Source: a virus
Strand: one strand, 5' to 3'
Virus record (IMG/VR): IMGVR_UViG_3300024433_000018
Coordinates: 1-39,215 of that record
Length of the DNA stretch: 39,215 bases
The position numbers and the translations under genes are program-made. Below the pieces are notes generated by a model. That model was not told where the DNA came from. It made no database searches and saw only the letters and a list, made by a program, of their open reading frames with translations. Within the stretch, counting starts at the first letter, position 1; the number at the start of each line of letters is the position of its first letter. This document shows, in pieces, positions 1 to 39,215 of this stretch.

Positions 1-150
1 GCACATTTTAGGTCAATCTTAAACGATTCGGATAATGATGGATTTAGCTACGATGTTTACACCGACCTGCTTGTCGGTGGCTTTTCAGTTGTAGAAGTTT
101 ACACAGACTATCTATCTGCAATGTCTATAGATCAAAAAATATGTGCTGAC
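1..150. repeat. Terminal direct repeat (contig overlap), left copy
   Basis: Bases 1-150 match 39066-39215 at 148 of 150 positions, as expected of a circular or circularly permuted genome opened at an arbitrary point. The repeat lies inside the portal reading frame and the frame continues across the join. The two mismatches (127 and 129 against 39192 and 39194) fall in one codon, ATA here and GTG at the other end. The repeat is probably an assembly overlap and not a physical terminal repeat, because it sits in mid-gene without any other feature. Confidence 0.92.
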
Positions 151-1812
151 CGTGTGTTCGACCCAACGCTGTGCGGATTCGATCCCCTAGCTAGAAAATC
201 CCACAAAGGGGATGGAAACTTTTGTTTTCAATTATTTCCTAAAGAAGCTGAAGAAGTTGAACGAGAGTACGGTTCGTCTGCATTGAAGGGATTAAAATAT
301 GCTCGTAGCTTTTCAGGTTTCAACTGGTCATACCGTTCAGCTAAAAAAGATATCGTACTAATCTGCGATTACTATAAGAAAAATTATAAAAAAGAAAAAA
401 TTACAAAACTGTCAAACGGCAGGGTAATCGCTATCAAGCATTATGAAGAACTTGAACGCATGTGGAACGAGTCAGGCTATATTGAACAGCCACCTATCCC
501 AATCGGAAAGATTAGAGAAACTGTCTTAGAAGAAATCGTGCGATATCGTATGTCAGGGTGTGAATTGGTTGAAAAACCCTTAACAACAAATTACAGCATG
601 TTACCGCTAATATTTTTTGATGGTAACAGCGCAGTATTGCGAGATAACAACGATTCAAGTGCCGAGCAAATGACACGCCCATACATTTATAATGTAAAAG
701 ATGCTCAACGATTAAAAAACTACGCTGGACAATCGTTAGCGAACGAATTAGAGAACACTGTAGAGCATAAATTTATTGCCTCTGTAGAATCTATCCCCGA
801 AGATTACATCGATGCTTACATTAACGTACAAACACCTGGTACGCTGCTTTACAACGCATTTTACGATGGCAATCCAGATATTCCATTAGCACCTCCACGT
901 GAAGTAGTTAGAACCCCAATACCACCGCAAATCAGTGAAACATTCCAAATGTCCGATAATTTGATTCAGGGCATTTTGGGAAGCTACGATGCCGCATTAG
1001 GCATTCAAAATAACGAACTATCAGGTGTAGCTATTATGCAGGGTGCAATGCATTCTAACGCTGCGGCAATGCCATATACCGTAGGATTTATGAAAGGATT
1101 AAATCGAGTCTGTCAGATGATACTAGATTTAATTCCAAAATATTATGTTACACCACGGTCATTGCCAATCGTGCAGCCTGACGGGAAACGTACATACCAG
1201 GTGATTAACAAGCCTGGCAATCCTTTCATGGATTACGACCCCATGAGTTTAGACGTAAAAGTTGAAGCTGGCGTGAACTTTGCGGTGCAAAAACAAATTA
1301 GTTTAGAGACGATTATTCAACTAATGCAAACGTCCGAAAGCTTTGCCGCATTTATTAATACCAAAGGTCTTGGAATACTTCTCGATAACATTGAAATTCG
1401 TGGTGTTGAAGGGTTGCGACAAGCCGCCAGCGAGTTCATGAAAGAAGTTGAACAGAAACAAGCGCAAGCTGAGCAAATGGCTCAACAGCAAGCACAACAG
1501 CAACTTGATCCTAAACAAGTCATGGCAATGCAAGCACAGGCTGAAGTGGCCAAAGTTGCGCAGAAGAAAGAGGCCGTGGCTATTCAAGCACAAGTTGACC
1601 TTACAAAAATTGCTACGGACGATGCTGTCAAAAACAAACTAGCTGACATTGAATTTATGAAAGTTATGTCTGAAATTAAAGGTGCTGGTGTAGACCAGGC
1701 ATTAAAACAAGAAAAGCTTGACGCAGAAAACGCCAGAACTGCCGTTAATATGGCTTTAGACGTAAGCAAACATCACAAAGACATAAATAGCAATGCTGAT
1801 AAGGAGCAATAA
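1..1812 (+). CDS. Portal protein, C-terminal 603 residues (P22 gp1-like)
   Basis: This is the larger part of the P22-type portal, the dodecameric ring at the packaging vertex through which DNA enters and leaves. The frame is open from base 1 and joins the 5' part at 38754, giving 707 residues against about 725 in P22. The first ATG (121) is internal. The C-terminus from about base 1440 is a long Gln/Ala/Lys-rich helical segment, consistent with the coiled-coil barrel of P22-type portals. The gene directly follows the large terminase across the circle junction and precedes scaffold and coat, the P22 order. Family assignment rests on sequence resemblance, length and synteny. Confidence 0.9.
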   Translation, partial: AHFRSILNDSDNDGFSYDVYTDLLVGGFSVVEVYTDYLSAMSIDQKICADRVFDPTLCGFDPLARKSHKGDGNFCFQLFPKEAEEVEREYGSSALKGLKYARSFSGFNWSYRSAKKDIVLICDYYKKNYKKEKITKLSNGRVIAIKHYEELERMWNESGYIEQPPIPIGKIRETVLEEIVRYRMSGCELVEKPLTTNYSMLPLIFFDGNSAVLRDNNDSSAEQMTRPYIYNVKDAQRLKNYAGQSLANELENTVEHKFIASVESIPEDYIDAYINVQTPGTLLYNAFYDGNPDIPLAPPREVVRTPIPPQISETFQMSDNLIQGILGSYDAALGIQNNELSGVAIMQGAMHSNAAAMPYTVGFMKGLNRVCQMILDLIPKYYVTPRSLPIVQPDGKRTYQVINKPGNPFMDYDPMSLDVKVEAGVNFAVQKQISLETIIQLMQTSESFAAFINTKGLGILLDNIEIRGVEGLRQAASEFMKEVEQKQAQAEQMAQQQAQQQLDPKQVMAMQAQAEVAKVAQKKEAVAIQAQVDLTKIATDDAVKNKLADIEFMKVMSEIKGAGVDQALKQEKLDAENARTAVNMALDVSKHHKDINSNADKEQ

Positions 1813-1890
1813 ATGAAATTATCAAAAAGTAAAAAAAGTATAACGATTGGCGCTGCTATTAAACCAAAAGTTAACAACTATTTCATTTAG
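1813..1890 (+). CDS. Small basic peptide (25 aa), unknown
   Basis: The ATG follows the portal stop codon with no gap, and a strong AAGGAG lies at 1801-1806, six bases upstream. The peptide begins MKLSKSKKSITIG and is Lys-rich with no recognisable domain. The excellent ribosome site and zero spacing argue for translation coupled to portal. It could instead be a by-product of a Shine-Dalgarno-like sequence, since it is very short and I know no family for it. Confidence 0.4.
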   Translation: MKLSKSKKSITIGAAIKPKVNNYFI

Positions 1891-2032
1891 TGTATTTGTT
1901 GCTATACTATGACAAATATGTGCCTAACTAGCCAGGTTAATGCTAGGACAAATTACGCATTTATGCGCAAATAAACGGTACTACCACGATGGTAGGTGAT
2001 TACGGTCACACCGGAAACAGTGAGGTTTTAAA
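1891..2032 (+). other. Leader between portal and scaffold with small hairpins
   Basis: This 142-base non-coding leader sits in an otherwise tightly packed late operon. It contains a CTACC-ACGAT-GGTAG hairpin at 1981-1995 and a short CGCA-TTTA-TGCG hairpin at 1956-1967, ending in GTGAGG ahead of the scaffold start. A TATACT hexamer lies at about 1902-1907 but lacks a convincing -35 box. It may be an mRNA-processing or translational-control leader for the highly expressed scaffold and coat genes. I do not recognise it as a known RNA family. Confidence 0.35.
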
Positions 2033-2809
2033 ATGGATGCAAAGGATATTGCAGAAGAATTGCAACAGACTGATGATGTGGTAGAGCCAGAAGAATCGAT
2101 TGAGGAAACTGAACCTACTCCTGAAAAAATGCTTCCTGCTTCCAGGGTGAATGAGCTAGTACAAAAAGCGAAACGTCAAGGAGCAAAGAAGATGCAAGAA
2201 CAGTTAGATGCCGCCACGCAGGAACTTGAGCAGCTTAAAGCTCAGCAAGCGCAGCAACAGCCGCAGGAACAGGCTCAGCAACAACCCCCGATGCAGCAAC
2301 AGCAGCAACAAGGGGTAAATGCGGAGCAGATTCAGCAGCAAGTGATGCAAATGTTGATGAAGCAGCAGCAAGAGGCAGAGCAGAAGCGGCAATCAGAACA
2401 GCTTGAACAGGAAGTAAATGAAGTAGCCCAACAGTATTTTGGCAAGATGGCTCAAGGAAAAGAGTTGTACGAGGACTTTGAAGCCATGACAGCAGATTTT
2501 AATCCTGCTGAATTTCCACAATTGGTCTATATGGCTAATATGCTTGAGAACACGCCAGCTATTATTTACGAGTTGCGCAAGAACCCAGGCAAGTTAGCCG
2601 ATTTAGCGGTGTTAGTTGAGCGATCACCTAATATGGCTAGGAGCGAATTAACCAAGCTTTCAGAATCTATCAAGAGGAATGAAAATGCTAAGAGTTCGTT
2701 GCAAGAGACGCAAGACCCTTTGAACCGTTTGAAGCCTTCCCCAACGGGTGCAGATAATGGCGCAAAGAGTGTAAGAGATTACAAACAAGCCTCATATTTA
2801 AAGGGCTAA
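2033..2809 (+). CDS. Scaffold protein (P22 gp8-like)
   Basis: This is the probable internal scaffold that directs coat assembly into the procapsid and then exits. It has 258 residues, an acidic N-terminus rich in Glu, and a long Gln-rich coiled-coil-like stretch (about residues 60-130) with runs of consecutive Gln. The helical C-terminal half is basic in places, as expected for coat binding. Its position between portal and coat is that of P22 gene 8. The product is low in complexity, so the call rests mainly on position and composition. The ATG at 2033 follows GTGAGG with usable spacing. Confidence 0.75.
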   Translation: MDAKDIAEELQQTDDVVEPEESIEETEPTPEKMLPASRVNELVQKAKRQGAKKMQEQLDAATQELEQLKAQQAQQQPQEQAQQQPPMQQQQQQGVNAEQIQQQVMQMLMKQQQEAEQKRQSEQLEQEVNEVAQQYFGKMAQGKELYEDFEAMTADFNPAEFPQLVYMANMLENTPAIIYELRKNPGKLADLAVLVERSPNMARSELTKLSESIKRNENAKSSLQETQDPLNRLKPSPTGADNGAKSVRDYKQASYLKG

Positions 2810-2866
2810 TCTCACAAGCAGTGCCATGTTTGCATCCATTTAATATGGATATCATTGGAGAATAAC

Positions 2867-4105
2867 ATGGCCGTTCCAAATAACATTTTACAAACCGTAC
2901 AAACCTACCAAATGTCAAACTTGGCATATCTGCAAAACTTAAACTGTTTTGTGGCTACTGCTAATACAAAATTTAAAAATTTTGAACGAGAAGTCGCAAA
3001 TTTGGGCGATACAGTGACGTTTGATTTGCCACCTAGATTTACTTCTGCTAACAGTTTGATAGCAACCTTTCAGTCTGCTGAACAGCGTGTTGAAACACTT
3101 ACTGTTGACCAGGCGATTAACGTCTCTTATGCCTTCACTGCACAACAATTTATTTTCAATGTCGAAGATTACATGGATAAATTCGGTAAATCTGCCGTGA
3201 TGGAGATGTCTGCTGATATTGAAGCTAATATTGCACGAGTTTGCGTTGAAGCTCCCTATCGTTTCTATGGTGACGGAATTAGTCAGATCAGTTCATATGG
3301 TCAATTAGCGGCTGCGCTCGCTATGTTTCGTAACTATGGCGCAGCCAAAGATAACACCAAGTTTTACATGAGTGATATTGCGCAATCTGCGGTGGTTAAC
3401 ACTGGTCTAAACCAATTCGCACCTAAACGTAACGATGAAGCCGCTAACTCTTGGGATATTGGTGATTTTGATCGTGCTGCATTCTATGTATCTAACTTGC
3501 TTCCTGTTCATACTGCTGGAACTTTGGGTGAGGACGGAACTGTGTTGACCGTAGTATCTGTTGTTAAAGATGCGAACGATGCAATCACTCAAATCGTTTT
3601 CTCTGGTGCTGGTAATGATGCTGATGCGGTTAAAGAGTTCGATAAATTCCAATTCTCTGATGGCGTTTTAGGTCAAACTAACTTGCGCTACCTGACCTTC
3701 ATTGGACATAAGATTTCTAGCAACCCTGTCCAGTTTAGGGCTACTGCTGATGCTGCATCTAATGCTGGTAACGTAACTGTTGACGTTTATCCTCCTTTGA
3801 AATCTGCCGCTGGTAGTGACAGAAACTTGAACGTGGATATTGTGGCTGGTATGCAAGCAACGGCATTGCCTTCTCACAGGGCAGGTATGATTACTGCTGG
3901 CAATCCTTTGTTCTTGGGTATGCCCATGCTGCCTGAAGAAGTTCCATTCCCAACTGCAAACGAAACTGACCCTGATACTGGCGTTAGTCTGCGTATGTAC
4001 TACGGTTCTTTGTTTGGTCAAAACCAGCGTGGAATGATCCATGACGCTATTTGGGGCAAGAAGTGCGTACCTGAGTATGCAATGTCTGTAATTTTCCCAT
4101 TGTGA
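2867..4105 (+). CDS. Major coat protein (P22 gp5-like)
   Basis: The product is 412 residues against 430 in P22 coat, and belongs to the P22 coat family (HK97-like fold). It begins MAVPNNILQTVQ. The early segment with GDTVTFDLPPRF and the following VDQAINVSYAFTAQQF is typical of these coats. I chose the ATG at 2867 over the in-frame TTG at 2855 because GGAG lies 6 bases upstream of the ATG and the TTG overlaps it. It lies directly after scaffold and is followed by a GC-rich hairpin. Confidence 0.9.
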   Translation: MAVPNNILQTVQTYQMSNLAYLQNLNCFVATANTKFKNFEREVANLGDTVTFDLPPRFTSANSLIATFQSAEQRVETLTVDQAINVSYAFTAQQFIFNVEDYMDKFGKSAVMEMSADIEANIARVCVEAPYRFYGDGISQISSYGQLAAALAMFRNYGAAKDNTKFYMSDIAQSAVVNTGLNQFAPKRNDEAANSWDIGDFDRAAFYVSNLLPVHTAGTLGEDGTVLTVVSVVKDANDAITQIVFSGAGNDADAVKEFDKFQFSDGVLGQTNLRYLTFIGHKISSNPVQFRATADAASNAGNVTVDVYPPLKSAAGSDRNLNVDIVAGMQATALPSHRAGMITAGNPLFLGMPMLPEEVPFPTANETDPDTGVSLRMYYGSLFGQNQRGMIHDAIWGKKCVPEYAMSVIFPL

Positions 4106-4109
4106 TTCT

Positions 4110-4125
4110 AGGGGCGTAAGCCCCT
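4110..4125 (+). terminator. Stem-loop after coat gene with GTAA tetraloop
   Basis: The sequence GGGGC-GTAA-GCCCC forms a perfect stem, extendable by one A-T pair, with a GNRA-type loop. It starts five bases after the coat stop codon. There is no downstream T-tract, so it is more likely an mRNA 3'-end stabiliser or weak attenuator than an intrinsic terminator. Such an element would help keep coat mRNA abundant relative to downstream tail genes. Confidence 0.5.
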
Positions 4126-4146
4126 TAACTTGATAAGGATTTCAAA

Positions 4147-4890
4147 ATGTCTATTTCAACCCCTGTTGTAAATGCTGGATTCAAATATGTTAACGGTATG
4201 CGTTTAACATGGCTTACTGGCACAACCATGACTGTTGCTGCTGGACAATGCAGAAACTCAACTGACGTGAACGATATCACTATCGCTGCTGATGTCACTA
4301 TCAACACTGCAACTAACGGTGCTGGTGGTCTTGATCAAGGCTCAATGGCAAACAGTACTTTTTATGCTGTGTATGCAATTGGCGATAGCTTTGGCAACAA
4401 TCCTGGTTCAGCTTTGATTTCTGCTGATTTATCATCACCTGTTTTGCCTGGCGGCTACAATATGTTTTTCCGCATTGGTTACGTTAAGTCAAGGGGTGCG
4501 GCTGCATTGCGGGCCTTCCGTCAAGACGGTGGAAGCCTTGACCGCTGGATGTGGTATGACGCATTTATTGCCACCGATGTGACTGCTGGTGCATCTGCAA
4601 CTTACGCTGCCGTTGATGCTTCTGACGGTCTGCCATCTAATACCCCAACTATGGTCAACTGGTATTGCAAATTCACCCCTACTGCTGCTGATGACTTGCT
4701 AGTGCTAGTGCCAGGCACTTCAACTGCTGCTGGTGGTTATGCTAGTGCTTCTGGTGCGGTAGCTGCGGTTGTGGAAACTGTGAATCTAATTTGCCCCACT
4801 GATTCCCCTGCAACTAATGCCATTGACTATAAGGTAACAGGTAGTGCGGTAGCTATTTCTGTGGCTGCATACTTAGACCAATTAGGTTAA
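4147..4890 (+). CDS. Putative virion structural or decoration protein (247 aa)
   Basis: I do not recognise the family. The protein is rich in Ala, Gly, Thr and Ser with beta-strand-like alternation, contains few Lys, and reads like a secreted or virion-surface beta protein (for example segments around TVAAGQCRNSTDVNDITIAAD). It lies between coat and the gp4-like tail factor, where P22 relatives may carry a head decoration or head-completion protein. AAGGA lies 8-9 bases upstream of the ATG. Capsid decoration is an inference from position and composition only. Confidence 0.55.
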   Translation: MSISTPVVNAGFKYVNGMRLTWLTGTTMTVAAGQCRNSTDVNDITIAADVTINTATNGAGGLDQGSMANSTFYAVYAIGDSFGNNPGSALISADLSSPVLPGGYNMFFRIGYVKSRGAAALRAFRQDGGSLDRWMWYDAFIATDVTAGASATYAAVDASDGLPSNTPTMVNWYCKFTPTAADDLLVLVPGTSTAAGGYASASGAVAAVVETVNLICPTDSPATNAIDYKVTGSAVAISVAAYLDQLG

Positions 4891-4899
4891 GGATTTGCT

Positions 4900-5604
4900 A
4901 TGGCCTACACGACATTACAGCTTATAAACTTTGCTTACTATGAGTCAGGCATTGTATCTCGCGGCTTTGAGACTGTTGGAGGCCAGCAAGCCAATGATGG
5001 ATTAATTTATTTAAATGACTTAATTGCGGATAAGACTATCGAAAATGGTCTTATCCCTTATTACCAGCAATATGATTTTAATGCTGTCATTAATCAGGAA
5101 ATGTATTTTATCCCAGATTTAATCGACATTGATACTTTTGTTTTCTACATTGACACTGTTCGATACCAAACTCAGAATCGAGCCAGGCGTCAATATTTTG
5201 GCACATCGAGAGCCGATAACATTCAATCATTGCCTGGTAGCTGGCATATGGAGCGGTGTTTTGGTGGGGCTAACATATACATTTACTTTAAGCCTAATCA
5301 AGCTTTTCCTTTAACAATTTGGGGTCAATTCAGACTTCAAGAGGTTGCTATAAACCAAGATTTATCATTAACGCTTGATAGATTTTACATTAACTATCTC
5401 AAGTATGATTTAGCCGCCAGACTATGCGCTGAGTACAACTACAATGTTCCAGCCGGAGTAGCTAAAGCCCTTGCAAAATACGAGAACGATATTAGCAAAA
5501 AAAGTGGTCCTATGGATCTAAATATGGTCAAGCTGTCTAGTTTGCAGCGTAGGGGCGGTATAAATTATGGAATTGTAAATATTGGGAAAGGGTGGATAGC
5601 GTAA
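4900..5604 (+). CDS. Tail accessory / head completion protein (P22 gp4-like)
   Basis: This matches the P22 tail accessory factor gp4 family, which binds beneath the portal ring and closes the filled head. It has 234 residues against 166 in P22 gp4. The N-terminal half is helical (TLQLINFAYYESGIVSRG and QQANDGLIYLNDLIADK), with conserved-looking aromatic strands in the middle. The last codons overlap the gp10-like start (TAATG). An AAGGA site precedes the ATG. Confidence 0.75.
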   Translation: MAYTTLQLINFAYYESGIVSRGFETVGGQQANDGLIYLNDLIADKTIENGLIPYYQQYDFNAVINQEMYFIPDLIDIDTFVFYIDTVRYQTQNRARRQYFGTSRADNIQSLPGSWHMERCFGGANIYIYFKPNQAFPLTIWGQFRLQEVAINQDLSLTLDRFYINYLKYDLAARLCAEYNYNVPAGVAKALAKYENDISKKSGPMDLNMVKLSSLQRRGGINYGIVNIGKGWIA

Positions 5605-7208
5605 TGGCGATTATGACCCCAGGCGCACAAGAAGTACCTGTTGCTATTGTAGGTTCTAGTAAGTTTGGTCGTCATCCCATTATCTCTGACGAACGCACAT
5701 GGAATATGTATATTTCAGATGACTGGCTATTAAACTTTGCTGGATATGAGCAAGCCGTAGAAATCAGTGCTGTTGGAATTGAGGGCAGAGGACTGTTCCA
5801 TTCAGTTCGTGGTGATTTTCTTTTAGCCGTTATCGGATCACAAGTTTTCAGAATTAACCGTGGTGGTGGCTATATTTTCCTCTTTGGATTATCAGGCGCA
5901 ACTACTGGCGAAGTGTTTATGGATGAAAATCTGAGTTCACAAATTGCTATTGTCGATGGAGTTAGCGGTGGCTATATTTATAACTACGCCACTGGAGTTA
6001 ATTCAGTAGCACCCATTGTTCGTACAGGTGATGTACAGACTTTTACGCCAAATTATGTAACTTACCAGAACACATATTTTATTTTTGGAAATGCCTTAAC
6101 TTCTAGCTCTGGCTCAGCATGGTATGTTTATAAATCTGGATATGACCTTAGTGGCACACCAGCAACGGCTTTTGATCTCGAATATGTTCAGACCTTAACG
6201 CTACAAACAAAGCCTGATTTTGCTAAAGCTTGTATAAGAATTCCCTCTCATGGAAATAACTTATTGGTGCTAGGCTCTAGTGTTGCAGAAATATGGACAA
6301 ACGTAGCTGGCTTACAAATATATCAACGTAACTCATCGGTAAACATCGATTACGGTGTGGCGAGCGTATCAACCATTGCTGCTGGTGATGACATGGTTGT
6401 ATGGCTAGGCATTAACGAAAAGTCCTCTCCTGCCATCATGGTTATGGCTGGTGGACAGGCACAAAGATTATCAACCGATGGTATCGATTTTCTATTAAGC
6501 CGAGTAACTCGCCCCGACAGATCGACCGCTATGTTCTATCGTCAGGATGGACACGTATTTTACATTCTTACTTTTTTTGACGATGCGGATAATTTTTCTA
6601 TTGCGTATGACTTTACTACAAACAAATTTTTTGACCTAACTGATTGGGATTTTACCTATCATCCAGCAAGACAAATGGCATACTTTGATAATGATATTTA
6701 TTTCGTATCATTAAAACAGGGTAGCTTGATGCGGATGGGTACAGATATCACTTCTATATCCACAGACATTCAAAACAACTATGAAATCCCACGCATTAGA
6801 AAATGTGATACCTATAGATTGCCTGGTAGCGATAGATTTATTGTTAATCAATTTAGCTTCACCATTGAAAACGGTGTCGAGCAAGACGTAGATTATCAGT
6901 TTGAATGTGACGGGTATATTATAGGCGAGTCTAGTGGCGAAATTATTTATTCAGAAGATGACCTACCCCTATTGGTTGAGGGCGCTGGATGCCAGGTTTA
7001 CAAGCCTAGAGTTGATGTAACTATCTCTAAAAATGGCGGTGAAACTTATAGTAACCCAGTGTCCTACTATATGCACAAGACTGGCCAATATAAAAATCAA
7101 CCAAGGTTTCATAAGTTAGGCGAAGCAAATCAATTCACTGTGCAGCTACGGTTTTGGGGTACAGGTGATGTTGTTATTGCTAATGGAAAATTAGAGGTCT
7201 ATCAATGA
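5604..7208 (+). CDS. Packaged DNA stabilisation protein (P22 gp10-like)
   Basis: The product is 534 residues against 472 for P22 gp10, the hub or nozzle protein of the tail that retains packaged DNA. Repeating beta-rich segments such as YIFLFGLSGATTGEVFMDE and a C-terminal strand-rich domain fit the beta-propeller of gp10. I chose the ATG at 5604, which overlaps the previous stop (TAATG) and has AAAGGG upstream, over the in-frame GTG at 5592. It immediately follows the gp4-like gene, as in P22. Confidence 0.8.
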   Translation: MAIMTPGAQEVPVAIVGSSKFGRHPIISDERTWNMYISDDWLLNFAGYEQAVEISAVGIEGRGLFHSVRGDFLLAVIGSQVFRINRGGGYIFLFGLSGATTGEVFMDENLSSQIAIVDGVSGGYIYNYATGVNSVAPIVRTGDVQTFTPNYVTYQNTYFIFGNALTSSSGSAWYVYKSGYDLSGTPATAFDLEYVQTLTLQTKPDFAKACIRIPSHGNNLLVLGSSVAEIWTNVAGLQIYQRNSSVNIDYGVASVSTIAAGDDMVVWLGINEKSSPAIMVMAGGQAQRLSTDGIDFLLSRVTRPDRSTAMFYRQDGHVFYILTFFDDADNFSIAYDFTTNKFFDLTDWDFTYHPARQMAYFDNDIYFVSLKQGSLMRMGTDITSISTDIQNNYEIPRIRKCDTYRLPGSDRFIVNQFSFTIENGVEQDVDYQFECDGYIIGESSGEIIYSEDDLPLLVEGAGCQVYKPRVDVTISKNGGETYSNPVSYYMHKTGQYKNQPRFHKLGEANQFTVQLRFWGTGDVVIANGKLEVYQ

Positions 7209-7534
7209 TTTTACCAACATTTCAATCGGTTCAGTTTGTAGACAAAGATGGTTATCTGACTAGCCAGATGCGTCTTTACATGGATGAAATTAACAATGTT
7301 TTGCGCAATGGTTTATCTGATAACGGCTGGACGATACCAGAAGTTACGCAAGCGGAATTAACAAAGATTATCAACTTGCCTAGCGACCAACAGATGCCTA
7401 ATGGTACAATTTTGTATGTAAGTGAAAAACCTCCGTCTGGATTAGCTCCTTACAACGAGTTAGTTGTCAAGATGGACGATGGAACTGGAACAGGCAGTAC
7501 TTATTATAAGTTAACAAAAGCCGCTTACCCATAA
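7205..7534 (+). CDS. Small tail-module protein (109 aa), unknown
   Basis: The ATGA overlap with the gp10-like stop indicates translational coupling. The N-terminus (LPTFQSVQFVDKDGYLTSQM) resembles the short start common to several podovirus structural proteins. A helix is followed by a strand-rich C-terminal half. No gp26-like coiled-coil needle signature is seen, so I do not assign it as the tail needle. It may be a tail or head-tail junction component, inferred only from position. Confidence 0.6.
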   Translation: MILPTFQSVQFVDKDGYLTSQMRLYMDEINNVLRNGLSDNGWTIPEVTQAELTKIINLPSDQQMPNGTILYVSEKPPSGLAPYNELVVKMDDGTGTGSTYYKLTKAAYP

Positions 7535-7543
7535 GGATATGAT

Positions 7544-8128
7544 ATGAGCATATTAAGTAGTTTATTTGGCGACAAAAAAAATCCAATGGATGATGCTAAC
7601 CAATATCTTAATCAGATTCCAGGCGCTGCCCATGACACCTACGATTTTTATGGAGAGGCTGGCAAAGATGCTTCTGGTAAAACAAAGGATATGTATGAGC
7701 AACTGATGAATGACCCTACAGGCTTTATGAATAAGCTGATGGAAGGGTATAAGCAATCAGACGGTTATAATTTCCAAAAAGACCAGCTAACTAAGGAAAT
7801 GGGGAATACCGCAGCCGCAGGTGGTATCGCAGGTACGCCCCAAGACCAGCTTAACCAAGCGTCAGGCATCCAAGGATTATTAGGCAAGGATATGCAACAG
7901 TATCTACAAAATGCCTTTGGTGCGTTCCAGACTGGATTAGGTGGCGAGGAAGGAATAGCCACTAGAGGGTATGATGCTAATAAAAGTTTAGGCGATATGC
8001 TGAGTGGCGCACTTAACCAGCAAGGCGGCCTAGCGTTCCAGAATGCTCAGCAAAACAATAAAAACATAAACGACCGTTGGGGCATGTTTGGAAAAGGGTT
8101 AGGCACATTAGGTAGTTTTCTTTTATAA
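7544..8128 (+). CDS. Probable DNA ejection protein (gp7-like position, 194 aa)
   Basis: The protein is rich in Gly, Gln and Asn with Ala/Gly clusters, starts MSILSSLFGDKKNP and ends in a Gly/Leu-rich tail. This composition is common in internal virion proteins ejected ahead of the DNA. It heads a set of three genes (7544, 8172, 9568) occupying the place of P22 genes 7, 20 and 16. AAGGA is placed properly before the ATG. Direct family membership is not certain. Confidence 0.55.
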   Translation: MSILSSLFGDKKNPMDDANQYLNQIPGAAHDTYDFYGEAGKDASGKTKDMYEQLMNDPTGFMNKLMEGYKQSDGYNFQKDQLTKEMGNTAAAGGIAGTPQDQLNQASGIQGLLGKDMQQYLQNAFGAFQTGLGGEEGIATRGYDANKSLGDMLSGALNQQGGLAFQNAQQNNKNINDRWGMFGKGLGTLGSFLL

Positions 8129-8171
8129 CATGTGTAATGTGTTTATAAAAGTATTCGGATAGAGGGATGAT

Positions 8172-9566
8172 ATGGCAATTCAATTCACAGATTTTTCAAG
8201 CAAACCATTGCTCGATGCACCTGGAAAAGACATTTTTGAAGATATCCTAAAAGGCTATCAAATGGGCAAAGAGCCTGCAAACATGAAGCGAGATGCTGAC
8301 GCTAAAGATTTAGCTAATAAGCTTAAAAAGCTTGAGGTTGACCATAAGCCTAGAGAGTACCAACTTAATGATGAAGGTAAAGGATATGCTAATCGACTTG
8401 CGCAGCTTGATGTTGAACATAAGCCTAAACAATACGATTTAGATGATAAAGCTAAAGATTTTGCTAATCAGTTGCAGCAAAAAGCTTTAGATACTTATGA
8501 TGCAAGGTGGAAGATAGAAAAAGACCAAAAAGAAGCAGCTAATGCTTTAAAGAATAAAGAATATGCTGATTATGATCAAAAGCAGGAACTAGAAAGGCGG
8601 CTAAAAGAAAGCACTATCGCTAAAAATTTAGCAGACCATAAAAATAAAGGTAATTTTGTAAACACACTAGAATATAGAAATAACCTAGATCCTAACTCTC
8701 CAAATTATGATAAAGATTATAAGGCCACTACTGCATATCTTAAAAAACTAGCCACCGCAAGTGGTATGGGAACAGATATTACTTCTGATGGTCAAGCTAT
8801 TAAAATAGAACTTCCAGAAGGAAAGGAAGGATATATACCAGCTTTAGGTAAAATGAAGCCTGGCTGGTTAAAGGTGGAAGATGAGCATGGTAATTTTATC
8901 GGTGCAAATGTTCCTTTAGAACCTAAACAAATAGAACAATGGAAAGCTAAAGAGAAATTTGACGTGATTCAACCGTTCATTAATACATCTTTGAGCGAGT
9001 ACTCTGGTCAAGGAAGTTGGGATAATTATGTTAAAGATGCCAATAATTACAATAAAGACCCTGCGGCTAAAAAACGTATAGATGATTTTCATGCAGCTAG
9101 AAAATTAATATCTATTGGTAGTACCACGGAAAATGCTCGTATTGGCGGCCATGCAACTAACGCTCAGTTATCTGAATTAAAGAATACTCTCGACACCTCT
9201 GAAGTACATAAAAAACTTGAAGCAGGATCTACAGCACTACTTCCAAAAGGATATGCTCTATCGTCTGGTAAAATATTTAAAGACTATCTTGATAAGGTTG
9301 AGGACGTTGCTAAAAAAAATATACCTGCCTATGAATTTAGAGCTTTAAATCCAAGTAAGAACGTAATTAATAATGATAGTAAACAAAAAGAACTAGCTTC
9401 ATCCATTGCAAGCATACAAATGCCTCAACAGCAAACTAAACCTAAAGTATTAGGCAGCCAAAATGGAATGACCGCATTACAATACAATGGCAAAACTTAC
9501 AACATACCTGATGACCTTGTAAATGACTTTATGAGAAAGCCACCAGATAATAGGGCAGGGGGATAA
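8172..9566 (+). CDS. Probable DNA ejection / internal virion protein (464 aa)
   Basis: The N-terminal 160 residues form a highly charged, repetitive helical region. The motif (L)(D/E)V(D/E)HKP(R/K)xY(Q/D)L occurs at about residues 56-66 and 77-87, so a roughly 21-residue unit is duplicated (DHKPREYQL and EHKPKQYDL). The C-terminal part is less repetitive. In P22 the equivalent slot encodes the ejection protein gp20. GAGGG precedes the ATG. It is read in an operon with its neighbours and ends one base before the next gene's ATG. Confidence 0.55.
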   Translation: MAIQFTDFSSKPLLDAPGKDIFEDILKGYQMGKEPANMKRDADAKDLANKLKKLEVDHKPREYQLNDEGKGYANRLAQLDVEHKPKQYDLDDKAKDFANQLQQKALDTYDARWKIEKDQKEAANALKNKEYADYDQKQELERRLKESTIAKNLADHKNKGNFVNTLEYRNNLDPNSPNYDKDYKATTAYLKKLATASGMGTDITSDGQAIKIELPEGKEGYIPALGKMKPGWLKVEDEHGNFIGANVPLEPKQIEQWKAKEKFDVIQPFINTSLSEYSGQGSWDNYVKDANNYNKDPAAKKRIDDFHAARKLISIGSTTENARIGGHATNAQLSELKNTLDTSEVHKKLEAGSTALLPKGYALSSGKIFKDYLDKVEDVAKKNIPAYEFRALNPSKNVINNDSKQKELASSIASIQMPQQQTKPKVLGSQNGMTALQYNGKTYNIPDDLVNDFMRKPPDNRAGG

Positions 9567-9567
9567 G

Positions 9568-11619
9568 ATGGCTGATAATATAGATTGGTCTCAATATGAA
9601 GTTAAAGATAACAATCAAGGTAATGTAGATTGGTCTCAATATGAAGTTCAAGATGATAATGCCGATCAACCACAAGAATCTAATCAAAACATGAGCGGTG
9701 AACCACAATCGCCTCAAGAAGACCCTATGGCTGGTTTTTATAAAGGCTTGCAAGGCCATATGACAAAACAACTTTTGCCAGGTAGAGGGTCAAGCAATCA
9801 ATCGACTGAATTAAATACTGGCCTAACAGGTATAGCAACTGATGTATCTCAAATGTTTAGAACAGCTTTACAGTCAGCTAAATCATTTATAAATGATATA
9901 CCTACAATGAGAGCAGATTTAGTTGATGAATTTGTTGATAACCCAGGTAAAGCCGCATATCAAACAGTAGGGAACTTTGGCTCAAGATTAGCTAGTATTG
10001 GTAAAGGACTAGCAAATACACCTTCTGACCTTATGCAATATTTAGGGAAAAAAGAAGTTATTCCTGACGAACTAAGGGATTTAAGCAAAAAGATTATTCC
10101 ATCACTTCCCGAAGATACTGGTTTAGAGAAAGCTTTAGGCATAGATGACAGCGATAAATATAGGTTAGCAAGAGGTGCTGCTGATGTGGCTTTGGGTGGA
10201 AGCGCAGCTAAATCATTATTTAACGCAGGTAAAAAAATAATTTATGAGCCATCAAAAAACATGAAGTTTGAAATGGCATTAAAAAAAGAGATAAATACCG
10301 CTAAAGAAAAATATGATTTAACTGGCGAGCAATTGGAGAAGCTAGAAAACAAGCTACGCTTAGAATATTCTGGCGAAAACGCTTCAAGAATTGGCGAAAA
10401 GACCCCTACAGGCCAGCAGGAAACAATTAATGTAAAACAGGGGCAAATTAGAGATATTGATGAAAAATTAGAAGGTGCGACCAATATACCCACTGAAAAG
10501 CCTAAAGCACCAGATTTAAAAGGGGCTAACGAATCCTTAGCTAAAGCCCTTGATCATAAAGCAGACCATTCTTATCATGGCGGTCAAGAATATAAGAAAG
10601 AGGTTGCTAAAGATAAAGCTGTTGCTACCAATCTATATGAGACATATAAAGATGAAATCTCTAAACTGAAGATTAAGGTTGATAATACTGCTGAGATTAA
10701 GGCGGCGACAAATGAGCTAAAAGACCTAGCTGCAAATGATGAATTCTTTGAAGGCGAAGTCTCTAGGAGAAGCGAGATTTTAAATCATATTAAATCTCTT
10801 GAGAACGAAACAGTTGAAGCCTCTGACGTATTTTCAACAAAAAGGACGCTTGACCATATAGTACATGAAATAAGGGATAAACAATTCTCTGGTGTATCAG
10901 ATAATGAATTTAAAAGATTAAAAAAGCTAGGAGACAATTTATCAGCGCAAGCTAAACATTTAGATAAATTACTCGATACAGTAACCCCTAAAGAATTGAA
11001 GGGTATGCTGAAAGATGCTAATAAAATATGGTCTAAATATTCCGATATACGTTATCACCCTGTTGGTCAGCGTTTTATGAAAAAAGGCTCTGGGGTTATG
11101 CCGCCTGATATGATGTCTAAACTTAAAACGGATTTACCTGGTACTGATTACTTAAATGAGATCATGGCAAGAAATCCTAAGATTGAAAAACATGTTTTAT
11201 CACAAAAATATGCAAAGCCTAGCAAGTTTAAGGACTTAATTGATCCCACTGAAGAAGTGATACCTTACTTACAAAAAAGAGACGACTTGCACCCTCACAT
11301 TGAGAATCTGCGAGATACACAGTTTGAGCATGAGCAATTTAAAGAGCTATCAGAACAGTTTAAACTTGTTAAGCAGAAAGAAAAGTTGGCTGCTGAAATT
11401 GAGTCTCATAAAAAAGCCATTCCTCAACTAGAGAAGCAGATTGCAGAGAAAAAAGCTGCTGGCAAGGACTGGAAGGAATTACAAAAAAAACTGGATAACC
11501 ATCGAGAAGAACGGGCAGCTAAAGGCGGTAAGTTAAAAGAATTAACTGGACTACTTTTGAAAGTCAAAGGTGCTTCATCATTCCTCAGTGGGAAACCTGA
11601 AAAAAGAGGCAGAGATTAA
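9568..11619 (+). CDS. Probable DNA ejection protein (P22 gp16-like position, 683 aa)
   Basis: This large, Lys/Glu-rich, mainly helical protein contains two copies of DWSQYEV near its start (residues 5-11 and 20-26). It also has a Gly/Ala-rich hydrophobic stretch near residue 200 and long coiled-coil-like segments from about 230 to the end, such as KQIAEKKAAGKDWKELQK. It fills the gp16 slot of the ejection set that P22-like phages send into the host envelope. The repeated start motif resembles short linear tags in other phage and secreted proteins; its role is unknown. No lytic transglycosylase motif is visible. Confidence 0.55.
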   Translation: MADNIDWSQYEVKDNNQGNVDWSQYEVQDDNADQPQESNQNMSGEPQSPQEDPMAGFYKGLQGHMTKQLLPGRGSSNQSTELNTGLTGIATDVSQMFRTALQSAKSFINDIPTMRADLVDEFVDNPGKAAYQTVGNFGSRLASIGKGLANTPSDLMQYLGKKEVIPDELRDLSKKIIPSLPEDTGLEKALGIDDSDKYRLARGAADVALGGSAAKSLFNAGKKIIYEPSKNMKFEMALKKEINTAKEKYDLTGEQLEKLENKLRLEYSGENASRIGEKTPTGQQETINVKQGQIRDIDEKLEGATNIPTEKPKAPDLKGANESLAKALDHKADHSYHGGQEYKKEVAKDKAVATNLYETYKDEISKLKIKVDNTAEIKAATNELKDLAANDEFFEGEVSRRSEILNHIKSLENETVEASDVFSTKRTLDHIVHEIRDKQFSGVSDNEFKRLKKLGDNLSAQAKHLDKLLDTVTPKELKGMLKDANKIWSKYSDIRYHPVGQRFMKKGSGVMPPDMMSKLKTDLPGTDYLNEIMARNPKIEKHVLSQKYAKPSKFKDLIDPTEEVIPYLQKRDDLHPHIENLRDTQFEHEQFKELSEQFKLVKQKEKLAAEIESHKKAIPQLEKQIAEKKAAGKDWKELQKKLDNHREERAAKGGKLKELTGLLLKVKGASSFLSGKPEKRGRD

Positions 11620-11690
11620 AGATTTTTTATGTCATCTACAATGCTTTGGATGCCATAATAAAGAATAATAAGGTAAAGTATAGTTAACAT
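11616..11690 (-). CDS. Membrane micropeptide (24 aa), antisense to the gene junction
   Basis: A canonical CAGGAGG site (complement of 11696-11702) precedes the ATG by six bases. The peptide starts MLTILYLIILYYGIQ, a single hydrophobic segment, and ends in the acidic/basic tail DDIKNL. It points against the late operon and its stop overlaps the ejection-protein stop by three bases. The quality of the ribosome site and the hydrophobic segment make it plausible as a real small membrane protein. No promoter is evident. Confidence 0.45.
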   Translation of the reverse strand: MLTILYLIILYYGIQSIVDDIKNL

Positions 11691-11694
11691 AATG

Positions 11695-11729
11695 TCCTCC
11701 TGTTTAATTTAAAAGCATTATACAGGAGA
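11695..11729 (+). other. Inverted repeat in the gap before the tail protein
   Basis: CTCCTGT and ACAGGAG, a 7-bp perfect inverted repeat, flank an AT-rich spacer. The left arm is also the ribosome site of the antisense micropeptide. The hairpin could regulate either strand. No T-run follows, so it is not a clear terminator. Confidence 0.35.
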
Positions 11730-11760
11730 TAGAGGACAAAAAACAAGCAAAGGATTTGCT

Positions 11761-13932
11761 ATGCCATTCGATCAGAGATACGTTGCTGCATTTAATATTG
11801 AAGAGATTTTAATCAATAAGGACACTGGACAGCCATTATCGGGTGGTATAGTAACCTTTGAACAGTCTAACCAGCCAGGCACGTTAAAACCTGTTTATCA
11901 GGTCACATACGCTTCAGGCACATATACATATATCCAATTACCGAACCCGATGACATTAAGTTCAGTTGGAACTTTTGTGGACTCTTTGGGCGACCCTGTA
12001 ATCCCTTATTTTTTGCCCTACGATGGATCGGATGAACCTGAATTTTATCGTGTAAAAGTGGAATCAGCAGGTTTAGTACCACAATTTGTCCGTGACCCTG
12101 TTCCGAGTTTACCAGAATCAGGTGATATGCCTACAGGTAATAGTGGCGCATATGAAAACGAAATATCGAACCCTCAGTTTGCTGAAGTTTATTTTGATAC
12201 AAATACTGTTCCATTTGTTTATACTTTCACTGGTGGAAACTCTGTTGTTAATATTGCTCCTGATTGGGATTTGGTAGTTACTGGCTCTGGAACTGTCAGC
12301 CTTACACAAGTCACTCCAACTGGATCAAGTAATGTCCCTACGAACCCTGGTACAATTTTAAAAGTTCAATCTGCTGGCTTAACCAGTGTACATTTAAGAC
12401 AAAGAATATATGGCTCTCCGAACCTATGGGGAAACGGTAATTTAGCAACTAGCGTGACTGGTAAAAGTAATGGTGGTGCTCCTTATACAATGAATATGTA
12501 TTACTCTCAGTCTGCTGGAACGCCAGTTGATTTTTTAATATATGCCAGAGAATTACCAACAACAGGCTATGCAACACTTTCTGATACAGCAACTATTGCA
12601 ACTTCAACAAACCCAGATGAATTCCCCGATGGTTACATTGAAATATATTTAGATATAAACACTGCCGATGAACTAGAATTTACAAGCATAATGGTTGCCT
12701 TTACTGGCGACACTATTATTAGCGATATAGGTTACAACCAAGAATCCAACAATCGTCAAATAGACAATTTGTTTCATGATTTTAAAGATCTCCTAGTACA
12801 AAAAAGAATTCCAAGCGTTTTGACTGGATGGGATTTTGGTTTAAATCCTGCTCAATTTTCAGGAACATCACATACTTTAACCACAACATTTGCCTACACT
12901 TGGGATCAAACAATATGCCGCAGATTTGCCGCTAACGTCACAATGACAAGACCAGCAGTTTCAGGCGGCATTAACTTTGTAACGACTGCCCCGAATGAAA
13001 CAATTTTTATGATGCAATATTTAAGCGGTAGTCAGGTCACGGAATTGCAGCAACAAGATTTATCAATAAACATTGAAGCTTATACTGCTGGTGCAACTTC
13101 TGTCGTTACCGCACGTGCTTACATAATGTTAGCCCCTGCTGCTGGTGTTTTTGGTGATATTACATTAGGTACTGTACCATTTACCCCTGGTGCTGATGGT
13201 ACTATTTCAACCCCTGCTGCTAACTGGGTAATATTGACTCAGGAAAATGGTGCTTTAAATAGAGGTACATTAGTAAACGCAACAACTGATGAACAAATTT
13301 ATAACACACCCGATTTGAAGTTAACTGGATGGAAACAGACTGCGGTAACTACACCAGATAAGTTAGCAGTAATTATATCTTTTGTTGTTCCCACTACTGG
13401 AACACAAATTCAAATTCAATCAATTTCCTTAAATAAAGGCAAGTTACCAACAAGGCCAGCCCCTCAAACACCAGATCAGGTTTTAAGAGAATGCCAATAT
13501 TATTATGAAAAAAGTTACAACCCAACCGAATACGCTGGGGCAGTAACCGCAGCAAACGCAGTATATACCTTAAATGAACTAGAAGCAGGTGGTACTTATC
13601 CTAAAGAAGACTTTTACCTGCAATCAATATGGTATAATTTTAGACAAGCAAAAAGGACAATACCTGCAATTGATTATTATTCACCTACTGGTCTTAAAAA
13701 TTTTATCCAGGGAAGAATGCTTAGAAATAACGTTTTATTGACAGTTACAGGAGCAAATCCAGCAGATTTTGCTATTGGAATATGGGATGCTTCTAATAGT
13801 AATACAGGTGTCAGATTAGCGTGTTTGCAGACTTCAACTTTAAGAATGACAAGTTCTGGTGTTTCAAATCCAGGTGACGAAGGACAAATGAGGTTTCATT
13901 ACATTGCTGATGCTAGACTAGGCATAGTTTAA
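11761..13932 (+). CDS. Tail fibre / receptor-binding tail protein (723 aa)
   Basis: The N-terminus (DQRYVAAFNIEEILINKDTG, then GGIVTFEQSNQPGTLKPVYQ) is a head-binding type domain shared by many podovirus tail fibres. The middle is beta-rich with Thr/Ser/Gly repeats. The C-terminus includes RECQYYYEKSYNP, a motif I associate with C-terminal domains of receptor-binding tail proteins. It is the first gene of a four- or five-gene adsorption module (11761-16841). The N-terminus does not obviously match the P22 tailspike head-binding domain, so gp9 identity is not claimed. Confidence 0.7.
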   Translation: MPFDQRYVAAFNIEEILINKDTGQPLSGGIVTFEQSNQPGTLKPVYQVTYASGTYTYIQLPNPMTLSSVGTFVDSLGDPVIPYFLPYDGSDEPEFYRVKVESAGLVPQFVRDPVPSLPESGDMPTGNSGAYENEISNPQFAEVYFDTNTVPFVYTFTGGNSVVNIAPDWDLVVTGSGTVSLTQVTPTGSSNVPTNPGTILKVQSAGLTSVHLRQRIYGSPNLWGNGNLATSVTGKSNGGAPYTMNMYYSQSAGTPVDFLIYARELPTTGYATLSDTATIATSTNPDEFPDGYIEIYLDINTADELEFTSIMVAFTGDTIISDIGYNQESNNRQIDNLFHDFKDLLVQKRIPSVLTGWDFGLNPAQFSGTSHTLTTTFAYTWDQTICRRFAANVTMTRPAVSGGINFVTTAPNETIFMMQYLSGSQVTELQQQDLSINIEAYTAGATSVVTARAYIMLAPAAGVFGDITLGTVPFTPGADGTISTPAANWVILTQENGALNRGTLVNATTDEQIYNTPDLKLTGWKQTAVTTPDKLAVIISFVVPTTGTQIQIQSISLNKGKLPTRPAPQTPDQVLRECQYYYEKSYNPTEYAGAVTAANAVYTLNELEAGGTYPKEDFYLQSIWYNFRQAKRTIPAIDYYSPTGLKNFIQGRMLRNNVLLTVTGANPADFAIGIWDASNSNTGVRLACLQTSTLRMTSSGVSNPGDEGQMRFHYIADARLGIV

Positions 13933-13948
13933 TCACGGAGAGGTTTAA

Positions 13949-14338
13949 ATGACCACACAATATAAGTTACAAAAGGACGTTGCAGGATATAATGGCTTTG
14001 GTTTGCCAGTAAGCGATCAAAAATATTCTGCATCGTTAGCATTAACTACTGATACTACATTAACTGTTCCTAGCACTGGCTCAATGGGTGCGGCATTAAA
14101 TACGGTTAACAGGTTTATTGCCATCATCCAAGTAGAAGCTAATGCAACAGTTTGGTTTGCAGTTAATGCCACTGCTGCTGTTCCTGCTGGCACAACATTT
14201 GCAACTGTAAGTTCTGAATTAATTATTGGTTCCCAATATTTCGCAAGAGAAGTTAAAGCAGGTGATGTTTTGCATTTTATTGCGCCAGTTGCAGCTACAG
14301 ACGTATCAGTAGTATTTTACGCCCTACCAGCTAGTTAA
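13949..14338 (+). CDS. Small virion-associated beta protein (129 aa), unknown
   Basis: Thr/Ala/Val-rich with alternating hydrophobic strands (SASLALTTDTTLTVPSTG) and a single domain; GGAGAGG precedes the ATG. It sits between two tail-fibre genes, so it is probably structural, perhaps capping or decorating a fibre. Proteins of this general look near coat and fibre genes are often annotated only as structural. No catalytic motif is visible. Confidence 0.5.
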   Translation: MTTQYKLQKDVAGYNGFGLPVSDQKYSASLALTTDTTLTVPSTGSMGAALNTVNRFIAIIQVEANATVWFAVNATAAVPAGTTFATVSSELIIGSQYFAREVKAGDVLHFIAPVAATDVSVVFYALPAS

Positions 14339-14362
14339 TTATAAATTTGACAAGGATTCGTC

Positions 14363-15910
14363 ATGGCATTAGTACCTGATCAGAAATTTAGTACCTTCCA
14401 AAATGGAGGGGATTTAATTGTAGGCGATATTGTTGTCGGATTACGCAATGGTTTAAATACAAGATTTGAATATACTGGTTTACCAGTTGGCGCAATTATC
14501 CCTATCAGTCAGGGGGGTACAGGAGCAACTACTGCCTCTGGTGCAAGGACGAACCTTGGTTTAGGAACTATAGCAACACAAGATTCTGATGCGGTTGCAA
14601 TTACTGGCGGCACAATCGCTGATGTAGTTGTTCCAACACCTGCAATTGATACAGATATAGCTAATAAAGCCTATGTCGATGCAGTAGCTACAGGCTTAAA
14701 TATACAGCCAGAAGTTGTGGCTACGTCTACAGCAAACTTAACAGCAACATATGATAACGCTGCCTCTGGCGTAGGGGCAACTTTAACTAACTCAGGTGCT
14801 TTAGCTGCTTTAACCTTAGATGGTGTAGCCTTAAGTCTTAACGATAGAGTTTTAATTCCCTTTCAAACCACTACCACACAAAATGGTATTTATACAGTGA
14901 CGGTGGTTGGGGATGGTGCAACAGCATGGGTATTAACTAGGGCAACAGACTTTGACACACCAGGAGAGATAGAGCCAGGCGACTTAGTTGTGGTTATTGA
15001 TGGAACAGTTTATGCAAATACTTCATTTTTGCAAACAGAAACAGTTGCAACCATTGGAAGTGACCCTATTGTTTTTGTTCAGTTTACGGCTTCAGCTTCG
15101 AATGTAGTGACTCTTACTGGTTCACAAACAATCACAGGTCAAAAAACTTTTGTTGCTCCGATATTGGGCGCAGCAACAGGAACAAGCTTAAATCTTGGTG
15201 CGACAACAACAATTGCAGGCATGATTGATGATGATTCTTTTGCAACAGCTTCGGCCAGTTTAGCTGCAAGTAGTGAAAGCATAAAAGCGTATATTGATAA
15301 TACGACAAAGGGTTTGGCATCATCGCAGATTTTTACGTCAAGCGGAACTTGGAACAGGCCTTCCGGTGTGACAAAAATCGTTATTGAAGTGGTAAGCGGT
15401 GGCGGTGGTGGCGGTTCTGCAACTACTGATAACACCACCGATGGTGTTTTAAGTGGTAGCGGTTATGGTAAAAAATTCATTGATGTCTCAGCAATATCAA
15501 GTGTAACTGTCACCATTGGAGCTGCTGGTGCTTCTGGAACAGGGTCTGACGGTGGCGCAGGGGGAACCTCTTCTTTTGGAGCACATGTTTCAGTTACAGG
15601 TGGCGGTGGTGGTGTCTTGAACGGCATTACTAATATAGCCACGGGTGGAGCGTCTACTGGCGGAGACATTAACAACGAAGGACAAAGAAGCCCTAGAGGT
15701 GGAAGTAGTACATATGCGGTAACTGGTATAGCTGGCGACGGTGCAAGTGGGATTTATGGTGCTGGTGGTAGGCGTGGCGTTGCTGGTGGCGGAGGTGCAG
15801 CAGGAAATGGCTATGGTGCTGGTGGCGGAGGTGGCTATAGAGATACTAGTACCACTCGTAATGGAGGTGCTGGGTCTGCTGGAATCGTGATTGTGTATGA
15901 ATATAAATGA
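14363..15910 (+). CDS. Tail fibre with glycine-rich C-terminal adhesin domain (515 aa)
   Basis: Residues about 50-70 carry SQGGTGATTASGARTNLGLG, a repeat typical of tail fibre shafts. The C-terminal 170 residues open with an SSGTWNRPSGVTKIVIEV element followed by many Gly runs, matching the glycine-rich domain of phage adhesins that pack as polyglycine helices. Such domains often determine receptor specificity and vary quickly. It is followed by a chaperone-like gene, as fibres often are. An AAGGA site precedes the ATG. Confidence 0.75.
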   Translation: MALVPDQKFSTFQNGGDLIVGDIVVGLRNGLNTRFEYTGLPVGAIIPISQGGTGATTASGARTNLGLGTIATQDSDAVAITGGTIADVVVPTPAIDTDIANKAYVDAVATGLNIQPEVVATSTANLTATYDNAASGVGATLTNSGALAALTLDGVALSLNDRVLIPFQTTTTQNGIYTVTVVGDGATAWVLTRATDFDTPGEIEPGDLVVVIDGTVYANTSFLQTETVATIGSDPIVFVQFTASASNVVTLTGSQTITGQKTFVAPILGAATGTSLNLGATTTIAGMIDDDSFATASASLAASSESIKAYIDNTTKGLASSQIFTSSGTWNRPSGVTKIVIEVVSGGGGGGSATTDNTTDGVLSGSGYGKKFIDVSAISSVTVTIGAAGASGTGSDGGAGGTSSFGAHVSVTGGGGGVLNGITNIATGGASTGGDINNEGQRSPRGGSSTYAVTGIAGDGASGIYGAGGRRGVAGGGGAAGNGYGAGGGGGYRDTSTTRNGGAGSAGIVIVYEYK

Positions 15911-15919
15911 GGTAATTTT

Positions 15920-16345
15920 ATGAAAGCTTTGATTAAAGATTATATAGTAGTTGATATGTCGGAAAATGCTTTTGAAGTACACCCATCTTTTTTGTGGATA
16001 GATGCCCCAGAGGGGTGCAAAATCGGATGGATTTTAAATCCAGAAAGTAAAATAATAACACCGCCTGAACCTAAAGCGTTAGAATTAAATGATTTTTACA
16101 TGTCATTGCGTCAATTATTTGACGATGTAGCAAAACAAAAAGACTATGACGATGCAATGTCAATTGTGAGTTACTACGCAAGCACAAACTCACTTTGGGC
16201 GCAGGAATCGCAAACATTTGTTGCATGGCGTGATAACTGCTGGAGCGTGGCTTTACAGATACTTGATGAAGTGCAAACAGGAACGAGGTCAGCCCCAAGC
16301 ATTGCTGACTTTTTAAACGAGTTACCAATTATACAATGGAGTTGA
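15920..16345 (+). CDS. Tail fibre assembly chaperone-like protein (141 aa)
   Basis: The N-terminal half (VEVHP-like strand and the segment around WIDAPEGCKIGW) and the C-terminal half with SYYASTNSLWAQESQTFVAW RDNCW (positions about 84-107) resemble small assembly or adaptor proteins encoded next to tail fibres. These assist fibre folding or stay attached to it. It directly follows the glycine-rich fibre. The homology is by pattern, so confidence is moderate. Confidence 0.5.
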   Translation: MKALIKDYIVVDMSENAFEVHPSFLWIDAPEGCKIGWILNPESKIITPPEPKALELNDFYMSLRQLFDDVAKQKDYDDAMSIVSYYASTNSLWAQESQTFVAWRDNCWSVALQILDEVQTGTRSAPSIADFLNELPIIQWS

Positions 16346-16349
16346 TGAT

Positions 16350-16841
16350 ATGAGCATTTTAGAAATAAAACTAGGGTCAACAGGTCTTGTTGATGTAAAA
16401 CCACGAGTGGATTATTTATTAACAGATAATACCGTAGCTGAGATTTTAATTGCTGGTTATCTCAACCATGCCGTTGATCAAGGATATTTTTTCACCCAAG
16501 GCGATTTAGTTTGCGTAGTTACTAAATCCAGTCCTACAGCCCGACAAGACTCTGGTATATACCAAGTTGACCATAACGGAGCTAACTGGAATTTGATACC
16601 TACAACATCATCACTGTTATTGACTGCGGCTCAATATACAACTGCTGGCGGTGGTGCTGGTGAAGCAATTACAATTACTGGACTAGCTACGACTGACTTA
16701 GCTTTTGTACAGATGGTTGACGATGGAACAAATAACGTGACCATAATTGATGCGGTAGCTACAGCTAATACATTAACAATTACATTTTCTGGTGATCCAG
16801 GTAACGATGCGATTGTTAACTATCAAATTTTAAGACCTTAA
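16350..16841 (+). CDS. Tail-module structural protein (163 aa), unknown
   Basis: A beta-rich protein with FTQGDLVCVVTK and a C-terminal VDDGTNNVTIIDAVAT-type strand repeat ending NYQILRP. The C-terminal pattern recurs in small phage structural proteins whose function is not established. It is the last gene of the late operon before an intergenic promoter region. No enzymatic motif is visible. Confidence 0.5.
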   Translation: MSILEIKLGSTGLVDVKPRVDYLLTDNTVAEILIAGYLNHAVDQGYFFTQGDLVCVVTKSSPTARQDSGIYQVDHNGANWNLIPTTSSLLLTAAQYTTAGGGAGEAITITGLATTDLAFVQMVDDGTNNVTIIDAVATANTLTITFSGDPGNDAIVNYQILRP

Positions 16842-16869
16842 TTGTTAATTTTATTAATTTAGGTATAAT
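16842..16869 (+). promoter_or_regulatory. Sigma70-type promoter ahead of the lysis leader
   Basis: TTGTTA (16842-16847) and TATAAT (16864-16869) are separated by 16 bases. The expected start, near 16876, is the first base of the inner stem of a hairpin. The promoter would serve the leader RNA and possibly the lysis genes. Confidence 0.6.
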
Positions 16870-16932
16870 GTTGCTGCGGTCTACTTTGGTTTATTTAGAT
16901 AGTCCTCTGATGTTCCCAAAGCAGATCGCAAC
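16870..16932 (+). ncRNA. Leader hairpin with AGAGGACTA-complementary loop
   Basis: 16870-16889 pairs with 16915-16932: five outer pairs, a three-base bulge, five pairs including one G-T, one mismatch and six pairs. The loop contains TAGTCCTCT at 16900-16908, the reverse complement of the AGAGGACTA leader found upstream of several minus-strand genes. It is also complementary for six bases to AGGACT at the ribosome site of the downstream gene at 17034. It could be a small RNA or a cis-acting translation switch; this is inference. Confidence 0.45.
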
Positions 16933-16970
16933 TCCTTTATATTTTAAATAATCCAGTCTATAATAAATTT

Positions 16971-17017
16971 GATGCTTGCATTTTTTGTACTTTCCTGGGT
17001 ATTTTTTTGTAAGCATC
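16971..17017 (+). other. Inverted repeat before DUF1353 gene
   Basis: GATGCTTGCA (16971-16980) pairs with TGTAAGCATC (17008-17017) with one mismatch, enclosing a T-rich loop. A TATAAT (16959-16964) lies just upstream without a good -35 box. It may be an attenuator or a protein operator for the lysis genes. Confidence 0.35.
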
Positions 17018-17033
17018 ACTCAAAGGACTGACG

Positions 17034-17510
17034 ATGCATAAATTCAAATACCCATTAGTAGCATTTTGTATTATATACTTATTCCTAGTTTTTCTTGTTT
17101 CCTGCGCAAAACCACATCAAGTAGAGTTTTTAAATCAAGCATGTATTGTGCCTTTGAGCGGTTATGAATATAAAACATGTGAGCCAATCGTAGTGATTAT
17201 TGATCAGGAGCGATATGTCATACCCAAAGATTTTGAGACTGATTTGGCGAGTATACCGAGGCTGTTTTGGTCTGTTTTATCGCCACGCTATACAAGTTTT
17301 GTTGAGCCTGCCATTTTACATGATTATTTATATCAGTGCGCTGGCTTCAATAATAGGAAATATGCTGATGAAATACTATATTCCGCTTTATTAAGCAAAA
17401 ATGTAACTAAGTTTACCGCCATCAAATTTTATATTGGGGTACGGTTATTTGGTGCATTTCACTATAATAATAGTTTTGATATAAATTGCATGAGGACATT
17501 TAATGGATAG
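17034..17510 (+). CDS. DUF1353 lipoprotein of the lysis cassette (158 aa)
   Basis: An N-terminal hydrophobic segment ends in the lipobox LVSC (Cys at about residue 24), predicting a lipoprotein. The rest matches DUF1353, with FETDLASIPRLFWSV, PAILHDYLYQ and a conserved-looking His/Asp pair. DUF1353 proteins commonly neighbour endolysins and their role is not settled. The ribosome site is AAAGGACT. The gene overlaps the endolysin by eight bases. A +1-frame 59-codon ORF with its own ribosome site lies inside it. Confidence 0.75.
   Translation: MHKFKYPLVAFCIIYLFLVFLVSCAKPHQVEFLNQACIVPLSGYEYKTCEPIVVIIDQERYVIPKDFETDLASIPRLFWSVLSPRYTSFVEPAILHDYLYQCAGFNNRKYADEILYSALLSKNVTKFTAIKFYIGVRLFGAFHYNNSFDINCMRTFNG
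17215..17394 (+). CDS. Candidate nested holin-like ORF (59 aa) inside the DUF1353 gene
   Basis: An out-of-frame ORF has AGGAG at 17206-17210, four bases before the ATG. The predicted peptide has a basic N-terminus (MSYPKILRLIWRVYRG) and one or two hydrophobic segments (AIQVLLSLPFYMIIYISALA), the general make-up of a small holin or inner-membrane spanin. No other holin is recognised in the cassette. Nested lysis genes are known in phages, but this frame may be chance. Confidence 0.3.
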   Translation: MSYPKILRLIWRVYRGCFGLFYRHAIQVLLSLPFYMIIYISALASIIGNMLMKYYIPLY

Positions 17511-18048
17511 CTTAACGCCAGAGGATAAGTTTCAATTTTGCTTTAAGGTAATACTATCGCATGAGGGTGGATTAAGTAAGGATAAGCGTGACCCTGGTGG
17601 TACAACCAATTGGGGGATATCTCTACGGTACTTAAAATCAATTGGCTATGATTACAATAATGATGGAAAAATTGACGATGAAGATATCATCGGGATGCCC
17701 GTTGACGGTGCTGAAGAAATATATCGCAAGAACTGGTGGGATGCTTTTCATTACGACACTTTTAATTCTCTCGATGTTTGCGCTAAAGTTTTTGATCTGG
17801 CCGTTAACATGGGTGCATATTCAGCCCATAAGCTATTGCAAATAGCTATCAATAGACTTTCAGAAAACCCTATTGCAGTTGATGGCATTTTAGGCGTTCA
17901 AACTTTTGGTGCTGCTAATTCATTGCCTGGTTGCAAACTAAGAAACGAGTTGAGGCTGTGCGCTGAGCATAGATATATAAACATTATTGCTAATAATCCT
18001 GAAATGGAATGGGCAAGGCGTGGATGGATGAATCGTGCAGCATGGTAA
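17503..18048 (+). CDS. GH108-type endolysin with EF-hand-like loop (181 aa)
   Basis: Matches glycoside hydrolase family 108 (N-acetylmuramidase type). The catalytic Glu is in the SHEGG motif near residue 21, followed by DPGGTTNWGIS. The C-terminal half (VDGILGVQTFGAAN) fits the PG_binding_3 domain. Between them, DYNNDGKIDDED at about residues 50-61 is a complete 12-residue EF-hand calcium loop. No signal peptide, so export would need a holin or SAR-like route. It ends inside the start of rusA. Confidence 0.85.
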   Translation: MDSLTPEDKFQFCFKVILSHEGGLSKDKRDPGGTTNWGISLRYLKSIGYDYNNDGKIDDEDIIGMPVDGAEEIYRKNWWDAFHYDTFNSLDVCAKVFDLAVNMGAYSAHKLLQIAINRLSENPIAVDGILGVQTFGAANSLPGCKLRNELRLCAEHRYINIIANNPEMEWARRGWMNRAAW

Positions 18049-18398
18049 ATAAAACCTTCAGAATCGAATTGCCGTGGCCACCAACAGTAAATCACTATTG
18101 GGGTAGACGTGGTGTAACAACTTACATTACAGAGCGTGGCATGACGTTTCGGAAGCACGTACAAGCTTTAGCCTATGAGTATCGTGGATTTTTTGATGCT
18201 GATGTTAAATTGCACATGACTATTGCAGCCTACCCACCAGACAAAAGGCGCAGGGATTTAGATAATATTTTAAAAAGTTTACTGGATTCGCTTCAACATG
18301 CTGGCATTTATCATGATGATAACCAAATTGATAGGCTGTACATCGAGAGGATGCCAGCCAAATCATCATTAGTAATAGTTGAAATTACCGCAATTTAA
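18042..18398 (+). CDS. rusA: RusA-family Holliday junction resolvase (118 aa)
   Basis: This cleaves Holliday junctions during late recombination or packaging. The family pattern is clear: PWPPTVNHYWGRR at the N-terminus, then PPDKRRRDLDNILKSLLDSL, with the acidic residues that coordinate metal, and DDNQID further on. It begins at the ATG overlapping the endolysin stop. Upstream in-frame starts are rejected because they lie deeper inside the endolysin. It converges with the SSB gene, sharing four bases at the stops. Confidence 0.9.
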   Translation: MVNKTFRIELPWPPTVNHYWGRRGVTTYITERGMTFRKHVQALAYEYRGFFDADVKLHMTIAAYPPDKRRRDLDNILKSLLDSLQHAGIYHDDNQIDRLYIERMPAKSSLVIVEITAI

Positions 18399-18787
18399 AA
18401 CGGAACTTCGTCATTATCGGGGAAGTTAGCATTAAAATTGTTATCTGGTTTAGCTGCTGATTTATCTTTATTATTAGGCATAAGCTTAAGTTCATGGGCT
18501 GTGATAAATGATCGTGTTTTCTCTATGCCTTCTTTGTCAGTGTATTTAGTATTTTCAATTTCACCTTGCACAAAAAGCAAATCACCAACGCTAACATATT
18601 TGTCAGCAATTTCAGCAAGCTTAGAGTATAAGCATATATTGTGCCATGTTGACTTCTCTTGCTTAACGCCATCTTTGGTATATTTTTTTGAGGTCACAAT
18701 GCTTAAGTTTGTAACCTTATTACCGTTTGGCATCAAGCGGTTATCCATTCGCCCAACACGCCCCAAAATAGTAGCTTGATTAACCAT
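18395..18787 (-). CDS. ssb: Single-stranded DNA-binding protein (130 aa)
   Basis: Canonical bacterial-type SSB: N-terminal OB-fold starting MVNQATILGRVGR, with the usual TKDGVKQEKSTWHN segment, and an acidic C-terminal tip NDEVPF that recruits partner proteins. At 130 residues it is shorter than cellular SSB because the linker is short. It is the last gene of the leftward recombination operon, after the RecT-like and YqaJ-like genes. Confidence 0.93.
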   Translation of the reverse strand: MVNQATILGRVGRMDNRLMPNGNKVTNLSIVTSKKYTKDGVKQEKSTWHNICLYSKLAEIADKYVSVGDLLFVQGEIENTKYTDKEGIEKTRSFITAHELKLMPNNKDKSAAKPDNNFNANFPDNDEVPF

Positions 18788-18798
18788 TTTAAATTTCC

Positions 18799-19725
18799 TT
18801 ATATTTTATTTAGTTCATTAATAAAGTGTTTTGATAAATCTACGGACAGTTCGTCGATACTTTCAACTTCATAAAAGGCTAAAGCTTTTGCTAATCGCTC
18901 TGGCACAAATTGTTTTTCATCGATAAGTATTTTAATCCTGTCATGATATTCTTTGGCATCCTCAAGTTCTGGTTCAGGTTCGGGTGCTGGCTCTGGCTCT
19001 GGCTTTACCTCTAGTTCAACTTGCTTAACCTCTGGCTCTTGATCAACATAGGCAAACTTTTCCTTAACGTCCTTTTTTAAAGCTTCAGTGCGAGATAGCG
19101 ATTTATTATCCTCAACTACGGTGTAATCAGCATCAATATAATCTTCTACTTCTTCTCTTGATTTAATCCCACGTAGCGCATCTGGGAACGAATCTCTAAG
19201 CGCAAAACCTCTGGCACGTAGTTTTAGCATTCTATCTGGATAATCTGTCCAAGGCCCTGGCTTTGATAATAAACGTGCTTTTTTAGCCTGTTCTATGGTA
19301 AACATGCCGAGTGTATCACTTCTATTTTTACGCTTAACAATACACTTATAACCGACAACAGCATCACCTTTTAAAATAGGTTCTTCGATGATGTCTTCAA
19401 AGTCTGGACGTGCCATACAAAGAGCCAGCATATCATCACCCCATAAGCAAGCCCTGCCGTTGATTACTGCAATAGCTTGTATAGATTGTTCGATGGACAT
19501 TCCTATCTGATAGCCTAAAGCCATGGCTAGAAATAAATCATGGGGTTTGTTTTGGTAGCTTTTGGGAACCAATGCGGAACCTGCAATTTTAGTTGCCATC
19601 TGCATATAGTGTGGTGCTAATTCTTTGCTGAACAAACTGTCATTTAATCTATCTGACTTGCTTTGCATTACTTGTTGCTTTAGCATAGTAATTTCGTGCG
19701 TTAAAACTGCAATTTCATTAGTCAT
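18799..19725 (-). CDS. RecT-family single-strand annealing protein (308 aa)
   Basis: Matches the RecT family: the core VPKSYQNKPHDLFLAMALGY, then QAIAVINGRACLWGDDMLAL and the later TDYPDRMLKLRARGFALRD segment are hallmarks. It promotes annealing and strand exchange on tracts produced by the exonuclease upstream. The C-terminal third contains a Pro-Glu repeat (about residues 237-255), probably a flexible linker. It is translated between exonuclease and SSB in one operon. Confidence 0.88.
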   Translation of the reverse strand: MTNEIAVLTHEITMLKQQVMQSKSDRLNDSLFSKELAPHYMQMATKIAGSALVPKSYQNKPHDLFLAMALGYQIGMSIEQSIQAIAVINGRACLWGDDMLALCMARPDFEDIIEEPILKGDAVVGYKCIVKRKNRSDTLGMFTIEQAKKARLLSKPGPWTDYPDRMLKLRARGFALRDSFPDALRGIKSREEVEDYIDADYTVVEDNKSLSRTEALKKDVKEKFAYVDQEPEVKQVELEVKPEPEPAPEPEPELEDAKEYHDRIKILIDEKQFVPERLAKALAFYEVESIDELSVDLSKHFINELNKI

Positions 19726-19733
19726 AAGTATCC

Positions 19734-20567
19734 TTACTTAATATTAAAAACTCTTGTTCCCTTTTTATTAGCTTTCCATGTAGCCAATATTTCGCCATCG
19801 AGATTCATTAAATATTCCGCATTACCCATGTGTGACATGAGATGCATTTTATATTTATCTTCCTCTGAGGCCAGTTCTTTTGCCCTAGCTTTTAGTTCAA
19901 TCAACTCATGTAGTGCTGTTTCGGTTTTAAATGTAGACTTAGCAACTCTATCAGGATGGGGGGAATTATATTTTAGCCTACAATCGGAGGTATTTATCGG
20001 ATCGGGTTCGATTTTATTTTGTACGCAATGCCAGAATTGTTTGTCAGCCTCAATAATGATTTTTTCCAGCTCTAAATCACGCTCATAAACAAATTGTCGA
20101 TACTCATTACCGCCAATTAAAACGGCACAATAACCTTTATCAGCATTGGTTACTGCCACCTGTTTAGCAATTTGTATTAAGTAGACTTGTGGAATGCCAT
20201 CACTAGCAGCGAGATCCCATTCTTTACGCATGAAGGTATTCGCACACTTTACCTCAAGTACTGCATTTTCAGAAGCAATCCAACCGTCCAGATTGGCAAA
20301 TATAAAAGGGTAGTCACGGTGATATACTGTATCGGGTAGGGTGACTTCCAGATTGTTTTCCTCTGAAAATCGTTTAACAATTGCTGGTTCGAGGGCATTC
20401 CCCCAGTATTGTTGCTCTGTAATTTCATCATCGTCATTGCTGACTATTCCTGTTTTTTCTAAATACAACTCGTAGGGTGTTTTAAATGTGCTATAACCCA
20501 TTATGATCGGGGTATCAGACGCACCTAGCCCATTTTTGCGCTTTAATCTTTGTTCTTCCGTTAACAT
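19734..20567 (-). CDS. YqaJ-family exonuclease (277 aa)
   Basis: This is a lambda-exonuclease-like 5'-3' nuclease of the PD-(D/E)XK superfamily, partner to the RecT-like protein. Visible motifs are GASDTPIIMGYS near the start, FANLDGWI and VLEVKCAN (the Asp and ExK catalytic residues). The start is the ATG at 20567, five bases after GAGGA; the in-frame TTG at 20579 overlaps that site. It is the first gene of the leftward recombination operon behind a candidate promoter at 20597-20625. Confidence 0.88.
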   Translation of the reverse strand: MLTEEQRLKRKNGLGASDTPIIMGYSTFKTPYELYLEKTGIVSNDDDEITEQQYWGNALEPAIVKRFSEENNLEVTLPDTVYHRDYPFIFANLDGWIASENAVLEVKCANTFMRKEWDLAASDGIPQVYLIQIAKQVAVTNADKGYCAVLIGGNEYRQFVYERDLELEKIIIEADKQFWHCVQNKIEPDPINTSDCRLKYNSPHPDRVAKSTFKTETALHELIELKARAKELASEEDKYKMHLMSHMGNAEYLMNLDGEILATWKANKKGTRVFNIK

Positions 20568-20596
20568 GTAAATCCTCAAATCCGTGAGTACAACGC

Positions 20597-20625
20597 AATA
20601 TACATTAACTATAAGTTTGCAACAA
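20597..20625 (-). promoter_or_regulatory. Leftward promoter of the recombination operon
   Basis: On the minus strand, TTGTTG and TATATT are separated by exactly 17 bases. The spacer contains AACTTATAGTT (complement of 20607-20617), an AACT-3-AGTT palindrome similar in half-site to the palindromes at 28.6, 30.3 and 34.1 kb. It lies in the divergent region between the exonuclease and the Cro-like gene, so it is a likely Cro operator. Confidence 0.5.
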
Positions 20626-20646
20626 TAGTGGCTATAAACTTAAGTA

Positions 20647-20657
20647 TATAATATAAT
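20647..20657 (+). promoter_or_regulatory. Candidate -10 boxes for the cro-like gene
   Basis: Two overlapping TATAAT hexamers (20647-20652 and 20652-20657) lie about 35 bases upstream of the Cro-like start. The ACTTAAGT palindrome lies just before them. I find no good -35 box at 17 bases, so activation or weak promotion is possible. Confidence 0.4.
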
Positions 20658-20687
20658 AACTTCAAACTTTTATAAAGAGGCTTAACT

Positions 20688-20888
20688 ATGAACATTGAAG
20701 ATGCTATTAAATATTTTGGAAACTTGAATAAAGTGTGCGTTAAGCTAGGCATAGTGCCTCAGAACATGACGAAATGGAAAAGACAAGGCTACATACCACT
20801 TTTGCAGCAATATCGCATAGCAGAGCTTACAGACGGTGAATTGATGCCTGACGAAGTTGATCCCAAACTATCAAGAAAGAAACATTGA
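20688..20888 (+). CDS. Cro-like regulator (66 aa)
   Basis: A small helix-turn-helix protein resembling P22 Cro in size and pattern: an N-terminal helix (IEDAIKYFGNLNKVCVKLGI) followed by the recognition-helix segment VPQNMTKWKRQGYIP. It is divergent from the recombination operon, as Cro is from the repressor in lambdoid phages, but no CI-like gene is present. It probably controls the palindromic operators. AGAGG precedes the ATG. Confidence 0.75.
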   Translation: MNIEDAIKYFGNLNKVCVKLGIVPQNMTKWKRQGYIPLLQQYRIAELTDGELMPDEVDPKLSRKKH

Positions 20889-20958
20889 AATATTAAGCCG
20901 TTAGCGATAGATTACAGAGCTAGTTCAGGAAGGGACGAATTTTTTAAAAGGAAACCGC

Positions 20959-21078
20959 ATGTGTATTCTTCTTCGATATCGTAAAAAATTATTAAAATCT
21001 TTTCCAGACATAACGCCTGATGAACTGAATATCAGGCTGAATATTGCACGTAGGATTTTATTAGAAAGGGAGGGATAA
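20959..21078 (+). CDS. Small basic protein (39 aa), unknown
   Basis: ATG preceded by AAAGGA with seven-base spacing. The peptide is helical and basic (MCILLRYRKKLLKSFPDITP) with an acidic middle and a basic end. It sits between cro and the initiator, where lambdoid phages carry short regulators. No family is recognised. Two short hairpins (GGGC-ATCAT-GCCC and CCATAG-7-CTATGG) follow before the next gene. Confidence 0.55.
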   Translation: MCILLRYRKKLLKSFPDITPDELNIRLNIARRILLEREG

Positions 21079-21084
21079 AAGGGC

Positions 21085-21119
21085 ATCATGCCCAGACCAT
21101 AGTTAACAGCTATGGCTTA
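21085..21119 (+). other. Two adjacent hairpins before the initiator gene
   Basis: GGGC-ATCAT-GCCC and CCATAG-TTAACAG-CTATGG lie in the untranslated gap before the initiator ATG. They could set translation or act as a weak attenuator. There is no T-run. Confidence 0.35.
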
Positions 21120-21159
21120 CAACCTGTAACGTAACCTGAAATTACCAAGGGATTATAAC

Positions 21160-22005
21160 ATGGATCATAGCTTTTGTGTAGAAGTTGCAAGAGATTTTAA
21201 AGACTCTAATGTAGCTATTTTAGTTCACAACCTTAAATTCTGGACAAACAGAAATTTAGCCAATAAAAAACATATCTACGATGGCCATTGCTGGATTTAC
21301 AATTCGGTAGAGGCATGGATAGAACTATTCCCGTACTGGTCAAAAAAGAACATGCAAACGATAATTAATAATGCGATTAAATACGGATTAATTATTAAAG
21401 GCAATTACAATGCCACAAAATATGACCGAACATGCTGGTACGCATTAACCCCTAAAGCCTTTGAATACTATCCAGAGATAAATAACGAGAAATATCTTAA
21501 CTTGTTGAATCAATTGAATTCCCAGAATCGGGAAATGGATTTCCCAGCATCGGGAAATAGATTTCCCACTAACGGGCAACCTATACCAGATAGTAATCCA
21601 GATAATAAACCTATTACTAATACAGACCCCGTTTTATGTCCATCTGACGATGAACGCACACAAGATGATAATTGTCTTAAAGCCTTTGAAAAATTCTGGG
21701 AAATGTACCCACGCAAAGATAACAAAAAAAATGCTCTTAAAATTTGGAAAAAGGAAAAGCTTTATAAATATGCTGAAAATATAGCGAATGACATTAAATT
21801 TAGAATGAGCAAAAAGGATGAATGGGGTAGCAGAGAGAAAAAATATATCCCTATGCCTACTACATACCTGACGCAAGAACGATGGAACGATAACATTGAA
21901 GCTAACAAGCCAAAGCCAAGTTTTACAAGCTATACAGGCTGGTTAATAGCAAATCATATGGAAGATACAGAGGTTAATAAAGAAACATATCGAGCGATAT
22001 CATGA
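21160..22005 (+). CDS. Replication initiator, lambda O / P22 gp18-like (281 aa)
   Basis: The N-terminal 110 residues form a winged-helix-like domain (WIYNSVEAWIELFPYWSKKN, then IINNAIKYGLIIKG) common in phage replication organisers. A low-complexity linker follows (residues about 115-165), and the C-terminal domain has FEKFWEMYPRKDNKKNALKI, typical of O-like and DnaT-like partners. The linker DNA carries three 22-bp iterons. The gene overlaps the helicase start by four bases, the usual O-P arrangement. Confidence 0.78.
   Translation: MDHSFCVEVARDFKDSNVAILVHNLKFWTNRNLANKKHIYDGHCWIYNSVEAWIELFPYWSKKNMQTIINNAIKYGLIIKGNYNATKYDRTCWYALTPKAFEYYPEINNEKYLNLLNQLNSQNREMDFPASGNRFPTNGQPIPDSNPDNKPITNTDPVLCPSDDERTQDDNCLKAFEKFWEMYPRKDNKKNALKIWKKEKLYKYAENIANDIKFRMSKKDEWGSREKKYIPMPTTYLTQERWNDNIEANKPKPSFTSYTGWLIANHMEDTEVNKETYRAIS
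21519..21584. repeat. Three 22-bp iterons: lambda-like replication origin
   Basis: Direct repeats start at 21519, 21541 and 21563, each beginning TTCCCA and containing an inverted core TTCCC-6-GGGAA (third copy GGGCAA). The period is exactly 22 bp, so the sites sit on one face of the helix. They are within the initiator gene's linker, as the lambda origin is within gene O. AT-rich sequence with runs of A and T follows, suitable for unwinding. Confidence 0.8.
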
Positions 22006-23333
22006 CTGATATCATGGTTTTAAGTAAAAAAATGTCACAATTGCATGATGCGTGGAATTCTCGCAGTAAAGATATTTTGCAAAGATTAACGTCGTATGGT
22101 GAAAGCGTGGAAAAGGTCGGTTCATGGGTAAGTATACTTAATGATAGCGATTTTTCACAACCCTACGATGAAATTTTTCGGATAATAAAAACCAGGTTAT
22201 CGCAATCGAAACCAGTCGATTTTTTGACGCTTGGTGAAGATACAAGCTTAAACGAGTATGTGCGAGATATAATTAAAAACAGTTTTTATACTCTTACATA
22301 TAGTTTTGATGTTATCGAATCCTTTGTTGAGCAAATGATAGCCATTAGAAATATAATATCCTATTTAGGCTATTCGCACGAGATTATAAGCGCAGTTTGC
22401 GCACAAAAAACCTTTGCTGATTGCGTTAAATTAGAGAATGATATAAAAAACTTTAATCCTGATCTGAGGCTAATGTCTGGCCATGATTCAATAAGCATTC
22501 AAGACGATGTAAACGAATATTTAATCGATTATGATAAAGGCGATGAAGAAAGTATTTTAACTGGCTTTGGTAGCATTGACGCTGCATTAAAATTACATTC
22601 CAACGGAATCCCTGCTAGTAGCCTAGTTTGTGTTGTAGGTGGTACTAAGCAAGGCAAATCATCACTAGCTTTAGCTATGTTTATTCATGCTGTTGATCCT
22701 GATCAGCAAGCTTTAATATTTTCGATGGAAATTAAAAAGAAAGAATTATACACAAATATTGCAGCGCAATTAGCTCAAATATCCAGAACGGATCTAGCCA
22801 GACATATTGATAATACGGAAACAGCGAATGCTAGGCAACGTTTAGTTGAATGGGCTAATAAGCACGAATATGTAGTCGTTAGAGACGATGGCGTGATGTA
22901 CTTTGAAGATATCCTATCACGCATACGCCTAGCCAGTTTAAAGCGTAAAATAAAAGTTGTTTTAGTTGATCATCTAGGATTAATTAGGTCAAAAAATAAA
23001 GTGGAAAATATTTTTGAACAACAAAATCAGTTTGTGGCCTCTTTGCGTAGTCTAGCCCAAGAGCTAGGATTTATGGCTATTTTAGTTGCGCAAGCTGGAA
23101 AAGCTTCGCAGCCCGATGAAACACGTGCCCCCAAAGGTGACGATGTTCGAGGGGCTATCAGTGTTATGACCGATTGTCATTTGCTTTTATCGCCACGCAA
23201 AGATGCTAAATTAGATAAGATGCAAGTCTATTGCTTATTTAATCGCAACGGAAATGATAACTGGATGGCTGAATTAAAATTTTATGGTGGTACTCTGAAG
23301 GACTTACCACCATATGAAAAAAGCAGAAATTAG
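22002..23333 (+). CDS. DnaB-type replicative helicase (443 aa)
   Basis: RecA-fold helicase with Walker A GGTKQGKSSLAL (about residues 212-223), Walker B KVVLVDHLGLI, and the later LAQELGFMAILVAQ segment with the sensor Gln. The N-terminal domain is divergent but the length fits DnaB. Like P22 gp12, it could replace the host helicase at the phage origin. It is coupled to the initiator by an ATGA overlap. Confidence 0.88.
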   Translation: MTDIMVLSKKMSQLHDAWNSRSKDILQRLTSYGESVEKVGSWVSILNDSDFSQPYDEIFRIIKTRLSQSKPVDFLTLGEDTSLNEYVRDIIKNSFYTLTYSFDVIESFVEQMIAIRNIISYLGYSHEIISAVCAQKTFADCVKLENDIKNFNPDLRLMSGHDSISIQDDVNEYLIDYDKGDEESILTGFGSIDAALKLHSNGIPASSLVCVVGGTKQGKSSLALAMFIHAVDPDQQALIFSMEIKKKELYTNIAAQLAQISRTDLARHIDNTETANARQRLVEWANKHEYVVVRDDGVMYFEDILSRIRLASLKRKIKVVLVDHLGLIRSKNKVENIFEQQNQFVASLRSLAQELGFMAILVAQAGKASQPDETRAPKGDDVRGAISVMTDCHLLLSPRKDAKLDKMQVYCLFNRNGNDNWMAELKFYGGTLKDLPPYEKSRN

Positions 23334-23368
23334 TTATCAACAGACATATCCCCAGAAATTGTGGATAA
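23334..23368. promoter_or_regulatory. Pair of DnaA-box-like sites
   Basis: TTATCAACA (23334-23342, one mismatch to the DnaA consensus TTATCCACA) and TGTGGATAA (23360-23368, its perfect reverse complement) lie in opposite orientation 17 bases apart, directly after the helicase stop. They could recruit host DnaA or be coincidental. Confidence 0.4.
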
Positions 23369-23379
23369 AATCGAGATTC

Positions 23380-23460
23380 TACCCACTAAATTTAGCCGTA
23401 GCCAAGAGATAATTTTTTTTTAGTGGGTATGCTAGGGGTTTTTGTTTTAAACCCCTTAGA
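23380..23460. terminator. Bidirectional terminator region between convergent operons
   Basis: An 11-bp perfect inverted repeat, TACCCACTAAA and TTTAGTGGGTA (23380-23390 and 23419-23429), is followed by a second hairpin, CTAGGGGTTT and AAACCCCTTAG (23432-23459), with one bulged base. T-rich stretches flank both. It separates the rightward replication genes from the leftward accessory operon. Confidence 0.65.
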
Positions 23461-23477
23461 GGCGTTTACAGGAGGTT

Positions 23478-23717
23478 TTAGGCGTTTTCTGGTTTATTGG
23501 ATTTAACTACGTGCGAGTGAGCAAGAATTTGTTTTAAAAAATTACTGATATCCTCAACCCTAAAGCAAACGTGTTTTAGCTTGTTATCTTGCTGGTATGG
23601 CTTGCAAAAAATGCAATGCTGGTCATTTTCACCCGTTCCGTGTTCAGCGTCTTGCAAAAATTTTAGTTCCTCCATTGCTTGCCGTTGAAGCAAGTTTAAA
23701 TATTCATGATTAATCAT
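23478..23717 (-). CDS. Small accessory protein (79 aa), unknown
   Basis: Last gene of the leftward operon. Helical, with a central HCIFCKP and a later HVCF, so a single metal site is possible. It overlaps the preceding gene by eight bases. No family is recognised. Confidence 0.55.
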   Translation of the reverse strand: MINHEYLNLLQRQAMEELKFLQDAEHGTGENDQHCIFCKPYQQDNKLKHVCFRVEDISNFLKQILAHSHVVKSNKPENA

Positions 23718-23991
23718 TGCTACCTACCATTTTTTCAACCATATCGTTAAATTGTTTTTGAATTTCCCTGATATCATCGAGCGCATTAGGCGTGTCTCTA
23801 GTCGGTGCATTTTCAATAACCTCATGGCTAATCATTAGTAAATTACTGGTTAAAGTAACAATAATTCCACCTATAGCCCATACCAATTCATGTTTTGGAT
23901 TCCCAACGTCTAAAAATCCTTTTTTAATATTTTGCAATGAACTGATTGAGTATTCACATGCTGACATAATTCCACGTCTATCTTTTTTCAT
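23710..23991 (-). CDS. Small protein with possible membrane segment (93 aa)
   Basis: A hydrophobic stretch, VWAIGGIIVTLTSNLLMI (residues about 37-54), could be a membrane segment or a buried helix. The N-terminal and C-terminal parts are charged helices. It overlaps both neighbours by a few bases, as expected for coupled translation. Function unknown. Confidence 0.55.
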   Translation of the reverse strand: MKKDRRGIMSACEYSISSLQNIKKGFLDVGNPKHELVWAIGGIIVTLTSNLLMISHEVIENAPTRDTPNALDDIREIQKQFNDMVEKMVGSND

Positions 23992-24149
23992 GCTAGTTCC
24001 TTTATGTTTAAAAAATTTTCATTATCCTTTTCGCACGATCCGCATATATAGCCAAGGCCATCGATAAAATGGCCATGTTTTAAATTATCGTCATCGTCAA
24101 ACTGTATCGGTACATATTTTAAACAATCCTTGCATTCCTGAATTATCAT
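23988..24149 (-). CDS. Small zinc-ribbon-like protein (53 aa)
   Basis: Two CxxC pairs (ECKDCLKY and ICGSCEK) suggest a zinc ribbon. I place the start at the ATG at 24149, six bases after AAGGA, not the in-frame ATG at 24170. It still overlaps the preceding 79-residue gene by about 50 bases in another frame, so one of the two boundaries may be wrong. Confidence 0.5.
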   Translation of the reverse strand: MIIQECKDCLKYVPIQFDDDDNLKHGHFIDGLGYICGSCEKDNENFLNIKELA

Positions 24150-24336
24150 TGCTTTCCTTGTCAACTTCATTAACCCTAAAACCTAACGCACTTTCTAACC
24201 ATGAATTAGCAGTTTTGCCGTGATAGTCTATCACTAAAATTGTTTTCCATTCATTACCATCGAATAGGTTTATGTTAAAAAATCCAGGATTTTTCCCTTT
24301 TGTTACTTTCATTTTTGGTTTTTTAATGTAAGTCAT
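24097..24336 (-). CDS. Small accessory protein (79 aa), unknown
   Basis: The N-terminus is basic (MTYIKKPKMKVTKGKNPGF), then strand-rich with NINLFDGNEWKTILVIDYHG. The start overlaps the methyltransferase stop by one base. Function unknown; it resembles small DNA-mimic or modifier proteins only in size. Confidence 0.55.
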   Translation of the reverse strand: MTYIKKPKMKVTKGKNPGFFNINLFDGNEWKTILVIDYHGKTANSWLESALGFRVNEVDKESNDNSGMQGLFKICTDTV

Positions 24337-24884
24337 TAATTACCCCATTGTGTAGCCATGGCATTTGCAATGCCTTGATAGGTTTTACTTCTTATTTTCC
24401 AGCGATCAGGCGAAGGCGGTAACATATGCATTTTAGGTTCACGTCCAGAAACTATCTTTGTCGGTTCAAGTTTTGGTAAATTTTTCAACCACAAACAAGT
24501 GCTTTTTGTTTCCCCGTGTCCATATTGCCACGGCTGGATGATCTGATCGGGTTTACGATATTGAGTTGACATTATCGAGATCGGGTTTTCAACGGCAATT
24601 TTTTCTATATCTGCATTTATTAATTGCATGAAAAACTCGACAGCCTCTTTTTGTTCCTCTTTTTTATCCTTAAACCAACGTGCGCCACTAACGGCAAGAT
24701 GGGTGCAAGGTGGATGCGCTATCATTAAATCCCAATTATCGTTTAAAACGTCTAATACATTGCCTTGGATATGATTCCCTTCAATATCCGTTGGTAGCAA
24801 GTCACAAGACCATGCATCATGGCCTAGTTTTTTAAAGGCTTCTCTAACCGTTCCTGAAAATTCACAAGCTATTAAAATTCGCAT
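24336..24884 (-). CDS. Short cytosine-C5 methyltransferase-like protein (182 aa)
   Basis: A SAM-binding start (ILIACEFSGTVREAFKKLGH) is followed by DLMIAHPPCTHLAVSG, matching motif IV with the catalytic Cys of C5 methyltransferases, and VENPISIMS resembling motif VI. At 182 residues it lacks a clear target recognition domain, like a family of short phage methyltransferases. It could protect phage DNA from restriction. The start is the ATG at 24884, one base after the upstream stop. Confidence 0.68.
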   Translation of the reverse strand: MRILIACEFSGTVREAFKKLGHDAWSCDLLPTDIEGNHIQGNVLDVLNDNWDLMIAHPPCTHLAVSGARWFKDKKEEQKEAVEFFMQLINADIEKIAVENPISIMSTQYRKPDQIIQPWQYGHGETKSTCLWLKNLPKLEPTKIVSGREPKMHMLPPSPDRWKIRSKTYQGIANAMATQWGN

Positions 24885-24885
24885 T

Positions 24886-25416
24886 TTAAATTCCATTTTT
24901 AAAAATTAACCATTTTAGGCCGTTTGTTTTAAACAAAAAAATCTCGTTTACATTAAAATATTTATAATAGCTATCGAGTTTTTTTGAATGATCCATTTTA
25001 AAATCATTTTCAGGGTGACACGATAATTCATAATCAATTAGGCGATCAATTGATTCAGCACGTATAAACCTGTATCCAGCGTGTAAAAATTCATTTTCTT
25101 CTGGATAGTATAAGCTTTCGTAAGTTTCTTCAATTTCATGTAGTGGTAAAATTTGAGATAGTGATTTAATAATTTTAAATTTGTTTGTATTACAATACTC
25201 ACTTAAACAACCTTGATGATCTGCATTAACGATTTCATTAAGTATATTTATAGCCCAAATTATAGCTTCAGGAATAGTATCAAATTCTGTTAAATTTACT
25301 AACCGTTCCCCACATGGGTATTTGATTTCCATCAAGTATGTTCTTATTCCTTGATTGGTTTCCTCCCAAAGTTCTAAGTCAAAACCTTTTTGTGTAAAGT
25401 CTATCAAGCTATTCAT
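24886..25416 (-). CDS. Accessory protein (176 aa), unknown
   Basis: I use the ATG at 25416, preceded by the repeated GAGGACTAAAAAA leader, instead of the ATG at 25431, which lies in that leader. The protein is acidic and aromatic, helical, with no known motif. It is encoded just ahead of the methyltransferase, so a functional link is possible. Confidence 0.6.
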   Translation of the reverse strand: MNSLIDFTQKGFDLELWEETNQGIRTYLMEIKYPCGERLVNLTEFDTIPEAIIWAINILNEIVNADHQGCLSEYCNTNKFKIIKSLSQILPLHEIEETYESLYYPEENEFLHAGYRFIRAESIDRLIDYELSCHPENDFKMDHSKKLDSYYKYFNVNEIFLFKTNGLKWLIFKNGI

Positions 25417-25471
25417 TTTTTTAGTCCTCATGTTTTTATTAATTTATTTTCAATGGCTCATTGAACTAATT

Positions 25472-25639
25472 TTATACATTGTTATCATCTTCTCTTTGTT
25501 GATAACATGGTTCGCACGCATTGCAAGACCAGCAATACAGACAGCATTGCGCTTGCATCTCCCGATAACCACAATCGCAGCAATTTAAATAATCGCTGCA
25601 TGTTGCATCTGAATAATTTTCGCATATAAGGTTATTCAT
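25472..25639 (-). CDS. Cysteine-rich microprotein (55 aa)
   Basis: Eleven Cys in 55 residues (positions 6, 14, 20, 21, 23, 32, 33, 36, 39, 42, 45), starting MNNLICENYSDATC. TGGA lies about five bases before the ATG. No signal peptide is apparent, so the Cys are more likely metal ligands than disulfides. No family is recognised. Confidence 0.6.
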   Translation of the reverse strand: MNNLICENYSDATCSDYLNCCDCGYREMQAQCCLYCWSCNACEPCYQQREDDNNV

Positions 25640-25669
25640 TTTTCCAGTTATTTTTTAACCCTTAATTTA

Positions 25670-25876
25670 TTAAATTGCGCCTGCTTCGATTAACCCATAC
25701 ATAAAGCCCAATGTCATACTGGAATTTATAAAGGCTTGATCCTCTAATTGGTGTATGATTTGATCCCCTTTTTTATAGCATGGGTAGTAAAAGGTTTTTT
25801 TGTTGTGTTCAAAACTTTTAATTCCTATTGTAAAATTTTTTATTTGTCTAATAATTATGTATTCGCTGGCATTCAT
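25670..25876 (-). CDS. Small accessory protein (68 aa), unknown
   Basis: The start is chosen at the ATG at 25876, overlapping the stop of the 29-residue ORF upstream and preceded by AAGGGGGAC. The protein is strand-rich and aromatic (EYIIIRQIKNFTIGIKSFEH). Function unknown. Confidence 0.55.
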   Translation of the reverse strand: MNASEYIIIRQIKNFTIGIKSFEHNKKTFYYPCYKKGDQIIHQLEDQAFINSSMTLGFMYGLIEAGAI

Positions 25877-25962
25877 ATTGTCCCCCTTAAAAACCAGCTT
25901 AAACCCATGGCACATTTTAAAAAATGTTGCTCTAGTGCTTTTTCTATTTTTGTTAAGTTCAT
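25873..25962 (-). CDS. Micro-ORF (29 aa) coupled to its neighbours
   Basis: MNLTKIEKALEQHFLKCA with a GAGG site eight bases upstream and a TGA overlapping the next ATG. The start lies three bases after the preceding gene's stop. Coupling on both sides supports real translation. Amphipathic helix; role unknown. Confidence 0.5.
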   Translation of the reverse strand: MNLTKIEKALEQHFLKCAMGLSWFLRGTI

Positions 25963-25965
25963 TTT

Positions 25966-26385
25966 TTAACCTCTGGCATAATAAAAATTTGTATATTGAT
26001 TGTAATTTGCTTGTGCAATAGCCTCTAAAATTGTTTCAGGTTCTTGTATAGAATGCTTATCCTCAAATTTCACGCCAGCATTTTTAATGGCACGATCAAA
26101 GAAAAAAAGGAATTGATCTTGCCCGAGTGTTTCATCTTTGGCCATGGCCACGCATTCGGTTTCATTATGTTCTATAGGCATTAAGTAAGATCGCAATCTT
26201 ACTACACAATAAGTTACGCTTGCATTTGTATTTCTTGCCCTATACCAGCGCACTAATGCAAGGCTTTTAATACGTCCATCATGAATGGTTAATAATTCCA
26301 GGCTTTTTATTTTTTCTCGATTTTCAATAGCGTTCAGTTTTTCATAATCGATATTATTGCAAGGTGTAATATTTAATATTTTCAT
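25966..26385 (-). CDS. Accessory protein (139 aa), unknown
   Basis: Mixed alpha/beta protein with LALVRWYRARNTNASVTYCV and a C-terminal helix. It begins at an ATG preceded by AGGA. No catalytic motif is recognised. It lies in the leftward operon of probable early genes. Confidence 0.58.
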   Translation of the reverse strand: MKILNITPCNNIDYEKLNAIENREKIKSLELLTIHDGRIKSLALVRWYRARNTNASVTYCVVRLRSYLMPIEHNETECVAMAKDETLGQDQFLFFFDRAIKNAGVKFEDKHSIQEPETILEAIAQANYNQYTNFYYARG

Positions 26386-26424
26386 TTTTGTTTTCCTGTA
26401 GTTTTATATTTTTTGTTGTGTGTT

Positions 26425-26703
26425 TTATCGTCTAAAATCGGGTTCGATCAGTTCCTTTTTGAGTTGATTTAAAACCCTTTCAAAATTGGCATTAATTGCG
26501 TTTTCTGGATCGTAGCCTTCGCCTTCAATTGTTTTTGTTTCGTGTAAGGATTCCAGCAAGCTTGAATGGTCTGGAAAAATCCATAGTAGTTCTTTGTCAC
26601 TTAATTTAATTGAGCAAATTGCTAGTTGTATTAAAACGTCATAATGATTGTGATCGTCAATGCTGGATAGAAAGTCTTCTACTTTTTGCGCTTGATTTAA
26701 CAT
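26425..26703 (-). CDS. Small acidic protein (92 aa), unknown
   Basis: An acidic helical protein (MLNQAQKVEDFLSSIDDHNH) preceded by the AGAGGACTA leader. It may be a DNA mimic or inhibitor judging only from charge; no homology is claimed. Confidence 0.55.
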   Translation of the reverse strand: MLNQAQKVEDFLSSIDDHNHYDVLIQLAICSIKLSDKELLWIFPDHSSLLESLHETKTIEGEGYDPENAINANFERVLNQLKKELIEPDFRR

Positions 26704-26705
26704 TT

Positions 26706-26777
26706 TTAGTCCTCTAAGTTAATTTTAAAATTTTTTTCTAGCTCTACGAGATCAATAATGACCATGCATGCATGCAT
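26706..26777 (-). CDS. Micro-ORF (23 aa) ending in the next gene's ribosome site
   Basis: The ATG directly follows the TGA of the upstream gene and the last codons are GAG GAC TAA, which form the AGAGGACTA leader of the next gene. The peptide is short, with a mildly hydrophobic middle. It may only provide ribosome read-in to that leader. Confidence 0.35.
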   Translation of the reverse strand: MHACMVIIDLVELEKNFKINLED

Positions 26778-27020
26778 TCAGTCATGCCAACCTATGAGAT
26801 CCACTATTTCAGAATGCCAGTTGCGTTTTTTTAACAATTCAATAGAACTTTTACTGAACCCGTTTAGCGTGTAATTTTCATTTATTAAATAAGCGGGTTC
26901 CCCATCTTTTGAGCAAAAATAAATGTCACCTTCACAAAAACAATACAAGTTTTTAAATTGATCTTTAGCGTACAATCTGTAATTACTGCTATCATGTTCT
27001 ATTGCTTTTAAAATCATCAT
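26778..27020 (-). CDS. Small accessory protein (80 aa), unknown
   Basis: Strand-rich, aromatic protein (MMILKAIEHDSSNYRLYAKD) with CFCEGDIYFC in the middle. It is tightly packed with neighbours in the leftward operon. Function unknown. Confidence 0.55.
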   Translation of the reverse strand: MMILKAIEHDSSNYRLYAKDQFKNLYCFCEGDIYFCSKDGEPAYLINENYTLNGFSKSSIELLKKRNWHSEIVDLIGWHD

Positions 27021-27068
27021 TTTTTTATCCTCTTTTGTTATTGCTGCCTACACGGCAGTTTAATTTTA

Positions 27069-27482
27069 TTAATCGTTGTCGATATAATTTTCAATCATAG
27101 GCAAGTTATCTTTTAAAAATTCCCAAACTTGAAATAGATCGTCCTTTGTTTGTGCTGGAAATTTTAAGTCTTTAAGTTCGCTTAAAATATCGTTTAAGAT
27201 TGCATCATCATTAAAATCTGATTCGTACATGTAAGAGATTAAATACAATTCGTGGCTTGCCCCCCCTTCTGTTGACATTGCAAGATCAGGATCAGGACAA
27301 TTATAATCATTGTGTAAAAATGATTGCCCCGTTTGATAAACGGCTTGATACTCTTTGTTGTCAATTGTGATCACGTTGTACACGTCTAAGTTATGCAATT
27401 TATAATAACCATACAGATTGTTACCTGCTTTTTGTGTTTCGTGCGTGTTTTGTTCAAAAAGTGAAGCTTTAATATTTAACAT
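27069..27482 (-). CDS. Accessory protein (137 aa), unknown
   Basis: An acidic alpha/beta protein: basic start MLNIKASLFEQNTHETQ, a middle Tyr-rich region, and an acidic C-terminus ending in NYIDND. AAGGG precedes the ATG. No family is recognised. Confidence 0.55.
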   Translation of the reverse strand: MLNIKASLFEQNTHETQKAGNNLYGYYKLHNLDVYNVITIDNKEYQAVYQTGQSFLHNDYNCPDPDLAMSTEGGASHELYLISYMYESDFNDDAILNDILSELKDLKFPAQTKDDLFQVWEFLKDNLPMIENYIDND

Positions 27483-27545
27483 TTTTTACCCTTATAATTT
27501 ATTGATTAATAGTTTTGTAGCTTGTTTTTTTTGTTGTTTACCTCC

Positions 27546-27581
27546 TTAAACATAGTTTTTAAATTTACGAACAATAGCCAT
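27546..27581 (-). CDS. Leader micro-ORF copy 1 (11 aa, MAIVRK start)
   Basis: Twelve codons ending directly at a GGAGG. Its first 18 bases match the micro-ORF at 28257-28292 at 16 positions, and both are exactly 36 bases long. It may be a leader peptide or a sequence duplication. No ribosome site is seen upstream. Confidence 0.25.
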   Translation of the reverse strand: MAIVRKFKNYV

Positions 27582-27648
27582 TGTCAATGGTTCATACATA
27601 ATCCCGCTGGCTGCATTTTTTTAGTCCTCTTTTTTAAGTTATCTTTTT

Positions 27649-27714
27649 TTAATTTTGATTTAATAAATTAATAATTAGCAAAATTACTGCTATTTCAAAG
27701 ATTGAATGGATCAT
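27649..27714 (-). CDS. Membrane micropeptide (21 aa)
   Basis: MIHSIFEIAVILLIINLLNQ, nearly all one hydrophobic helix, with GAGGG seven bases before the ATG; that site overlaps the end of the clamp-like gene. It starts four bases after that gene's stop, so it is translationally coupled. Similar short membrane peptides regulate transporters or act as toxins, but no function is assigned here. Confidence 0.45.
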   Translation of the reverse strand: MIHSIFEIAVILLIINLLNQN

Positions 27715-27718
27715 TTTT

Positions 27719-28237
27719 TTACCCTCTAATTGGCATTATTGCTATATCGATTTTAATTTCACTGGATAAGCCTTGATTAACATAAACAGTCATAAAGTTT
27801 GCTTTATCGCTTGATAGCGGTTCAAAAGTTACCCTTGCGATTTTCATTTTTAAATCCTTTCTGAAAGTTTCTATTGATTGAAAAATCAAGGCTAGATACT
27901 TACAATCGAAAGTTGTTTTATCTAGCGTGTATTGGTCTTCACGAGTGAACACACGTTCAAAGTTGGGAAACTTAATATCATCATCAAAAGTTAATAGGTC
28001 AATACAATCAACCTTGACCGCACGATTGATAGAATCAATTTTGATTGCCTCTTTAAAGTCCAAGCTATGCACGTTCGGGCGTGTAACCCGTATCGCTATA
28101 TGTCCATTGCTTGCGTAAAATTTAACCGTGTCATTATCAAAGTCTTTTATAAATTGTACATGGTGTAAAGCCATGCGAAGGTCTTTGATGTTTCCGAACT
28201 TAGCTACTAGCTTTAATATTGCTTGTGTATCATTCAT
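27719..28237 (-). CDS. Sliding-clamp-like (DnaN-type) protein, short form (172 aa)
   Basis: KFYASNGHIAIRV (about residues 39-51) resembles the DnaN motif ATDGHRLAV, and the C-terminus IAIMPIRG resembles the MPMRL end of DnaN. At 172 residues it holds at most about half of a three-domain beta clamp. It may act as a processivity factor or as a decoy that binds clamp partners. I start it at the ATG at 28237 after AGAGGACTAAAAAA instead of the upstream in-frame start at 28285. Confidence 0.45.
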   Translation of the reverse strand: MNDTQAILKLVAKFGNIKDLRMALHHVQFIKDFDNDTVKFYASNGHIAIRVTRPNVHSLDFKEAIKIDSINRAVKVDCIDLLTFDDDIKFPNFERVFTREDQYTLDKTTFDCKYLALIFQSIETFRKDLKMKIARVTFEPLSSDKANFMTVYVNQGLSSEIKIDIAIMPIRG

Positions 28238-28256
28238 TTTTTTAGTCCTCTTTAAA

Positions 28257-28292
28257 TTAAAATAAAGTGCGGTTTTTTCGAGCAATAGCCAT
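28257..28292 (-). CDS. Leader micro-ORF copy 2 (11 aa, MAIARK start)
   Basis: Twelve codons, the same length as the copy at 27546-27581, ending just before the AGAGGACTA leader of the clamp-like gene. An in-frame ATG at 28304 would extend it by four codons. GGGGGT precedes the ATG. Confidence 0.25.
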   Translation of the reverse strand: MAIARKNRTLF

Positions 28293-28357
28293 CGCTACCC
28301 CCATGGTTGACACTTACCGAAGTAAGAACCGCAAAACCCTATCCTTGCAAGGTTCGT

Positions 28358-28591
28358 TTAATTGCTTTCTAGGTATTCGGTCACAAAAGTTCTGATTGAT
28401 AGCAAATTATATATTGCCCCGTCCGGTGTACGTGTACCCAATAGATCAGCTTTTAATCTGCAAATAATTTGATTTTTGCTATAGCCAGATCTCACATATT
28501 CACGCATAAGTAGCTCAATACTGTAGTCATTGTTTAGCCATAAGCTAGTGTTCCAAGCGTTCCAGCTTCTGTGGCCGTTGTACTTATTCAT
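28358..28591 (-). CDS. Small phage protein with NGHxSWNxWN motif (77 aa)
   Basis: The start MNKYNGHRSWNAWNTSLWLN resembles a family of small proteins seen in phages and plasmids with the pattern NGHxSWNxWNxxLWxxND. No function is established. It is the first gene of the leftward operon, 40 bases downstream of a strong promoter with an embedded palindrome. Confidence 0.65.
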   Translation of the reverse strand: MNKYNGHRSWNAWNTSLWLNNDYSIELLMREYVRSGYSKNQIICRLKADLLGTRTPDGAIYNLLSIRTFVTEYLESN

Positions 28592-28630
28592 GTTTAGCCC
28601 TCTTTTGTTGTTTATCTTTAACTTGTGTCC

Positions 28631-28659
28631 ATTGTATTAAACTTTAGTTTAAGTGTCAA
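28631..28659 (-). promoter_or_regulatory. Leftward operon promoter with palindromic operator in the spacer
   Basis: On the minus strand, consensus TTGACA and TACAAT are separated by 17 bases, and the spacer carries the palindrome TTAAACTAAAGTTTAA. A repressor bound there would block RNA polymerase on both boxes. Its predicted start is about 30 bases before the first gene. Confidence 0.75.
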
Positions 28660-28752
28660 TGCATAAAGTTAAACTTTTTTATATTATTTTATAATTATGG
28701 GTTATGGGGTAAGATAGACTTTGTTTTTTACTGATTTAAAAAGGATTTTAAA

Positions 28753-29031
28753 ATGACTGATAAAGTTAGGTGTCCAGCGTGTCGAGGTAGCAAGAAAGTT
28801 TATGGTCTAGGCGGTATACAGATTGACTGCAGAACGTGCAAGGGAGAAGGCCAGATTTTAGCAGTTGATAAAGTTGCGCCCGTTATCACGCCAGTTAATG
28901 ATGATAGTGCTATAATAAAACAGGTTAGTGATTGTAAACCAGTTAGTATAGATATTGTAGAACCAGAAGAAAAATCGGTAAAAGTTCAGGGAAAACGTGC
29001 TATTTATAAGCGCAAAACACAAAAAGGATAA
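28753..29031 (+). CDS. DnaJ-type zinc-finger-like protein (92 aa)
   Basis: CPACRGSKKV and CRTCKGEG give two CxxCxG motifs like one unit of the DnaJ Cys-rich domain, so zinc binding is likely. The rest is a flexible, basic C-terminus ending in RAIYKRKTQKG. It is coupled to the small terminase candidate downstream (4-base gap). The function in the phage is unknown. Confidence 0.65.
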   Translation: MTDKVRCPACRGSKKVYGLGGIQIDCRTCKGEGQILAVDKVAPVITPVNDDSAIIKQVSDCKPVSIDIVEPEEKSVKVQGKRAIYKRKTQKG

Positions 29032-29034
29032 ATC

Positions 29035-29400
29035 ATGGCAATGTCGAACGAACATCAACCAACGGACGAGCTACGGCAACGTATCACAGACTTAGTGCGC
29101 AGCGGTACGCCAAAATATATTATTAGCGAAATAGTCGAGCTTGATACTGAAACTATTACAAAACATTATCGCAAAGAGTTAATGACAGCTAAGTCAACGG
29201 CTATTGAACGCATCGGGAAAACTGTTTATCAACAAGCGTTGGACGGAGATGTTAAGTCGCAAGCACTGTATCTTAAAACACAAGGCGTTGATCACGGATG
29301 GATTGAAAAGCACGTGATTGAAACAAAAAATGCGGATGAGATAAAAGAACTTAAAGATACTATCACTGATTTAGAGCAAAAATATCAGCGTGATTATTAG
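29035..29400 (+). CDS. Candidate small terminase subunit / HTH DNA-binding protein (121 aa)
   Basis: The N-terminal helix-turn-helix (PTDELRQRITDLVRSGTPKY, then IISEIVELDTETITKHYRKEL) and the following GKTVYQQALDGDVKSQALYL resemble a group of phage proteins annotated as small terminase or packaging regulators. It lies 6.7 kb from the large terminase, not adjacent as in P22. TerS would recognise pac and load TerL; alternatively it is a transcription regulator. Confidence 0.5.
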   Translation: MAMSNEHQPTDELRQRITDLVRSGTPKYIISEIVELDTETITKHYRKELMTAKSTAIERIGKTVYQQALDGDVKSQALYLKTQGVDHGWIEKHVIETKNADEIKELKDTITDLEQKYQRDY

Positions 29401-29435
29401 TCACGCTGACAAGTGTTATATATAAGAGACTGTCG

Positions 29436-30008
29436 TTATTGTAAGAGCTTGCTAATGCTCGGGCGGGATAATTTCATTGCCCGTGCAATTTGCGATATAT
29501 TTAAACCCTGCTTAGATAGTTCGATTGCTTCTGATCTTCGGGACATATCCAAGGGCTGTTTTCCAAAGGGTTTACCCGTTTTTGTTCCGTTTTTCTTTGC
29601 GTGCGCTATTCCCTCGGCTTGTCGCTCTAACATTATATTGCGTTCAAATTCAGCGAACGCACCCAGGACTTGAAGCATCATAGTGTTTAATGGGTTCGGG
29701 TCTGTTTTACAATATGTTTGCGATTCCTTGATGAATTTGACTGTCACGCCTTTGCTGACTAGCTCCTTAAGTATCGCTTGAAGGTCTGACAAGCTACGTG
29801 CTAAACGATCAATACTATATATATATAGTATATCGCCATTTCTTGCGTAGTCTATGCAAGCTTGTAGCTCTGGACGCTCTTTATCTTTACCCGAAAGTTT
29901 ATCCGTAAAGACTTTATCGAGTGCTAAGTTTGCCATGCCTTCTGTCTGACGGCCAGTCGATTGCTCACGTGTTGATACTCTAATGTACCCGATCTTTTGA
30001 CTAGTCAT
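29436..30008 (-). CDS. Serine recombinase, resolvase/invertase type (190 aa)
   Basis: Small serine recombinase: GYIRVSTREQSTGRQ at the N-terminus with the catalytic Ser at about residue 12, then IDRLARSLSDLQ and AEFERNIMLERQAEGI. A C-terminal helix-turn-helix (LNISQIARAMKLSRPSISKL) binds the crossover site. It is of the Tn3 resolvase/invertase length, so it more likely resolves multimers or inverts DNA than integrates. No inverted pair of sites is obvious in the window. Confidence 0.88.
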   Translation of the reverse strand: MTSQKIGYIRVSTREQSTGRQTEGMANLALDKVFTDKLSGKDKERPELQACIDYARNGDILYIYSIDRLARSLSDLQAILKELVSKGVTVKFIKESQTYCKTDPNPLNTMMLQVLGAFAEFERNIMLERQAEGIAHAKKNGTKTGKPFGKQPLDMSRRSEAIELSKQGLNISQIARAMKLSRPSISKLLQ

Positions 30009-30009
30009 A

Positions 30010-30117
30010 TTAAGCCCCCGTGGCGCAAACTAGCGCAGCACTATAAGCTATGGCGGTCACTATTAGTAGCGTGCCAAGCACTTGCGTTCTCAATATTCGC
30101 TTTTCTTTTCTTGTCAT
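30010..30117 (-). CDS. Membrane micropeptide upstream of the recombinase (35 aa)
   Basis: MTRKEKRILRTQVLGTLLIV followed by more hydrophobic residues, so a basic N-terminus and a single membrane helix. It has the AGAGGACTA leader five bases upstream and its stop is one base before the recombinase ATG, so they share an mRNA. Holin-like, toxin or membrane anchor are all possible. Confidence 0.5.
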   Translation of the reverse strand: MTRKEKRILRTQVLGTLLIVTAIAYSAALVCATGA

Positions 30118-30149
30118 TACTTTAGTCCTCTTTGTTGTTAAAGACAAGG

Positions 30150-30178
30150 AGTATAATGCACTTGTAAACATAAGTCAA
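30150..30178 (-). promoter_or_regulatory. Promoter of the recombinase operon
   Basis: Minus strand TTGACT and TATACT separated by exactly 17 bases, giving a start about 25 bases before the micropeptide's ATG. No TTAAACT palindrome is in the spacer, so it is regulated differently from the 28.6 and 30.3 kb promoters. Confidence 0.65.
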
Positions 30179-30274
30179 TTACATTCATTGCTGCACTACA
30201 AAAGGGGTATAATAATAGACTGTAGTAGTACCATGGTTTTAATGCAGATAAAATAATAAATAATAAATAAATAG

Positions 30275-30303
30275 TTGACACTTAAACTAAGGTTTACTAC
30301 TAT
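30275..30303 (+). promoter_or_regulatory. Rightward promoter of the accessory region with palindromic operator
   Basis: TTGACA and TACTAT are separated by 17 bases; the spacer holds TTAAACTAAGGTTTA, a near match to the palindrome in the 28.6 kb promoter. It drives a roughly 430-base untranslated leader ahead of the small-gene array. Confidence 0.7.
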
Positions 30304-30739
30304 AGCCACATGGTTAGGTACTAGCTATTGAATGGACTGCTAGCCATAGCCACACATACCTAGCTCATGCCTGTAGGGTAGGGGGTTACACATGCCTTGA
30401 GCGATCAGGGGGGTATGCCCCAGAACAAAGCACCCCCCTCTACGATGCGGAGGCTCCACCCCTCACACACCAAAACCAATTTCCAAAATCCAAGCTCAAA
30501 TCTTACACAAATATTACTACTATCCTCTAATAATTCCCCCCCCCTACCAAACCAATTTCAAGAATTTATGATCAAAAAAAAATCATCAATCTTTCCATAA
30601 AAATTCCCCCAAAAATTCCAAAACTCCTGAACTTTTTTTAACCAACAATAACCCCCCAAAATTTCCCAGAAAATTTTCAAAATTGCCCGTAAACAAAAAA
30701 TAGTTTAATCTAGCGTTTTTAATCTCAAGGAGCATCATT
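30304..30739 (+). other. Long untranslated leader with a C-rich, G-poor segment
   Basis: No gene is supported here. After the promoter, partial repeats of ATAGCCACA occur near 30302 and 30345. Bases 30481-30690 hold 61 C and only 7 G on the plus strand, with several runs of five to eight C. The one frame across it (starting at a TTG near 30397) shows no coding pattern. It may be a structured or protein-binding leader. Confidence 0.5.
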
Positions 30740-30898
30740 ATTTTTTTCGACAAAAAGTTTCCTACTGTAAGGGTAAAGGCATTTCAGTTGGGAATTGATG
30801 ATAACCCTGACTGGTGCACAATGTATGAGAAGGATTTATACAGTTCTAAAGAGGAATTGATTAGAGCCAAGATTAGGCATTGGGTGAATAAGCGTTGA
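30740..30898 (+). CDS. Small protein with probable ATT start (52 aa)
   Basis: The frame has a well-formed protein, DKKFPTVRVKAFQLGIDDNP, then a charged helix, typical of small phage proteins. No ATG, GTG or TTG occurs upstream before a stop. AAGGAG (30728-30733) lies six bases before the ATT at 30740, so an ATT start is likely. An ATT start is rare; a single-base error in ATG is the alternative. Confidence 0.55.
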   Translation: MFFDKKFPTVRVKAFQLGIDDNPDWCTMYEKDLYSSKEELIRAKIRHWVNKR

Positions 30899-30923
30899 AC
30901 AGCAAAACATAAAAGGAATTAAA

Positions 30924-31124
30924 ATGAGCGATACATTCAGAAAAGAATACAACACCGACCACAGGTTGCATACATTTCAATTGGAGTTAAAGCATTTGGC
31001 TGAACAGCTTGAGCGGAAGATTAAGGATATTGGCAATTGCCGAGAGACATCGATTGCACTGACTAACCTTGAGCAGAGCGTGATGTGGGCGGTAAAGGCT
31101 ATTTACAATGAAGCAAAAATATAA
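30924..31124 (+). CDS. Acb2/Tad1-like cyclic-nucleotide sponge (66 aa)
   Basis: The C-terminal half, GNCRETSIALTNLEQSVMWA followed by KAIYN, matches the Acb2/Tad1 hairpin family, in which an (R)E-S-AL-LE-W pattern forms the ligand-binding helices. Known members bind signalling cyclic nucleotides and blunt CBASS or Thoeris immunity. The length (66) fits Acb2. It is the second gene of the rightward accessory operon, consistent with early expression. Confidence 0.7.
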   Translation: MSDTFRKEYNTDHRLHTFQLELKHLAEQLERKIKDIGNCRETSIALTNLEQSVMWAVKAIYNEAKI

Positions 31125-31142
31125 ACTACTAAAGAAAAGACA

Positions 31143-31526
31143 ATGACTGATTTAATGATTGATGAAGAAGAAATGAGTGCTGTATGTGATGGCGCAAAAG
31201 CAATGGCAAAGAAGTTATTAAGCCACGCTAAAGATTTACAAGATACTGATAGCGACAATTTCACAAGATACATGGACTACATGCAGCTTAAAAATATACT
31301 GATATTATCACAGGAAGCACTAAAGCTATGGAAAATGAATTGTATTAGCGGCTTTGATTTGCAGCATGAGTTTTTCCAAACTAAGGAAGCTAAAGACAAG
31401 GGATGGGATAAGCCAAAAATAAAAAACAACCAATTTTTTGATAATGAAGATGACCATGAAGAAATTGATGAAGGTGATGTTATGAAAGTGTTGCTGAAGA
31501 TGGCACGAGCGGCAAGGAATGCATAA
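31143..31526 (+). CDS. Helical acidic protein (127 aa), unknown
   Basis: The N-terminal helices (AVCDGAKAMAKKLLSHAKDL) are followed by an acidic C-terminus with NEDDHEEIDEGD. No family is recognised. The stop overlaps the next ATG by one base (TAATG). It lies next to the Acb2-like gene, so an anti-defence role is possible but only inferred. Confidence 0.55.
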   Translation: MTDLMIDEEEMSAVCDGAKAMAKKLLSHAKDLQDTDSDNFTRYMDYMQLKNILILSQEALKLWKMNCISGFDLQHEFFQTKEAKDKGWDKPKIKNNQFFDNEDDHEEIDEGDVMKVLLKMARAARNA

Positions 31527-31690
31527 TGACCGCAAATGAAGGCGATAAATGCGCTTACAGGGATTGTGATGGTCATTACGTTATCACTGATCCAGAGTGT
31601 TGCAGTTGTCATATCAATCCCCCGTGTGAGGCTTGCGTAGGGGTGCATCTAATGTGTGACCAGTGCCACTATGCTCCTGATGAAGAATAG
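31526..31690 (+). CDS. Cysteine-rich small protein (54 aa), zinc-finger-like
   Basis: MTANEGDKCAYRDCDGHYVI, then paired Cys (CCSC, CEAC, CDQC): nine Cys in 54 residues. Pairs spaced by two residues suggest zinc binding. It overlaps the previous stop and the next gene's start, so it is part of the coupled array. Confidence 0.55.
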   Translation: MTANEGDKCAYRDCDGHYVITDPECCSCHINPPCEACVGVHLMCDQCHYAPDEE

Positions 31691-31886
31691 TTCTAATCAT
31701 AAAGATTTGGATGGTACACCTTTTCAGTGTGATTGTTACACAAGAGGTGAAGAACACTCTATTTCGGTTTTTATTCAGCATGTAAATGAAATCCTTGATG
31801 GCAAAGATGATGGACGTGGGGTAAATAGAGAGCCATGGGGAAGCCTTCGTCAGAGATTGTTAAAGTTAGTTCGAGATGGAGAATAG
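31680..31886 (+). CDS. Small accessory protein (68 aa), unknown
   Basis: The start is taken at the ATG at 31680, overlapping the previous gene; upstream in-frame GTG and ATG codons lie inside it. The C-terminus is basic (PWGSLRQRLLKLVRDGE). Function unknown. Confidence 0.5.
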   Translation: MKNSSNHKDLDGTPFQCDCYTRGEEHSISVFIQHVNEILDGKDDGRGVNREPWGSLRQRLLKLVRDGE

Positions 31887-31890
31887 CATT

Positions 31891-32166
31891 ATGAGTATAA
31901 AAATATATAAATATAAACTACCCATAAGAAACGGTATTGTGACCATTAAAATGCCGTTTGATTTAGAAATTTGCGACTTTGATCAGCAGCAAGATTAAAT
32001 TTACATATGGGCGCAAGTTGATACGGAACTACCATTAATTGATTATCATTTTAAAGTTGTTAGTACCGGACATGAAATAGAAAAACCTGAAAATTTATCA
32101 TTTATGAAAACCGTACATTTAGATAACGGCTTAGTTTTCCATGTTTTTTTAGTGGATGGTGAATAA
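31891..32166 (+). pseudogene. DUF7352-like gene with an in-frame TAA
   Basis: Read through one TAA (31996-31998), the frame gives a 91-residue protein with the family's start (MSIKIYKYKLPIRNG), centre (IYIWAQVDTELPLIDY and FKVVSTGHEIE) and end (TVHLDNGLVFHVFLVDGE). The DUF7352 pattern continues right across the stop, so the break is recent, a base error, or read through. The following gene overlaps its final stop (TAATG). Confidence 0.65.
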
Positions 32167-32354
32167 TGATTGACTATGAAATCCGCTTGGAACGATGCAA
32201 GCGAGAAGATACAAAAGAGCTAGTCATACACGGTGATGACATTGAGAAAAGGCTAAATGACTTTGATTGCGACCATGAATACACTTACCAGTCGGGATTT
32301 TCTTGCCACAAATGCGGCCATAATAGGTTCCCCGATGGCGGCCTTACGGAGTAA
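32166..32354 (+). CDS. Small CxxC protein (62 aa), unknown
   Basis: Charged N-terminal helix, then FDCDHEYTYQSGFSCHKCGH, a likely one-zinc knuckle. Coupled to the preceding frame. Function unknown. Confidence 0.55.
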   Translation: MIDYEIRLERCKREDTKELVIHGDDIEKRLNDFDCDHEYTYQSGFSCHKCGHNRFPDGGLTE

Positions 32355-32359
32355 ATGCA

Positions 32360-32557
32360 ATGACCCCAGAACTGAAATATTTATGCGCACTATACAGCAA
32401 AGCGTGCGACAAGATTATCAATGACGTGATTGCTGATACAGGCGTTCGGTTTGTAGATAGGTGTGAGCATGAAAGTGATGGGAAATTATATTGGGGTATG
32501 TTCGGCTATAAAGGCGGCAAAACTCAATGTGTAAAATGTGGGAATTTTTATAAATGA
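32360..32557 (+). CDS. Small CxxC protein (65 aa), unknown
   Basis: Helical start (MTPELKYLCALYSKACDKII) and a C-terminal GGKTQCVKCGNFYK that could bind zinc with an upstream Cys-Glu-His (CEHE). It resembles the preceding protein in layout, so the two may be paralogues. It overlaps the next gene by four bases. Confidence 0.55.
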   Translation: MTPELKYLCALYSKACDKIINDVIADTGVRFVDRCEHESDGKLYWGMFGYKGGKTQCVKCGNFYK

Positions 32558-32769
32558 TTAGCAAGCCAAAAGAATACATTGATATTTTATTACAAGACTT
32601 AGTTAAAACCATTCAAATTGCTACCAGAAATTATTTTGATGAACGATATGGCAACTTATGTTCAATGGCTGATAGTGAGAACCGATTTGATAAGGCAATG
32701 GAAAAAGTAGATAGCATAAAATCCGAAATATTTTATGTTATTGGTTTGGCAGGAGATAAAGATGAATAA
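32554..32769 (+). CDS. Small helical protein (71 aa), unknown
   Basis: Helical throughout (MISKPKEYIDILLQDLVKTI). ATGA overlap with the preceding gene. No family recognised. Confidence 0.52.
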   Translation: MISKPKEYIDILLQDLVKTIQIATRNYFDERYGNLCSMADSENRFDKAMEKVDSIKSEIFYVIGLAGDKDE

Positions 32770-32953
32770 ATATAAATTTGATATCACTTGGCAAACAAGA
32801 TGCAGGGGCGTTGTTACTCCTGTTATTGAGGCCGAAAACGAAAAAGAAGCCAGAGAAATACTAGATGATACGCTCGAAATAGATTTTAACACTTGTATTA
32901 GAGATGATACAGATTGGGATATAGATTCTGTTGAGATTTTAAAAGATGAATGA
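32762..32953 (+). CDS. Small protein (63 aa), unknown
   Basis: MNKYKFDITWQTRCRGVVTP followed by an acidic half (EKEAREILDDTLEIDF). AGGAG lies seven bases before the ATG at 32762, which is preferred to earlier in-frame starts. Beta-strand pattern at the start. Confidence 0.52.
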   Translation: MNKYKFDITWQTRCRGVVTPVIEAENEKEAREILDDTLEIDFNTCIRDDTDWDIDSVEILKDE

Positions 32954-33125
32954 TTTTAGATGGGAGCAAATACATGTGAGCAATTTCCAACGAATAACCG
33001 AAAGAGCCAAGGTGTTTGGTGGATGGATTGTTTGCGACTGGACTGCGGTCAGTGGTCATAGCGGAACACAATCAATGGTTTTCGTACCTGATCCGAATCA
33101 TGAGTGGGAAATTAAAGATGAATGA
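32946..33125 (+). CDS. Small phage protein with VPDPNHEWEI motif (59 aa)
   Basis: Not covered by the simple long-ORF view because it is short. RWEQIHVSNFQRITERAKVF and a C-terminal SMVFVPDPNHEWEI are typical of small proteins near phage early genes. It overlaps both neighbours by eight bases (GATGAATGA at both ends), evidence for coupled translation. Confidence 0.6.
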   Translation: MNDFRWEQIHVSNFQRITERAKVFGGWIVCDWTAVSGHSGTQSMVFVPDPNHEWEIKDE

Positions 33126-33393
33126 CTTTACACAAAAAGAATTTAACGATTTAGCATGGTGCGCTATGCGCTACGCACTTGGGAGAAAAACATACATTGT
33201 AAGCAGTGTTTGCGATATTCTAGTAAAGCACGTTGATAAACTTTTTAAAGACGACCGTTACAGAATCGGTGAAGAAATAGCGAATGCTATTAATTTAGGC
33301 TACGCAGGAATGCGGATGGATGTTAAAGAGTGGGAAAAGGTTTTAACGGCTATTAACGAGCTTAATGGAAAAGATTATGAGAGGTTTCAATGA
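33118..33393 (+). CDS. Conserved small phage protein (91 aa), unknown
   Basis: Starts MNDFTQKEFNDLAWCAMRYA followed by LGRKTYIV, a pattern I associate with small phage proteins of unknown function. The ATG at 33118 overlaps the previous gene by eight bases; upstream in-frame starts would read through that gene. Helical and basic. ATGA overlap to the next. Confidence 0.6.
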   Translation: MNDFTQKEFNDLAWCAMRYALGRKTYIVSSVCDILVKHVDKLFKDDRYRIGEEIANAINLGYAGMRMDVKEWEKVLTAINELNGKDYERFQ

Positions 33394-33563
33394 TTTTATA
33401 TGGCGTTTATTTTCAATGCGAGCGTGGTGGTCTAGGGCATTTTAAAGCAGCCTACGAGCATATAGATGAAGCTATTGAGGCTGCCAAAGGCTTTGGGTTT
33501 CACGGTTGTGATGGGTTAATTATTTTATTTGAGTCAAAGGGTTTTGCTAAGGTTGAAGCATGA
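33390..33563 (+). CDS. Small protein (57 aa), unknown
   Basis: MILYGVYFQCERGGLGHFKA then a helix and a strand. GAGG precedes the ATG by five bases, and TGA overlaps the next ATG. Ferredoxin-like alternation of strand and helix; no function assigned. Confidence 0.5.
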   Translation: MILYGVYFQCERGGLGHFKAAYEHIDEAIEAAKGFGFHGCDGLIILFESKGFAKVEA

Positions 33564-33757
33564 TTTTCAAAGATAAAACTTTTTGTGCAAGTCCAAATTG
33601 CACAAACGAGTGCGGTCGCAAGATGACAGATAAAGAAAAACAAGAGCTAGAAAAGCTTAATGAATATGAATGGGTAGCAGTTTATCAAGCCTATTTTTGT
33701 GGAGAGATACCAGAAGAAAAAATTGGCTCTGGCGTAATTGAAATTAAATTTGAATAA
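33560..33757 (+). CDS. Small Cys-containing protein (65 aa), unknown
   Basis: CASPNCTNECGRKMTDKEKQ gives four Cys-type ligands near the N-terminus, then a helix and FCGEIPEEKIG. It may bind metal. Overlaps the preceding gene. Confidence 0.52.
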   Translation: MIFKDKTFCASPNCTNECGRKMTDKEKQELEKLNEYEWVAVYQAYFCGEIPEEKIGSGVIEIKFE

Positions 33758-33767
33758 AGGGTTTATA

Positions 33768-33959
33768 ATGGGAAATAGTTCTAACGGATTTGGATTTACA
33801 ACCACATTGTTTTTAATTTTTCTCGTGCTAAAGTTAACTGACTACATCACCTGGTCATGGTGGTGGGTAACTGCTCCATTATGGGCTTTCCCGTTTGTAG
33901 TTGCTTCATGCTTTGGATTAGTATTGATTCGTTTATGGATGAAGGAAAATAAAAGATGA
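33768..33959 (+). CDS. Two-helix membrane protein (63 aa)
   Basis: GFGFTTTLFLIFLVLKLTDY, ITWSWWWVTAPLW and a second hydrophobic helix: a small two-span phage membrane protein type that is often found in early regions. Functions suggested for such proteins include envelope modification or exclusion, none shown. AAAGGG precedes the ATG. Confidence 0.65.
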   Translation: MGNSSNGFGFTTTLFLIFLVLKLTDYITWSWWWVTAPLWAFPFVVASCFGLVLIRLWMKENKR

Positions 33960-34117
33960 TAAATAAGGTTAAGTGTTTTCTGTTGGGTCACAAGTACGTT
34001 ATAAAGTACTACACAGAATGGGCTTATGACTTATACAAAAAAAGCTACGATAGAACGGTAGCTATTCCCACATGTACTAGGTGCGGCAAGCGAGCCACGG
34101 CTGTAAACGATAAATAG
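33956..34117 (+). CDS. DUF1660-like small zinc protein (53 aa)
   Basis: CFLLGHKY near the N-terminus and CTRCGKR near the C-terminus follow the DUF1660 pattern CxxxGHxx...CxxCG found in phages. Probably one zinc site. Its start overlaps the membrane protein stop by three bases. Confidence 0.6.
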   Translation: MINKVKCFLLGHKYVIKYYTEWAYDLYKKSYDRTVAIPTCTRCGKRATAVNDK

Positions 34118-34118
34118 A

Positions 34119-34132
34119 TAAACTATAGTTTA
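34119..34132. promoter_or_regulatory. Perfect palindrome TAAACTATAGTTTA
   Basis: Fourteen-base perfect palindrome with the same TAAACT half-sites as the spacer palindromes at 28.6 and 30.3 kb. Weak boxes flank it (TAGATA 34115-34120 and TATAAC 34138-34143, 17 apart), so it may be a weak promoter or a stand-alone operator ahead of 34184. Confidence 0.55.
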
Positions 34133-34183
34133 CTAAATATAACATTTAGTATATAGTGCTGCTTTTATTAAACAAGGATTGTA

Positions 34184-34396
34184 ATGTCAAACGAGTTATT
34201 TGAATCATATACCACTTATAAATTTTTAAGAAAAATATTAAAGCTTTTCCAAGACCTAACAACTCCAACTGTAAGTAATGCAGCTACCAAGCGATTTTAT
34301 TTAGAGCTTCAGGAATCAATTAATAAATTTGACTATGACGACCCCCGTTATTTAAGACGATATTTAGAAGAAAAACACCAGGAGAAAAGGCTATGA
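34184..34396 (+). CDS. Small helical protein (70 aa), unknown
   Basis: MSNELFESYTTYKFLRKILK then polar helices, ending in a basic tail. AAGGA precedes the ATG. ATGA overlap to the next gene. First gene after the palindrome. Confidence 0.52.
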   Translation: MSNELFESYTTYKFLRKILKLFQDLTTPTVSNAATKRFYLELQESINKFDYDDPRYLRRYLEEKHQEKRL

Positions 34397-34581
34397 CCGA
34401 TGAACAAAGAGCCAATATTATGTATTGCGGTGATGGCGTTTATGCAGAGTTTGATGGCTATGGCTTATGGCTAAGAGCCAATCATCATAAAGACAGCCAA
34501 TGTACCGATAAAGTTTATTTAGAGCCTTCCGTACTGCGCAGAGTAAACGAATTTTTTGAAAGAAGAAAAAAGGGGCTATAG
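34393..34581 (+). CDS. Small protein (62 aa), unknown
   Basis: A strand-rich start (DEQRANIMYCGDGVYAEFDG) and a basic C-terminus. Overlaps the previous gene. No family recognised. Confidence 0.52.
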   Translation: MTDEQRANIMYCGDGVYAEFDGYGLWLRANHHKDSQCTDKVYLEPSVLRRVNEFFERRKKGL

Positions 34582-34582
34582 C

Positions 34583-34828
34583 TTGACTCTTTACATGGAT
34601 GACATGAGTTACATTACTGATAAGGACGTGATTATGGATATTAAAGATTTAAAAACTTACTGGGCTAAAAAATATCCCCAGGTAGACGTTAATATTTGGG
34701 ATAGATATGACAAGGATGGGTATATAGGATCAATATCTCATAATGGCGAACGTGCAGATATATCAGCCGATACACTAGGTAAGCTAATTATTAAAGGCGA
34801 AGATTTTTTAAGAAAAATAAAAAAATGA
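34583..34828 (+). CDS. Small protein (81 aa), start uncertain
   Basis: Begins at a TTG eight bases after AAAAGGGG, or at the ATG at 34595. The sequence from MDDMSYITDKDVIMDIKDLK is alpha/beta with NIWDRYDKDGYIGSI, an Asp-rich loop like a partial calcium site. ATGA overlap into the IS66 TnpA-like gene. Confidence 0.48.
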   Translation: MTLYMDDMSYITDKDVIMDIKDLKTYWAKKYPQVDVNIWDRYDKDGYIGSISHNGERADISADTLGKLIIKGEDFLRKIKK

Positions 34829-35388
34829 TAGATGATGTACAAATAAACGTTCCACTGCAAACTAAACTTACAGATGATGAAATTATGCACTGGTATAACC
34901 ATTTGCTTGATTGGAAAACAACAAATGTAAGCGGAAAAATTTACGCAGAAAGACATAATTTAAACCATAAGAAATTAGGGAACATGGGGAAAGCATTGTT
35001 AAGTTGCTCTTATACCAACCCCAAAAAATATCAAAAGTTAATATCGTTAGGCAAAGAATATCTTAACGGCAATGAGCCTTTAAAAGATTTCTGCAAAAAA
35101 CATCAAATAGAAGAAACGGTAATAACTAACATAGCAACGCATATTAAATACCTAGCAAGGATTAAAGAAATTATGAATAAAAGCGAACCAGTAGAGCCAG
35201 AACCAATGAGCTTTATTCAAGTTCCAAAAACTACAAAAATGTCAGAGCCTACAAGCCCAGAAGCGGAGGTGGTCGAGAAGAAAAACGATATCGAATTAAT
35301 TGTAGATAGGAATGTAAAAGTAATCCTATCACCGCAAATTGCTAGCGAAAAAATAATAAAGATAATTGAATTTTTAAAGGAACTATAA
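34825..35388 (+). CDS. IS66 TnpA (Orf1)-like protein (187 aa)
   Basis: The layout matches IS66 accessory proteins. The first helix-turn-helix (residues about 16-45) has WYNHLLDWKTTNVSGKIYAE, and a second similar unit follows near residues 72-100 (EYLNGNEPLKDFCKKHQIEE). The C-terminus, IELIVDRNVKVILSP then IIKIIEFLKEL, is the typical end domain. It directly precedes a TnpB-like gene with no transposase (TnpC) and no inverted-repeat ends, so it appears domesticated. Confidence 0.7.
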   Translation: MIDDVQINVPLQTKLTDDEIMHWYNHLLDWKTTNVSGKIYAERHNLNHKKLGNMGKALLSCSYTNPKKYQKLISLGKEYLNGNEPLKDFCKKHQIEETVITNIATHIKYLARIKEIMNKSEPVEPEPMSFIQVPKTTKMSEPTSPEAEVVEKKNDIELIVDRNVKVILSPQIASEKIIKIIEFLKEL

Positions 35389-35739
35389 ATGTTAATACCA
35401 TACGAAAACAAAAATATATATATCGCATCTAAACCAGTTGATTTCAGAATGTCCATCGATGGACTATCAGGGTTTATTCAAAGAGAAAAGAATACCCATT
35501 TGCACGATGGTTCTATATACGTTTTTTACAACACCAATAAAGATAAAATTAAATGTCTATTCTGGGATAGAAACGGCTTCGTGCTGTATTACAAAAGATT
35601 AGATAAATGCAGATTTAAGCTTAAAGACAGGCTTAATGCCGTAGAGTCAATGACCGCAGAAGAACTAGAAATTCTATTATCTGGCTTTGAACCAACTAAT
35701 CAATCCAGGCAAAAAGTGTATTTGGAACATAAAGCTTAA
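35389..35739 (+). CDS. IS66 TnpB (Orf2)-like protein (116 aa)
   Basis: A clear member of the IS66 TnpB family: NIYIASKPVDFRMSIDGL at the N-terminus, then SIYVFYNTNKDKIKCLFWDR, NGFVLYYKRLDKCRF and a C-terminal LTAEELE-type helix. The ATG follows the TnpA-like stop with no gap. The third IS66 gene, TnpC transposase, is absent and a promoter and tRNA follow. The function of TnpB in IS66 is itself unknown. Confidence 0.88.
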   Translation: MLIPYENKNIYIASKPVDFRMSIDGLSGFIQREKNTHLHDGSIYVFYNTNKDKIKCLFWDRNGFVLYYKRLDKCRFKLKDRLNAVESMTAEELEILLSGFEPTNQSRQKVYLEHKA

Positions 35740-35741
35740 CA

Positions 35742-35770
35742 TAGACACTTAAAAAAAGTTTTACTATACT
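35742..35770 (+). promoter_or_regulatory. Promoter for tRNA-Asn and downstream late region
   Basis: TAGACA and TATACT are 17 bases apart, with CTTAAAAAAAGTTTTAC in the spacer, a degenerate version of the palindromic spacers at 28.6 and 30.3 kb. The predicted start, about seven bases after the -10 box, is at the first base of the tRNA gene. Confidence 0.7.
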
Positions 35771-35778
35771 TAACCTAT

Positions 35779-35850
35779 TCAGGAGTAGTTCAGAGGCAGA
35801 ACGAGTGACTGTTAATCACTATGTCGAAGGTTCGATCCCTTCCTCCTGAG
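35779..35850 (+). tRNA. tRNA-Asn (anticodon GUU)
   Basis: A full cloverleaf of 72 bases: acceptor TCAGGAG/CTCCTGA, D stem GTTC/GAAC, anticodon stem AGTGA/TCACT with loop CTGTTAA giving anticodon GTT, variable ATGTC, T stem GAAGG/CCTTC with loop TTCGATC, discriminator G. CCA is not encoded and would need the host enzyme. AAC codons may be frequent in the phage, but I have not counted. Confidence 0.93.
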
Positions 35851-35856
35851 CAAAAA

Positions 35857-35958
35857 CGGGGAGAACCCAGAAAACTGTGGGGGCATTAACCCATGCTGCG
35901 GATTTTGTAGAACGTGATACTGCCGCCTGATAGATGAAAGTTCTATCCTCCCCGACCA
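35857..35958 (+). ncRNA. tRNA-like RNA with encoded CCA end
   Basis: A cloverleaf can be drawn: acceptor CGGGGAG/CTCCCCG followed by A and CCA, arm CCCA-8-TGGG, arm GGCAT-6-ATGCT, long arm GCGG...CCGC, arm GATAGA-7-TCTATC. It lacks U8, the D-loop GG and a normal TTCRA T loop, and its anticodon-like loop has six bases (TAACCC). It may be a degenerate tRNA or a tRNA mimic. It lies six bases after tRNA-Asn. Confidence 0.5.
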
Positions 35959-36057
35959 TCTTCTTTAATTTTACACCTATTTAGCTACCAACTTACCTGA
36001 TTTTATATCAACTTTATTTCAGTTTAGATGGTTTTTAATAAATTTTATGGTATTTTA

Positions 36058-36093
36058 ACCATGTAGCGTGACTCCTATTACTCGCTACATGGT
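36058..36093. other. Perfect 11-bp inverted repeat upstream of the terminase start
   Basis: ACCATGTAGCG (36058-36068) and CGCTACATGGT (36083-36093) are separated by 14 bases. It lies 38 bases before the likely TerL start. It could be an operator, a hairpin in the mRNA leader, or part of the packaging (pac) site. Confidence 0.5.
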
Positions 36094-36130
36094 ATGCATG
36101 ATGCATTTTTGGCAAAGGATTGCCCCATCG

Positions 36131-38752
36131 ATGGATAATGATCAAAACTTAAAATTTGAGAATGCTGAGATTGCCGCTAAATTAAAGGGTAGTCTTTTGC
36201 TATTCATCCAAGCTTTCTTCCCCATCCTAACGGGTAGAGAGTTTATCATCTCCCATCCCATCGGCAGGGAAAGCCATTTCATTACCATTTGCCGAGCATT
36301 AACTAAATGTACACGCCTACAAGCATTACGGCTTTTGATAAACGTACCCCCTGGCCATGGTAAGTCTGTAATTGTAAGTTTCTGGATAGCCTGGTGCTAT
36401 GCCAAATGGCCTGACTGTAACTTTCTGTATATCTCATACTCTAAAACACTGGCCACAAGCCACACAGAAACGATTAAACGCATTATGCAGCTTAGTCAGT
36501 ACAAACTATTATTCAATGTTCACCTGCGTGACGATTCACAAGCCAAAGATGCATTTACCACCGAAGAAGGCGGCACTGTAGCAAGCTTTGGTTCTGCTGG
36601 TGCGATTACTGGTCGCAACGCTGGCTTGCCTGGTCTAAAAAGATTCAGTGGGGCTGTTTTATGCTTTCCTTGGGATGAATATGTACAGACAGAAAATGGT
36701 GCAATTAAAATTGGCGAAATAGTCGATAAGAAAATGAATCTGAAGGTTTATTCCGTTAATTTAGAAACCAACGCAGTTGAGCTAAAACCAATTATAGGCC
36801 ATTTTGAAAATCCTGGCAGTCCAATTGTAGAAATAGAATTTAGTGATGGCGCACTCATACGATGTACGCCTGATCATAAAATTTGGACTGATAATCGAGG
36901 ATGGATTGAGGCTAAAGATTTATTGATCAGCGACAAGCTTCCTACGCCAACGCCATATAGTCCTTTGCGGCACACCAATGATAGCCGCACATTTTCTTTG
37001 CGAAATACTAAGGTCTTTAAGCGCATTCAACTCATTACTAGAAAGATGCGTAAACTTGCAACTAATATTGCGCTTCCCAATTTTTTCCCTTGCAGCCTCA
37101 GTCTCCGAAGCCCTACTATCACCACGCCTGATTTTCTGAATGGTAAGAGAACTGGTGTTAAATTTTTTAGCAAGGTCTTTTGCGGAAAGTGGACTCAAAA
37201 CAAACTCAATAACTTCTTTAGTGGCGAACTTGGCACAGGGATGACGCTCACCCATGGAAAAAGTCCCATGACAAATAGAGTCAGCAATATTTTCAGATCG
37301 AGTTCCATACCTCAAGTTTTCTGGTCTATTATCAAGTGCATCACCATTAATATGGCATACATCATACCCTTTAGGTTGTTCTCCGCAAAAAGCCCATGCA
37401 ACCAATTGATGAACAAAAATATTTTTTTTCAAGGTCGAGCAAGTAATCCTTGTCCAAAAGTATTTTCCGCCATTCTTAAGAGTAAGTTTTTTAATTTTTT
37501 GAGGTTCAATCCGGTAACTTCGGTTATCGCCATAATAAACAGTTCTTTGTTCCGATCTAATTCTTCCAAAACTAGATGCGCTATACAATCCATCAAGTCC
37601 AGGAATAAGTCGCCACTCTTCATTCGTTATATTGGTCATGTTAATAAATCCTATTGTATAAATGTGGAAACCCATCATAACTTCTTCTGCGGCACAAGTG
37701 AAGACAAATTTACGCTTGTTCAGAACTGCGACGATATGCATAAGCCAGACGAAGTTCATTCAGATTTAGTACGAGAATCTGTAATAACCAACTTCCGTGA
37801 AACTATCCAGATGCGTCCACGGGGCGTAAATGTTCCCATCATATTTATTGGTCAGCGATTACACGAGCAAGATTTACCTGCTTTTTTCATTGCTGGTGAA
37901 GATGGCTATGAATGGGATAAAGTCATTTTAAAATCCATTGATGATGCTGGCAATGCTCTTTACCCAGAAGCCTTTCCCCTGGATATGTTAAGGATTAGAC
38001 AGACGAAAGACAGGTATGTATTTGCAGCGCAGCACCAGCAAGACCCTCAACCCGCTGGCGGTGGTTTATATACACCAGAAGATTTCCCTTTACTGGCTGA
38101 AGAACCAGAGTATTACATTACATTCATCACGGCTGACACGGCTGAAACCGAAGACCCCAGAAATGATGCTACCGTATTTTCCTTCTGGGGAATGTATAAC
38201 ATTGAAACTCAGGGGCGTAAGACTGGCGTAATGGGACTGCATTGGATTGATTGTCGTGAGATACGAGTTGAGCCTAAAGATTTAGAACGTGAATTTTTAG
38301 ATTTCTGGCAGGAATGTGGACGGCATCCAAATCCACCTCTTATAGCTTATATAGAGAAGAAATCAACGGGCGTTACACTAATCTCAATCCTAAAGAATAT
38401 GCGTGGTTTAAAAGTCAGAGAGATTGAGCGAACCCGTAAATCAGGTAGTAAATCACAACGGTTTATTGATATCCAGCCATACATTGCCAGCAAGCAAGTA
38501 TCACTACCATCACACGCACCTCACACAGAAATATGCATAAATCATATGAAAAAAATCACAAACAATGATTCCCACGCACATGACGATATTGCAGATACTT
38601 GCTCAGACGCAGTAAGAATAGCACTTATAGATAAAAATCTGACTATGTTTACCAACAAAAATATTCAAAGCAGAAGCGCAACAATACAAGCGTTAAATAG
38701 ACATAACAATGTTATCAAGCTTAAAGAACGAGCTTATAAGATAAGGAAATAA
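36131..38752 (+). CDS. Large terminase with an in-frame intein (873 aa precursor, 518 aa mature)
   Basis: The ATPase/nuclease motor that packages DNA through the portal. Walker A NVPPGHGKSVIV is near residue 79. The extein sequence GAVL-CDDMHKPDE is the Walker B region, split exactly by an intein (36662-37726). The nuclease domain shows FITADTAETEDPRNDATVF and a final DDIADTCSDAVRIA. After splicing the product has 518 residues, near the 499 of P22 gp2. I start it at the ATG at 36131 (AAAGGA upstream), not the GTG at 36068, which lies in the inverted repeat. Confidence 0.9.
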   Translation: MDNDQNLKFENAEIAAKLKGSLLLFIQAFFPILTGREFIISHPIGRESHFITICRALTKCTRLQALRLLINVPPGHGKSVIVSFWIAWCYAKWPDCNFLYISYSKTLATSHTETIKRIMQLSQYKLLFNVHLRDDSQAKDAFTTEEGGTVASFGSAGAITGRNAGLPGLKRFSGAVLCFPWDEYVQTENGAIKIGEIVDKKMNLKVYSVNLETNAVELKPIIGHFENPGSPIVEIEFSDGALIRCTPDHKIWTDNRGWIEAKDLLISDKLPTPTPYSPLRHTNDSRTFSLRNTKVFKRIQLITRKMRKLATNIALPNFFPCSLSLRSPTITTPDFLNGKRTGVKFFSKVFCGKWTQNKLNNFFSGELGTGMTLTHGKSPMTNRVSNIFRSSSIPQVFWSIIKCITINMAYIIPFRLFSAKSPCNQLMNKNIFFQGRASNPCPKVFSAILKSKFFNFLRFNPVTSVIAIINSSLFRSNSSKTRCAIQSIKSRNKSPLFIRYIGHVNKSYCINVETHHNFFCGTSEDKFTLVQNCDDMHKPDEVHSDLVRESVITNFRETIQMRPRGVNVPIIFIGQRLHEQDLPAFFIAGEDGYEWDKVILKSIDDAGNALYPEAFPLDMLRIRQTKDRYVFAAQHQQDPQPAGGGLYTPEDFPLLAEEPEYYITFITADTAETEDPRNDATVFSFWGMYNIETQGRKTGVMGLHWIDCREIRVEPKDLEREFLDFWQECGRHPNPPLIAYIEKKSTGVTLISILKNMRGLKVREIERTRKSGSKSQRFIDIQPYIASKQVSLPSHAPHTEICINHMKKITNNDSHAHDDIADTCSDAVRIALIDKNLTMFTNKNIQSRSATIQALNRHNNVIKLKERAYKIRK
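36662..37726 (+). mobile_element. Intein in TerL Walker B site (355 aa)
   Basis: The first intein residue is Cys in CFPWDEYVQTENG (block A). Block B is IRCTPDHKIWT with the TxxH pattern. Block F is YCINVETHHNFF and block G is FTLVQN followed by extein Cys. The penultimate residue is Gln where His is usual. The N-terminal splicing part (about 86 codons) and the C-terminal part (29 codons) are separated by 240 codons that are the antisense of an HNH endonuclease gene. The frame is open throughout. Confidence 0.88.
36920..37639 (-). CDS. NUMOD4/HNH homing endonuclease, antisense inside the intein (239 aa)
   Basis: NUMOD4 (EEWRLIPGLDGLYSASSFGR, residues 7-26) is followed by an HNH_3-type core with VHQLVAWAF (76-84) and CHINGDALDNRPENLRYGTR (95-114): His96, Asn104 and Asn108 fit the motif. 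Two C-terminal helix-turn-helix-like segments follow (LAKKFNTSSLTIQKI and CAAIIGVPQRTIWRW). The ATG at 37639, nine bases after AGGA, is preferred to upstream starts. It would cleave intein-less terminase genes. Its codons pair exactly with the sense intein codons. Confidence 0.88.
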   Translation of the reverse strand: MTNITNEEWRLIPGLDGLYSASSFGRIRSEQRTVYYGDNRSYRIEPQKIKKLTLKNGGKYFWTRITCSTLKKNIFVHQLVAWAFCGEQPKGYDVCHINGDALDNRPENLRYGTRSENIADSICHGTFSMGERHPCAKFATKEVIEFVLSPLSAKDLAKKFNTSSLTIQKIRRGDSRASETEAAREKIGKRNISCKFTHLSSNELNALKDLSISQRKCAAIIGVPQRTIWRWRRKLVADQ

Positions 38753-38753
38753 C

Positions 38754-39215
38754 ATGGCAACGATTGCTAGAAAACACACTTCTCAGCTTGAGCAAATAAA
38801 GCAGTCTGTTGAACAAGCTTATACTTATTTTAGACCCAACTATGAGCGATACCACCAGTTCATGAAGTTCGTTTATAAAACAACTTTAACTGAAGATGAC
38901 ATTGCTGTTTTAGCCAGCCTACAACGCCCACAAATTGAATTTAATATGATGGAAGCCTACATATCCAGGCTTCGTGGTGAATTCTCAAGGATGGAGCCAG
39001 GTTTTGTAGTTAAAGCAAACGATGGCTTTGATTTAGTCGATCCTCAATTGCTATCAATCTTAGAGGCACATTTTAGGTCAATCTTAAACGATTCGGATAA
39101 TGATGGATTTAGCTACGATGTTTACACCGACCTGCTTGTCGGTGGCTTTTCAGTTGTAGAAGTTTACACAGACTATCTATCTGCAATGTCTGTGGATCAA
39201 AAAATATGTGCTGAC
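38754..39215 (+). CDS. Portal protein, N-terminal part (P22 gp1-like)
   Basis: The ATG follows the TerL stop by one base, with AAGGA seven bases upstream. The sequence MATIARKHTSQLEQIKQSVE leads into the P22 portal start. It runs to the end of the window; because 39066-39215 repeat bases 1-150, the frame continues there, giving a 707-residue protein. It is the first gene after terminase in the late module. Confidence 0.88.
   Translation, partial: MATIARKHTSQLEQIKQSVEQAYTYFRPNYERYHQFMKFVYKTTLTEDDIAVLASLQRPQIEFNMMEAYISRLRGEFSRMEPGFVVKANDGFDLVDPQLLSILEAHFRSILNDSDNDGFSYDVYTDLLVGGFSVVEVYTDYLSAMSVDQKICAD
39066..39215. repeat. Terminal direct repeat (contig overlap), right copy
   Basis: Second copy of bases 1-150. 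It differs at 39192 and 39194 (GTG, Val) from 127 and 129 (ATA, Ile). Both differences fall in one portal codon, so two variants may be present in the source population. Confidence 0.92.

Follow-up and report, generated by a model that had tools for sequence, protein, structure and literature searches.

Domesticated transposon proteins are parts of mobile elements that have been kept by selection after the mobility of the element was lost. The locus described here differs from domesticated transposon proteins in general, because a pair of accessory proteins was kept instead of the catalytic transposase. IS66 elements encode the same two accessory proteins, TnpA and TnpB, in the same order, with genes that overlap or touch as they do in the phage pair. 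Unlike IS66, the phage pair is not accompanied by TnpC, has no element ends that could be found, is kept in phage operons, and forms a clade of its own. The part of PMC3281130 that concerns insertion sequences with multiple ORFs, of which IS21 and IS66 are typical, states that the roles of the small ORFs are not known. Searches of the open-licence full-text literature yielded no description of IS66 TnpA and TnpB standing alone as a pair in phages. The protein families are known, and what appears to be new is the standalone, selected, phage-borne pair with a duplicated helix-turn-helix (HTH) unit. The likeness of this TnpB to the RNA-guided nuclease TnpB of IS200/IS605-type elements is limited to the name, and no relation between the two is suggested.

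The stretch of DNA that was analysed, referred to as the window, is 39,215 bases long and constitutes one virus record. A direct repeat of 150 bp, 99% alike in its two copies, is present at both ends, and the window therefore looks like a complete circular genome from which nothing was cut off. It carries the genes of a tailed phage, among them those for a portal, a head protein, tail proteins, RecE, RecT, SSB, a DnaB-type helicase with its loader, and TerL. The preliminary description had placed two coupled ORFs between positions 34825 and 35739, and both are present exactly there (Table 1). The coupling is evident from the start of tnpA, which lies inside the end of the preceding ORF, and from the ATG of tnpB, which directly follows the TAA of tnpA with zero gap. 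The small gene in front of tnpA also occurs in phages that lack the pair and is therefore a marker of the host locus, outside the cassette. RecE, RecT, and SSB are encoded approximately 14 kb from tnpA-tnpB. The intein of the TerL in the window belongs to PF14890, and a homing-endonuclease ORF runs antisense within the intein stretch. The TerL proteins of most relatives are intein-free and 518 aa long; that of L034 has 873 aa.

Table 1. Features of the window around the tnpA-tnpB pair and at related sites.
Feature	Position	Strand	Remarks
tnpA-like gene	34825..35388	+	ORF, 187 aa; IS66 TnpA homology
tnpB (IS66 Orf2-like)	35389..35739	+	116 aa; PF05717, E 1.6e-29
Small phage gene	34556..34828	+	3' end overlaps tnpA start; found also in pair-lacking phages
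tRNA-Asn(gtt)	35779..35851	+	39 nt 3' of tnpB; opens the tRNA/RNA-repair stretch that many relatives have after the pair
terL	36068..38752	+	Intein-interrupted; downstream landmark of the locus; Pfam and PHROG searches
HNH/NUMOD4 homing-endonuclease ORF	36920-37759	-	Within the intein stretch of terL
Palindrome TAAACTATAGTTTA	34119..34132	+	In the gap before the gene cluster leading into tnpA-tnpB; putative operator, same type as at two early promoters
First early promoter	28659 to 28624	-	Palindrome in spacer
Second early promoter	30275 to 30310	+	Palindrome in spacer, common to both promoters
TerS candidate	29035-29400		Far from terL
Serine recombinase gene	29436-30008	-	Beside the TerS candidate

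The TnpB encoded in the window matches PF05717 with 102.2 bits, at a curated cut-off of 26.6, and this is the only family above its cut-off for the 116-residue protein. An alignment of 44 TnpBs, 30 of phage type and 14 of IS66 type, contains nine invariant columns (D18, R20, L26, F46, K55, G63, K69, L71, and G99), and the mean column identity of TnpB is 73%. The structure model of TnpB has a mean pLDDT of 80.3. A Foldseek search with this model found no match at E<=0.001 in the PDB or among viral models, and a sequence search against solved structures returned nothing better than E 0.16. The best rows of a VIA-align comparison were YTH and EVE domains, which are modified-base readers, with weak scores (Z 3.3-4.9, rmsd 3.6-7.5).

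The TnpA of the window has no Pfam family and no PHROG match better than E 0.07. The NCBIfam model of IS66 TnpA, NF047593, matches 17 of the 20 aligned phage members at E<=10, including the window protein, with a best E of 2.6e-11; the window protein alone scores E 5.7e-4 and 20.3 bits, under the curated cut-off of 28. A profile of 25 phage TnpAs aligned by hhalign to a profile of 11 IS66 TnpAs with 96.6% probability and an E of 5.9e-10 over 93 columns, which cover the HTH and the C-terminal piece. By this profile comparison, which settles the identity, the first ORF of the pair is an IS66 TnpA, and the C-terminus alone gives a weak hhalign match of 19% to the IS66 C-terminus. The preliminary description of IS66 TnpA and TnpB homologues lying back to back thus holds for both genes, through PF05717 for TnpB and through profiles for TnpA.

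In the AlphaFold2 model, TnpA consists of tandem HTH units at residues ~17-58 and 66-119, a disordered linker, and a C-terminal beta-beta-alpha piece at residues 156-186. The mean pLDDT of the model is 84.8, with values mostly of 93-97 in the HTH blocks, and the helices span residues 17-33, 37-43, and 48-58 in HTH1, and 66-81, 86-93, and 97-119 in HTH2. The two units align to each other by hhalign with 96.9% probability and an E of 2e-10, and by this sequence comparison they are duplicates; the 11 aligned IS66 TnpAs show one HTH, whereas the phage TnpA has two. Each half has HTH proteins as its structural neighbours, for example DesR, TrpR, ArdK, DeoR, and sigma region 4, all with Z of 3.7 or less. 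In the 300 pairs formed by 25 TnpA sequences, each HTH shows a median identity of 23%, and the C-terminus one of 59%. Fast-changing HTHs combined with a conserved C-terminus and a conserved TnpB are, as far as alignments can tell, the pattern of a rapidly evolving DNA reader placed on a constant effector. Searches of viral contigs and of phage records with TnpA only gave no matches, because TnpA diverges too fast. In L051 (337-1485), the HTH pair occurs twice within one TnpA, and no TnpB is present in its 10.6 kb; this long TnpA may indicate that TnpA has uses of its own. L035 carries an extra TnpA-like gene (10072-10458) that contains the HTH pair only, without the C-terminal piece.

The first scan identified relatives of the window TnpB on 26 viral contigs, and a profile scan added five more (L031-L035); a sixth new locus from the profile scan, L036, proved to be a genuine IS66 carrying TnpC and was used as a control. 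The pair is thus carried by 31 further viral records, which answers the proposal in the preliminary description that phage genomes be searched for it. At all 31 loci, TnpB is directly preceded by TnpA or, where the contig stops short, by the tail of TnpA; at the 26 loci of the first scan, TnpA was recognised by blastp in 25 and by profile in L025. A scan based on TnpA gave 21 loci, every one of them on a contig already known for its TnpB. The two genes overlap or touch in the 26 junctions listed, which include that of the window. The record counts exceed the number of independent cases, as L003/L004, L007/L008, and L009/L010 are near-duplicates. L028 and L030 are truncated by the ends of their contigs. 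TnpB matches were also found in 16 GenBank phage records, of which the four annotated ones are true IS66 elements with TnpC, and the other 12 are without annotation.

The neighbours of the pair fall into two types, in line with the suggestion that conserved neighbours be looked for. In most records, the pair is positioned near TerL and tRNAs, away from recombination genes, and in the TerL-linked relatives it is often followed by tRNAs, an RNA ligase (PF09414), RtcB (PF01139), or a phosphoesterase. This stretch between tnpB and terL, in which the phosphoesterase is of calcineurin type and a conserved protein of 135 aa is also encoded, was observed in L002 (1926-2423), L060 (587-1864), L068 (3642-4859), L051 (1495-2016), and L004 (3257-3664). 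The 135-aa protein has no Pfam hit and looks like a macro domain, and the stretch is possibly a tRNA-repair island. Among the seven placements that are not beside terL, six have single-strand annealing genes near the pair (raw count). ExoVIII, RecT, and a helicase are followed by tnpA within ~10 bases in L017, ExoVIII-RecT is near the pair in L033, Sak4 with a Cas4-type exonuclease and a helicase in L023, and Sak4-like genes in L019, at ~4 kb, and in L024; RecT-SSB directly precedes tnpA in L196, and the seventh placement, L025, is cut. That the annealing genes come from different families makes the association more interesting, yet recombination genes are frequent in early phage regions.

Five sites of the operator-type palindrome (Table 1) are present in the window at <=1 mismatch, against 0.33 expected, and none of 100 shuffles reached five. 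The family operator TAAACYNNRGTTTA occurs in 14 of the 47 phage records that were searched, and the reversed control pattern had no matches in all 47. A palindrome of this kind lies a short way upstream of the operon in several relatives that carry the pair, and it also occurs in three of four relatives without the pair (G040, G045, and G054). TnpA was considered as the binder of the palindrome in front of the operon and was rejected because the palindrome is present in these three. Judged by its distribution, the palindrome is more likely the operator of a regulator other than TnpA, which suggests that a regulator of the phage itself controls expression of the pair. A scan of ten window proteins showed no CI-type repressor.

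The alternative that retains the most weight, although we consider it improbable, is that the pair is a transcription regulator of the phage, with TnpA as the operator-binding protein, TnpB as its co-regulator, and the tRNA/RNA-repair stretch, TerL, or early genes as targets. The predicted tandem HTH is consistent with such a role, as is the gap with an operator that precedes the operon in the window and in several relatives. However, the same operator type is present in the relatives without the pair, and the operator is nearly constant, whereas the HTHs of TnpA have the low identity given above, so that another regulator probably binds it.

Two trees bear on the origin of the pair. In the first, the phage TnpBs form one group of 31 rows against 19 IS66 rows, with a support of 99/93, and in the second, the phage clade comprises 31 rows against 32, with a support of 100/98. 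Beside the phage clade stand seven IS66 TnpBs (87/92); the genomes that encode them belong to the order of a metagenome-assembled genome (MAG) titled 'Legionellales bacterium', and the other IS66 TnpBs are placed outside. TnpB matches are present in 36 of 143 genomes of that order, some of which have ten or more copies, and a TnpC match was found at 23 of the 25 loci fetched from it. The boundaries of a related IS66 of this order could be delimited in genome G194: the element is 2469 bp long, has 8-bp target duplications in six of six copies examined, and its ends begin GTAAGCGCTTAATTAACC. In a Legionellales-titled MAG (L038, G029), a fragment of a phage-type TnpB (L030) and a TnpC-bearing IS66 occur together. 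A single capture from an IS66 of the Legionellales order is the probable origin of the pair; the direction of capture is likely rather than proven, because the tree rests on 117 columns, many of its forks are open, and the Legionellales rows do not form one clade.

The pairs of this phage clade are closest to IS66 elements found in multiple copies in the probable host order, which raises the question of whether the phage uses the pair against them. The pair could compete with or poison transposition complexes and so keep IS66 out of the phage DNA, and the part that is missing from it is exactly the catalytic one, TnpC. Nevertheless, if the pair imitated a host element, it would be expected to retain the DNA target of that element, whereas the HTHs of the phage TnpA are far diverged and duplicated. 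Furthermore, the window has no site resembling an IS66 end, and the host assignment is based on one MAG title and a tree. We regard such a defence as unlikely.

The pair is not present in all phages of this type. The window and 12 records of at least 35 kb, the TerL of which is at least 79% identical, comprise eight carriers, four near-complete genomes of the same terL type without both genes (L045, L052, L061, and L076), and one that is cut; L054, which ends at the contig end inside tnpA, was excluded from the count of presence and absence. One of the eight carriers, G048, has the pair elsewhere in its genome. Gene-level comparison of L045, L052, and L076 shows the small gene that otherwise precedes tnpA followed by other genes, which represents an empty site. 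Because four close relatives lack the pair and empty sites are seen, the tnpA-tnpB pair is accessory, and it moves as a unit. Accessory presence, variable position, a fast-changing TnpA, and the RNA-repair genes in the stretch of the relatives would also fit an anti-defence protein or another factor that counters the host, carried as cargo of a variable locus. There is no match in PADLOC, which covers defence proteins and not anti-defence, and we give this explanation somewhat less credence than the defence against IS66.

The preliminary description called the pair domesticated, held that it lacks TnpC and recognisable element ends, and named TnpC or inverted ends in related genomes as signs of a decaying IS66 copy. 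A PF03050 (TnpC) search of the whole window, with stops read through, found nothing at E<=1, and the same search was negative in all 32 records that carry the pair. This set consists of the window with the 26 contigs of the first scan and the five later ones, with G048 outside it. A search identical in kind detected TnpC in 15 of 17 ordinary IS66-type viral records, which served as a positive control. Window positions 34100-36100 contain no inverted repeats of 12 or more bases, and the window has no match to the terminal repeat of the multi-copy IS66 of G194 with up to 5 mismatches in 22. The search for flanking ends covered the window and three AT-rich relatives, in which the inverted repeats were low-quality and of chance type, without any shared bracketing of the pair. 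L130 and L131, which are one sequence on two viral contigs, carry an ordinary IS66-type TnpA-TnpB pair without TnpC, beside genes on the opposite strand; this pair could be a fragment, or a further standalone case of independent origin.

Selection on the pair was estimated from pN, the median of which in the same 66 sequence pairs is 0.18 for tnpB, 0.47 for tnpA, and 0.12 for terL. The highest pN/pS among 406 pairs of tnpB sequences is 0.48; since synonymous sites are largely saturated, pN/pS is a rough measure. By these estimates, tnpB is under strong purifying selection and TnpB evolves nearly as slowly as TerL. Because of this selection, the single phage clade, and the lack of TnpC in the 32 records scanned for it, the pair is, on the sequence comparisons, domesticated and not a dying IS66 copy. 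The preliminary description does not mention the duplicated HTH, the likely donor order, the presence or absence of the pair among relatives, or the recombination genes near it in other phages. The opposite explanation, a remnant that lost TnpC and its ends recently and in which the two genes are passengers, could draw on the clear IS66 homology and the frequency of IS66 in the likely host order. It is nonetheless very improbable, as the 32 records have intact frames and a conserved overlap under purifying selection, there is no trace of TnpC in them and no repeat in the window, and the gap between the TAA of tnpB and the tRNA is 39 nt only.

The least plausible explanation, that TnpA is the small terminase subunit, is ruled out even though an HTH protein is encoded just upstream of terL in the window and directly adjacent to it in L022 and L026, because four near-complete relatives with terL at least 79% identical lack the pair, and homologues of another ORF (TerS candidate in Table 1) are positioned directly before terL in L079, L080, L081, and L111. 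As the candidate adjoins terL in these distant phages, the packaging genes appear to have been pulled apart in the phage group of the window.

Based on the domain layout, the gene order, and the selection on the pair, a mechanism can be proposed. We give a probability of about one half to the reading in which an IS66 TnpA-TnpB pair, captured probably once from an IS66 of the Legionellales order, has been kept, exchanged, and adapted without its transposase, and forms an early-operon complex that acts at DNA sites in phage DNA metabolism or in local gene control. From the absence of TnpC, the selection, and the single clade, we infer an independent use of the pair by the phages. TnpA would be the DNA-reading subunit, as predicted from its fold, and the targets of its two HTHs would change quickly between phages. 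Its conserved beta-beta-alpha C-terminus may hold TnpB, as conservation and gene order suggest. TnpB would be the conserved effector, which acts on an unchanging partner such as the DNA backbone, a recombination protein, or a host protein, and its activity probably needs no transposase, since it has been selected without TnpC. Expressed from a regulated early operon, the complex would most likely act on specific sites of the phage DNA in the early phase, either in recombination or replication or in the control of the surrounding genes; the neighbouring genes suggest recombination. More tentatively, and against the odds, TnpB may have a transposase-free activity of its own that phages use, in that a complex aimed by the fast-evolving tandem HTH brings TnpB to chosen DNA sites for recombination or replication.

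TnpA and TnpB can be assayed in IS66 only through transposition, and the phage pair without TnpC isolates their joint role. Since selection has kept TnpA and TnpB without TnpC, their binding, their partner, and the effect of their deletion are open to study separately, and elements of the donor type, which are multi-copy and have clean ends, are at hand for comparison. If TnpB does have such an activity of its own, the 'accessory' proteins of IS66 would be a portable machine for loading at DNA sites.

What the first reader, a model, noticed from the sequence alone, without database searches (positions are those of the whole stretch)
36920..37639. Homing endonuclease gene encoded antisense inside an intein, codon on codon
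A NUMOD4/HNH endonuclease gene lies on the minus strand between the N- and C-terminal splicing blocks of the TerL intein. Its codons pair exactly with the sense codons (ATG opposite CAT at 37637-37639), so TTA, CTA and TCA in the endonuclease would be stops in the intein. I count 18 Leu and 20 Ser in the endonuclease and none uses these codons, in a genome whose other genes use TTA often. The sense frame stays open for 240 codons, so one segment appears to serve as an endonuclease on one strand and as an intein insert on the other. Usual inteins encode the endonuclease in frame on the same strand. I know of no standard class with this antisense layout.
Basis: partly seen in the sequence, partly recalled or inferred. 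Interest (0 to 1): 0.9.

Follow-up and report, generated by a model that had tools for sequence, protein, structure and literature searches.

The report
Intein with endonuclease gene on antisense strand
In a family of phage DNA-packaging genes, one stretch of DNA is read on one strand as filler inside a self-splicing protein insert and on the other strand as a DNA-cutting enzyme that probably spreads that insert; this two-strand use of an intein appears not to have been described before.

Summary
The window's terL ORF (36068-38752, +) carries an intein (36662-37726). A NUMOD4/HNH endonuclease gene (36920-37639, -) fills the gap between its splicing blocks, codon on codon. None of its 18 Leu and 20 Ser codons is TTA, CTA or TCA (P about 4e-10).

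Seventeen further distinct loci, including GenBank phage BUCT618, have the same layout at the same terL site (Walker B). All 18 use the same antisense phase. Selection switches strand at the endonuclease boundaries: endonuclease-frame pN/pS is 0.09-0.60, the terL frame of the same codons gives about 1, and the splicing blocks 0.14-0.50. AlphaFold2 folds the intein ends (HINT) and the endonuclease (I-HmuI-like); the sense-read insert is disordered.

Intein-less terL alleles exist. Two free-standing relatives of the endonuclease sit divergently just upstream of intein-less terL genes, which suggests where the gene came from.

This phase is one of only two alternate frames in which any protein can be encoded without forcing stops in the overlapping frame. 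Two other phage inteins carry a nuclease in the second such frame.

Best reading: a mobile intein with an antisense, dual-coded homing endonuclease, a new variant of a known kind. Splicing, cleavage and homing remain untested.

The parts
36068..36661 (+). N-extein of the large terminase subunit TerL (GTG start; P-loop NVPPGHGKS)
   Evidence: ORF; PHROG terminase large subunit; aligns to intein-less terL genes at 71-73% nt
36662..36919 (+). N-terminal splicing part of the intein (Cys1 block A ... CTPDH block B), up to the endonuclease stop codon
   Evidence: Pfam Intein_splicing; AF2 residues 1-97 at pLDDT about 90, HINT fold by Foldseek
36920..37639 (-). NUMOD4/HNH homing endonuclease gene (239 aa plus stop), antisense, codon on codon with the intein frame; read in sense it is an unstructured insert
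37649..37652 (-). Shine-Dalgarno-like AGGA, 9 nt before the endonuclease ATG, lying inside the codons of the intein motif S/T-Y/F-C; AGG present at this place in 17 of 18 relatives
37637..37726 (+). C-terminal splicing part of the intein: His codon opposite the endonuclease start (IGH motif), block F (CINVETHHNF) and block G ending in Asn355
37727..38752 (+). C-extein of TerL, +1 Cys then DDMHKP (Walker B) and the RNase H-like nuclease domain
   Evidence: Pfam Terminase_6C; empty-site alignment GAVV|IDDSHKPDE
37674..37702 (-). possible promoter for the endonuclease (TTCACT-17-TATGAT); weak, no better than chance as a match
   Evidence: 4 found on both strands, 3.3 expected; the TATGAT lies opposite conserved block F codons in most relatives

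Best explanation
This is a mobile intein in the Walker B site of phage terL whose homing endonuclease is encoded antisense. Shown: the plus strand encodes TerL with a complete pair of HINT splicing blocks around about 215 residues of unstructured filler. The minus strand of that filler encodes a conserved NUMOD4/HNH endonuclease with its own start codon and ribosome-binding-like site. The overlapping codons are kept free of TTA, CTA and TCA so that TerL is not truncated. Inferred: TerL is translated through the filler and the intein splices itself out, restoring the packaging ATPase. The endonuclease, made from a separate minus-strand transcript, cuts or nicks intein-less terL alleles at the Walker B codons during co-infection, and repair copies in the whole intein with the endonuclease gene. 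Origin, inferred: a free-standing HNH gene divergent from terL (as in L006 and L009) became embedded in a terL intein in reverse orientation. That can work because codon-on-codon antisense is one of only two alternate frames in which any protein can be encoded, by synonymous choice alone, without putting stops into the overlapping frame.
For: (1) Zero TTA/CTA/TCA among 38 Leu/Ser codons, P about 4e-10; 18 of 18 relatives have none, against about 114 expected from local codon use. 80 free-standing relatives have 362 against 279 expected, so the family does not avoid these codons by itself. (2) Same layout in 17 other distinct loci with diverse terL genes, all in phase 0. (3) In 13 pairs the endonuclease frame has pN/pS 0.09-0.60, the terL frame of the same codons 0.85-2.6, the splicing blocks 0.14-0.50. 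The most variable terL codon position switches from 3 to 1 at the endonuclease boundaries (Fisher P 1e-7 and 6e-10). (4) AF2: endonuclease mean pLDDT 85, best match I-HmuI 1u3e E 6e-7 (sequence profile 1.6e-21); intein ends about 90, middle about 30, HINT fold matches. (5) Start codon opposite a His codon in 18/18, at the motif just before block F in all but L020 (shifted a few codons), with AGG before it in 17/18. (6) Intein-less terL alleles in L042 and others. (7) Intein and endonuclease move together between terL lineages: L124 groups with L008/L011/L013/L123 by endonuclease (98) and splicing blocks (81) but with L010/L016/L216 by exteins (99). (8) Genetic-code argument.
Against: No splicing, cleavage, antisense transcript or homing event was observed; all evidence is from sequence. 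The penultimate His of block G is replaced (QN, SN, AN) in most members. The minus-strand promoter match is no better than chance. The 18 loci were first recognised by an open terL frame, so 'zero stops' in them is partly built in; the independent check is that no endonuclease of this family was found between intein halves with a broken frame. Most loci are metagenomic contigs.
Confidence: 0.88

Rival explanations
1. The intein splices, but the antisense endonuclease no longer drives homing: it is a passenger that bars rival phages or simply decays.
For: No activity was shown. L022 lacks about 23 residues before the HNH core, as expected of a decaying copy.
Against: Purifying selection on the endonuclease frame in all 13 pairs; the HNH residues H96 and N108 are invariant in the alignment; the intein and endonuclease move together across terL lineages.
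Confidence: 0.1
2. The minus-strand ORF is a chance mirror of a functional sense-encoded domain of the intein.
For: Antisense phase-0 frames are often open in GC-rich genes; several members are above 55% G+C.
Against: The window has low-GC codon use; the minus strand has the Pfam domains and the fold; the sense strand has no Pfam domain there, pN/pS about 1 and pLDDT about 30.
Confidence: 0.01
3. The insert is removed as RNA (a group I or group II intron) rather than as protein.
For: Many phage HNH genes sit in group I introns (general knowledge; no tool result here supports it).
Against: No Rfam match; the frame is open throughout; intein blocks A, B, F and G are present, conserved at the protein level and predicted to fold.
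Confidence: 0.01

Closest known systems
Canonical large inteins (HINT splicing domain plus in-frame LAGLIDADG or HNH endonuclease)
   Same: Same splicing domain, same kind of conserved insertion site, presumed same homing cycle. L123 carries such a LAGLIDADG intein in the P-loop of the same TerL.
   Different: Here the endonuclease is a separate gene on the opposite strand, not a domain of the translated intein.
[quoted passage not shown]
   Same: A hidden HNH nuclease overlaps a host frame that stays open.
   Different: Same strand, a shifted frame, no splicing domain; that paper does not mention antisense.
Antisense homing endonuclease genes in nuclear group I introns of Didymium rDNA (PMC9548176)
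   Same: Homing endonuclease gene antisense to its carrier.
   Different: The carrier is a self-splicing RNA in rDNA, so no overlapping protein frame has to be kept open.
Split inteins with an intervening endonuclease gene ('fractured genes', Dassa et al. 2009; from memory, not read here)
   Same: A separate endonuclease gene between intein halves; L142 in this data set looks like this.
   Different: There the host frame is broken and trans-splicing is needed; here one polypeptide runs through.
I-HmuI (PDB 1u3e), phage SPO1 intron nuclease
   Same: Closest solved structure of the endonuclease: HNH core and DNA-binding modules.
   Different: I-HmuI is encoded in a group I intron.
Free-standing HNH genes next to terL in phages (collaborative homing; PMC10448857)
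   Same: L006 and L009 belong to the same endonuclease clade and lie divergently beside intein-less terL.
   Different: They are not inside an intein.

Membership tests
Class 1 intein | Nucleophile at position 1 (Cys/Ser) | tested here: met
   Cys1 invariant in 18
Class 1 intein | Block B TxxH | tested here: met
   T69 and H72 invariant
Class 1 intein | Terminal Asn and +1 Cys/Ser/Thr | tested here: met
   N355 invariant, +1 Cys in all 18
Class 1 intein | Penultimate His in block G | tested here: not met
   QN in the window; SN, AN or QN in most; HN only in L020 and L022. From general knowledge some active inteins lack it, so it is not strictly defining
Class 1 intein | HINT fold | tested here: met
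   AF2 model matches RecA, DnaE and NrdJ-1 inteins, E about 3e-7
Class 1 intein | Protein splicing | not testable with these tools
   needs expression
Canonical large intein | Endonuclease in frame within the intein polypeptide | tested here: not met
   Endonuclease on the opposite strand
NUMOD4/HNH homing endonuclease | NUMOD4 and HNH_3 domains with conserved core residues | tested here: met
NUMOD4/HNH homing endonuclease | Fold like I-HmuI | tested here: met
NUMOD4/HNH homing endonuclease | Cleavage of the vacant site and homing | not testable with these tools
   vacant alleles found; activity needs assays
Split intein with free-standing endonuclease | Interrupted host frame | tested here: not met
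   terL frame continuous in all 18 full loci
Out-of-frame hidden HNH (ShiLan type) | Same-strand shifted frame, no splicing domain | tested here: not met
   antisense, with splicing domain

The most novel reading that the evidence does not exclude
Dual-coded inteins are a general class. An endonuclease gene can sit inside an intein in exactly the two alternate frames that the genetic code leaves free (antisense codon-on-codon, or same strand with the intein frame at endonuclease +2), because then synonymous changes alone keep the host frame open. The antisense form would also let the endonuclease be transcribed separately from the late terL gene.
Probability: 0.6. Interest if true: 0.87.

Novelty: new variant of a known kind. 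Interest (0 to 1): 0.82.

Why it matters
Inteins are defined as one polypeptide that carries splicing and, often, homing functions in the same frame. Here the two functions are on opposite strands of the same DNA, so one segment is under selection for protein on one strand and only for lack of stop codons on the other. This gives a natural, clean case of antisense overlapping genes with a simple genetic-code rule behind it. It suggests how endonuclease genes can enter inteins without frame matching. It also means that intein surveys that look only at the intein polypeptide will classify such mobile inteins as lacking an endonuclease, as in phage BUCT618, where no endonuclease is annotated.

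Tried and rejected
Chance open antisense frame: rejected by codon use, recoding simulation and strand-specific substitution. Circularity of 'zero stops in relatives': checked by searching all endonuclease loci for intein halves on the opposite strand with a broken frame; none found. High-GC loci with an open antisense frame but no intein (L145, L233, L245, L167) were inspected and discarded. RNA intron: no Rfam match. Promoter scan: not better than shuffles. Genome-contig scan with the endonuclease alignment gave one distant free-standing hit only, so presence in cellular genomes is open. E. coli genomes hold only short, distant matches to the BUCT618 terL region (4% of the query) and no copy of the intein. 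Literature: ten searches in the open-access library found no antisense endonuclease in an intein; Gorbalenya 1998 'Non-canonical inteins' was not held and Dassa 2009 was not read, so novelty is not fully established.

Full report
What is there. The window is a 39.2-kb virus record with a P22-like portal protein. The plus strand holds a terL ORF at 36068-38752. Its protein matches terminase profiles on both sides of an Intein_splicing match. The intein is 355 aa (36662-37726)...FSGAVL|CFPWDEYV...CTPDHKIW...IGHVNKSYCINVETHHNFF...LVQN|CDDMHKPDE. Between block B and block F the minus strand carries an ORF (36920-37639) with NUMOD4 and HNH_3 domains. Its codons share boundaries with the terL codons. 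Random synonymous recodings of the endonuclease gave 15.8 stops on average in the opposite frame and never fewer than 5 in 20,000.

It is a family. Scans of IMG/VR with the endonuclease, and a tblastn of annotated phages, gave 17 further distinct loci with the same layout, plus a partial copy at a contig end (L135). One is Escherichia phage BUCT618 (OM735461), whose terL gene is annotated but whose endonuclease is not. The terL genes are very diverse (exteins down to about 20% identity). All inteins sit at the Walker B motif, at positions up to three codons apart. In every case the endonuclease is antisense in phase 0. The relatives were recognised by an open terL frame, so their lack of stops is partly built in. 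The independent check was to search all endonuclease loci for intein halves on the opposite strand: none with a broken frame was found. Local codon use would predict about 114 forbidden codons in the 18 genes; there are none. In 80 free-standing relatives 362 are seen against 279 expected, so the protein family has no such habit by itself.

Selection switches strand. In 13 pairs of relatives the endonuclease frame has pN/pS 0.09-0.60, the terL frame through the same codons 0.85-2.6, and the flanking splicing blocks, read in the terL frame, 0.14-0.50. Along the intein the most variable terL codon position changes from the third to the first inside the endonuclease and back again (window against L001, Fisher P 1e-7; L015 against L017, P 6e-10). 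Thus the sense reading of the segment is filler kept free of stops, and the antisense reading is a conserved protein.

Structure. AlphaFold2 on the window endonuclease gives mean pLDDT 85. Its best solved match is I-HmuI, 1u3e, E 6e-7, also found by profile at 1.6e-21. On the intein, residues 1-97 and 313-355 score about 90 and match HINT folds of RecA, DnaE and NrdJ-1 inteins (E about 3e-7), while residues 98-312, the antisense gene read in sense, score about 30 with almost no secondary structure.

Shared signals. The endonuclease start (ATG, or GTG in L124) is opposite a His codon in all 18. In all but L020, where it is a few codons upstream, this is the His of the motif I/V-G/R-H just before block F. 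An AGG or AGGAGG lies 6-10 nt upstream in 17 of 18, inside the codons for S/T-Y/F-C of the intein. A promoter-like site on the minus strand (37702-37674) is no better than chance, though its TATGAT lies opposite conserved block F codons.

Why this phase. If any protein is to be encoded while the overlapping frame stays open, antisense phase 0 needs only the avoidance of TTA, CTA and TCA, all of which have synonyms. Antisense phases 1 and 2 and one same-strand shift contain dipeptides for which every synonymous choice makes a stop; the other same-strand shift contains none. For the 18 actual proteins, phase 0 has no unavoidable stop; phase 1 has at least one in 17 of 18, and phase 2 in 12 of 18. 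Two other phage inteins met on the way, Gordonia phage Clown TerL (L271) and Vibrio phage 1.088.O helicase (L276), carry an HNH and a DUF559-type nuclease in the same-strand free frame. So both free frames are used. That the frames are chosen for this reason is an inference; shared ancestry explains part of the 18 of 18.

Mobility and origin. Intein-less terL relatives 71-77% identical at the DNA level exist, with GAVV|IDDSHKPDE at the site. In trees, intein blocks and endonuclease place L124 with L008/L011/L013/L123, while exteins place it with L010/L016/L216, which fits transfer of intein plus endonuclease between terL lineages. The endonucleases form one supported clade with three free-standing ones. 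Two of these, L006 and L009, lie divergently just upstream of intein-less terL genes. The likely path is a free-standing terL-directed HNH gene that became embedded in a terL intein in reverse orientation.

Comparison with what is known. Out-of-frame HNH nucleases hidden in a phage methylase (PMC11855218) are same-strand and lack splicing domains. Antisense endonuclease genes are known in Didymium group I introns (PMC9548176), where no protein frame overlaps. Collaborative homing of nucleases near terL is discussed in PMC10448857. No paper found in the library describes an antisense endonuclease in an intein. That library is open-access only and some key older papers could not be read, so the novelty claim is provisional. 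By parts it is an intein and an HNH endonuclease; the arrangement is new, hence a new variant of a known kind.

Noticed in passing
L271 (Gordonia phage Clown MT771343, 2348-4573) and L276 (Vibrio phage 1.088.O MG592463, 3001-4042): Intein inserts that look like nonsense in frame hide a nuclease in a shifted frame of the same strand: HNH in the Clown TerL intein at Walker B, DUF559/Vsr-like in the Vibrio helicase intein.
   Followed up: partly
L123, TerL ORF 2819-6571 (-): One TerL carries two inteins: a P-loop intein with in-frame LAGLIDADG and the Walker B intein with the antisense HNH gene.
   Followed up: partly
L006/L079 and L009: Free-standing relatives of the endonuclease lie divergently right upstream of intein-less terL genes; the L009 empty site already has Cys at the +1 position.
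   Followed up: partly
L142, 12-891: Intein N-half ORF overlapped at its end by a same-strand NUMOD4/HNH gene, with an intein C-half downstream: looks like a split intein with an intervening endonuclease gene.
   Followed up: no
L022, 5004-5645 (+): Antisense endonuclease lacking about 23 residues between NUMOD4 and the HNH core; possibly decaying while the intein frame stays open.
   Followed up: no
L011 and L124: The endonuclease C-terminus runs antisense through block B of the intein, so both strands encode possibly functional protein there.
   Followed up: no
window 35389-35739 (+): IS66 Orf2-like (TnpB_IS66) gene in the phage record shortly upstream of terL, with no IS66 transposase recognised nearby.
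   Followed up: no
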